This document shows, piece after piece, positions 1-33,831 of a stretch of DNA of 33,831 nucleotides. The notes beneath the pieces were generated by a model. That model saw only the letters and a list, made by a program, of their open reading frames with translations, was not told where the DNA came from and did no database searches. The position numbers and the translations under genes are program-made. Every line of letters starts with the position of its first letter. Within the stretch, counting starts at the first letter, position 1. The DNA is from Acidobacteriota bacterium (lineage in GTDB: Bacteria; Acidobacteriota; Terriglobia; Bryobacterales; Bryobacteraceae), in NCBI GenBank assembly GCA_025354885.1, contig JANXLY010000158.1, forward strand, positions 1 to 33,831, written 5' to 3'.

Positions 1-1829
1 TTACGAAAGGCAGCTAACAACTCCTCATCCGTTTGATCGAAGGGGCGCCGGTACACTCCCGGCAGCTCCTTCTCAATACGGTTCTCATTCCAGTCGTGCG
101 CGTCCACCCAAAAGAATCGCTTGTCTGTGAAGTCTTGAAAATCCCCTGCCAGCGCAATCCCCGGCACAATCGCCTCATGTAAATTCCTGTGCAGCGGCGC
201 ATTCATCGCCAGTGCCAACGAATAAGGCGTCCTCTCAATCCACACCTTCGCAATCCTCGGCTCGGCATGTGCTGCATACAGCGCCGGAATCCCGCCCCAG
301 GCCCATCCATGCAAATAGACCTTGTTGTACTTCCCTAATTCCGCCCTTACCTCAATCAACAAATCATTCGCCCGCATGCTCGCCAGATTCAACCCCACTA
401 GCCAGGCACGCGTATGGTCAATCCACGGCCCGCTATAACGGCTAGGCCCACTCGAACTCCCCGGCAATTTCACCAGCTTGATTCTGCACCCCAGCTTCGC
501 CATGCTCTCTGCACGCCTCTCCGCAGGCACTCCGTCATTCACCACCACAAACAATTCCTCGCTCGTCTCAGGCCCCAGCCACTTCACCTCCGTCAGTCCA
601 GTAGCCTGCCCACCAAGCGTAATCATGCTCCGCACATCCGCAGTCTTCCGCTTCAACTTCCAGCTCTCCGCAATCACTTCGCTCTGCCCTCTGCCTGGCC
701 CGATACAACCCGCATAAACACAGAGAGCATCCAGCGGCAACATCGGAAGATCCAGTTCAGCCGCCTCCCCCTTGCCGTCATTCAGCCATCGAATCATCCA
801 CTCATAAATGGCCTCCCTCACTACCGGCGGAGTCCCGTGTCCGCCCGGCCCCACAATCCACTTCACCCGATCCTCTTTTCCAAACACACGATAGAAATCC
901 TTCGCCTGATCGACGACAATCTTTGCCGCTGCCGGCGTAAAGAAATCCTGCTCGGTAGAAGTTATCAACCACGGCTTGGGCGCAAACTGATACACCCAAT
1001 CCGCCTGATCCAGTCCCTCCGATACAAAGCCCGGAAAACTCTGCTCGCTGTCACCCGTTGGCCCCGTCACCACCATCTCAAACGAATTCATCACGCACGC
1101 CGGTGCCGCCACCTTCACGCGCTCATCCAGCGCCGCCACATACATCGTCTGCGTCCCGCCACCAGAACAACCAGACGCTCCAATGCGCGTTCCATCCACC
1201 TCTACACGGCTCTGCAGATAATCAATCCCCCGCATCGCATCGTGCACCATATAACGCGCCACACTCTCGCCAATCAGCAGCGCTTGTGCCCCGGCCACAA
1301 AATGCTGCTCTGTCGTAAACCCAATCAGGCTGCGCCCATAACGCGCATCATAAGCCTGCTGCCTCTCCCCCTGTCCGGTCGGATCATAGGCCAGCACCAC
1401 AAAACCTTTCGCCGCCAGATTCGCGCAAATCCGCTGTGCCGCCGCCTTCCCCTCATCCCAGTGCCCCAGCGAAAACAGCACTGCTGGATGCTTGCCCGCC
1501 GTCTTCGGCCGGTACAGATTCGCCGTCACAATGTAATTCGGTAGCGACTCAAAGTGGACATTCTCGATCCAGTAACTCCCGCGATCCAGCGTCTTCACCG
1601 TCACTGCCTTGAGTGGCCCGCGATACTGCGGCAATCCCCCTATCTGCCGCAACACTTTCGCCCGCGATTCCGCCATCCGCTTCCGCGCTTGCGCTTCGGT
1701 CGTGATCCCCGCCACTACCGTTTTTCGCTCAGCCAAGTAACGCTGCGCAATCGGGTTCACATAATCCGCAAATCGATCCTGCCCGACACTCAAAAGTGCG
1801 GCCGCAAAAAAAACTAAGCACAGCTTCAT
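1..1829 (-). CDS. secreted two-domain alpha/beta hydrolase (acetyl-xylan-esterase-like), 3' end cut by window
   Basis: My reverse-strand translation is open from ATG 1829 to the window edge, about 609 residues, so the C-terminus is missing. It begins with a Sec-type signal (MKLCLVFFAAALLSV). The first half is an alpha/beta hydrolase: nucleophile elbow GASGCSGGG (Ser in GCSGG), an acid-loop candidate STEQDFFTP, and a catalytic His in GPGGHGTPP, as in large secreted esterases of the acetyl-xylan-esterase/dienelactone-hydrolase type. The second half looks like a decayed hydrolase domain, because its elbow reads HGWAWGGIPALYAA with Ala where Ser is expected. Its ATG overlaps the TGA of a glycosyltransferase remnant just upstream (ATGA), which suggests it was once translationally coupled to the glycosyltransferase now at 4076-5206. 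The substrate cannot be read from sequence; a carbohydrate ester is plausible. Confidence 0.8.
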   Translation of the reverse strand, partial: MKLCLVFFAAALLSVGQDRFADYVNPIAQRYLAERKTVVAGITTEAQARKRMAESRAKVLRQIGGLPQYRGPLKAVTVKTLDRGSYWIENVHFESLPNYIVTANLYRPKTAGKHPAVLFSLGHWDEGKAAAQRICANLAAKGFVVLAYDPTGQGERQQAYDARYGRSLIGFTTEQHFVAGAQALLIGESVARYMVHDAMRGIDYLQSRVEVDGTRIGASGCSGGGTQTMYVAALDERVKVAAPACVMNSFEMVVTGPTGDSEQSFPGFVSEGLDQADWVYQFAPKPWLITSTEQDFFTPAAAKIVVDQAKDFYRVFGKEDRVKWIVGPGGHGTPPVVREAIYEWMIRWLNDGKGEAAELDLPMLPLDALCVYAGCIGPGRGQSEVIAESWKLKRKTADVRSMITLGGQATGLTEVKWLGPETSEELFVVVNDGVPAERRAESMAKLGCRIKLVKLPGSSSGPSRYSGPWIDHTRAWLVGLNLASMRANDLLIEVRAELGKYNKVYLHGWAWGGIPALYAAHAEPRIAKVWIERTPYSLALAMNAPLHRNLHEAIVPGIALAGDFQDFTDKRFFWVDAHDWNENRIEKELPGVYRRPFDQTDEELLAAFR

Positions 1830-2060
1830 TGCAGAAGCTTATCAATGATCTCCAGAATCTCAAAAATCGCACAGTAATTCATCCGCCGCGCATTCGTCTG
1901 AAATCGCCCCAGAGTCCCCACCTCCAGCATCGTCTCAACACCCTTCACAATCCCGCAAAGCTCCCCAGCACCAGCCCCAATACCCGCCAAAAAGCGGCAT
2001 CGCCAAAGGCAATTTCGCGTCCAGTCCCAGCCTCATTCGCACCGCCGCCACATCCACTCT
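1826..2060 (-). pseudogene. decayed 3' fragment of the MGDG-synthase-like glycosyltransferase (left duplication copy)
   Basis: Positions 1830-1978 align with 4081-4230, the 3' end of the intact glycosyltransferase, at roughly 90% identity or better by eye, including the final codons and the TGA that overlaps the hydrolase ATG. A one-base deletion near 1957 shifts the frame. At about 1979 the match jumps to about 4545-4625, so roughly 300 bp of the gene has been lost internally. Beyond 2060 the similarity ends. The fragment cannot encode a working enzyme. Confidence 0.75.
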
Positions 2061-2444
2061 GTGTTTGCTTTGAGCTGCCAGGCCCCTCGCTCATTACGAG
2101 CTTTCCGTCGTCCGGAACATGCGATTATGTGGATTACTGTCACTGCAAATACCAAGCCTACCGTCCTCGGAACAGTGCAAAACTTCTTGGAGGCATCTCG
2201 GTCAACCCAGCTCCGATGCAAACCAATTACCAAGCGTCTTCCTTTGTGAAATCTGGTCCGCGACACCTGAAAAATCAGTTGGCCCCAGTAACCACTGCCC
2301 GAATTCTCGAAAGACCTGCAACGCCTCAACTTCCAGCTAAAAAATGTGCCGGATCGGATTTCACATGACGACCAATCACATCCCACTTCTGTTCCTAAAA
2401 CGCACGAAAGTGCTACCCGCCGAGATAGCCCCCCGCCGCATATC
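2061..2444. other. stretch without a recognised gene between pseudogene and epimerase
   Basis: Several overlapping frames are open here on both strands, the longest being a reverse frame at 2033-2458. None has a recognisable domain, a convincing ribosome binding site, or the third-position bias of the neighbouring genes. It probably holds decayed sequence from the duplication or insertion plus the unrecognised promoter of the epimerase. No hairpin with a T-run was seen. Confidence 0.4.
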
Positions 2445-3395
2445 ATGAAAATTATCATTCCAGGAGCTTCGGGGCAGGTGGGGACGGTGCTCGCAAGACA
2501 CTTTCATGCTGCCGGACATCAAGTAATCGTCGTCAGTCGGCGTGTGCATTCCGCACCTTGGCGGGTTCTGCAATGGGACGGGCAGTCGCTTGGACCCTGG
2601 GCAAAAGAATTAGAAGGAGCCGAAGTCCTCATCAATCTTGCCGGCCGGATCGTAAACTGCCGCTACAACTATAAAAATCGTTGCGAAATCTGGGCCTCCC
2701 GCTCCCGGTCGGTCCGCATTTTAGGCAAAGCCTTGGAGCAACTTGCCCTGCCACCACGCGTCTGGTTGCAAGCCGGAACCGCGACGATTTACGAACACCG
2801 ATTTGATGCGCCCAACGATGAATTCACAGGCATCATCGGCGGCACCGAAGATAACTCCCCAGACAAATGGCGCTTCAGTATCGATGTAGCTCGGGCCTGG
2901 GAAGGGGAGTTTCAACTCATCGAAGTACCGAAAACACGTAAGGTCATACTCCGCTCAGCGATGACGATGAGCCCCGATCGCGGGGGTGTTTTTGACTATC
3001 TACTCTGGCTGGTCCGCGTGGGTCTGGGTGGTGCAGCAGGATCGGGTAAACAATACATCTCGTGGATTCACGACGTGGACTTCATCCGTGCAATCGAATT
3101 CCTCCTTGAAAACGAAAGCCTCTCCGGCCCCGTAAATCTCGCATCGCCCAACCCTCTACCAAACGCCGAATTTATGGAGGCCCTCCGAAAAGTCTGGGGT
3201 CGGCGCTTCGCCCTGCCTGTGCAGGAGTGGATGCTCGAAATCGGTGCACTCTTTCTGCAGACGGAAAGTGAACTCGTCATGAAAAGTAGGCGAGTGATCC
3301 CAGGGCGGCTCTTGGATGCAGGGTTCAAGTTCGAGTTCTCGAACTGGCCCCAAGCAGCTCAAAACCTTTGCGACCGCTGGAAAGCAGGGGCTTGA
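2445..3395 (+). CDS. TIGR01777-family NAD(P)-dependent epimerase/SDR protein
   Basis: This 316-residue protein starts with a Rossmann nucleotide-binding motif (IIIPGASGQVGTVLARHF, residues 2-19), followed by LINLAGRIVNCRY and, near residue 107, GTATIYEHRFDAPN, where extended SDRs carry the active-site Ser/Thr-Tyr region. QYISWIHDVDFIRAI and the C-terminal GRRFALPVQEWMLEIGALFL are typical of the TIGR01777/DUF1731 family (YfcH-like). The substrate of this family is not established. The start at 2445 begins the Rossmann strand; an upstream GTG at 2346 would add an unrelated 33-residue tail. No good Shine-Dalgarno is visible. The gene is followed after 1 nt by a small membrane protein, and this two-gene unit sits between the two copies of a duplicated junction, so it appears inserted into an older operon. 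Confidence 0.85.
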   Translation: MKIIIPGASGQVGTVLARHFHAAGHQVIVVSRRVHSAPWRVLQWDGQSLGPWAKELEGAEVLINLAGRIVNCRYNYKNRCEIWASRSRSVRILGKALEQLALPPRVWLQAGTATIYEHRFDAPNDEFTGIIGGTEDNSPDKWRFSIDVARAWEGEFQLIEVPKTRKVILRSAMTMSPDRGGVFDYLLWLVRVGLGGAAGSGKQYISWIHDVDFIRAIEFLLENESLSGPVNLASPNPLPNAEFMEALRKVWGRRFALPVQEWMLEIGALFLQTESELVMKSRRVIPGRLLDAGFKFEFSNWPQAAQNLCDRWKAGA

Positions 3396-3396
3396 A

Positions 3397-3852
3397 ATGC
3401 CAACGGCCAACAAACCGCTCATCCTCCTCTACCTTGCCTTTTGCATCGTCATCTCGGCATTCGCACTCAGTTCCTTTGCAAGAATCATCCAAGCTTATCT
3501 CGCCATCCGTTACGACTACCAAACCGAGATGTTCATAGTAGTCGGGCAGGTGGCATTCCAATGGCTTTTTATGCCAAAATCGGCTTGGGCCGAGCGGTGG
3601 ACCTACGCAATTCTTGCCCTCAGCGTATCCATGATCGGGTCCGTTCTTCTTGTGCCGCTCATCCTGATGGATCGAGCATTTGCAGTTCCTCCCATCATGG
3701 CAATCGCTTGGTTTTTCGCCGTGGTGGGAGTCATTTTTATCATCCATCACGCTCTGATCGTCCGTGCAAAGCTACCAGCGCGGCTCACTCTCACTTGGGC
3801 ACTCTACCGCCTCCTGCTCCTCGCCTATGTGTTGATTCCTCGGAGTCATTGA
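3397..3852 (+). CDS. small four-helix membrane protein, unknown function
   Basis: This 151-residue protein is mostly hydrophobic, with four predicted membrane segments: LILLYLAFCIVISAFALSSF, MFIVVGQVAFQWLFM, YAILALSVSMIGSVLLVPLIL and IMAIAWFFAVVGVIFIIHHAL. A shorter hydrophobic C-terminus (LYRLLLLAYVLIP) may be a fifth. ATG 3397 lies 1 nt after the epimerase stop, so the two are almost certainly co-transcribed and probably translationally coupled. I recognise no family. Pairing with a TIGR01777 epimerase suggests an accessory membrane role, but that is inference only. Confidence 0.75.
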   Translation: MPTANKPLILLYLAFCIVISAFALSSFARIIQAYLAIRYDYQTEMFIVVGQVAFQWLFMPKSAWAERWTYAILALSVSMIGSVLLVPLILMDRAFAVPPIMAIAWFFAVVGVIFIIHHALIVRAKLPARLTLTWALYRLLLLAYVLIPRSH

Positions 3853-4012
3853 ACCAAACTGGGAGAAGCAAAAAAAGCACCAAAATGGACTGCATCAAAA
3901 CCCCTACTTTGTTGCCATCCTCCGCCCATTTTCACAAGCGGCGATCTCAGCTTTCTAAGGCGAACGCTTCATCAACAATCAAGCATCACCCATAAAGAAG
4001 CCGACTGGCCAT
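3853..4012. other. spacer after the inserted module
   Basis: This short stretch between the membrane protein gene and the right duplication copy contains no convincing ORF, no ribosome binding site and no strong hairpin with a T-run. It precedes the hydrolase remnant. Confidence 0.4.
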
Positions 4013-4079
4013 CGCGATTCCGCCATCCGCCTGCCTGACACTCAAAAGTGCGGCCCCAAAAATCGAAGCAAAGCTTCAT
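4013..4079 (-). pseudogene. decayed 5' remnant of the hydrolase (right duplication copy)
   Basis: Reading on the reverse strand from ATG 4079, the sequence repeats the first codons of the hydrolase that starts at 1829, including the ATGA overlap with the glycosyltransferase stop. It matches 1780-1829 and then, after a deletion of about 99 bp, an 18-bp exact stretch at 1663-1680 (CGCGATTCCGCCATCCGC on the plus strand). It is the reciprocal of the glycosyltransferase remnant at 1826-2060 and shows that the duplicated block spanned the hydrolase/glycosyltransferase junction. Confidence 0.7.
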
Positions 4080-5206
4080 TGCAGAAGCTTATCAATGATC
4101 TCCGGAATCTCAAAAATCGCACGGTTATTCATCCTCCGCGCATTCGTCTGAAATCTCTCCAGCGTCCCCGCTTCCAGCATCGTCTCGACACCCTTCACAA
4201 TCCCGCCAAAGCTCCCCAGCACCAGCCCCAGTTCATTCTCCGTCACCCAGTCCGCGTTGTACCTCTCCTGCGGCAGCGTCAGCGCATTGCGCGTCACAAT
4301 CACCGGCAACCCCAAATGAATCGCCTCAGAAATCGACCCCGGCCCCGGCTTGCCAATAAAGAAATCCGACACCTTCATGTAATAGGGAATCTCCGACGTA
4401 AACCCTTCCACAAAATGCGGCATCTTCAACTTCATCCGCGCAATCTTCTCCTTCAGCTTCACGCTCTTGCCGCAAACAAAAATCAGTTGCAGCTTCAACC
4501 CACTCTCATCCAGCTGCCTCGCAATCCGCTCCATAACCGCAGACCCATACCCGCCAAACAGTAGCATCGCCGTCGGCAAATCCGGGTCCAGTCCCAGCCG
4601 CTTCCGCTCCGCCGCCACATCCACCTCCACCGGCTGATAAAAGCGCGGATGCAACACCATCCCACTCACCCGATACACCATCTCCCGCGCATGCCCCAAC
4701 TCCAGTGCCTGCCGCTCCGCCTTCTCCGTCCCGCAAACAAAATACTGCTTCTGCCCCCGCTCAATCCAGAAATTCGGCGGATAATCTGCCAGGTCTGTCA
4801 GCACAGAAACCATCTTCGTCTTCGGACTCACTGCCGTCAGCGCCTCATGAATCGCGCGGTTAAAGTTCGGAATCAGCGACACTGCTAAATCCGGTGCATC
4901 CTTGCTCCAGTACTCTTTCAACTTCTTCACTTGCAGCGGGTGATACATCCGGATCAGCAAATGCATCGCCACCAGCAACTGCGGCGAACCCAGCGTCCAA
5001 CCTTTCCGCAACACCAGATTGTAAACATCCTCCATCCGGATCCCTGTAATCTGTCTGAAAATATCCAGCGAATCCAGCTCATGCTGCAAGTTCATCAGCC
5101 GCACTTCCCAGCCTGGATACCGCTCCGCACAGGCCTGTTTCAGCGCGTTCGCCGCAGCCCGGTGGCCGCCTCCCGCATCAAAGTAGATAAAGTCAAGTTT
5201 CGGCAT
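4076..5206 (-). CDS. MGDG-synthase-like/MurG-type glycosyltransferase (GT28-like)
   Basis: This 376-residue protein has the two-lobed GT-B layout of monogalactosyldiacylglycerol synthase and processive diacylglycerol glucosyltransferases. The N-terminal loop is FDAGGGHRAAANALKQA (compare the GxGGHxxAA motif), and the C-terminal donor-binding motif is FFIGKPGPGSISEAIHLGLP, followed by TLPQERYNADWV. Members move a sugar from a nucleotide donor to diacylglycerol or a lipid-linked acceptor at the inner face of the membrane; the acceptor here is inferred. The stop TGA overlaps the ATG of the hydrolase remnant. It is divergent from a PAP2 phosphatase, whose substrates can include phosphatidate, so a shared lipid theme is possible but unproven. 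Confidence 0.85.
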   Translation of the reverse strand: MPKLDFIYFDAGGGHRAAANALKQACAERYPGWEVRLMNLQHELDSLDIFRQITGIRMEDVYNLVLRKGWTLGSPQLLVAMHLLIRMYHPLQVKKLKEYWSKDAPDLAVSLIPNFNRAIHEALTAVSPKTKMVSVLTDLADYPPNFWIERGQKQYFVCGTEKAERQALELGHAREMVYRVSGMVLHPRFYQPVEVDVAAERKRLGLDPDLPTAMLLFGGYGSAVMERIARQLDESGLKLQLIFVCGKSVKLKEKIARMKLKMPHFVEGFTSEIPYYMKVSDFFIGKPGPGSISEAIHLGLPVIVTRNALTLPQERYNADWVTENELGLVLGSFGGIVKGVETMLEAGTLERFQTNARRMNNRAIFEIPEIIDKLLQ

Positions 5207-5263
5207 CTTGCACCCTCATCGTAAGCGCCAATTCGCCAAACTACAACTTTCCGGCGCAAAAAC

Positions 5264-5285
5264 AAAAACATTCACAAATGTTTTT
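5264..5285. promoter_or_regulatory. perfect 9-bp inverted repeat in the divergent glycosyltransferase/PAP2 promoter region
   Basis: AAAAACATT (5264-5272) and AATGTTTTT (5277-5285) are exact reverse complements around a 4-nt CACA loop. The site lies about 58 nt upstream of the glycosyltransferase start and about 135 nt upstream of the PAP2 start. It could be an operator or a weak hairpin; nothing identifies the binding protein. Confidence 0.4.
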
Positions 5286-5355
5286 TGCATTCGTCACCCC
5301 ACTGTAATTTCACAGGGCCATAAAGGTCTCATGCAACGCCTGAAACAGCAGCGCT

Positions 5356-5364
5356 TGGTATACT
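5356..5364 (+). promoter_or_regulatory. candidate extended -10 promoter for the PAP2-proline dehydrogenase operon
   Basis: TGGTATACT matches an extended -10 (TGn plus TATACT, one mismatch to TATAAT). No good -35 hexamer lies 16-18 bp upstream, which is compatible with an extended -10 promoter. Transcription would begin near 5371, about 50 nt before ATG 5420. Sigma-factor preferences in this phylum are poorly known, so this is tentative. Confidence 0.3.
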
Positions 5365-5419
5365 CAAGGCTAAAGATGTGCTCAAGCCTTACCAGGCGTT
5401 ACGTGGTGGAGTCTTCCGA

Positions 5420-5956
5420 ATGAGCGTCTTCCCTCTCGTCCGCGACTTCATCGAATCCCGCGACCATCGGATCATGAATCGTGTTCACCGCTGGAGTGCT
5501 CCCCAGTGGGTTCGCATGTGGATGATCTGTGCCACTCGCGGTGGTGATGGCTGGCTCTGGTACGCCCTTGCAGTTGTAATCCTGATCTTCGGTGGTCCAG
5601 AACGCTACCTCGCCGTCTCCAGTTCTTTCCTCGCCGCTGGCGTCGGCATCGCCTTCTTCCTCTGGGCCAAACGCCTCACCGGTCGCCGCCGCCCCTGCGA
5701 TTTCCAGCCTCACTGCTGGTCCAAACTCCTCCCGCCCGATCGCTTCAGTTTCCCCTCCGGCCACACCATCACAGCCTTCTCCATCCTCACCCCGCTCATG
5801 CTTCTCTACCCGGAATACAACATTGAATTTTCCTTCATCGGCCTCTCCATCGCCTCCAGCCGCATCATCCTCGGCATGCACTTTCTCAGTGATGTCATCG
5901 TCGGTGCTGCCGCAGGTACTCTACTCGGCTACTTGGCCTTTGCTCTTCTCAACTAA
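5420..5956 (+). CDS. PAP2-family membrane phosphatase
   Basis: This 178-residue membrane protein carries all three PAP2/acid-phosphatase motifs: KxxxxxxRP at residues 84-92 (KRLTGRRRP), PSGH at 112-115, and SRxxxxxHxxxD at 147-158 (SRIILGMHFLSD). His115 and His154 would be the catalytic pair. Hydrophobic helices surround the motifs. The family dephosphorylates phosphatidate, undecaprenyl diphosphate or similar lipid phosphates; the substrate is not determined by sequence. ATG 5420 is preferred because GGTGGAG stands 8 nt upstream; a GTG at 5378 is an alternative adding 14 residues. It is the first gene of a plus-strand set followed by proline dehydrogenase 34 nt later. Confidence 0.88.
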   Translation: MSVFPLVRDFIESRDHRIMNRVHRWSAPQWVRMWMICATRGGDGWLWYALAVVILIFGGPERYLAVSSSFLAAGVGIAFFLWAKRLTGRRRPCDFQPHCWSKLLPPDRFSFPSGHTITAFSILTPLMLLYPEYNIEFSFIGLSIASSRIILGMHFLSDVIVGAAAGTLLGYLAFALLN

Positions 5957-5990
5957 CAAACTGAGACAATAAGAGCGCAGTACTCAGCTC

Positions 5991-6884
5991 ATGCTTCGTT
6001 CTTTTTTTATCTACCTCAGCCAGCAGAAAAGCCTCCGCCGCTGGATGGAACATTCCTCTTTCGCCAAACCGCTTACCCGTCGTTTCATCGCCGGCAACAC
6101 CCTCGAAGAAGCTCTCGCCGTTTGCCAGAAAATGAACCGCGAAGGCATCCTCACCACTCTCGATCACCTCGGTGAGAGCGTCTCACTCATCGAAGAAGCC
6201 AATCTCAGCCGCGACCATTGCCTGCACGCTCTCCAGCTCATCCACGAGCGTAAAATCGATTCCACCATCTCTATCAAACTCACCCAGATGGGCCTCGATA
6301 TCGACGAATCACTCTGCTACGACAACGCCCGTCAGCTCGTCGCCCTCGCCGCCCATACCGCCTCCCGGGTCGAGTTCGACATGGAATCCAGCGCCTACAC
6401 CGACCGCACTCTCTCCATCGTTCAGCGTCTCCACGCCGAGTTCGGCTGCGTCCGCGCCGTCCTCCAGGCCTATCTCTTCCGCACTGAAGCAGACATCCTC
6501 AACCTCAACCAGCTAGCCCTTCCTGTCCGCATCTGCAAAGGTGCTTACGACGAGCCCGGCACCGTCGCTTTCGAAAGCAAAGCCGAAGTCGACCAAAACT
6601 ACATCCAGCTCACTCGCCTCCTCCTCGAACACGGCAGCTACCCCGCAATTGCCACTCACGACAACCGCATGGTCGCCGCCGCCACGCCCTTCCCCAAAGA
6701 CAAATTCGAATTCCAGATGCTCTACGGCGTCCGTCGCGATCTCCAGCGCAAACTCCTCGCCCAGGGCTATCGAATCCGCCTCTACATCCCCTACGGCGAA
6801 GCCTGGTACCCCTACTTCATGCGCCGCCTTGCCGAACGCCCTGCAAATGTACTTTTCCTGATAAGAAACTTTTTCAAAAACTAA
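5991..6884 (+). CDS. monofunctional proline dehydrogenase
   Basis: At 297 residues it has the normal length of the bacterial stand-alone PRODH barrel, not the PutA fusion. Family blocks are present in order: EFDMESSAYTDRTL, AYLFRTEADI, RICKGAYDEPGTVAF, ATHDNRMV, FQMLYGVRRDLQRKL, and the C-terminal RLYIPYGEAWYPYFMRRLAERPAN, whose paired arginines contact the substrate carboxylate in characterised members. The enzyme oxidises L-proline to pyrroline-5-carboxylate with FAD and feeds electrons to quinone at the membrane. No P5C dehydrogenase is in the window. It is flanked closely by the PAP2 gene and a small membrane protein and is probably co-transcribed with them. Confidence 0.92.
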   Translation: MLRSFFIYLSQQKSLRRWMEHSSFAKPLTRRFIAGNTLEEALAVCQKMNREGILTTLDHLGESVSLIEEANLSRDHCLHALQLIHERKIDSTISIKLTQMGLDIDESLCYDNARQLVALAAHTASRVEFDMESSAYTDRTLSIVQRLHAEFGCVRAVLQAYLFRTEADILNLNQLALPVRICKGAYDEPGTVAFESKAEVDQNYIQLTRLLLEHGSYPAIATHDNRMVAAATPFPKDKFEFQMLYGVRRDLQRKLLAQGYRIRLYIPYGEAWYPYFMRRLAERPANVLFLIRNFFKN

Positions 6885-6899
6885 ATCGTCTAACAAATC

Positions 6900-7313
6900 A
6901 TGAAATGGTGGTCTCTCCTCGCGGCGAAGCTCGCTTTACTTGCCGCCCTTCATCTCGGCCTGATCCTCTGGATCAACGGATTTTTCCCCAAAGCCGTCGT
7001 CGGCCTTCACCTCGGGTACAGCTTTGCTGTCTTCGGTGCAGACCTCTTCCTCTTCGTCATCGGTTACGCACTCTGGCTCGACCAGAAGTACCGCTGCCGC
7101 AAATGTCTCAGCCGTCTCCGCATGCCACTCGCCAAAGGCAGTTGGTCCCACGCAACGCTCTTCGGCCATCCTCAACTCGAATGGATTTGCCCCTACGGTC
7201 ATGGCACCATGATCCAGGATGAAGTCCACCTCTCCGGTGCAGATCCGGATCACTGGATGAAAAACGACGCCGACTTCTGGAAGTCTTTCGAAGACTCCTG
7301 GCGCAAAAGCTGA
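6900..7313 (+). CDS. small membrane protein with a possible zinc-binding C-terminal domain
   Basis: This 137-residue protein has two predicted N-terminal membrane helices (about residues 3-27 and 36-60). A soluble tail follows with CRKC (CxxC) and, about 35 residues later, CPYGHG, together resembling a zinc-ribbon arrangement. It starts 16 nt after the proline dehydrogenase stop, so it is probably the last gene of that operon. Its TGA (7311-7313) directly abuts the stop of the convergent LolA-like gene at 7314, leaving no room for a terminator between them. I recognise no named family. Confidence 0.7.
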   Translation: MKWWSLLAAKLALLAALHLGLILWINGFFPKAVVGLHLGYSFAVFGADLFLFVIGYALWLDQKYRCRKCLSRLRMPLAKGSWSHATLFGHPQLEWICPYGHGTMIQDEVHLSGADPDHWMKNDADFWKSFEDSWRKS

Positions 7314-8081
7314 CTACTTCTTCGTTGCCTTCTCGGCATCCACCAGCGCCTGTATTTCTGGCGGCAGTGCAAACAAAATATCCGGCATCTTCTCGTTAAA
7401 TTTAACCGTTGTAAACGTCATCACCATCGCCACCGGTCCCATTTCGTTCGTCATCTTCACCGGAGTCTTGATCCCGTCCACAATCCGGTACTCATCCACA
7501 ATCGCCGCAATCGGCACCTCCCCCATCGGTGACGGCATAATCATATTCGTCCGTACCAGCAATCCCGTCGCCTTATCGTAAAACTGCTCTTCCGCCTTCC
7601 CCTCTTTCGGCGTCATCTTCAGCTTGTAAACCGTCTTCCCGCCCATCTGCTCCTCCCCCAACATCTCCGACTTCTGATAGCAGCTGTCCGTCTCCAGCGC
7701 TCCCCTCCCATACTCCGCCATCGCTCCTGACGCACAAATCGACAAAAACTTTTCAACCCCGGTCTTCAATCGCGGCCCCAACACCGTCTTGTCCCAAACC
7801 ACACTGCCATTACTGCCATCCTCCTGTTTTCCAATCCCCGGCAGGTCCACAACCGTGTAATACTTCCCGCCATCCACGCGATACATCCTCATATCGCCAC
7901 GAACATTCTGGCCCTTGATCTCCATCGTCCCCAGCATGCTCACGCTCTTCACTTTTGCGTAAGCCTCCTTGCCGCCAGTCACTTCAACGTAACGGTCCAG
8001 TACCTGTGCCGCCGTAGGCAGCACAACAGCTTTCTGCGCATAGGCAAAACTAACGCTGAGCAGTATGAGAAGGGTTCGCAT
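7314..8081 (-). CDS. secreted LolA-like outer-membrane lipoprotein-sorting-type protein
   Basis: This 255-residue protein has a signal peptide (MRTLLILLSVSFAYA). It then shows the beta-rich pattern of acidobacterial LolA/LolB-like proteins: ALPTAAQVLDRYVEVTGG-type opening (here PTAAQVLDRYVEVTGGKEAY), GTMEIKGQNVRGDMRMY, YYTVVDLPGIG, KTVYKLKMTPKEGKAEEQFYDKATGLLVR split over several strands, and a closing KMPDILFALP. It probably acts in the periplasm; the ligand is unknown. Its start lies inside the 3' end of the S41 peptidase gene (32-nt overlap), so the two form an operon. Confidence 0.7.
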   Translation of the reverse strand: MRTLLILLSVSFAYAQKAVVLPTAAQVLDRYVEVTGGKEAYAKVKSVSMLGTMEIKGQNVRGDMRMYRVDGGKYYTVVDLPGIGKQEDGSNGSVVWDKTVLGPRLKTGVEKFLSICASGAMAEYGRGALETDSCYQKSEMLGEEQMGGKTVYKLKMTPKEGKAEEQFYDKATGLLVRTNMIMPSPMGEVPIAAIVDEYRIVDGIKTPVKMTNEMGPVAMVMTFTTVKFNEKMPDILFALPPEIQALVDAEKATKK

Positions 8082-9318
8082 AAATCCAATCTAGCGCAGC
8101 CCCCAGCGCGCGGTCCTTGCCCGCACGCAATGCCGCAATACTATGCGCAATTTCAACATCCGGCTTCACCCCGTGTCCCTCCAGTTCCGCTCCACTCTCC
8201 GACACATAATTCGCCACCGCAAACTGAAACAGATCCCCATTCGGAAGGCTCTCGATCACACTGGGCAACGCTGCACCCGCCGTCCTGCTCCCAAAAATCC
8301 GCGCCCGCTTCAAGTCCTGCATCCCGCCCGCAAGAATCTCGCTGGTCGATGCTGAAGCCCCATCCACCAGAATCGCCAGCGGACCCCCAAACCCGTTCAG
8401 CCTCGGAATCACAATAAACTTCAGGTCCACCCCACGCTGATACATCGTCCCTAACTTCACCCCGCTCTCCTTCACAAACCACCCCGCCATCGCATTTGCC
8501 ATCACCGCCACTCCACCCGGATTCCCCCTCAAATCAATCACAAACCCCCGGCACTTCACACAACTTTGAATCGCCTTCTCAAACTGCGGCAACACCCTCA
8601 CCAAATCGAGAAACATGTCCAGCCGAAAGTATCCAACATCCTTACCCGCCCCCAGCAATGCAAACTCCCGCCCCACACTCATCCCCTGCACAAACCCAAA
8701 ACCCGCCGACCCATCCCCCTGCGGCAGCTTCAACGACACACTCTTCGCCACCTTCCCGTCTACCAAAAATTCATAAGTCAGCGTCTCCCCCGCATAGCCA
8801 CCAATCTGGTTCTGCAACATCTGGTGCATTCGCAATCCAGCCTGCATCGTCTCCCCTGCCTGCTTCTGTATTTCTAAAACAGCGGGCCGCAACGCCACAC
8901 CTTCCACTGCCACAACTTCCCACCCCAATTTCACGTCAGTCACCAGCCCACCCACCCCGGTCACAACAACCTTCCCCTCCACCAATCCAACCCGAAACCC
9001 CGGTGACGTCCCGCCACCAGAACGTAACGCCTTCGATGCTTTCACTTCAAACCCCGCAATCGCATAGTGGCTCTTCCCGATCTTCCCGATCATCTCCCGC
9101 AGGATCGTTCTCACTTCAGCCTGCCCCAGCGCCTCCTCCACACGTTTTCGATACTCCGGACGCAAGCTCTCCCAGCTCCCGCCTCCCGGCAACGCTTCCA
9201 GTTGCTTCGGGTTCCAGTGCTTTGCCGCAATCGTCCCCCACACTGCATCAAAGCTCTCTACCTGCTGCCCGCTCAACAGGCACACACTCATCCATACAGC
9301 AACAACACACGGCTTCAT
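8050..9318 (-). CDS. secreted S41-family peptidase, non-CtpA active site
   Basis: This 422-residue protein has a signal peptide (MKPCVVAVWMSVCLLSGQ) and a PDZ-like middle (VVVTGVGGLVTDVKLGWEVVAVEG). The S41 core follows: GFVIDLRGNPGG and the nucleophile segment DGASASTSEILAGGMQD, with Ser324 in the place of the catalytic Ser of Tsp/CtpA. The Lys that serves as general base in Tsp-type enzymes falls on Ala349 here (FGSRTAGAA). A His in GKIGKSHYAI (residue 84) could act instead, as in the tricorn/IRBP-like branch. Start 9318 is chosen because it begins the signal peptide. It is divergent from a rhodanese gene with only 22 nt between the starts, and it overlaps the downstream LolA-like gene. Confidence 0.82.
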   Translation of the reverse strand: MKPCVVAVWMSVCLLSGQQVESFDAVWGTIAAKHWNPKQLEALPGGGSWESLRPEYRKRVEEALGQAEVRTILREMIGKIGKSHYAIAGFEVKASKALRSGGGTSPGFRVGLVEGKVVVTGVGGLVTDVKLGWEVVAVEGVALRPAVLEIQKQAGETMQAGLRMHQMLQNQIGGYAGETLTYEFLVDGKVAKSVSLKLPQGDGSAGFGFVQGMSVGREFALLGAGKDVGYFRLDMFLDLVRVLPQFEKAIQSCVKCRGFVIDLRGNPGGVAVMANAMAGWFVKESGVKLGTMYQRGVDLKFIVIPRLNGFGGPLAILVDGASASTSEILAGGMQDLKRARIFGSRTAGAALPSVIESLPNGDLFQFAVANYVSESGAELEGHGVKPDVEIAHSIAALRAGKDRALGAALDWIYANPSHTAQR

Positions 9319-9340
9319 CCTTCCATTATCCTGTGAGTGG

Positions 9341-9685
9341 ATGCCCACCACAGACTTACCCCTCGAAATTCAAGCGAGCGAACTCGCCAGACTCCTCGCC
9401 GACAAGGCCCCTATCCTTCTCCTCGATTGCCGCGAAGATTACGAACACCAGATCGCCCGCATTATCCCCTCGGAGCTGATCCCCATGAACACCATCCCCT
9501 CCAACCTCAATCGCATCGAAGGCTTGGCAGAAGGCAAACAGCTCATCGTCTATTGCCACCACGGCGTCAGAAGTCTCAACACGGTCGTCTGGCTCCGTCG
9601 TCAAGGTCTTGAAAATGCCGTCAGCCTCACCGGCGGCATCGAGCGTTGGTCAATGGAAATCGACAACACTATCCCTAGGTACTAA
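9341..9685 (+). CDS. single-domain rhodanese (sulfurtransferase-like) protein
   Basis: This 114-residue protein is one rhodanese domain: ILLLDCREDYEHQIARIIP (N-terminal CH2A-type motif), then the active-site loop IVYCHHGVRSLN with Cys72, and the closing GGIERWS. Such proteins carry persulfide sulfur in the cytoplasm; the active-site Cys and the following Arg are intact. The gene is followed after 7 nt by a small charged protein, probably in one transcript. No strong Shine-Dalgarno is visible, and the promoter must lie in or overlap the divergent S41 coding region. Confidence 0.88.
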   Translation: MPTTDLPLEIQASELARLLADKAPILLLDCREDYEHQIARIIPSELIPMNTIPSNLNRIEGLAEGKQLIVYCHHGVRSLNTVVWLRRQGLENAVSLTGGIERWSMEIDNTIPRY

Positions 9686-9692
9686 AAGAAAA

Positions 9693-9947
9693 ATGGCACG
9701 AGGCTGGGCATCCAAAGATTCCGACGACCCGCAGGACTTGCAGGACGAACGCAAACGCCTCGCCCAACAGGCTCCAAAGACCCCAGCCCAACTCGAACAG
9801 CAACGTGAACTCGAGGATCTCCATCTCCAGCGCACCCGCGTTCTCCACGACCTCCAGGTCGCCTGCAACCCCCGCTACCGCGCCATACTCGAAGAAAGCC
9901 TCCGCTTCCTCGAAGACAAAATCACCCACCGGAAACCCTCCGCCTGA
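9693..9947 (+). CDS. small charged, predicted helical protein of unknown function
   Basis: This 84-residue protein is rich in Gln, Arg, Glu and Leu. Residues 18-75 are predicted to form a long helix or coiled coil (LQDERKRLAQQ ... HLQRTRVLHDLQVA ... ILEESLRFLEDKI). No named domain was recognised. It begins 7 nt after the rhodanese stop with an AAAAGAAAA leader, and the shared transcript suggests a linked but unknown role. Confidence 0.65.
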   Translation: MARGWASKDSDDPQDLQDERKRLAQQAPKTPAQLEQQRELEDLHLQRTRVLHDLQVACNPRYRAILEESLRFLEDKITHRKPSA

Positions 9948-9948
9948 C

Positions 9949-9976
9949 ACGATCTTTTATCGTCAATTTCTTTTTC
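9949..9976 (+). terminator. weak candidate terminator after the rhodanese unit
   Basis: ACGAT and ATCGT form a 5-bp stem around CTTTT immediately after the TGA at 9947, followed by a T-rich run (TTTCTTTTTCC). The stem is short, so termination strength is doubtful. Confidence 0.3.
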
Positions 9977-10384
9977 CATCTCTAAGCACAAACGCTGGCA
10001 AACAAAATCGTTGGCCACGCAACAACTACCCTGCACCTCAAATACCGCCAACACCTCTTCCCCACCCGAAAGCTTTGGTGCCGGATTGCAGAAATTTACG
10101 TACCTCATCGGGCGAGGCCGATGGCTGGCGCAGGCCAGCACTGGCTTGCCATCACACTCGACATTGCCATACTCGGCATCTCCACATTCGCCGTCCACAG
10201 TGGACGACAACACCCCGGCATCGAGCCAAACAACAAAGAAGAAATCAGGCGCCTCCGTCTGCTTGGCCACGCTTGAGCTTAGCTACTGTCTAATTGCCAA
10301 ACTTCACGTGTAGAACTGAGCCACGACCATCAGGGAGTGAAAAATTCTAATGAGGCAAACAAGCACGAGGTCCAACTCTTCCCT
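9977..10384. other. stretch without a convincing gene
   Basis: Open frames exist on both strands (for example 10011-10313 plus and 9875-10270 minus), but they show no domain, no good ribosome binding site and atypical composition. A 51-codon frame at 10121-10276 contains a hydrophobic segment (LAITLDIAILGISTFAV) and could be a tiny or decayed membrane gene. A 6-bp GCTGGC/GCCAGC hairpin lies at about 10123-10138. Confidence 0.4.
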
Positions 10385-10528
10385 CTATCGCCCCTGCGCA
10401 TTCAACAACACCACCACCAGCAGCGTAGCCGCTGCCAGAAACACAATCGCGGACACAGTCAACACAGTACGGCCCACCTTGTTCTTATCCGCTTCGATCC
10501 CGTCGATCTGTCGGATCAACTTCTGCAT
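10385..10528 (-). CDS. tiny predicted membrane protein downstream of agmatine deiminase
   Basis: From ATG 10528 it encodes 47 residues: a charged helix (MQKLIRQIDGIEADKNK) and one membrane segment (VLTVSAIVFLAAATLLVVVLL) ending NAQGR. The reading frame is the same as agmatine deiminase and is open from directly after that gene's TAG stop, so a TTG at 10564 with AGGAAG about 8 nt upstream is an alternative start giving 59 residues with a longer coiled-coil (YQKKLRDEQAA). It is probably the last gene of the aguB-aguA transcript. I recognise no family. Confidence 0.5.
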   Translation of the reverse strand: MQKLIRQIDGIEADKNKVGRTVLTVSAIVFLAAATLLVVVLLNAQGR

Positions 10529-10582
10529 CGCGGCCTGCTCGTCTCTGAGTTTCTTCTGGTACAACTTCCGAACTTCCTGTGG

Positions 10583-11614
10583 CTAAGCCTTCATTCTACG
10601 GGGTTCCTGTTGTGTCATGCAGTGCAGCGTACCCAGCCCCAGCACGAGATCGCGGCAATAAATCGGCACAATCCTCCGCGATGGAAACAGTTTCGCCAGC
10701 GTATTCAACGCCTCTCGATCCCGCGCATCGTGGAAGACCGGCACCAGCACGATCCCATTTGCCACATAGAAATTCGCATAACTCGCCGGCAGTCTCTGCC
10801 CCCCAAACCACACCGGCTCCGGCATCGGCAGCGTCACAACTCGTATCCCCCGCGCAATCCGCTTCAGCAGCGCCAGATTCTCCGCCAGCGGCTCATGGTT
10901 CGCATCCCCCCGCTCTGCCTCCTGCACAATCACAATCGTCCGCTCATCCGTAAATCTCGCCAGGTCGTCCACATGCCCGTGAGTATCATCCCCCGCAATG
11001 CCATGCTTCAGCCATAGCGTCTGCTCAATGCCCAGATACTTCGCAAACACCGCTTCAATCTCATCTCGATCCATCCCCATATTCCGCGCCTGCACCTCGC
11101 TCAACAAACACTCTTCCGTCGTCAGCATCAGCCCCGCCCCATTCACTTCAATTGAACCGCCCTCCAGCACAACCCGCCGCTTCTTCCACACCGGCTCATG
11201 CCGCTTCATCTCTAGCGCTTCCGCAACATGTGTCGGCACTTGATCATCGAGCAAAAAATTCTCATACTTCGCCCAGGCATTGAAGCTCCAGTCCAGCGCC
11301 TCCACCTTCCCCAGCCCGTTATGTGCAAAGATCGCCATCGTATCTCGCACCCAGCTCCGGTCCGTCGCACACACATAAAAATCCACTGCCGCCATCTCCA
11401 CATGACACTTCTTCAACACCCGACGCGCCGCCTCGCAAGCATCCTCATCCTGAACCAGAATCCTTACTCGCTCCGCCTGCGCCAGATGCCGCACAATGTC
11501 GCCATACAACCACGGAATCGGTCCAAATTTCCCCGGCCAATCCGTCTTCTCATGCGGCCATGCAATCCACGTCGCTTCATGCGGCGCCCACTCCGCCGGC
11601 ATACGCAGCGCCAT
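10583..11614 (-). CDS. aguA: agmatine deiminase
   Basis: This 343-residue protein of the peptidylarginine-deiminase-like family hydrolyses agmatine to N-carbamoylputrescine and ammonia in the cytoplasm. Signature segments are MPAEWAPHEATWIAWPH at the N-terminus, DRSWVRDTMAIF, LEGGSIEVNGAGLMLTTEECLL, HGHVDDLARF with the catalytic His, and the nucleophile LGTLHCMTQQEP (Cys in HC) at the C-terminus. Length fits the family. ATG 11614 is chosen because it overlaps the aguB stop as TAATG, a coupled arrangement; an upstream in-frame start at 11626 would lie inside aguB. It is the second gene of a complete putrescine-forming pair. Confidence 0.93.
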   Translation of the reverse strand: MALRMPAEWAPHEATWIAWPHEKTDWPGKFGPIPWLYGDIVRHLAQAERVRILVQDEDACEAARRVLKKCHVEMAAVDFYVCATDRSWVRDTMAIFAHNGLGKVEALDWSFNAWAKYENFLLDDQVPTHVAEALEMKRHEPVWKKRRVVLEGGSIEVNGAGLMLTTEECLLSEVQARNMGMDRDEIEAVFAKYLGIEQTLWLKHGIAGDDTHGHVDDLARFTDERTIVIVQEAERGDANHEPLAENLALLKRIARGIRVVTLPMPEPVWFGGQRLPASYANFYVANGIVLVPVFHDARDREALNTLAKLFPSRRIVPIYCRDLVLGLGTLHCMTQQEPRRMKA

Positions 11615-12498
11615 TACTGTGCCCACCGCTTTGTAATGCCGCCATAGTGATCAATGCGACGATCCCGAAAGAACGGCCAGTTCCGTCGAACTTCTTCCAT
11701 CCGCGCCGGGTCACACTCCACTACCAGATTCTGCTCGCGATCCTGTGAAGCCTGCCCCACCACAACGCCAAACGGATCCGCCACAAACGAGTTGCCCCAA
11801 AACTCCAACCCTGCATCGGCAGTCCCTTCAAATCCCACGCGGTTTACCGCGCAAACATAGATCCCGTTCGCAATCGCATGAGACCGTTGTATCGTCTGCC
11901 ACGCATCCAGTTGCGAAGGCCCATACTGCTCCTTCTCATGCGGATGCCAGCCAATCGCCGTCGGGTAGAACAACACATTAGCCCCCTGCATCGCCGTCAG
12001 TCGCGCCGCTTCCGGATACCACTGATCCCAGCAAACCAGCACGCCAATCCGTCCAAACGCAGTATCGAAATTCAGAAAGCCAAGATCGCCTGGCGTAAAG
12101 TAAAACTTCTCGTAAAAGAGCGGATCATCCGGGATATGCATCTTCCGGAAAATCCCCTGTAACTCACCATCCGCGCCAATAATTGCCGCAGTGTTGTGAT
12201 ACAAACCAGTCGCCCGCTTCTCAAACAGACTCGCTACCACAACAACCCCAAGTTCCTTCGCAATCTTGCCAATCGCAGCCGTCGAAGGTCCAGGGATTTC
12301 TTCGGCCAGATCGAACAGATCCGCCTTCTCTTCACGGCAGAAGTATTGACTGCGAAACAGCTCCTGCAGGCAGATAATCTGCCCGCCGGCCGCAGCCGTT
12401 TCGCGAATCTTCACAATCGCTTTTTCTAAATTCTCTTGGGGGTCGGTGGAGCAGGAGGTCTGGATCAGTCCCACTCGAAAGCGCTTCAAGCTTGCCAT
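11614..12498 (-). CDS. aguB: N-carbamoylputrescine amidase
   Basis: This 294-residue protein belongs to the carbon-nitrogen hydrolase (nitrilase) superfamily. The catalytic triad is visible as Glu46 (ICLQELF), Lys119 (GIFRKMHIPDD) and Cys156 (GVLVCWDQWYPEAAR). The HIPDDPLFYEKFYFTPGD segment is characteristic of N-carbamoylputrescine amidase, which converts N-carbamoylputrescine to putrescine, carbon dioxide and ammonia. The adjacent aguA supplies its substrate and overlaps it by 1 nt, so the pair forms putrescine from agmatine. A GATAAT hexamer on the reverse strand lies only a few bases upstream of the start, so the leader may be very short. It is divergent from the FAH-family gene. Confidence 0.94.
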   Translation of the reverse strand: MASLKRFRVGLIQTSCSTDPQENLEKAIVKIRETAAAGGQIICLQELFRSQYFCREEKADLFDLAEEIPGPSTAAIGKIAKELGVVVVASLFEKRATGLYHNTAAIIGADGELQGIFRKMHIPDDPLFYEKFYFTPGDLGFLNFDTAFGRIGVLVCWDQWYPEAARLTAMQGANVLFYPTAIGWHPHEKEQYGPSQLDAWQTIQRSHAIANGIYVCAVNRVGFEGTADAGLEFWGNSFVADPFGVVVGQASQDREQNLVVECDPARMEEVRRNWPFFRDRRIDHYGGITKRWAQ

Positions 12499-12588
12499 CG
12501 TTTATATCATTATCGCTTCTATGTTGTGCATTTGCCCAACCCTTTGGCACCTCCAATCCGGTGTCCATCATTTGCTAAGATCCCAAGT

Positions 12589-12614
12589 GCGGAGAAACTT
12601 CGCGGAGAAACTTC
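12589..12614 (+). repeat. tandem 13-bp repeat duplicating a Shine-Dalgarno in front of a TTG start
   Basis: GCGGAGAAACTTC occurs twice in perfect tandem (12589-12601 and 12602-12614), ending one base before TTG 12616. Each unit carries GGAG; the second is about 8 nt from the TTG. The duplication doubles the ribosome binding site. Confidence 0.65.
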
Positions 12615-12615
12615 A

Positions 12616-13443
12616 TTGACACGCAGACAAACCCTCAGTTCCCTGGCCGCCGTAGCAGCAGCTCCGGCCGCCTCTTCCATCCAAAAATACGTCCGTTTCC
12701 AGAACGGAAGCCGAGTCTCCTGGGGGCGCGTCGATGGCGAACAAGTCATCCCGCTCAGCGCCGCGCCTTATCTCAACGGCCGCCCTCTCGGTGGTAAAAA
12801 ATCTCTCAAGAGCCTCACTCTTCTCCCTCCCGCAGACCCGCCAAAGATCCTCGCCGTAGGCCTCAACTACAAGAGCCACATCGGCACCCGTGTCGCTCCC
12901 AAAGAGCCAGAAATCTTCTACAAGCCCACAACTTGTCTCCTTCCTCCAGGCGAAGCAATCCTCATTCCCGCCGGAGCAAAGAATGTCCACTACGAGGGCG
13001 AACTCGTCATCGTCATCGGCACCGGTGGCAGAAACCTCACAATGGAACAAGCCAGGTCCGCCATCTTTGGTGTTACCTGCGGTAACGACGTCTCCGAGCG
13101 CGACTGGCAAAACGGCCCCCAAAAAGACCTGCAGTGGTGGCGTGCCAAAGGCAGCGATACCTTCGGCCCTCTCGGCCCCATGCTCATCACCGGCGCTGAC
13201 TACGCCAAAGCTCTCCTGCAGACCCGCCTCAATGGCGAAGTCGTCCAGAAGCAGTTCACCAGCGACCTTCTCTTCGATTGCCCAACCATCGTCAGCTACA
13301 TTTCTAAATACGTCACTCTCACACCCGGAGACATAATCTACACAGGCACTCCCGGAGCCACTAAAAAAATGTCTCCGGGCGATACCGTCGAAGTGGAAAT
13401 TGAAGGCATCGGCCTCCTCCGCAATACGATTAAGTCCGCGTAA
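12616..13443 (+). CDS. Tat-exported fumarylacetoacetate-hydrolase-family protein
   Basis: From TTG 12616 it is 275 residues. The start is supported by a ribosome binding site (GGAG) and because it exposes a twin-arginine-type signal, MTRRQTLSSLAAVAAAPAAS. The FAH domain follows: KILAVGLNYKSHIG, IFYKPTTCLLPPGEAI, HYEGELVIVIG (metal-binding Glu pair), GVTCGNDVSERDWQ (Asp/Glu ligands), KGSDTFGPLGPM, and the closing LTPGDIIYTGTPGA. The family acts on diketo acids or oxaloacetate-like substrates with Mg2+; the exact reaction is not predictable here. An exported FAH protein is unusual, since relatives are mostly cytoplasmic. Its stop is immediately followed by the DUF2252 ATG. Confidence 0.85.
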   Translation: MTRRQTLSSLAAVAAAPAASSIQKYVRFQNGSRVSWGRVDGEQVIPLSAAPYLNGRPLGGKKSLKSLTLLPPADPPKILAVGLNYKSHIGTRVAPKEPEIFYKPTTCLLPPGEAILIPAGAKNVHYEGELVIVIGTGGRNLTMEQARSAIFGVTCGNDVSERDWQNGPQKDLQWWRAKGSDTFGPLGPMLITGADYAKALLQTRLNGEVVQKQFTSDLLFDCPTIVSYISKYVTLTPGDIIYTGTPGATKKMSPGDTVEVEIEGIGLLRNTIKSA

Positions 13444-14631
13444 ATGGCGATACTCGAGCGCATCCTCGCTTTCCACGACGGTCGCGATCCAGAGCGGCTT
13501 GCGCTCAAATACCAGATCCTCTCCGAGTCTCCTTTTGCTTTCTTCCGAGGCACTGCTCATCTCTTCTACGAAGACTTCGCGAAAGAAGCGAGCCAACTCC
13601 CTGCCTCCCCAAAGGTCTGGGTTTGTGGCGACGCCCACATGGAGAATTTCGGAGTCTACAAGGGCGACAACCGTCTTGTCTATTTCGACTTCAACGATTT
13701 CGACGAAGCCGCCCTCGCCCCCGCAATGTGGGAACTCATCCGCATGCTCACCAGCATTGCCCTCTCGATTCCCGACCCCGAACAATCCCATCTCCTCACA
13801 GAGGCCTTCCTCGCTGAATATGCGATCGAACTATGGAAAGGCAAGTCCCGCTGGGTAGAACGCGCCACCGCCCGCGACGGAGTTCGCGATCTGGTTTACG
13901 CACTCAAAGGCCGCTCCCGCAAACAGCTTCTCAAGCGCCGCACTCTGCTCGACGGCGACAGCCGCGCAATCCGCACCGATGGCGAATTCGCTCTGCCCCT
14001 CTTGCCAGGCGAATGGGAAACTCTCCGCGAATTCCTGCAACTATTCGCTGATCAAGCTGGGCGCCCTGATTTCTTTACGCTCCTCAGCGCTGGCCGCCGC
14101 ATCGCCGGCAACGGCAGCCTCGGCGTCAGCCGCTACATTCTCCTCGTCGAAGGCAAAGGCTCTCCCAACAACAACTATCTCCTCGACCTCAAGCAGTCCC
14201 GCCCCAGCGTAATCGCCGCTCATATCCCTCAACCCCAATGGCCCTCAGAAGCGCATCGCATTGTTTCGATCCAGCAGCGGATGCAAGCGATCTCACCCGC
14301 TTTTCTCTATCCGGTCAGGCTGGCAAACGAATCCTACATACTTCGCGAATTAGTTCCCCGTGAAGACCGCATTCGGCTCGCCACTTTCCTCGATCACCCT
14401 GCCGTACTCCAGCAGATTCTTACGACGGAAGCGAGCGTGATGGCCTGGTCGCAACTCCGTTCGAGTGGCCGCAACGGCTCTTGCATTGCAGACGAACTAA
14501 TCGCCTTCGGCGCAGACACCAACTGGCACAAACCCCTGATCGACCTCGCCCACAAGTACGCCAAACGAATCACTCGAGACCAGAAAGAATTCCGCAAAGC
14601 CACAGCCAACGGCCTCAAAATTCTGCGTTAA
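13444..14631 (+). CDS. DUF2252 family protein
   Basis: This 395-residue protein shows the DUF2252 hallmarks: SPFAFFRGTAHLFYEDF, VWVCGDAHMENFGVY, VYFDFNDFDEAALAPAMWEL, GSLGVSRYILLVEG and LDLKQSRPSV. The GDAHxxNF and FDFxDFD motifs resemble the catalytic and metal-binding motifs of aminoglycoside-phosphotransferase-like kinases, but the family's reaction is not established. ATG 13444 follows the FAH stop with no gap, so the two are one operon. Confidence 0.88.
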   Translation: MAILERILAFHDGRDPERLALKYQILSESPFAFFRGTAHLFYEDFAKEASQLPASPKVWVCGDAHMENFGVYKGDNRLVYFDFNDFDEAALAPAMWELIRMLTSIALSIPDPEQSHLLTEAFLAEYAIELWKGKSRWVERATARDGVRDLVYALKGRSRKQLLKRRTLLDGDSRAIRTDGEFALPLLPGEWETLREFLQLFADQAGRPDFFTLLSAGRRIAGNGSLGVSRYILLVEGKGSPNNNYLLDLKQSRPSVIAAHIPQPQWPSEAHRIVSIQQRMQAISPAFLYPVRLANESYILRELVPREDRIRLATFLDHPAVLQQILTTEASVMAWSQLRSSGRNGSCIADELIAFGADTNWHKPLIDLAHKYAKRITRDQKEFRKATANGLKILR

Positions 14632-14734
14632 ACGGTAACCAAGCTGACTCCGATCACAGCAATCGACCAGCCAGTCTTAACTTACCCATCAATACTAACG
14701 GGCGCTATAAGCGACAGATGCTTACCTCAAATCA
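14632..14734. other. AT-richer flank left of the insertion sequence
   Basis: This short non-coding stretch lies between the DUF2252 stop and the IS. No stem with a T-run and no ORF with a ribosome binding site were seen. Removing the IS with one target copy joins it to the spacer beyond 16057. Confidence 0.4.
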
Positions 14735-14738
14735 CTAG
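14735..14738. repeat. left CTAG target-site duplication of the IS
   Basis: CTAG directly precedes the TGTCCGG terminus and is repeated at 16054-16057. The rejoined target reads AAATCACTAGTGATTT, a perfect 16-bp palindrome, so the exact outer boundary of the element is ambiguous. Confidence 0.5.
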
Positions 14739-16053
14739 TGTCCGGCTATTTTTTCGAGAAGACGTGCAAGTCATTCCAGGTCAATAATATACAGCCAATC
14801 CAGCCGGGAACGATTTGAAATTCCAAAATTTACCCCCTAGCCCAAAATTGCCTTTTTGCTTGCGAAACAATGAGGGATGAACGCTGGCCGCACCATTTTC
14901 TCGCAACTCATCGAGCATGCTCCAAGCAAGGACTTTCAGAAGTGCGTGGCACGATATCGCGGCGATGCTAACCCACGAGGCTTCTCTTGCTGGGATCAGT
15001 ATTTGGCAATGGTGTTCGCGCAATTCACTTATAGAGAAAGCCTGCGCGACATTGAGGCTTGCCTTCGCTCTATGCCGGGCAAGTTGTTCCACATGGGATT
15101 TCGCGGCAAGGTTTCGCGCACCACCTTGGCCGATGCCAACGAGAGTCACGACTGGCGCATCTATTCTGATTTTGTTCAGGTGCTGATCGGTATCGCTCGA
15201 CCAATGTATGTCGAAGACCCCATTGGAATCGATTTGAATCACAGTCTCTACGCGCTCGATTCGACCACAATCGACTTGTGTCTTTCGGTGTTTCCGTGGG
15301 CGAAGTTTCGCAAGCACAAGGCCGCCGTCAAGATGCACACGATCTTGGACCTGCACGGCAATATCCCCACTTTTATCAGCATTAGCAACGGGAAAGTGCA
15401 TGACGCGAAGATCCTGGACGAGATCTTTCCCGAAGTTGGAGCCTTCTACGTCATGGACCGAGGGTATGTCGATTTCGAACGACTTTACAGGTTCTCCTTG
15501 AGTTCTGCCTTCTTCGTCGTCCGCACCAAATCCAACGTGCTGCTGAAGCGTCGCTACTCACACGAAGTGGATAAAACCACTGGTTTACGATCCGACCACA
15601 CGGTCATCTTGACGGCGATTGGATCGGCTACGGCATATCCCGAAGTCCTTCGCCACGTGACAGACTACGACCAGAAGACGGAAAGAAGGCTGAAGTTTCT
15701 CACCAATAATTTCGCTTTGCCCGCACTTACAATTGCCCAGATATACAAATGCCGCTGGCAGATCGAATTGTTCTTCAAATGGATCAAGCAACACCTGCGC
15801 ATCAAGTCGTTCTATGGCACAAGCGAGAACACCGTGAAGACCCAGATCTGGATCGCAGTCTCAGTCTACGTTCTGGTTGCCATCATTCGGAAACGCCTCG
15901 GACTGGAGGCCACCCTTTACCAAATTCTACAGATTTTGAGCGTGACGATTTTTGTAAAAACACCGCTTTTACAGGCGATTCAAGGCATCGACTCCCAACC
16001 CGATTTAGTAGATTTCGGTAACCAGCTGATCCTATTCGCCTTATAGCCGGACA
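14739..16053 (+). mobile_element. complete IS4-family insertion sequence, about 1.3 kb
   Basis: The element is bounded by inverted 11-bp ends, TGTCCGGCTAT (14739-14749) and ATAGCCGGACA (16043-16053), and flanked by CTAG on both sides. One transposase fills it and reads toward the right end. If the outer palindromic bases belong to the IS, the inverted repeats would be 21 bp (14729-14749 and 16043-16063) and there would be no direct repeat. Nothing looks broken, so it may still be mobile. Confidence 0.85.
14877..16046 (+). CDS. IS4-family transposase (DDE, DUF4372 N-terminus)
   Basis: This 389-residue protein opens with the DUF4372-type region (MNAGRTIFSQLIEHAP, DQYLAMVFAQFTYRESLRDI). The DDE catalytic residues follow: Asp in YALDSTTIDL, Asp in FYVMDRGYVDFERL, and Glu in YKCRWQIELFFKWIK. 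That last segment fits the IS4 signature Y-(2)-R-(3)-E-(6)-K exactly. The frame is intact. Its TAG stop (16044-16046) lies inside the right terminal inverted repeat, so the coding region extends into the element's end. The product would bind the TIRs and cut and paste the element. Confidence 0.93.
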   Translation: MNAGRTIFSQLIEHAPSKDFQKCVARYRGDANPRGFSCWDQYLAMVFAQFTYRESLRDIEACLRSMPGKLFHMGFRGKVSRTTLADANESHDWRIYSDFVQVLIGIARPMYVEDPIGIDLNHSLYALDSTTIDLCLSVFPWAKFRKHKAAVKMHTILDLHGNIPTFISISNGKVHDAKILDEIFPEVGAFYVMDRGYVDFERLYRFSLSSAFFVVRTKSNVLLKRRYSHEVDKTTGLRSDHTVILTAIGSATAYPEVLRHVTDYDQKTERRLKFLTNNFALPALTIAQIYKCRWQIELFFKWIKQHLRIKSFYGTSENTVKTQIWIAVSVYVLVAIIRKRLGLEATLYQILQILSVTIFVKTPLLQAIQGIDSQPDLVDFGNQLILFAL

Positions 16054-16057
16054 CTAG
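16054..16057. repeat. right CTAG target-site duplication of the IS
   Basis: This is the second copy of the CTAG at 14735-14738, immediately after the right terminus. Confidence 0.5.
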
Positions 16058-16363
16058 TGATTTCAAATCTAAGCGGATTCTCACTCTTCACAATGCCCTA
16101 CCCCATCTCGGGTGTCTATCCTGCTCAGAATCCTCGAACAATGTTGAAGGCAAAGAATTCTGATTTCAATGCTGCAAGTAGCCAGATCATGGTTGCCGAG
16201 CATAAGGAGCAAGCTTTCGGACGCTCGAGTATCTGTTCAAATAAACTTACAACCATATCAATAACGTAGTTAAAAACTGATACTAGTTGTCGCAAAAATA
16301 GGCTCATGATGAAAAAAACATTAATCACTTGACAACTTAAAAATGAGAGCGCAGAATTCTTGT
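16058..16363. other. AT-rich spacer with a candidate promoter
   Basis: This is an AT-rich stretch between the IS and the cysteine-rich peptide gene. Short frames on both strands (16057-16269 plus, 16125-16328 minus) have no recognisable domain and could be remnants of an older mobile element. A perfect TTGACA occurs near its end. Confidence 0.4.
16329..16357 (+). promoter_or_regulatory. candidate promoter with perfect -35 before the cysteine-rich peptide gene
   Basis: TTGACA (16329-16334) is a perfect -35 hexamer, separated by 17 bp from CAGAAT (16352-16357), a 4-of-6 -10 match. Transcription would start at about 16364, at or next to the ATG, so either the mRNA is leaderless or the true promoter lies upstream. 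The weak -10 keeps confidence low. Confidence 0.3.
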
Positions 16364-16732
16364 ATGAACAAGTTCAAACTTCACGATCTCTTGCTCATGA
16401 CCTTGGCTCTCACCATTGGTCCAATAATAACGACACTACAAGCTCAACCTCCTGCCTGCTCCAAATCTTGTGGAGATGGTGCAACGAGTTCTTCTGGAAC
16501 GCGATCTGGCAATTGCTCATTTGGCTCTGGATACACACCTTGTTATTGGCGAGATTGCTCGGCAACAAAATTTTGTTATCGCCCCGGAAATTTTGGTAGC
16601 TGCATTGTCACTGCGACATGTCAAGCCAGTGATCCCCCTAATCCGCCTTGTTATGACCACTATGCCGATAGTTGTGTTTCATCCGGGGCAAACTGCGGTT
16701 GCGACAATATGTCTTGCACGACGTCGTGTTAA
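16364..16732 (+). CDS. secreted cysteine-rich small protein (14 cysteines in the mature part), unknown function
   Basis: This 122-residue protein has a signal peptide (MNKFKLHDLLLMTLALTIG, likely cleavage near LQAQ/PP). The mature part of about 94 residues has 14 cysteines, an even number suited to seven disulfides, with Gly, Ser, Thr and Pro between them (for example SKSCGDG, YWRDCSATKFC, NCGCDNMSC). It would act outside the cytoplasm. An upstream ATG at 16343 adds seven residues; 16364 is preferred because it begins directly with a lysine-containing signal peptide. It lies next to an IS in AT-rich DNA and is followed after 12 nt by a second secreted protein. I recognise no family; a disulfide-stabilised peptide, toxin or surface protein is possible but unsupported. 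Confidence 0.68.
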   Translation: MNKFKLHDLLLMTLALTIGPIITTLQAQPPACSKSCGDGATSSSGTRSGNCSFGSGYTPCYWRDCSATKFCYRPGNFGSCIVTATCQASDPPNPPCYDHYADSCVSSGANCGCDNMSCTTSC

Positions 16733-16744
16733 AGAGGAAAAACC

Positions 16745-17581
16745 ATGAAGAAACTTCGATTTTGTCTCTTTTTATGCTTGATTGGAGCTTTCTCCTTTAT
16801 TGCTGCACAAGCGATGAAAAAACGCAATTCAACCGCTTTGGATCAGAGCATGCTTATGCAAATCGCCAGTCGGCCTAACCCTCCAAACTTGCCGGCCATG
16901 CAGATTAAGTTTGAAGAAACTTTTGCAGGCGCCTCGTTTCCTCAAAAGCGGATTTCCACTCGCAGGCTGATGTCGATTTCTTCCGATGGTTCTTCGTCGA
17001 TCATTGACAATCAATATACCAATGACGGAAATCTCTATCTAACGCATCGGCACTTGAAATTGAAGGGAGGAATTTCAGCAGATATTATCGACAATACAAA
17101 AAGCGTGACAGCCTACCGCGCGAAAGAGCCAGGGGCTGAGGACAGACGAAGAGCTTTGGATCGCTGGAATCCTTCCGATGCCTGCGCAAGCGCTTACAAT
17201 GGCATAGCTAAACAGCCTCCTTTTCTTCGCAGGGAATCATTACTCGGATACGAGACTATCGTTTTCCAAAGCGAGAGTAAATCGGCAAAAATAACTAAAT
17301 GGGTAGCGCCACAACTTGGTTGCCTGGAAATCCGCCGAATCGCGGAGTTTGCTGACGCGAATGGAGCCTTTACCGAGACAAGTGATCTATTGGCTGTTGA
17401 GATAAAGCTTCAAACACCACCCAAAGAGGTTTTCGAAATCCCCGCTGGTTTTGATCACGTCAGTCCAAGTGAGCGATTTACCCGTGAAGTCGAATATAGA
17501 GGACAAACGCGTAACGCACATGAAATGCAGCAGTTTGTGAAGTTGGACGAACAGTATCGGCAACTGCGATATGTTCCTTAA
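16745..17581 (+). CDS. secreted protein of unknown function, partner of the cysteine-rich peptide
   Basis: This 278-residue protein has a signal peptide (MKKLRFCLFLCLIGAFSFIAAQA). The start is well supported by AGAGG 8 nt upstream of ATG 16745. The mature part looks beta-rich, with three cysteines and no motif I can name. It contains segments such as ISTRRLMSISSDGSSSII, ESLLGYETIVFQSESKSAKI and LGCLEIRRIAEFADANG. The pattern of a substrate-modified, tag-carrying reporter-like domain (KITKWVAPQLGCLEIRR) recalls acidobacterial secreted proteins that follow conversion of a salt or ester, but that is not a family assignment. Composition is AT-richer than the neighbours (23 of 60 bases are G or C at 16981-17040). 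It ends about 50 nt before a bidirectional terminator. Confidence 0.7.
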   Translation: MKKLRFCLFLCLIGAFSFIAAQAMKKRNSTALDQSMLMQIASRPNPPNLPAMQIKFEETFAGASFPQKRISTRRLMSISSDGSSSIIDNQYTNDGNLYLTHRHLKLKGGISADIIDNTKSVTAYRAKEPGAEDRRRALDRWNPSDACASAYNGIAKQPPFLRRESLLGYETIVFQSESKSAKITKWVAPQLGCLEIRRIAEFADANGAFTETSDLLAVEIKLQTPPKEVFEIPAGFDHVSPSERFTREVEYRGQTRNAHEMQQFVKLDEQYRQLRYVP

Positions 17582-17634
17582 GCTGGTAGCAACTTATCCA
17601 AGCGGGTTCGCGTTATAGAGTTGCCGCATTCTTA

Positions 17635-17676
17635 AAGTCCGCCTCCTTCAGGCCACCCACTGATGGAGGCGGGCTT
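17635..17676. terminator. bidirectional hairpin terminator between convergent genes
   Basis: AAGTCCGCCTCC (17635-17646) pairs with GGAGGCGGGCTT (17665-17676) over 12 bp with one G-U pair, around an 18-nt loop. Weak T-runs follow on either side (TGCCTACTTTTG to the right, ACTTTAAG on the reverse strand). It sits between the stop of the secreted protein at 17581 and the stop of the minus-strand fusion gene at 17765, so it can serve both. Confidence 0.7.
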
Positions 17677-17764
17677 TGCCTACTTTTGCTCCCGCTCAAT
17701 TGCCAGAATCTAGCTGGCGAACACCTCTGCCTTACTGTCGCGTCTTAGCATCTCGCCGTCGACT

Positions 17765-20700
17765 TTAACTAAACAATAATTTCATTTCCGCAGCCAGCAA
17801 CTCCGCCTGCCCAAGCAGCCAGAAATGCCCCCCCTCAACAGCCACAAATCGGAACTGCCCGCCAGCCTCAAGCTCCCACCCGCGACCCAGCTCTTCGCTC
17901 TCCATCATCGCCGTAATCGGGATCTCGAGCGGCTCTTCAGTCGCATACCGATGCGCACCAAACATCTCTCGATCCGCCTTCAAAATCTCGCTACCCTCAT
18001 CCGCAATCGATTCAACCCGCGTCGCAGTCCTTCGTCCCTCAGGAGACCGGCAACTGCTCACAATCAATCCCGCCGGCATCGGCCCACCCCGCCGCCGTAG
18101 CTCACGCGCCACCTCAAACGCCAGCCCCCCGCCCATCGAATGACCAGCCAGTAAATACGGCTCCCCAGGCCCAACCATCCCTACTAACTCATCGCAAATC
18201 GGCCCAATCAATTCGCCAAAACTTTGGGCCAGCGCTTCCCCCGCTCGGTCTTCCCTCCCCGGCAGCAAAGCAGGAATCAGCGCAAACTCACCCCCCGTAG
18301 CCGCCTCAAGAAACTTCCACGCCTGCGTTCCAGCCTCCGCCCACGGAAACAGAAAAACTCGCTTCCCCTGACCCCAACGAACTGGGAAAAATCGCCTGAT
18401 CTTTTCACTCCGATAACGCTCAAGCCGCAATGCCAGCAACCTCCGCTTCGTGGCGCTCAAATGACTACGCTCCGCCCCCAACTTCCGTTCCGGCCTCGCA
18501 ATCGCCTTCCGGAAAACTCCCTCCAACGGCTTCACCGTCAGTCCACTCAGATACGCGAGCGCCGCCCCTCTTCCACGTGCCGCCAACTCCTCCCACTGCG
18601 CCTCATTCCCCAATACCTCGCGCAACACCCGAATCCACGGCCCCAAGTCCTGCTCAGGCACTTCCGCCTCAGGCACCATCTGGTCACTCAAACTGCTCTG
18701 GTAGCGCACGATTGGATTCACAGGCAAAACATGCTCCACTCCGCACATCGCCTCACGCAATCCGCCCACATCCGACGCCATCACCGGCACTCCCCGCGAG
18801 AGACTCTCCACCACCATCCGGCTCCGTGCCTCAGCCCACAAGCTCGGCACCAATGTTACTCGTGTCAACATCAGGATTTCGCTAATGTCTTCCACTGCAT
18901 CCAGTAACGTGATATTCGGCCGCAACGCCATAGCCGCAAGGTCACTCGCTGTCGTCCCCCAGCCCGGCACTGCTGCAAACTGCACTTCCGGAATCGCATC
19001 CGCCAGCCCCAAAAAGATCGGCAATCCCTTAACCGCGCTCGGGTTCACCAGCGTTACATAAGGGTTCTCAAAGCGTCCCAGCTCCGGTGGATTCGCGTGA
19101 TCCGCAAGCGAAATCGGCACATGCACTGCCTCCAGCCCGCCTTCTTCCCTGCAATATCGGGCCACATATTCACTCACTCCCACAACCGCGTCAGCCAGCC
19201 GCAATCGCTCCGTCCTCTCTGGACTTAAGCTAGAAGCATCCGGGCCAAAGGGCAGGGCAATTGTCGCCCGTACCAGATACACAACCCGCGCCCCTTCCTG
19301 CTGCAACGCTGTCTCAAAGAACAGATGCGCCGGGTCGTCCGTCGAACACAAAATCACATCAGGCCTGAACTGCCTCAAATCTTCATCGAGAACCTGCCGC
19401 AGCCTCGCGTCTCGAGTAACTACGCAGACTTCCTCTCCTGCCAGTTCAAAACGAACTCCAACATCGCCCCAGGCCCGCCACAAAATCCCTCGCATCTCTA
19501 ACTCACTAACATAAGCTTCGTGTTCTGCCTCGCCAAACCGCTCCAGCCTCGTGAATACGCGCACCAGATGCCCCTCGACAGCCAGTGCCTCCACCAGCAA
19601 ACGGTTCGATTTGTCGCCGCCGCCGGAACCAGGATAGTAAGTCGAGTTGTGAATCAGATAAATGCGCTGCCGTTTGACTACTAATCGACTCAGCAAGGTC
19701 TCAAGGTCATCCGCGCTCACCGCGGAGGCAAAAACTCTGGCCGCTTCCATCCCGCGCGCCCGTTCTTCCCGATACACCGCTTCGCTTCCCAATAGCTCCC
19801 GCAGCGCGCGCTCCCACATCTCAATATCTTGCGCCTCGATTACCCCGATCGGCATCCCCGTCTCATCCTGTTGCGGCAGCCAATTCGTAATCGGCTTTAC
19901 CGGCAATCGATACCGCGAAGAGGCCGCCGCCTCGTTCAGCCCTCCATGCGCACTAGCGAGCACTGGAATCCCCCGTAGCAGGGCTTCCGTCACCACTAGA
20001 CCAAAGCCTTCGTACCAGAGCGAAGGCGCAACAAACACCGTACTCTCCGCGAACACTTCGTCGATACCCGCAACGGTTTCAAGCACCCTCACATTCGGCA
20101 GAGCACGCATCGCCACCTCATCTGCCTTAGTCGTTGCCCAGCCCTTCAGCGCCAAAAACTCTTTGTCCGCAAATCGCCGCGCCAGTTCAAGAAAAATGGG
20201 CAGTCCCTTCACAACCGAAGGGTTGATCATCAGCACCGATTGCTTGTTAAAGTTGTCGTACTCAGGCCATGGCGCTTCCCCATACAGCGCTGGGTGCACG
20301 ATTTCTGTCTTGCGCCCCAGGTGCCTTTCAATGTAGTTTGCCATGTGTTCCCCGATCGAGACAATGGCCAACGCATCCTGCAACAATGCCGTCGCCGCTG
20401 CATCCGCATGCCACGCCTCCGGCCCAAACGGGAACCATTGCGGCGTATGCGCCAGATAGATCAGTCGGTCCTTTGCCGCCCGATGCGCTTCCCGCAACAA
20501 CGCATGCGACAGATCTTCACTCGACACCAGTACAAAGTCAGGATCAAACTCCGCCACTGCCTCGCCAACTCGATGTCCATTGCGTCCAAACTGCGCCACA
20601 CTCCGGATCCGCACTCCGTCTCGAAGCGTCTCTTGATCCGCATCCCCGCCACTGATCACAAGGCACTTATGCCCATTGGCTGCCATCGCGCGCAACCATA

Positions 20701-20770
20701 CTAAATTGCTGCGCGTCGACCCGCCCTTTGGCGGATCATACGACGCGCTAGCGGCTAACAGGATCCGCAT
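17765..20770 (-). CDS. GT4-GT4-thioesterase fusion protein
   Basis: This 1001-residue protein has three modules. Residues 1-365 and 366-750 are two GT4-type (GT-B fold) glycosyltransferase domains, each with the E-x7-E donor motif: Glu254/Glu262 in EGFGLVVTEALLRG and Glu647/Glu655 in EARSRMVVESLSRG. They are related by duplication: NPS(V/A)VKGLPIFL recurs at 183-194 and 576-587, and PSLW at 249-252 and 642-645. Residues about 803-1001 form an alpha/beta-hydrolase thioesterase of the type II (GrsT/RifR) class, with Ser878 in AGHSMGGG and His982 in EGGHFWL. The usual acid residue after the sixth strand is not obvious (ITAMMESEELGRGW has Glu where Asp is expected). Its start overlaps the end of the FkbH-ACP gene by 23 nt, so both are made together. 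A plausible role is transferring sugars and releasing or transferring the carrier-bound acyl unit; the substrates are unknown. Confidence 0.88.
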   Translation of the reverse strand: MRILLAASASYDPPKGGSTRSNLVWLRAMAANGHKCLVISGGDADQETLRDGVRIRSVAQFGRNGHRVGEAVAEFDPDFVLVSSEDLSHALLREAHRAAKDRLIYLAHTPQWFPFGPEAWHADAAATALLQDALAIVSIGEHMANYIERHLGRKTEIVHPALYGEAPWPEYDNFNKQSVLMINPSVVKGLPIFLELARRFADKEFLALKGWATTKADEVAMRALPNVRVLETVAGIDEVFAESTVFVAPSLWYEGFGLVVTEALLRGIPVLASAHGGLNEAAASSRYRLPVKPITNWLPQQDETGMPIGVIEAQDIEMWERALRELLGSEAVYREERARGMEAARVFASAVSADDLETLLSRLVVKRQRIYLIHNSTYYPGSGGGDKSNRLLVEALAVEGHLVRVFTRLERFGEAEHEAYVSELEMRGILWRAWGDVGVRFELAGEEVCVVTRDARLRQVLDEDLRQFRPDVILCSTDDPAHLFFETALQQEGARVVYLVRATIALPFGPDASSLSPERTERLRLADAVVGVSEYVARYCREEGGLEAVHVPISLADHANPPELGRFENPYVTLVNPSAVKGLPIFLGLADAIPEVQFAAVPGWGTTASDLAAMALRPNITLLDAVEDISEILMLTRVTLVPSLWAEARSRMVVESLSRGVPVMASDVGGLREAMCGVEHVLPVNPIVRYQSSLSDQMVPEAEVPEQDLGPWIRVLREVLGNEAQWEELAARGRGAALAYLSGLTVKPLEGVFRKAIARPERKLGAERSHLSATKRRLLALRLERYRSEKIRRFFPVRWGQGKRVFLFPWAEAGTQAWKFLEAATGGEFALIPALLPGREDRAGEALAQSFGELIGPICDELVGMVGPGEPYLLAGHSMGGGLAFEVARELRRRGGPMPAGLIVSSCRSPEGRRTATRVESIADEGSEILKADREMFGAHRYATEEPLEIPITAMMESEELGRGWELEAGGQFRFVAVEGGHFWLLGQAELLAAEMKLLFS

Positions 20771-22772
20771 TCTGCCCGGATTCCTCCCTCAACGCCGCTT
20801 CTGCTTCTTCTTCCGTCATTGCTTCGATGCCACCCAAAATTCGAGTGTACTCCGCATGCCCCATGCCTCCAAAGTGCACCAGCTCATCAATACGCCGCGC
20901 CATCCGCTCGAGCGTCACATCCGAAGCATAGACATCTTCAATCCCTAACCCGACACCGAACTCCTCACGCACCCGCATCAGCAGCAACACCACCTTCAAC
21001 GAATGGCCTCCCAGGTCAAAAAAGTTGCTCTCCCCCGCAACCCCTTCCACTTCGAGCAGGTCCTGCCAGATCGTTCCCAGCCTGGTCTCAGTCCCGGTCT
21101 CAAGGCTAACAGTGTTGCTCTTCCTCATCCGCCTCCGGATCGCTGCAACGCTCGTCAGCTCCTGGGCAATCCTTCCGTAATCCACCGTGTGCTCGGCCGC
21201 TACGCTCCGCTTCACTTCCACAATGCTCCGCTCCGCCTTCCGAGCCTCATAACGAAGCTCCGCCACTCGCTCCGCCTTCGCTCGCGCAGGAAACACTTCC
21301 ATCCCCAGCCCGGCCAGAAAGTCCTTGGCCGGTGCATTCTTCGTGCTCGAAGCAAACGGCACAAACACTTCCGCGCACTTCAGATCACAGGCATGGTTCC
21401 CGATCCAGGCAAACACCTGATGCTCTACCCCACGGCCCAATACCCTGCAGCTCAAAAGGAAGTTCTCGACCTTGTATTCGCCATTCCACGCCCGTCCAAC
21501 CAACAGCCCGGTGAACCCGTAATTCCCAAACCGGTCTCGCACATGAACCCCAAAAACTTCAATCCCCGATTGCATCAAACTCAACAACCCCGACTCGCTC
21601 CTGCGAATCGTTGTTAGGTTGAACTGATTGGTCCGCTGCGTCAACTGTGCCGCCCTCGGTACTTCCGATTCACTGATAGCTCGCACCTCAACCTCAAGCT
21701 CAAGAGTTGAGTAGAAGTGCTCGAGCGATCCTGCCTCGTGCAGCGCCTTCCCAAACTCCTGCACCCTCTCATAGCTCTCAGCCCGCCCCGCATCCGCGCT
21801 AGTCACCTTCAGCCGGTCAAAGGCCCAGACATGCTTGAGAAACTGCTCAAAGTCATTCGGGTCCTCAGGCAGCGTCAGCCCAAGCACCTGCGGCAACTGC
21901 TCATCCATCTCCGAAATCTCTTTCGGATTGTCATCAAGGAATATGAAGCTGTCGAGCCCCAGCGATAGCTCTGCTGCAAGGGCCGCCAGTCCAAGCGGCT
22001 TCGGGCTCCAGTCAATCTTCGTCGCGCTGATCTCGCTCCACTGGAGTGGAAACTCCGGATGCTGCTCAAAGGTCTCCCGCACATCCGTCGCATTGTTCTT
22101 GCTGCTCAACGCCAGCAGCATCCCTGCTTCGCGCTGCTCAAGGGCGAAGCGCTGCAAAGCCTCATGTCCCGCCCCGAGCTTGACCCCGTCCGGTCCATCC
22201 TCGCCACAGATTCCTTGCCACAAAGTATGATCACAATCGAGCGCCAACACCTTATACGGAGCTTGCAGGATACTGTGCGCTGCCCGGACTACCGCGCTAC
22301 CCAGAGCTACAAAATACTCCTCGGTATAAGGGATTCCACCGAGTTTCTCGCCCTCCGTGCTCAATTTGTGATCAACCGGATACCAGGCATCAATCCTCTC
22401 GACGGACAAGAAATAGGCCCCCGGAATCTCACGCCACCAATCGCCAGCTTCGTGATCGCAAACTACAAGCATCGGTACTGCCCATGCTCCAACGCGTGCT
22501 TCAATGGCCCCTACCAGAGCCTGCGCATTTTCGAGCCGTCTCGTCGGCTCACCCAGATCGCACCACCTTAGAAGCAGTACATTGAGCCCGTGCTGATTGC
22601 TGGCGAATACGCTCTGCTCGTCGAGCACCGTCTGTAGAATCTGGCCAAATGGCGCAAAACGGCAAAAAAACTCCGATTGCAATGGCTCTTTCCAAAACTC
22701 GATGCTGCTCGCAATCGGTTCAGCGGTGAACGTGGAAGCTAAGGTGAAACAGAAGGGAATCGAGGAAGCCAA
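20748..22772 (-). CDS. FkbH-like HAD-IIIC protein with C-terminal acyl carrier domain
   Basis: This 674-residue protein has an FkbH N-terminal region (TLASTFTAEPIASSIEFW, RFAPFGQILQTVL). The HAD core carries the nucleophile motif LDCDHTLW (Asp179, Asp181), the SSKNN motif at 223-227 and FIFLDDNP with Asp280/Asp281. A GNAT-like region follows (QRTNQFNLTT, VRDRFGNYGFTG, FLLSCRVLGRGVEH), and at about 555-640 an acyl/peptidyl carrier domain with Ser591 in FFDLGGHSLKV for phosphopantetheine. Characterised FkbH-type enzymes dephosphorylate 1,3-bisphosphoglycerate and load the glyceryl unit onto a carrier protein; here carrier and loader are fused. The phosphopantetheinyl transferase is not in the window. 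It is the first gene of the pair with the GT4-GT4-TE protein and is divergent from a membrane-PAS protein. Confidence 0.9.
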   Translation of the reverse strand: MASSIPFCFTLASTFTAEPIASSIEFWKEPLQSEFFCRFAPFGQILQTVLDEQSVFASNQHGLNVLLLRWCDLGEPTRRLENAQALVGAIEARVGAWAVPMLVVCDHEAGDWWREIPGAYFLSVERIDAWYPVDHKLSTEGEKLGGIPYTEEYFVALGSAVVRAAHSILQAPYKVLALDCDHTLWQGICGEDGPDGVKLGAGHEALQRFALEQREAGMLLALSSKNNATDVRETFEQHPEFPLQWSEISATKIDWSPKPLGLAALAAELSLGLDSFIFLDDNPKEISEMDEQLPQVLGLTLPEDPNDFEQFLKHVWAFDRLKVTSADAGRAESYERVQEFGKALHEAGSLEHFYSTLELEVEVRAISESEVPRAAQLTQRTNQFNLTTIRRSESGLLSLMQSGIEVFGVHVRDRFGNYGFTGLLVGRAWNGEYKVENFLLSCRVLGRGVEHQVFAWIGNHACDLKCAEVFVPFASSTKNAPAKDFLAGLGMEVFPARAKAERVAELRYEARKAERSIVEVKRSVAAEHTVDYGRIAQELTSVAAIRRRMRKSNTVSLETGTETRLGTIWQDLLEVEGVAGESNFFDLGGHSLKVVLLLMRVREEFGVGLGIEDVYASDVTLERMARRIDELVHFGGMGHAEYTRILGGIEAMTEEEAEAALREESGQNADPVSR

Positions 22773-22880
22773 CCCTTATTCTACCTAGCTTATTCGGTAC
22801 CTCCGTCCCATTGGATAAGTCTTCAACTTCATTCTTAATTGGAAAGTGTTTAACTCCTTCTGTCCCAAGGGGTCCTGTTC

Positions 22881-24020
22881 TTGAAATCGTCCTATACTAA
22901 ATCGCTTTGGCTTTGGTCTCGCGGGATCTATAACCTCCCTCGTGTCCTCGGTTTGAGCATTCTGATCGTTTCGCTGTTCAGCCTGCCCTTTAATATGGCT
23001 GTGCCTGAAGCGTTTCGGGCCGATGTTCCCGTCCTGTTCCGTATCTATCCTGCAACTGCACTTGCCTTCCTGATGCTCGCCTTGAGCAATCATTTGTCCC
23101 GATGGGAACGGCTTGATCTCCGCTCTGCCAGCCGGGCGAAGTTCTCTCGTGCCCTTGCAGGTCTTGTTGCGCTTCTTTCGCTGCTCGATACACACACCCC
23201 AGTGCTACTCGCAGTGGGACAATGCATGCTCGCCTCTACAATTATTTTGCAAGCTTACGGCCGCTTCTTGCTGCCCCGGCGTGTATTGCTGATCTCCTCG
23301 TTGATTACGAGCACCTGGCTGATTCTGACCAACATCTATGCGGTTCATGGGCGCATCAGCCATGAGCTGACGGCCGATCCAGCCTCGGCACTTTTGTTGC
23401 TGCTTCTGACTCTCGCGATTGGCCTCGCCGACACCAAAACCGGCATGATTCCAGTCCGGCTCCTGCTGGCAGCTTTCGTCATTCCACTACTCGTCGGCTA
23501 TGCTCAGCTTCAGCTCGAATTGGCCTTCCCTGTCAACTCAAATTTGCTGCTTGCACTGCATGTGATGTCGACACTTCTCATCATTTCCGTATTGCTTTTC
23601 TACAGCCTGGCAAAGGCGAATGATCGGCTGGACGAACAGTTCAAGGTACAGGCAGAACTTGAGTCCAGAGAGCGCGTGCTGGAGACTCTGCTTGAGCAGG
23701 GCTCAGAGGTGTACATGACGATCAATCTTGCCGGCCGCCTGCTGAGCGCCAATGAAACAACCCGCCGCTACCTGGGCCTGCCAGACGTGCAACGAAATGT
23801 AATTTGTTTCGAAGACCTTGTCCTGAGTGAGTCCCATGACAAAATGCACAAACTGCCTGAAGCTCTCTTGAGAGGGATCTCGAACAACGCCGTCCTCCTC
23901 TTCAAGATGGCCGATGGAGAGCCCATGCCTCTACACATCACGGCTGCCTGCCGCATGCGCCAAGGTGCAGCCGAAGAGATCCTGCTCGTTGGCCGTTCGC
24001 TTTCGCCAGTTCCTAGCTGA
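22881..24020 (+). CDS. integral membrane protein with C-terminal PAS domain
   Basis: This 379-residue protein has about eight predicted membrane segments between residues 20 and 245. A short charged helix follows (KANDRLDEQFKVQAELESRE), then a PAS-like domain at about 265-375 (MTINLAGRLLSANETTRRYLGL, FEDLVLSESHDKMHKL). No histidine kinase, GGDEF or other output domain follows. The start is a TTG at 22881 with AAGGGG about 8 nt upstream; the next in-frame ATG would cut into the first membrane segment. It probably senses a membrane or redox cue and signals through a partner. Its 3' end overlaps the convergent LarA-like gene by 8 nt. Being divergent from the FkbH operon, it could regulate that operon, which is inference. 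Confidence 0.75.
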   Translation: MKSSYTKSLWLWSRGIYNLPRVLGLSILIVSLFSLPFNMAVPEAFRADVPVLFRIYPATALAFLMLALSNHLSRWERLDLRSASRAKFSRALAGLVALLSLLDTHTPVLLAVGQCMLASTIILQAYGRFLLPRRVLLISSLITSTWLILTNIYAVHGRISHELTADPASALLLLLLTLAIGLADTKTGMIPVRLLLAAFVIPLLVGYAQLQLELAFPVNSNLLLALHVMSTLLIISVLLFYSLAKANDRLDEQFKVQAELESRERVLETLLEQGSEVYMTINLAGRLLSANETTRRYLGLPDVQRNVICFEDLVLSESHDKMHKLPEALLRGISNNAVLLFKMADGEPMPLHITAACRMRQGAAEEILLVGRSLSPVPS

Positions 24021-25281
24021 CCTGAGCCAATACGTAAGGGCCCTCAGGGATCACTGCGATCCTCGACCCTGGCGCCAGACCTTCAACCAGCTTCGACATC
24101 GCTGCGTCGAAGTCTGAGAACACCGGTCCCCACATTGCTTGGTGATACTCGACCGGGACGCCCGGAGTCAGAAACACCACCTGCTTGCTCTCGAGCACTA
24201 GCGCCAGCTTCTCAAGCTGCCACTGGTCCACTTCGACCGGTGCCGCTTGGACGGCATCAAGAAACGCCTTCGGAGACGAAAACCGTTTCACCATCTCGCA
24301 GAACTCGGGCGCTCCGGCCCCCTCGGTGCACTCGGAGCAGATTAGGATCTTGCCGCCATCACGAACGATGTGCGATGCTGCCGTAACGCCCTTCACCGCC
24401 TGGTAAAAGGTCAGATCCAGCGGATATCCCGCACAGGTAGTCACTACTGCGTCTACGGGCTCACTCAGCTTCTCCAGCATCACTTCGCTGACAAAGGCAA
24501 CACCTGCAGCATGTGCCTTCTCGGGATGTCCGGCGAACACCGCAGCGATCTCTCTCTTTCGCGTGAGTGAGACGTCCAGCATGAAGCTGTGGCCTGCCAT
24601 GCGGGCAATCTCCTGCAGCTCTTTGTGCAGCGGGTTGTCGTGGATCGAACCCTCCACCGACAGCTTGTTTCTCATGAAGCGAGGGCTGTGAATCACCTTG
24701 ATCGTCTCTTGTGCTGCAAGGCCCGGTGCAACCAGCTTGCGGCCACCTGAATAGCCCAGCATCAGGTGCGGTTCAATGAAGCCCAGCGTAATTCGAAGGT
24801 CGGCCCCCACAAAGGCTTCAGCTACATGGACCGGGATGCCGCTTGTGGTCTGACCGAGATAGCGATGGTCGGCAAGGATCTTTGCGTCGTGATTGAAAAT
24901 ACGATATTGCGCCGCAATCTCAGGGCTCAGGATCTCGTCCAGCTCTGCCGGAGTGGCAATCCGGTGCAAGCCAGTCGCGATGCAGATCGTCACTCCGTCG
25001 ACTGGAATTCCGGCTTCGTGCAACACCTTGAGCAGCACCGGGAGCGTCCGCCGGTTTGGCACAGGACGCGTAATGTCGCAAACCGAAATGGCCGCAGTCT
25101 TCTTGCCAGCGGCCATTTCCCGCAAGGAAACACAACCAATTGGATGCTCGAGCGCGTCTTCAAGCGCAGCCCGCTCGTCCGCCAGCGGAGAGGCCGATTT
25201 GGCCTCCAGCAAGCGATATTCAAAACCTGTTGGCAAAGTTGCCTCTAACCCTGCCTTACCAAAGGCTAAATCCACTTTCAT
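24013..25281 (-). CDS. larA: LarA-like nickel-pincer lactate racemase
   Basis: This 422-residue protein matches LarA in length and active-site residues. His106 (GLHR), His172 and Lys182 (EPHLMLGYSGGRKLVAPG), His198 (IHSP) and Lys297 (YQAVKG) correspond, two or one residues offset, to the residues of Lactobacillus LarA that bind the nickel-pincer nucleotide and carry out catalysis. The family interconverts D- and L-lactate or other 2-hydroxy acids; the precise substrate of this homolog is uncertain because the LarA superfamily is diverse. The cofactor genes larB, larC and larE are not in the window. It is convergent with the membrane-PAS gene. Confidence 0.85.
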   Translation of the reverse strand: MKVDLAFGKAGLEATLPTGFEYRLLEAKSASPLADERAALEDALEHPIGCVSLREMAAGKKTAAISVCDITRPVPNRRTLPVLLKVLHEAGIPVDGVTICIATGLHRIATPAELDEILSPEIAAQYRIFNHDAKILADHRYLGQTTSGIPVHVAEAFVGADLRITLGFIEPHLMLGYSGGRKLVAPGLAAQETIKVIHSPRFMRNKLSVEGSIHDNPLHKELQEIARMAGHSFMLDVSLTRKREIAAVFAGHPEKAHAAGVAFVSEVMLEKLSEPVDAVVTTCAGYPLDLTFYQAVKGVTAASHIVRDGGKILICSECTEGAGAPEFCEMVKRFSSPKAFLDAVQAAPVEVDQWQLEKLALVLESKQVVFLTPGVPVEYHQAMWGPVFSDFDAAMSKLVEGLAPGSRIAVIPEGPYVLAQVS

Positions 25282-25346
25282 AAGCGAACCGTACCATATT
25301 TGTATTCAAGTTGGCCCTTTACGTGCCGATAAGACGCATATCTGAC

Positions 25347-25352
25347 AGGAGG
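25347..25352 (+). promoter_or_regulatory. perfect Shine-Dalgarno of the 30-residue microprotein
   Basis: AGGAGG lies 6 nt upstream of ATG 25359. It is the strongest ribosome binding site noticed in the window and decides in favour of a very short gene. Confidence 0.75.
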
Positions 25353-25358
25353 TTGGTT

Positions 25359-25451
25359 ATGACATTCGCTGCTTTTCTTTGTGGGTTGATCATCGTAGGC
25401 CTTTTCTTTGCAATGCTTTCGGGCTCGCCCAAAGAAAAAGAACTCGACTAG
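25359..25451 (+). CDS. 30-residue single-helix membrane microprotein
   Basis: ATG 25359 to TAG 25451 encodes 30 residues: one hydrophobic helix (FAAFLCGLIIVGLFFAML) followed by a short charged tail (SGSPKEKELD). The perfect AGGAGG at 6 nt supports real translation. It stands alone between the divergent start of larA and the convergent RidA-like gene. It resembles small inner-membrane subunits or regulators in form, but I recognise no family. Confidence 0.6.
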   Translation: MTFAAFLCGLIIVGLFFAMLSGSPKEKELD

Positions 25452-25493
25452 TCTGCTCGCGCCCTCGTTGTATCGTCGCAACACACTAGTGCG

Positions 25494-26153
25494 TCAATTG
25501 CGCCTTGCAACGCCATTTAAGCCGACATTCGCCCCGAGTGCGAGTGCGGGTACCTCAAGAATCGTGACTGCAATCGTCGGCTCTGGCCCCAAAAAGCGGG
25601 CCAAGCTGGTTTCGACGAGTTCGCGCGGCACAAGTGCTGAATGATAGACCGTCGCCTGCACCAGATCTCCCGGCTTCAGTTGAGCCGTAGCCAACACTTT
25701 CGTCAGCCGAGCTAGGCACATATCGATTTGCTCCTGGGGAGCAGTTGGAACGGTGCCCGAGTTTGAATCCCGGCCGAGAATCCCGGCGATGAAAAGCCGA
25801 TCCGGCGTCAGGATTCCTGGCGTGATCGGAACCAGGTTCGTGACACCGGGCGGAGTGAGTCCCCTGAGTTCAGAGTCGCCCTGATAGAGAACCGCGTTGA
25901 TCGCCATGCGGATGCCTTGCGGCAGTTTGACGGCAACTGTGTTGCGGGCTGGTTTCAGGGTAGGGAAGTAGCCTTCGTAGACCTTGTTCATCGCTGCGTA
26001 GTCGGCGATATCCGCGAGAAAAACGGTAGTCGCAACAAACTTGCCTTTGGGCAATGCCTCCATACAATCGCGAAATTCTTTGCATTCCACACTGGGAACA
26101 TGTTGGTAGTGCTCGGCGGCGAGGACGAGCGAGAAGAAAATCAGAGTATTCAT
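25494..26153 (-). CDS. tandem RidA-like (YjgF/UK114) protein
   Basis: From ATG 26153 this is 219 residues. Two RidA-fold units are visible: the first, partly shortened, with FVATTVFLADIADYAAMNKVYEGYFP and ARNTVAVKLPQGIRMAINAV, and the second with PDRLFIAGILGRDSNSG, LTKVLATAQLKPGDLVQATVY and IAVTILEVPALALGANVGL. Both are followed by the strand patterns typical of the family. The arginine that binds imine substrates in RidA proper is not clearly present, so the enzyme activity is uncertain. A short hydrophobic N-terminus (MNTLIFFSLVLAAEH) suggests export. Start 26153 overlaps the oxidoreductase stop as ATGA, so they are coupled. Confidence 0.75.
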   Translation of the reverse strand: MNTLIFFSLVLAAEHYQHVPSVECKEFRDCMEALPKGKFVATTVFLADIADYAAMNKVYEGYFPTLKPARNTVAVKLPQGIRMAINAVLYQGDSELRGLTPPGVTNLVPITPGILTPDRLFIAGILGRDSNSGTVPTAPQEQIDMCLARLTKVLATAQLKPGDLVQATVYHSALVPRELVETSLARFLGPEPTIAVTILEVPALALGANVGLNGVARRN

Positions 26154-27088
26154 TTCGGGTTCGGGCGGCTGTAACGATAGAGTAGCGGGCCGGGCAAGAG
26201 TTGAGCGAGACGAGGAACGATGGACCAGGCCAGCGCACGCCGCATCAGACTCGACCAACGGAAGGCTGGCAGCAGCAGCTTGCGGCATCGCTCCAAATGT
26301 TCGGCGGGGCTCAGGCCTTCCATCACCGAACGGGCAGCCAACTGTCCGGTTGCGATCGCGCACAGCATGCCGGAACCGGTGAAGGGATCGACAAAGCTCA
26401 GCGCATCACCACACACATAGCCCAGGCTTTCTTCGGTTGCTCCATAGAAGAGCGGGCCAGTGAAGAGCCATTCCATCTCGCGTTTGCGGCCATCGAGGCG
26501 CGCGGCGAGTTTCGGCTGTCGGGCCAGCCAGCGATCACCATCAAAACCAACAGCTTTGAGGTCTTCTTCACGGGCGACACCGCAAACATTGGTGAGGCCA
26601 TCCTCAACCGGGTTGACGCCGGTGTAGCCGATGCCTTCAAAGTACAATTCGACGGCCTGATTGGTTGGCCCTGAAAAATGAGCTTTGTACCCAAAGAGGC
26701 GCTGGCCGCGCTGGCTGACTGGTTTGCGGCCGTGCGCGACGATTGCCTGGGCGTGTACCTTGCCAGTGTCCTGAATAAGGCTCGCGCCACCTGCAAGGGC
26801 AGCTTCGAGCAAGACCTGATCGAGGCGATAGCGGCTGATGCCGAGCGCGGGCTCAGGCAGAGCAAATCTCTTCTCGGCCTTGGGCCAGATTAACGCAGTC
26901 TCCGTGATCCGAGTACCCTCGAGTTGCAATCCCGAAAGCAGCCGGACTACTTGTGGATCGAGAAACTCGCCACAGACTTTGTGGCGAGGAAAGCGAGATT
27001 TTTCAAAGAGGGTGACGGGATGACCCTGCTTCAGAAGCTCGAGCGCAGCGGCGCAGCCTGCGAGGCTGGCACCGATGATGTCAGGCAT
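26150..27088 (-). CDS. FAD-dependent oxidoreductase, geranylgeranyl-reductase-like
   Basis: From ATG 27088 this is a 312-residue flavoprotein of the geranylgeranyl-reductase/PHBH-like class. The FAD motif is DIIGASLAGCAAALEL near the N-terminus, followed by VTLFEKSRFPRHKVCGEFLDP (the KxCGE segment typical of the class) and, near the C-terminus, YVCGDALSFVDPFTGSGM, which binds the FAD ribityl phosphate. The substrate is unknown; such enzymes often act on polyketide, isoprenoid or halogenated aromatic substrates. ATG 27088 is chosen because it overlaps the TPR gene's stop and begins just before the FAD strand. It lies between the TPR and RidA genes in one operon. Confidence 0.85.
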   Translation of the reverse strand: MPDIIGASLAGCAAALELLKQGHPVTLFEKSRFPRHKVCGEFLDPQVVRLLSGLQLEGTRITETALIWPKAEKRFALPEPALGISRYRLDQVLLEAALAGGASLIQDTGKVHAQAIVAHGRKPVSQRGQRLFGYKAHFSGPTNQAVELYFEGIGYTGVNPVEDGLTNVCGVAREEDLKAVGFDGDRWLARQPKLAARLDGRKREMEWLFTGPLFYGATEESLGYVCGDALSFVDPFTGSGMLCAIATGQLAARSVMEGLSPAEHLERCRKLLLPAFRWSSLMRRALAWSIVPRLAQLLPGPLLYRYSRPNPK

Positions 27089-28595
27089 TGCCAGAGTGTG
27101 GGTTTTCACCCGTCAGGCGCTTGAGCACCTCTGCCACAGGACGGGGATACCAGGTTGGTTCCGTGTAGCGGAGCTGTTGCTCGCGTACTTGCGCTTCCTG
27201 CAGTGCTTCGATGGCGCGAGTAGGTTCGCCGGTGAGCCAGAGGTAATGGCCGTCGAGCTCTCTGCGGGCGACGGACAACTCCTCGGGGAGAGGGAAATTC
27301 GTCAGGCGGAGGAATTCGCCCATGGCCTTGTCCATGCCTGTCATGTGGGTCTTGGCGAGCGTCGCGTCTTTCGATTTGTGAACCGCAGCGAGACCGCGTA
27401 CCCAGTGACGCCAAGCCTGGTAGCGGGGCTGTTGAATATTGGGGAGCAGCTTGTCGTCGGTTGCGAGATCCCAAAGTTCATGTTGGACGATGGTTCTTTG
27501 GGCGGCGAAGAAGCCCTGGCGGTAGGCACCCTGCATCGCGTCCGCTTTGGCGGCGTCTGCTGCGGTGTCGCCAAAAGCGAGCAAGTGGCGGGCACCTTCG
27601 AGAGCCTTGGTGGGGTTGCCGTCCATCGAGTAGACCATCGAAAGGAAGTGAACATTGTGGCCGTGATGGCCATTGCCGTATTCCTTGTCGTCGGCCATGT
27701 ACTGAAGTTCCAGGCGCATGCAATTCAGGAAGGACTGCTGGGCCTCTTTGAGCTTGCCGGTTTGGGCATAGATATGGCCGGGCATGTGGAGGGCATGAGG
27801 AATCATTGTCACGAGGCGTGCATAGGCTTCACAACTGGGCCAGGCTTCGGCGGCGAAGCTGGAGCCTTCAAAGCCATGGATGATGTAGTGGTGCAGGCCA
27901 GGGTGCTCAGGGACTTCGGCGAGAAGACTGCGCAAGATGCCAACCGATTCCATCGTGCCTTCGCGCGGTTTGTGGTCTGGCAGATTGAAGCCGCGCATGG
28001 TGGCAAGTGCGAGGTAGAGTTTGGCCTCGATCTCATTGGGGAAAACAGCCAGCAGTTTGCGAAGGCCATCGAGGTAAGCCTGATCGGGATTGGGATTTTT
28101 GGGATCGCATTTGCCCTGGACCGATTCGATGTAGAGTCGCTCGATGACGGGGAGGTCCTTGCGCTTGTTGGCAAGGGCGAGCGCACGTTGAGCGGCATCC
28201 CAGGCACGGGCGGTGGTGCGGGGTTGTTTGCCGAAGTTGTCGTCGAGACCTTCCTGCTGGAACTTGGGGCGGAAGTCGCCGGCGGCAGACATCGCGACAC
28301 CCCACCAGGGCATGGGCGATTCGGGATCGAGCGAGGCAGCCATGCGAAAGCTGCGTTCGGCTTCGCGAGCCCAGAAGCTGTGCAACTGGGCGACTCCCTG
28401 CTGAAAGTAGAGCAGGCCAACATGCTGGCCGATGGTGATGGGGAAGTTGATCTGACCCATGCCGCCCATGAGGCGCGCAGGCAAACTCGGAGCTCCGGCA
28501 GTGGGAGGGGGAGTGCAACCGTGCCCGGCATGTTCGACGGCTTGCTGCGCAAAAAGCGGTGCGGCGGCGAGGCTAAAAATAGAGCGGCGGGTCAT
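27081..28595 (-). CDS. secreted tetratricopeptide-repeat protein
   Basis: This 504-residue protein has a twin-arginine-like or Sec signal (MTRRSIFSLAAAPLFAQ). Its remaining residues form helical repeats of TPR type, for example LLYFQQGVAQLHSFWAREAERSF, MPWWGVAMSAAG and HMPGHIYAQTGKLKEAQQSF. Conserved His-rich turns (LHHYIIHGFE, GHHGHNVHF) are notable. It resembles a widespread acidobacterial family of secreted TPR proteins of unknown function; the repeats would bind a protein partner. It is the first gene of the minus-strand operon with the oxidoreductase and RidA-like genes. ATG 28595 has AGGA about 8 nt upstream. Confidence 0.8.
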   Translation of the reverse strand: MTRRSIFSLAAAPLFAQQAVEHAGHGCTPPPTAGAPSLPARLMGGMGQINFPITIGQHVGLLYFQQGVAQLHSFWAREAERSFRMAASLDPESPMPWWGVAMSAAGDFRPKFQQEGLDDNFGKQPRTTARAWDAAQRALALANKRKDLPVIERLYIESVQGKCDPKNPNPDQAYLDGLRKLLAVFPNEIEAKLYLALATMRGFNLPDHKPREGTMESVGILRSLLAEVPEHPGLHHYIIHGFEGSSFAAEAWPSCEAYARLVTMIPHALHMPGHIYAQTGKLKEAQQSFLNCMRLELQYMADDKEYGNGHHGHNVHFLSMVYSMDGNPTKALEGARHLLAFGDTAADAAKADAMQGAYRQGFFAAQRTIVQHELWDLATDDKLLPNIQQPRYQAWRHWVRGLAAVHKSKDATLAKTHMTGMDKAMGEFLRLTNFPLPEELSVARRELDGHYLWLTGEPTRAIEALQEAQVREQQLRYTEPTWYPRPVAEVLKRLTGENPHSGNA

Positions 28596-28625
28596 GTCTT
28601 AATCCTATAGCCTCCGAAGCGTAAA

Positions 28626-28715
28626 GTGAAGTTGGTGGCGGTGAAGTTGGCAGCGGTGAAGTTGGCAGCGGTGAAGTTGGCAGCGGTGAAGTTGGTGGCG
28701 GCGAAGTTCGTGGCA
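28626..28715. repeat. 15-bp minisatellite between the TPR and SDR genes
   Basis: Six 15-bp units lie head to tail. Three are identical (GTGAAGTTGGCAGCG at 28641-28685), two are variants with TGGCG (28626-28640 and 28686-28700), and the last is degenerate (28701-28715). In the plus frame upstream of the SDR they read as AVKLA-type pentapeptides; on the minus strand they read TAANF, like pentapeptide-repeat consensus A(N/D)LxX. Changes by whole units keep the frame open. Confidence 0.85.
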
Positions 28716-28739
28716 GTCGAGCATGCTATTGATGGGCAT

Positions 28740-29459
28740 ATGGCATTTAGTCCTTTAACAGGAAAGACCGTATTGGTGACCGGGGCGGCGAGGCGGATTG
28801 GCAGAGCGATTGCAACGCGCCTGCACAATGAAGGAGCTCGGGTGTTGATCCATTACGGCAACTCGCGAACCGAGGCTGAGGAGGTAAGCGCTCTGTGCGG
28901 CGGGGCCCCGATCTTCAGTGCGGATCTGTCGAAGGTGAGCGAGATCGAAAGACTCTTTAGCGAGGTGGGTCCGATCGATGCGCTGGTGAACAATGCAGCT
29001 CGCTTCACGAGGATCGACCCGCTGCTCGTGACCGAGGCAGATTGGGATTTCATCCATTCGACGAACCTGAAGGCTTACTTCTTTTGCGCCCAGCAAGCGG
29101 CCCGTCAGATGCTGCAGCAGCCCGGGGGCGGAAGGATTGTGAACATCAGCTCGATCGGCGGCATTGAGGCCTGGCCGATGTATGTTCACTACTGCGCCTC
29201 GAAGGCCGGGGTGATCCATATGTCGCGGGCGATGGCTCGGGCCTGGGCGCCAAAGATCAGCGTGAACAGTGTTGCTCCGGGAGCGATTCCCTTTGAAGAA
29301 GCTGGCAGCGCGCCTTTGCAGGAGTTGCTCAAGAAGACTCCAGCGGGGCGTTTCGGTACTGGCGATGAGATCGCTGACGCGGTTGTCTATTACCTGACGG
29401 CGACGCAATTCGTGACCGGGCAGTTGACGATTGTCGATGGTGGCTTGACGCTGGCTTAG
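28740..29459 (+). CDS. classical short-chain dehydrogenase/reductase (FabG/pteridine-reductase-like)
   Basis: From ATG 28740 this is 239 residues with the full classical-SDR set: TGAARRIGRAIA (cofactor glycine motif), NNAARF, the catalytic Ser in VNISSIGGIEAW, the YxxxK pair in YCASKAG, and NSVAPGAIP. The length fits. RR after TGA favours NADPH. The substrate cannot be fixed from sequence; folate/pteridine reduction or 3-ketoacyl reduction are possible. An upstream GTG at 28626 would add a repeat-encoded N-terminal tail and is less likely. The gene converges on the carboxypeptidase-regulatory-like gene with overlapping stops. Confidence 0.88.
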   Translation: MAFSPLTGKTVLVTGAARRIGRAIATRLHNEGARVLIHYGNSRTEAEEVSALCGGAPIFSADLSKVSEIERLFSEVGPIDALVNNAARFTRIDPLLVTEADWDFIHSTNLKAYFFCAQQAARQMLQQPGGGRIVNISSIGGIEAWPMYVHYCASKAGVIHMSRAMARAWAPKISVNSVAPGAIPFEEAGSAPLQELLKKTPAGRFGTGDEIADAVVYYLTATQFVTGQLTIVDGGLTLA

Positions 29460-30089
29460 CGGGGGAAGGGTGAGGGTAGCGTTGAAGAATTCCCAGGGAG
29501 CAGTAGTGGGATCGGGGTAGGCGCGGACAACGGTTGCGCTCAATTTGGTTGCCGATGTGAGACTTGGCAAGGGAAGTTGCCCTGCACCATTGGTGCGCCC
29601 GATGGGTTTGCCATTGAGGCTGATCTGTATGTCGGGGATGGGCTTGCCGCGAAAGTTGAGCTGGACCAGTTGTGGGTAGCGGAGTATGAACTCAATGGGC
29701 AGATTGAGCTCGACAGGGGCGATGGGTTCTGGTGGGCCAACCGTGATCATCGTTTTGGCGTAATCAGAGCTGAGAGCTTTTGCGGGTTGATTGGTGAGTT
29801 TGAACTTACGCCGGTAATCCTGAACCATGGTGATGCCGTCCTGCTCGATCAATTGATTGAATGCCGCTGCCGTGAAGGTGCGGACTTGGGGCTTGGTGGC
29901 TGCGCTCACCCAGTAAGTACCTGTTGTGGGAAGGATGAGCGAGGGTGGATTCCAATAGCCGGAAGCCTTGAGAGACTTCCAGCGCAAGTGCAAATAACTC
30001 GGCCCGGTGAGCGGAATGCTGACCGGGCCGGGGGCGCTCAATTCCTGAGAGCCGGGGATCAAAAACAGAGTTACAAAAAAAGCAATCAC
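28755..30089 (-). CDS. secreted beta-rich (carboxypeptidase-regulatory-like) protein, likely missing its natural stop
   Basis: The reading frame from ATG 30089 (444 codons) starts with a signal peptide (MIAFFVTLFLIPGSQELSAP) and about 210 residues of beta-rich sequence, including QLVQLNFRGKPIPDIQISLNG and NGAGQLPLPSLTSA, resembling the last part of DUF4198/carboxypeptidase-regulatory domains. The sensible protein then ends around WEFFNATLTLP. The frame nevertheless runs on for about 235 codons antisense to the SDR, producing an R-, H- and Q-rich tail. A one-base shift in the C-run near 29461-29465 would place a TAA at 29456-29458, exactly overlapping the SDR stop, so a frameshift or lost stop is likely. 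It overlaps the preceding gene by ATGA and belongs to that operon. Confidence 0.6.
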   Translation of the reverse strand: MIAFFVTLFLIPGSQELSAPGPVSIPLTGPSYLHLRWKSLKASGYWNPPSLILPTTGTYWVSAATKPQVRTFTAAAFNQLIEQDGITMVQDYRRKFKLTNQPAKALSSDYAKTMITVGPPEPIAPVELNLPIEFILRYPQLVQLNFRGKPIPDIQISLNGKPIGRTNGAGQLPLPSLTSATKLSATVVRAYPDPTTAPWEFFNATLTLPPLSQRQATIDNRQLPGHELRRRQVIDNRVSDLIASTETPRWSLLEQLLQRRAASFFKGNRSRSNTVHADLWRPGPSHRPRHMDHPGLRGAVVNIHRPGLNAADRADVHNPSAPGLLQHLTGRLLGAKEVSLQVRRMDEIPICLGHEQRVDPREASCIVHQRIDRTHLAKESFDLAHLRQIRTEDRGPAAQSAYLLSLGSRVAVMDQHPSSFIVQARCNRSANPPRRPGHQYGLSC

Positions 30090-30892
30090 CTGTTCGATAG
30101 GGTAGTGGATTGGGGGACTGGTGCGCTCGAAACTTCAAAGGTGAGGCTGGCCCAATTCGATTCCCAATCGTGGGTGGCTTCGTTTACACGCTCCATGCTG
30201 AGGGCGTGGAGGCGGATCTTGCCAGAACTCGGGATCTTGATGTTGAGTTTGCCGGAGCTATTGGTGCGACCTGCGATCTGCATCACGGTTTTCTTTCTCG
30301 GGTCCGAACTGGTGGCGATTTCCATCTGAACATCGACTAAAGGCTGTCCCTTATACAGCAACTGGACAGGGAGATTTGCGCCGGGCTCCAGGCTTGCTGG
30401 ATCGGCCAGGGGGACGATTTCGATCTTGAGACCGAGAGGCTTAGAAAAGTTATCGCTGGAAGTGCCGGCGACGACGTAAGTTTTGGCAAACTTGGCATAT
30501 ACCTCGCGGCTTTTGACAGTGGCTTCGTTCTTTTCTTTGCGCAGGGCGAGTTGAACGGTGAGACCTTCTTCCTTGAGATAATCTTCGAACTTGGCGGGCT
30601 CCATTTCAAGAAAGCGCGACTTGGTCTGAACCGCAAAGAACTGACTCCCGTTCTGCACTGTGACGGTGGCGTGGGTGGCTTTATTTAGCATTCGCCAGGC
30701 GGATTCCGGCAGGGCAGGGAAGGCGGTGATACGAGCTGGATCCACAGGCTGCTCCGAGATCGGGAAGCTGTCGCCAGTATGGATTGAGAGGAGGATCGTC
30801 TCGCCTGCAGCGGGGCGGAATTTTTGCGGCATCAAATAGAGGTCATGACCATAGAGGCTACTTATGATCAGGAGTGGCAGTAGCTTTCGCAT
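30086..30892 (-). CDS. DUF4198-domain secreted protein
   Basis: This 268-residue protein has a signal peptide (MRKLLPLLIISSLYG) directly followed by HDLYLMP, the HxxYxxP-type opening usual in DUF4198 (NikM/GlpM-like) proteins. A beta-rich chain follows with LPVQLLYKGQPLVDVQMEIA and a Ser/Gly-rich TNSSGKLNIKIP segment. DUF4198 proteins lie beside metal-uptake or periplasmic-stress genes in other bacteria, but the role is not established. It starts within the 3' end of the TPR gene (35-nt overlap) and overlaps the next gene by ATGA. Confidence 0.8.
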   Translation of the reverse strand: MRKLLPLLIISSLYGHDLYLMPQKFRPAAGETILLSIHTGDSFPISEQPVDPARITAFPALPESAWRMLNKATHATVTVQNGSQFFAVQTKSRFLEMEPAKFEDYLKEEGLTVQLALRKEKNEATVKSREVYAKFAKTYVVAGTSSDNFSKPLGLKIEIVPLADPASLEPGANLPVQLLYKGQPLVDVQMEIATSSDPRKKTVMQIAGRTNSSGKLNIKIPSSGKIRLHALSMERVNEATHDWESNWASLTFEVSSAPVPQSTTLSNR

Positions 30893-31385
30893 TGCTGATT
30901 TCTAGTCCTTTCAATCTGTCGGCTTCTTTACGCAACTGGGCGGCGTCTGTTTTGAGATTTTGTTTCTCGAAGATGCGGGCGATGTCAATGAGAGTGGTGG
31001 CGCGATCTGTGTACTGGGAGACTGGAGTGGCCCGAAAGACGGTGTTCAATAAGTCTAACGCGCCGGGGAGGTCATTAAAAACTTCACGGAGGAGGCCTGC
31101 TTCGTGGAGGCCGCCGAGATTTTCCGGGCGTAGATCCAGCATCCATTGTGTGGCTTTTTCAGCCTGATCGATCTTGCCGAGGCGGCGGTAGGCCTGAGCA
31201 AGGGTGTACCAGACGTCGATGTCGTCGGGCGCATTTTTCGCCAGGGGTTCGGCGATCTTGAGGACTTCGTCGAGCTTGCCCTCGCGGAGGGCGAGGTTGG
31301 CTTTGATTTTCTGGGTGTCGTAACCCAGAGCATCCTGAGCGCAAAGGTTTGCGCTCAGAATGGAGACCAGAAGAAGGAGTCTCAT
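30858..31385 (-). CDS. small secreted tetratricopeptide-repeat protein
   Basis: This 175-residue protein has a signal peptide (MRLLLLVSILSANLCAQ). About three TPR-like helical pairs follow, for example ALREGKLDEVLKIAEPLAKNAPDDIDVW split across a repeat, YTLAQAYRRLGKIDQAEK and WMLDLRPENLGGLHEAG. It would work as a periplasmic scaffold. It lies 12 nt after the DUF4331 stop and overlaps the DUF4198 gene downstream, so all four form one operon. Confidence 0.8.
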   Translation of the reverse strand: MRLLLLVSILSANLCAQDALGYDTQKIKANLALREGKLDEVLKIAEPLAKNAPDDIDVWYTLAQAYRRLGKIDQAEKATQWMLDLRPENLGGLHEAGLLREVFNDLPGALDLLNTVFRATPVSQYTDRATTLIDIARIFEKQNLKTDAAQLRKEADRLKGLEISNAKATATPDHK

Positions 31386-31397
31386 GGGTGGCTTCCT

Positions 31398-32963
31398 TTA
31401 CTTGATCGGCCCGCCGCCGGGTTCGCCTGGATCGATGTGGCGACGGTTACGACCGTCGGGGCAATCGGCGAGGTAAGGGAACTCAGTGCGATAAGCGGCA
31501 TCGTTGACGTTGACGCCATCGCCGAGTTTGTTGTTCGGGAACTTGTTGAAGCCCTGAACAAGGACACCGCCGACGACCACGCGGAGTGCGATGTCGGTGA
31601 CGTCATCCATGAGGCGGCGACCGTTCGGATAGCCAGCGGGGTCGCCAGCGATGAGGCCGAGTCGATTGGCCTGGGCAGGAGGCGTGGCAGGGACGCCGGT
31701 ATTCAATCGCAGGATATCGGCGATTGGTCCGGCAGGCGTGCCAGCGGCAGCAATTGGAGGAGCGTAGGTAACAAGCGGGACGAGATCGACACGCGGAGCA
31801 TTGGGAATGGCGACAACACCGCCGTAGATCGCGTTGACGATGCGGGCGAGCACAGGGTCGAGGGCGAAGTTGGCGAACTGGGCGTCATCCTTGGGTTGGG
31901 ACATGGAGAATTTGTCCTTCGATCCAACTCCGATGAGTAACTCATTGAAGAGGGGCTGACCCATGCGCTGCACCTGGCGGATATCGCCACCTGTGGTGAG
32001 CGGATTGGGAGAGCGACGGATGGTGAGACGGGGACGCGAAGTGACACCCCAGGATCCGATGGTGGCGGCGGGAACATTCGCCGCTTCCACTTTGCCGGTT
32101 TTGGTCAGCATCTCGATGGGAACTTCGATGGCGATGGCATTGACCGCGTAACCGGAGACTGTGTCAGAGGCGAAGTTCATCGGGGCCTTGTCTTCGTCGT
32201 CTGTAAGGACGGCGGGGATTCCGGAGCCGAGGGTACGCATGTTGAGGGAATCAAAGGTTGCGCCGAGGTCGATCCAGAAAGGATCGTCAACAGTTCCGGC
32301 GAACACATTGATGCCGTTGGGGAGTGAGTAAGTGCCGGCTTTGAAGAGGGCACCGTAATCGAGAGTACGCGGCCCGGCGTTGGCAGGGACGGCGTAGAGC
32401 GGCTTACCACCGATGTTAGTGAAGGTTTGAGCGTTGCCATTCTTGATCATCGTGACGCGATAGTTCTGACGCTGGCCGAGACCGGGGCTATCAAAATCCT
32501 TGATCTGCGGGGGGACGATGAGAGTGCCGGGGGCGATGGGAGCTGGTGAATTGGCGGGAGTTTTGATACCGTCACCTGCGCCTGCCATAACCGTGAATAG
32601 GCTGGGGAGACGTTGTTCGGTATTGAACTGGATCTGGAAAACGATATCCTCGACGGCGTCGTGATCGTTGTCGATCTTGATTTCATAGAGAATACCGGGA
32701 TCGAATGGGAAGTAAGTAGGGCCATTGGCAGGTTCGAGGAAGGGGTCCACGCAGAGGATGAACGTGACCTTGCTCGGTTTCTGATTGGCGGCCTGGGAGC
32801 CTGAATAACTCACGAATGAAAAAAAGTCTGTGATGTCGGCCTTGTGGTCGAGGGCTGTGATGGGCGCCTCCCGATGATTGGCGGCCTGGAGGGGCATCTG
32901 GATTGCAGGGAAGCCCAAGACGAGGGCTAAGCCGGCGGCGATTACTGATTGTACGTTACGCAT
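31398..32963 (-). CDS. DUF4331-domain secreted protein
   Basis: This 521-residue protein has a signal peptide (MRNVQSVIAAGLALVLGFPA, cleavage near LQAANHREAP). It opens with the DUF4331 hallmark SHREAPxxxxDxxADxTDxxxFV, here NHREAPITALDHKADITDFFSF. Later family segments include ILYEIKIDNDHDAVEDIVFQ, LFAGTVDDPF-like FAGTVDDPFWIDLG, and PLFNELLIGVGSKD. The DUF4331 reaction is not established. The start is fixed because an in-frame TAA lies four codons upstream, but the strong AAAGGAG is about 15 nt from the ATG, longer than usual. It heads the operon with the TPR, DUF4198 and carboxypeptidase-regulatory-like genes. Confidence 0.88.
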   Translation of the reverse strand: MRNVQSVIAAGLALVLGFPAIQMPLQAANHREAPITALDHKADITDFFSFVSYSGSQAANQKPSKVTFILCVDPFLEPANGPTYFPFDPGILYEIKIDNDHDAVEDIVFQIQFNTEQRLPSLFTVMAGAGDGIKTPANSPAPIAPGTLIVPPQIKDFDSPGLGQRQNYRVTMIKNGNAQTFTNIGGKPLYAVPANAGPRTLDYGALFKAGTYSLPNGINVFAGTVDDPFWIDLGATFDSLNMRTLGSGIPAVLTDDEDKAPMNFASDTVSGYAVNAIAIEVPIEMLTKTGKVEAANVPAATIGSWGVTSRPRLTIRRSPNPLTTGGDIRQVQRMGQPLFNELLIGVGSKDKFSMSQPKDDAQFANFALDPVLARIVNAIYGGVVAIPNAPRVDLVPLVTYAPPIAAAGTPAGPIADILRLNTGVPATPPAQANRLGLIAGDPAGYPNGRRLMDDVTDIALRVVVGGVLVQGFNKFPNNKLGDGVNVNDAAYRTEFPYLADCPDGRNRRHIDPGEPGGGPIK

Positions 32964-33123
32964 TTGCGTTTGTTAGTACTCCTTTCGTGAAGTGGATACG
33001 CAGCTGCGACTGGAATGGATTTGATTTCGCTGCTAATAAATTTTTGCAGTGTGCAGACGCAGTTGGGGTGTCGTCCATTCTGGGTGTTGAAGATACGGCC
33101 TGGGATGGAGTGGCTTCGTTTGG

Positions 33124-33822
33124 TTAGAGCTTGAGATGGCCTGCTTCTACACCGAGACGGATTAGGTCTTCGTGGGAGAGTTTGATGTAATCTTCACCTT
33201 CGCCGAGTGGGGCTGGCTTCGTTTTGGCGATCACTTTTGCTTCTTCGGTTGTTGCCAGCAAAGAGATTGCGATGAGGCCGGCGCTGGTCTTGTAGAGGTT
33301 TTGGGTTCGGAGGTCGGCTATGGGCAGGACTTTCGAGAAAGTCACTTCTTTACCGTAGGCGTAGATCTCGCCCTCGACTTCGAGAGCGGCGAAACGGTCG
33401 CGCTGGAGTTTGCGGAGTTCGTTGAGTGATTTGTCGGCTCGGCGTTCCTGGAGGGCGCCGAGTTTGATGAAGCGTTCCATTTGGGAGAACCAGATTTGGT
33501 CACTGGGTTCGTTTATCCAACGGTCTTGCGCCTGGAGTTCGAGGGCCTGAGCGCGAGTGATCTGGAAAGTGGCGAAGGCGTAACGGCGGAAAGTTTCTTC
33601 TTCGAGAGCGCCTTCCGGGAGACAGTCTTTGCGCAACTTCTGGATGTGCTGGGCGAAGTTGTTTTGCGCTTCTGTGTCGGAAGCGAAGAGAGTGTTGGGT
33701 TGTGCGCTGAGGCCGTGACCTACGGCGTTGCGGGAAGAGGTTGCCTTGCCTTCTGGTGAAGTGGGGCCGGTTGAGTGTTGGGCATTCGCCCGATTTGCTT
33801 CTTGTTTTGCCTGGGATGACAT
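33124..33822 (-). CDS. acidobacterial-type hypothetical protein with ANRANAQ/STGP N-terminus
   Basis: This 232-residue protein begins with QEANRANAQHSTGPTSPEGK and SSRNAVGHGL, an N-terminus shared by many hypothetical proteins of Acidobacteriota and some Planctomycetes. It continues as a mostly helical chain rich in Arg, Gln and Glu (LEEETFRRYAFATFQITRAQ, ERFIKLGALQERRADKSL). It has no signal peptide and no catalytic motif I recognise. It stands alone upstream of the DUF4331 operon. The function is unknown; the conserved N-terminus suggests nucleic-acid contact, which is inference. Confidence 0.75.
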   Translation of the reverse strand: MSSQAKQEANRANAQHSTGPTSPEGKATSSRNAVGHGLSAQPNTLFASDTEAQNNFAQHIQKLRKDCLPEGALEEETFRRYAFATFQITRAQALELQAQDRWINEPSDQIWFSQMERFIKLGALQERRADKSLNELRKLQRDRFAALEVEGEIYAYGKEVTFSKVLPIADLRTQNLYKTSAGLIAISLLATTEEAKVIAKTKPAPLGEGEDYIKLSHEDLIRLGVEAGHLKL

Positions 33823-33831
33823 TGGGAAATT

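What the first reader, a model, noticed from the sequence alone, without database searches (positions are those of the whole stretch)
17765..22772. Stand-alone FkbH-ACP plus GT4-GT4-thioesterase operon: possible glyceryl-thioester-dependent glycan modification system
Seen: two overlapping minus-strand genes encode (1) a HAD-IIIC/FkbH enzyme fused to a carrier domain with an intact GGHSL serine and (2) two GT4 modules fused to a type II thioesterase with GHSMG and a C-terminal His. Known: characterised FkbH-type enzymes load a glyceryl unit from 1,3-bisphosphoglycerate onto a carrier for polyketide or tetronate assembly. No ketosynthase, condensation, adenylation or acyltransferase domain is in the window, and the flanking genes are unrelated. 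Inference: the three-carbon unit is made on the carrier and then transferred by the TE module onto a sugar built by the GT modules, or released as a decorated glycerate. A TE fused to tandem glycosyltransferases is an arrangement I do not recognise.
Basis: partly seen in the sequence, partly recalled or inferred. Interest (0 to 1): 0.85.

Follow-up and report, generated by a model that had tools for sequence, protein, structure and literature searches.

The report
Carrier-bound glycerate glycosylation operon
A two-gene operon found in about half the genera of one soil-bacterium family appears to load a three-carbon glycerate unit onto a built-in carrier protein and hand it to two sugar-adding enzymes and a release enzyme, with no polyketide or peptide assembly line involved, so it probably makes a sugar-glycerate compound by a route not described before.

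Summary
Window 20748-22772(-) encodes FkbH (TIGR01686)-ACP. Window 17765-20770(-) encodes GT4-GT4-type II thioesterase and overlaps the first gene by 23 bases. The operon is not a PKS/NRPS remnant. FkbH-ACP, GT4#1 and GT4#2-TE stand together, in the same order and strand, in 37 of 40 loci examined from the family (Bryobacteraceae, inferred). All 91 genomes with a strong FkbH match also have the GT/TE. In most relatives the two GTs are separate genes. Neighbours vary. The carrier serine and TE Ser/His are essentially invariant, and dN/dS is about 0.1. The host genome has only two other carrier domains (stand-alone ACPs) and no condensation domain, so no assembly line exists to take the glyceryl unit. 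In three relatives the FkbH-ACP is fused behind a fatty-acyl-AMP-ligase-like domain, a carrier and a condensation domain. A Streptomyces plasmid has ACP, GT, a related GT4, TE and FkbH-ACP as adjacent genes. The best explanation is a self-contained pathway in which glycerate is loaded on the carrier, glycosylated, and released by TE as a glycosyl- or diglycosyl-glycerate. The chemistry is inferred; only anatomy, conservation and autonomy are shown. Caveat: the window's genus has lost the canonical TE Asp.

The parts
20748..22772 (-). Gene 1: FkbH (HAD-IIIC) protein fused to a C-terminal carrier domain, 674 aa (TTG start, uncertain)
   Evidence: TIGR01686 276.7 bits and PP-binding 45 bits; orthologues across the family
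21297..22256 (-). FkbH/HAD-IIIC domain (residues 173-492); motif DCDHTLWQGICGEDG with D179, D181 and C189
   Evidence: D179/D181 in all 39 aligned rows, C189 in 38, C180 in most
20889..21083 (-). Carrier (PP-binding) domain; Ser591 in FFDLGGHSL
   Evidence: serine invariant in 39 aligned rows
17765..20770 (-). Gene 2: GT4-GT4-thioesterase fusion, 1001 aa; start overlaps the gene 1 stop by 23 bases
19685..20770 (-). GT4 module 1 (residues 1-362), EGFGLxxxEA (E-x7-E) motif
   Evidence: own clade in the GT4 tree
18521..19675 (-). GT4 module 2 (residues 366-750), EARSRxxxEA (E-x7-E) motif
   Evidence: own clade in the GT4 tree
17768..18361 (-). Type II thioesterase-like domain (residues 804-1001); GHSMG Ser878 and His982; canonical acid (GxxD) not present in this genus
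   Evidence: PF00975 81 bits; nearest solved relatives are TE II enzymes such as YbtT and RifR; alignment

Best explanation
A self-contained, carrier-tethered pathway to a glycosylated glycerate. (1) The FkbH domain takes the glyceryl unit from 1,3-bisphosphoglycerate, removes the phosphate and loads D-glyceryl on the phosphopantetheine of its own fused carrier. (2) The two GT4 modules, an old duplicated pair, add sugars in turn to the tethered glyceryl (glycosyl, then diglycosyl). (3) The TE fused to the second GT releases the product, probably as the free acid (a diglycosyl-glycerate-like molecule). In one lineage a fatty-acyl-AMP-ligase-like domain, a carrier and a condensation domain fused in front would also acylate the glyceryl, giving a glycolipid. 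Shown: domains, intact key residues, operon and its conservation, and absence of PKS/NRPS modules in the host. Inferred: substrate of FkbH, acceptor and donors of the GTs, and what TE does.
For: FkbH and PP-binding above curated cut-offs. Strict co-occurrence, 91 of 91 genomes. Same order and strand in 37 of 40 loci, with variable neighbours. Carrier Ser, FkbH D-x-D and TE Ser/His conserved. Purifying selection, dN/dS about 0.1. Own genome has 3 PP-binding domains in all and no condensation domain, and complete single-contig relatives G099 and G144 likewise lack condensation domains. In 3 relatives AMP-binding + DIP2-like domain (FAAL-like), PP-binding and Condensation are fused N-terminally, with HHxxxD and carrier serine motifs present, and in G056 and G074 this is the only condensation domain of the genome. 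A Streptomyces plasmid has ACP, GT, related GT4, TE and FkbH-ACP side by side. A relative of this GT4 is fused in front of an NRPS with terminal TE in G250, so the GT4 group goes with carrier-bound substrates elsewhere. FkbH loading of glyceryl on ACP is the accepted or proposed role in tetronate, methoxymalonate and suomilide/varlaxin pathways (PMC7489565, PMC10143770).
Against: No biochemistry. No sugar-donor genes in the operon, so donors are unknown. In the window's genus the TE acid residue (GxxD) is replaced or shifted, so TE activity there is less certain. GT#2-TE occurs without FkbH nearby in G065 (L090), so the parts are not strictly inseparable. A relative of the GT4 on a Niveispirillum plasmid has no FkbH match within about 12 kb. 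The host has one detected PPTase of the short AcpS type, and AcpS does not always modify NRPS-like carriers (own knowledge).
Confidence: 0.42

Rival explanations
1. The GTs build a separate sugar acceptor (free or lipid-linked) and the TE acts as an acyltransferase, moving glyceryl from the carrier onto that sugar as an ester.
For: Same anatomy. FkbH-ACP-TE tri-domain proteins sit in polysaccharide gene clusters with sugar-nucleotide genes and exosortase genes in a Planctomycetota plasmid, and in another Acidobacteriota family, which fits glycerate decoration of a glycan. Loss of the canonical TE Asp in the genus would be compatible with a changed activity.
Against: Most of the family keeps a complete Ser-Asp-His set as in hydrolytic TEs. 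No conserved polysaccharide or lipid-carrier gene lies next to the family operon. The FAAL-C-FkbH form points to further building on the tethered glyceryl.
Confidence: 0.25
2. A glycolipid system: a fatty acyl group is joined to the tethered glyceryl in all members (in cis in the FAAL-C lineage, in trans elsewhere), and the GT/TE parts finish and release an acyl-glycerate glycoside.
For: Three relatives carry FAAL-like, carrier and condensation domains fused to FkbH-ACP with the same GT and GT-TE genes downstream. In the FkbH tree these fused forms branch nearest the PKS/NRPS-type relatives, so the fused state could be ancestral.
Against: No condensation domain anywhere in the window's genome or in 12 other operon carriers checked, and the three fused members are the only ones seen among the loci examined.
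Confidence: 0.18
3. A decayed or displaced fragment of a PKS/NRPS cluster, or a loader supplying glyceryl units to an assembly line elsewhere in the genome.
For: More distant FkbH homologues sit in PKS/NRPS clusters (L003, L004, L005).
Against: Own genome has no PKS/NRPS carrier module and no condensation domain. The unit is under purifying selection and conserved across 44 of 84 genera of the order. The window has no KS/AT/C/A domain in the proteins scanned.
Confidence: 0.03
4. The HAD-IIIC domain loads some other acyl phosphate than 3-phosphoglyceryl, so the product is a different glycosylated short acid.
For: No substrate was tested here; TIGR01686 is a domain-level family.
Against: The characterised or proposed FkbH loaders use 1,3-bisphosphoglycerate (PMC7489565, PMC10143770), and the motif DCDxTLWxGxCGEDG is shared with homologues in PKS/NRPS clusters.
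Confidence: 0.1

Closest known systems
Glycerate-utilisation operon of tetronate antibiotics (FkbH-like, ACP, FabH-like, acyltransferase, dehydratase; e.g. mad genes, PMC7489565)
   Same: FkbH-like enzyme loads glyceryl on an ACP
   Different: There the glyceryl goes to a PKS chain through a FabH-like enzyme. Here FkbH and ACP are one protein, no FabH-like gene is in the operon, and GT4s and TE follow
Methoxymalonyl-ACP operon (FK520 type; PMC7489565)
   Same: Starts with glyceryl-ACP made by FkbH
   Different: Needs two dehydrogenases and an O-methyltransferase feeding a PKS; none in this operon
Suomilide/varlaxin AerB loading module (FkbH-PCP with MT and ST domains; PMC10143770)
   Same: FkbH-carrier fusion with modification of the tethered glycerate
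   Different: Part of an NRPS; modified by methyl and sulfo transfer, not glycosylated; no NRPS in the present host
Glucosylglycerate/diglucosylglycerate primer of mycobacterial MGLP (GpgS, GpgP, DggS; PMC4555173)
   Same: Proposed product type: two sugars on glycerate, further acylation possible
   Different: Made from free 3-phosphoglycerate and a nucleotide sugar without any carrier protein or thioesterase
Streptomyces sp. NBC_00441/NBC_00209 plasmid cluster (ACP, EryCIII-like GT, GT4, TE, FkbH-ACP)
   Same: Same set of parts, adjacent, with a GT4 relative at about 33-37% identity
   Different: Separate genes, one GT4 only, a Cys in place of the TE Ser, sugar-nucleotide genes included; function undescribed as far as searched

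Membership tests
FkbH domain (TIGR01686) / HAD-IIIC | Profile score above curated cut-off | tested here: met
   276.7 bits against 146.65
FkbH domain (TIGR01686) / HAD-IIIC | HAD D-x-D motif and conserved Cys in the motif region | tested here: met
   D179/D181 in all aligned rows, C189 in 38 of 39
FkbH glyceryl loader | Transfers glyceryl from 1,3-bisphosphoglycerate to a carrier | not testable with these tools
   needs intact-protein mass spectrometry
Carrier protein (PP-binding) | Profile match and phosphopantetheine serine | tested here: met
   45 bits against 20.8; GGHSL serine invariant in 39 rows
PKS/NRPS gene cluster | KS, AT, C or A modules in the locus or available in the genome | tested here: not met
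   no such domain among the window proteins scanned; no condensation domain and no other multi-domain carrier in the genome
Tetronate glycerate-utilisation operon | FkbH-like, ACP, FabH-like, acyltransferase and dehydratase together | tested here: not met
   only FkbH and carrier present; neighbours unrelated and not conserved
Methoxymalonyl-ACP operon | Two dehydrogenases and an O-methyltransferase next to FkbH and ACP | tested here: not met
   not among the flanking proteins scanned
GT4 glycosyltransferase | Glycos_transf_1/Glyco_transf_4 domains and E-x7-E motif | tested here: met
   two stretches each; motifs EGFGLxxxEA and EARSRxxxEA conserved
Type II thioesterase (PF00975) | Profile match, GHSxG serine and C-terminal His | tested here: met
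   81 bits against 26.4; Ser and His conserved
Type II thioesterase (PF00975) | Third catalytic residue, Asp in GxxD | tested here: not met
   present in most of the family, replaced or shifted in the window and its four genus relatives
Mycobacterial MGLP glucosylglycerate pathway | GpgS and GpgP acting on free 3-phosphoglycerate | not tested
   no such gene in the operon; rest of the genome not searched for it

The most novel reading that the evidence does not exclude
A carrier-protein assembly line for sugars: glycerate is held as a thioester, glycosylated twice on the carrier by dedicated GT4 modules and released by a TE fused to the last glycosyltransferase, with an optional fatty-acyl loading and condensation module. 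This would be a minimal glycosylglycerate or glycolipid synthase independent of PKS and NRPS, widespread in one bacterial order.
Probability: 0.38. Interest if true: 0.78.

Novelty: new variant of a known kind. Interest (0 to 1): 0.62.

Why it matters
Glyceryl-carrier chemistry is known as a side branch that feeds polyketide or peptide assembly lines. Here it appears, conserved across about half the genera of an order of soil bacteria, wired to two glycosyltransferases and a thioesterase in genomes with no assembly line. If right, it is a small carrier-tethered route to sugar-glycerate compounds (possible solutes, glycan primers or glycolipids) in a little-studied bacterial group. It gives a compact, testable system with three enzymes whose chemistry can be read by mass, plus a natural lipid-adding variant.

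Tried and rejected
PKS/NRPS fragment: rejected. Structure prediction gave weak models (pLDDT 58 for FkbH-ACP with three sequences, 35 for the GT-GT-TE from one sequence), so no fold search was run and nothing rests on them. A first domain search of loci L003-L005 returned nothing because the files named in the script were not found; repeated correctly. Literature searches for FkbH with glycosyltransferases and thioesterase, with polysaccharide terms, or with Acidobacteria found no description of this arrangement; the library holds open-licence papers only, so this is weak evidence of novelty. An MFS transporter gene lies convergent to the operon end in several relatives, but it is not next to the operon in the window and was not taken as a part.
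Full report
WHERE IT IS. The window equals a whole contig (G000:C328, 33,831 bp) of a 6.6 Mb, 431-contig draft genome, 98.8% complete. A genus-mate contig is the same length as, and carries the same gene as, a GenBank MAG contig named Bryobacter sp. (L002 and L010; both 11,341 bp).

OBSERVATION. Two minus-strand ORFs: 20748-22772, 674 aa, and 17765-20770, 1001 aa; the second starts 23 bases before the first ends. Protein 1 is FkbH/HAD-IIIC with a C-terminal carrier domain; protein 2 is GT4-GT4-thioesterase. The 16 window proteins scanned hold no KS, AT, C or A domain; flanks are a Pro dehydrogenase, S41 peptidase, agmatine-deiminase-type protein, FAA hydrolase, an IS4-type transposase, a LarA-type racemase, DUF4331 and others.

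CONSERVATION. FkbH-ACP relatives occur in 131 of 200 genomes of the family at E<=1e-30 and GT/TE relatives in 100 of 200. Taking the strong FkbH matches (E<=1e-100), 91 genomes have them and all 91 also have the GT/TE; 7 have GT/TE without a strong FkbH match, of which two have only truncated FkbH matches (from the tables). In the whole order (257 genomes) 102 genomes in 44 of 84 genera have the GT/TE. In 40 loci fetched at up to 20 kb, chosen mostly because they had a match, 37 hold FkbH-ACP, GT#1 and GT#2-TE in that order on one strand; in one (L085) an aldo-keto reductase gene lies between GT#1 and GT#2-TE. Exceptions: L090 has GT#2-TE alone, L100 ends at a contig end, L101 has FkbH alone. 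In most genera GT#1 (about 400 aa) and GT#2-TE (about 650-770 aa) are separate genes; the fusion seen in the window occurs in its genus and several others. No other neighbour is common to the loci: the two next most frequent protein clusters occur in 10 of 41 loci each. dN/dS against genus relatives is about 0.1, with saturated dS.

KEY RESIDUES. Carrier serine 591 is invariant in 39 aligned rows. FkbH D179 and D181 are invariant, C189 is present in 38 of 39 and C180 in most. Both GT4 modules keep E-x7-E. TE GHS(M/L)G serine and the C-terminal His are conserved. The usual TE acid (GxxD) is present in most of the family but replaced or shifted in the window and four genus relatives L065-L068. 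GT#1 and GT#2 form two separate clades, each covering the family, so the duplication is older than the sampled genera.

AUTONOMY FROM PKS AND NRPS. The window's genome has only three PP-binding matches: this one and two in ORFs of about 100 aa, i.e. stand-alone ACPs; one of these lies beside a FabH-like gene and an SGNH-type esterase (own reading of the sequence). It has no condensation domain, nor do 12 other operon carriers, including the single-contig genomes G099 and G144. G099 has three PP-binding matches in all. The glyceryl unit therefore has no assembly line to go to. The genome has one detected PPTase-family match, in a 126-aa frame, of the AcpS type.

THE FAAL VARIANT. In G056, G033 and G074 the FkbH-ACP is the C-terminal half of a protein of about 1,830-1,890 aa. 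Its N-terminal half holds AMP-binding plus a DIP2-like AMP domain (as in fatty-acyl-AMP ligases), a carrier and a condensation domain (Pfam for G056 and G033; for G074 the condensation and carrier matches are). The HHxxxD and carrier-serine motifs are present, and the same GT#1 and GT#2-TE follow. In G056 and G074 that condensation domain is the only one of the genome. By normal NRPS logic the condensation domain joins the upstream acyl group to the downstream acceptor, here the tethered glyceryl, whose nucleophiles are hydroxyls; an ester is expected (inference). In the FkbH tree these three form a clade that is the nearest family branch to PKS/NRPS-type and other outside relatives (97/98 support), so the fused form could be ancestral or a single gain (the drawn root is the midpoint).

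OUTSIDE THE FAMILY. Two Streptomyces plasmids hold ACP, an EryCIII-like GT, a GT4 related to GT#1/GT#2 (33-37% identity), a TE and FkbH-ACP as neighbouring genes, with sugar-nucleotide genes. In NBC_00441 the TE has Cys in place of Ser. G250, another Acidobacteriota family, has a related GT4 fused to two NRPS modules (Condensation, AMP-binding and PP-binding, two each) and a TE. FkbH-ACP-TE tri-domain proteins occur in polysaccharide-type clusters of Aquisphaera (Planctomycetota) and G496. Among 347 genomes of the phylum sample, only the window's genome and two others have a GT#2-type match, so the GT4 group is rare. More distant FkbH homologues sit in PKS/NRPS clusters (domain reading of L003-L005 from the translated sequences, own reading).

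HOW IT LIKELY WORKS. [quoted passage not shown] Inferred: the same loading here on the fused carrier; then GT4 transfer of sugars to the glyceryl hydroxyl(s); then release by the TE that is fused to GT#2. GT4 is a retaining family (own knowledge), so alpha-glycosides are expected. [quoted passage not shown] A diglycosyl-glycerate is thus a reasonable product class, but the sugars are unknown. The main rival is TE-catalysed transfer of glyceryl onto a sugar.

VERDICT. The membership features that can be tested are met for the domains (except the TE acid in this genus) and not met for any known glyceryl-ACP operon. I rate it a new variant of a known kind (glyceryl-carrier chemistry), with a credible but unproven possibility of a new type of carrier-tethered glycoside synthesis.

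Noticed in passing
window 14877-16046 (+): IS4-type transposase with DUF4372, about 1.7 kb beyond the 3' end of the operon; its ends and target duplication were not examined.
   Followed up: no
window 24013-25281 (-): LarA-type nickel-pincer racemase; scores below the curated cut-offs of the LarA and malate racemase models, so its substrate is open.
   Followed up: partly
window 22881-24020 (+): Gene divergent from the operon, hydrophobic and without a Pfam match; relatives lie next to the operon in three other members of the genus (L065, L066, L067).
   Followed up: partly
L105 11947-14958; L110 9204-12197: FkbH-ACP-TE tri-domain proteins inside polysaccharide-type clusters of Aquisphaera and another Acidobacteriota family; undescribed as far as searched.
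   Followed up: partly
L116 1070-9961 (+): GT4 fused to a two-module NRPS with TE (2963 aa), preceded by a GT2 gene: a glycosyltransferase built into an assembly line.
   Followed up: partly
L098 about 7078-9527 (-): GT#2-TE reading frame broken between GT and TE in G102; frameshift or assembly error.
   Followed up: no
L071, L073, L079, L080, L081, L089 (3' end of the operon): A gene of one cluster, identified as an MFS exporter-like protein in L073, lies convergent to the operon end in several relatives.
   Followed up: partly
L118 2682-5241: Second stand-alone ACP of the window's genome beside a FabH-like gene and an SGNH-type esterase; role unknown.
   Followed up: no
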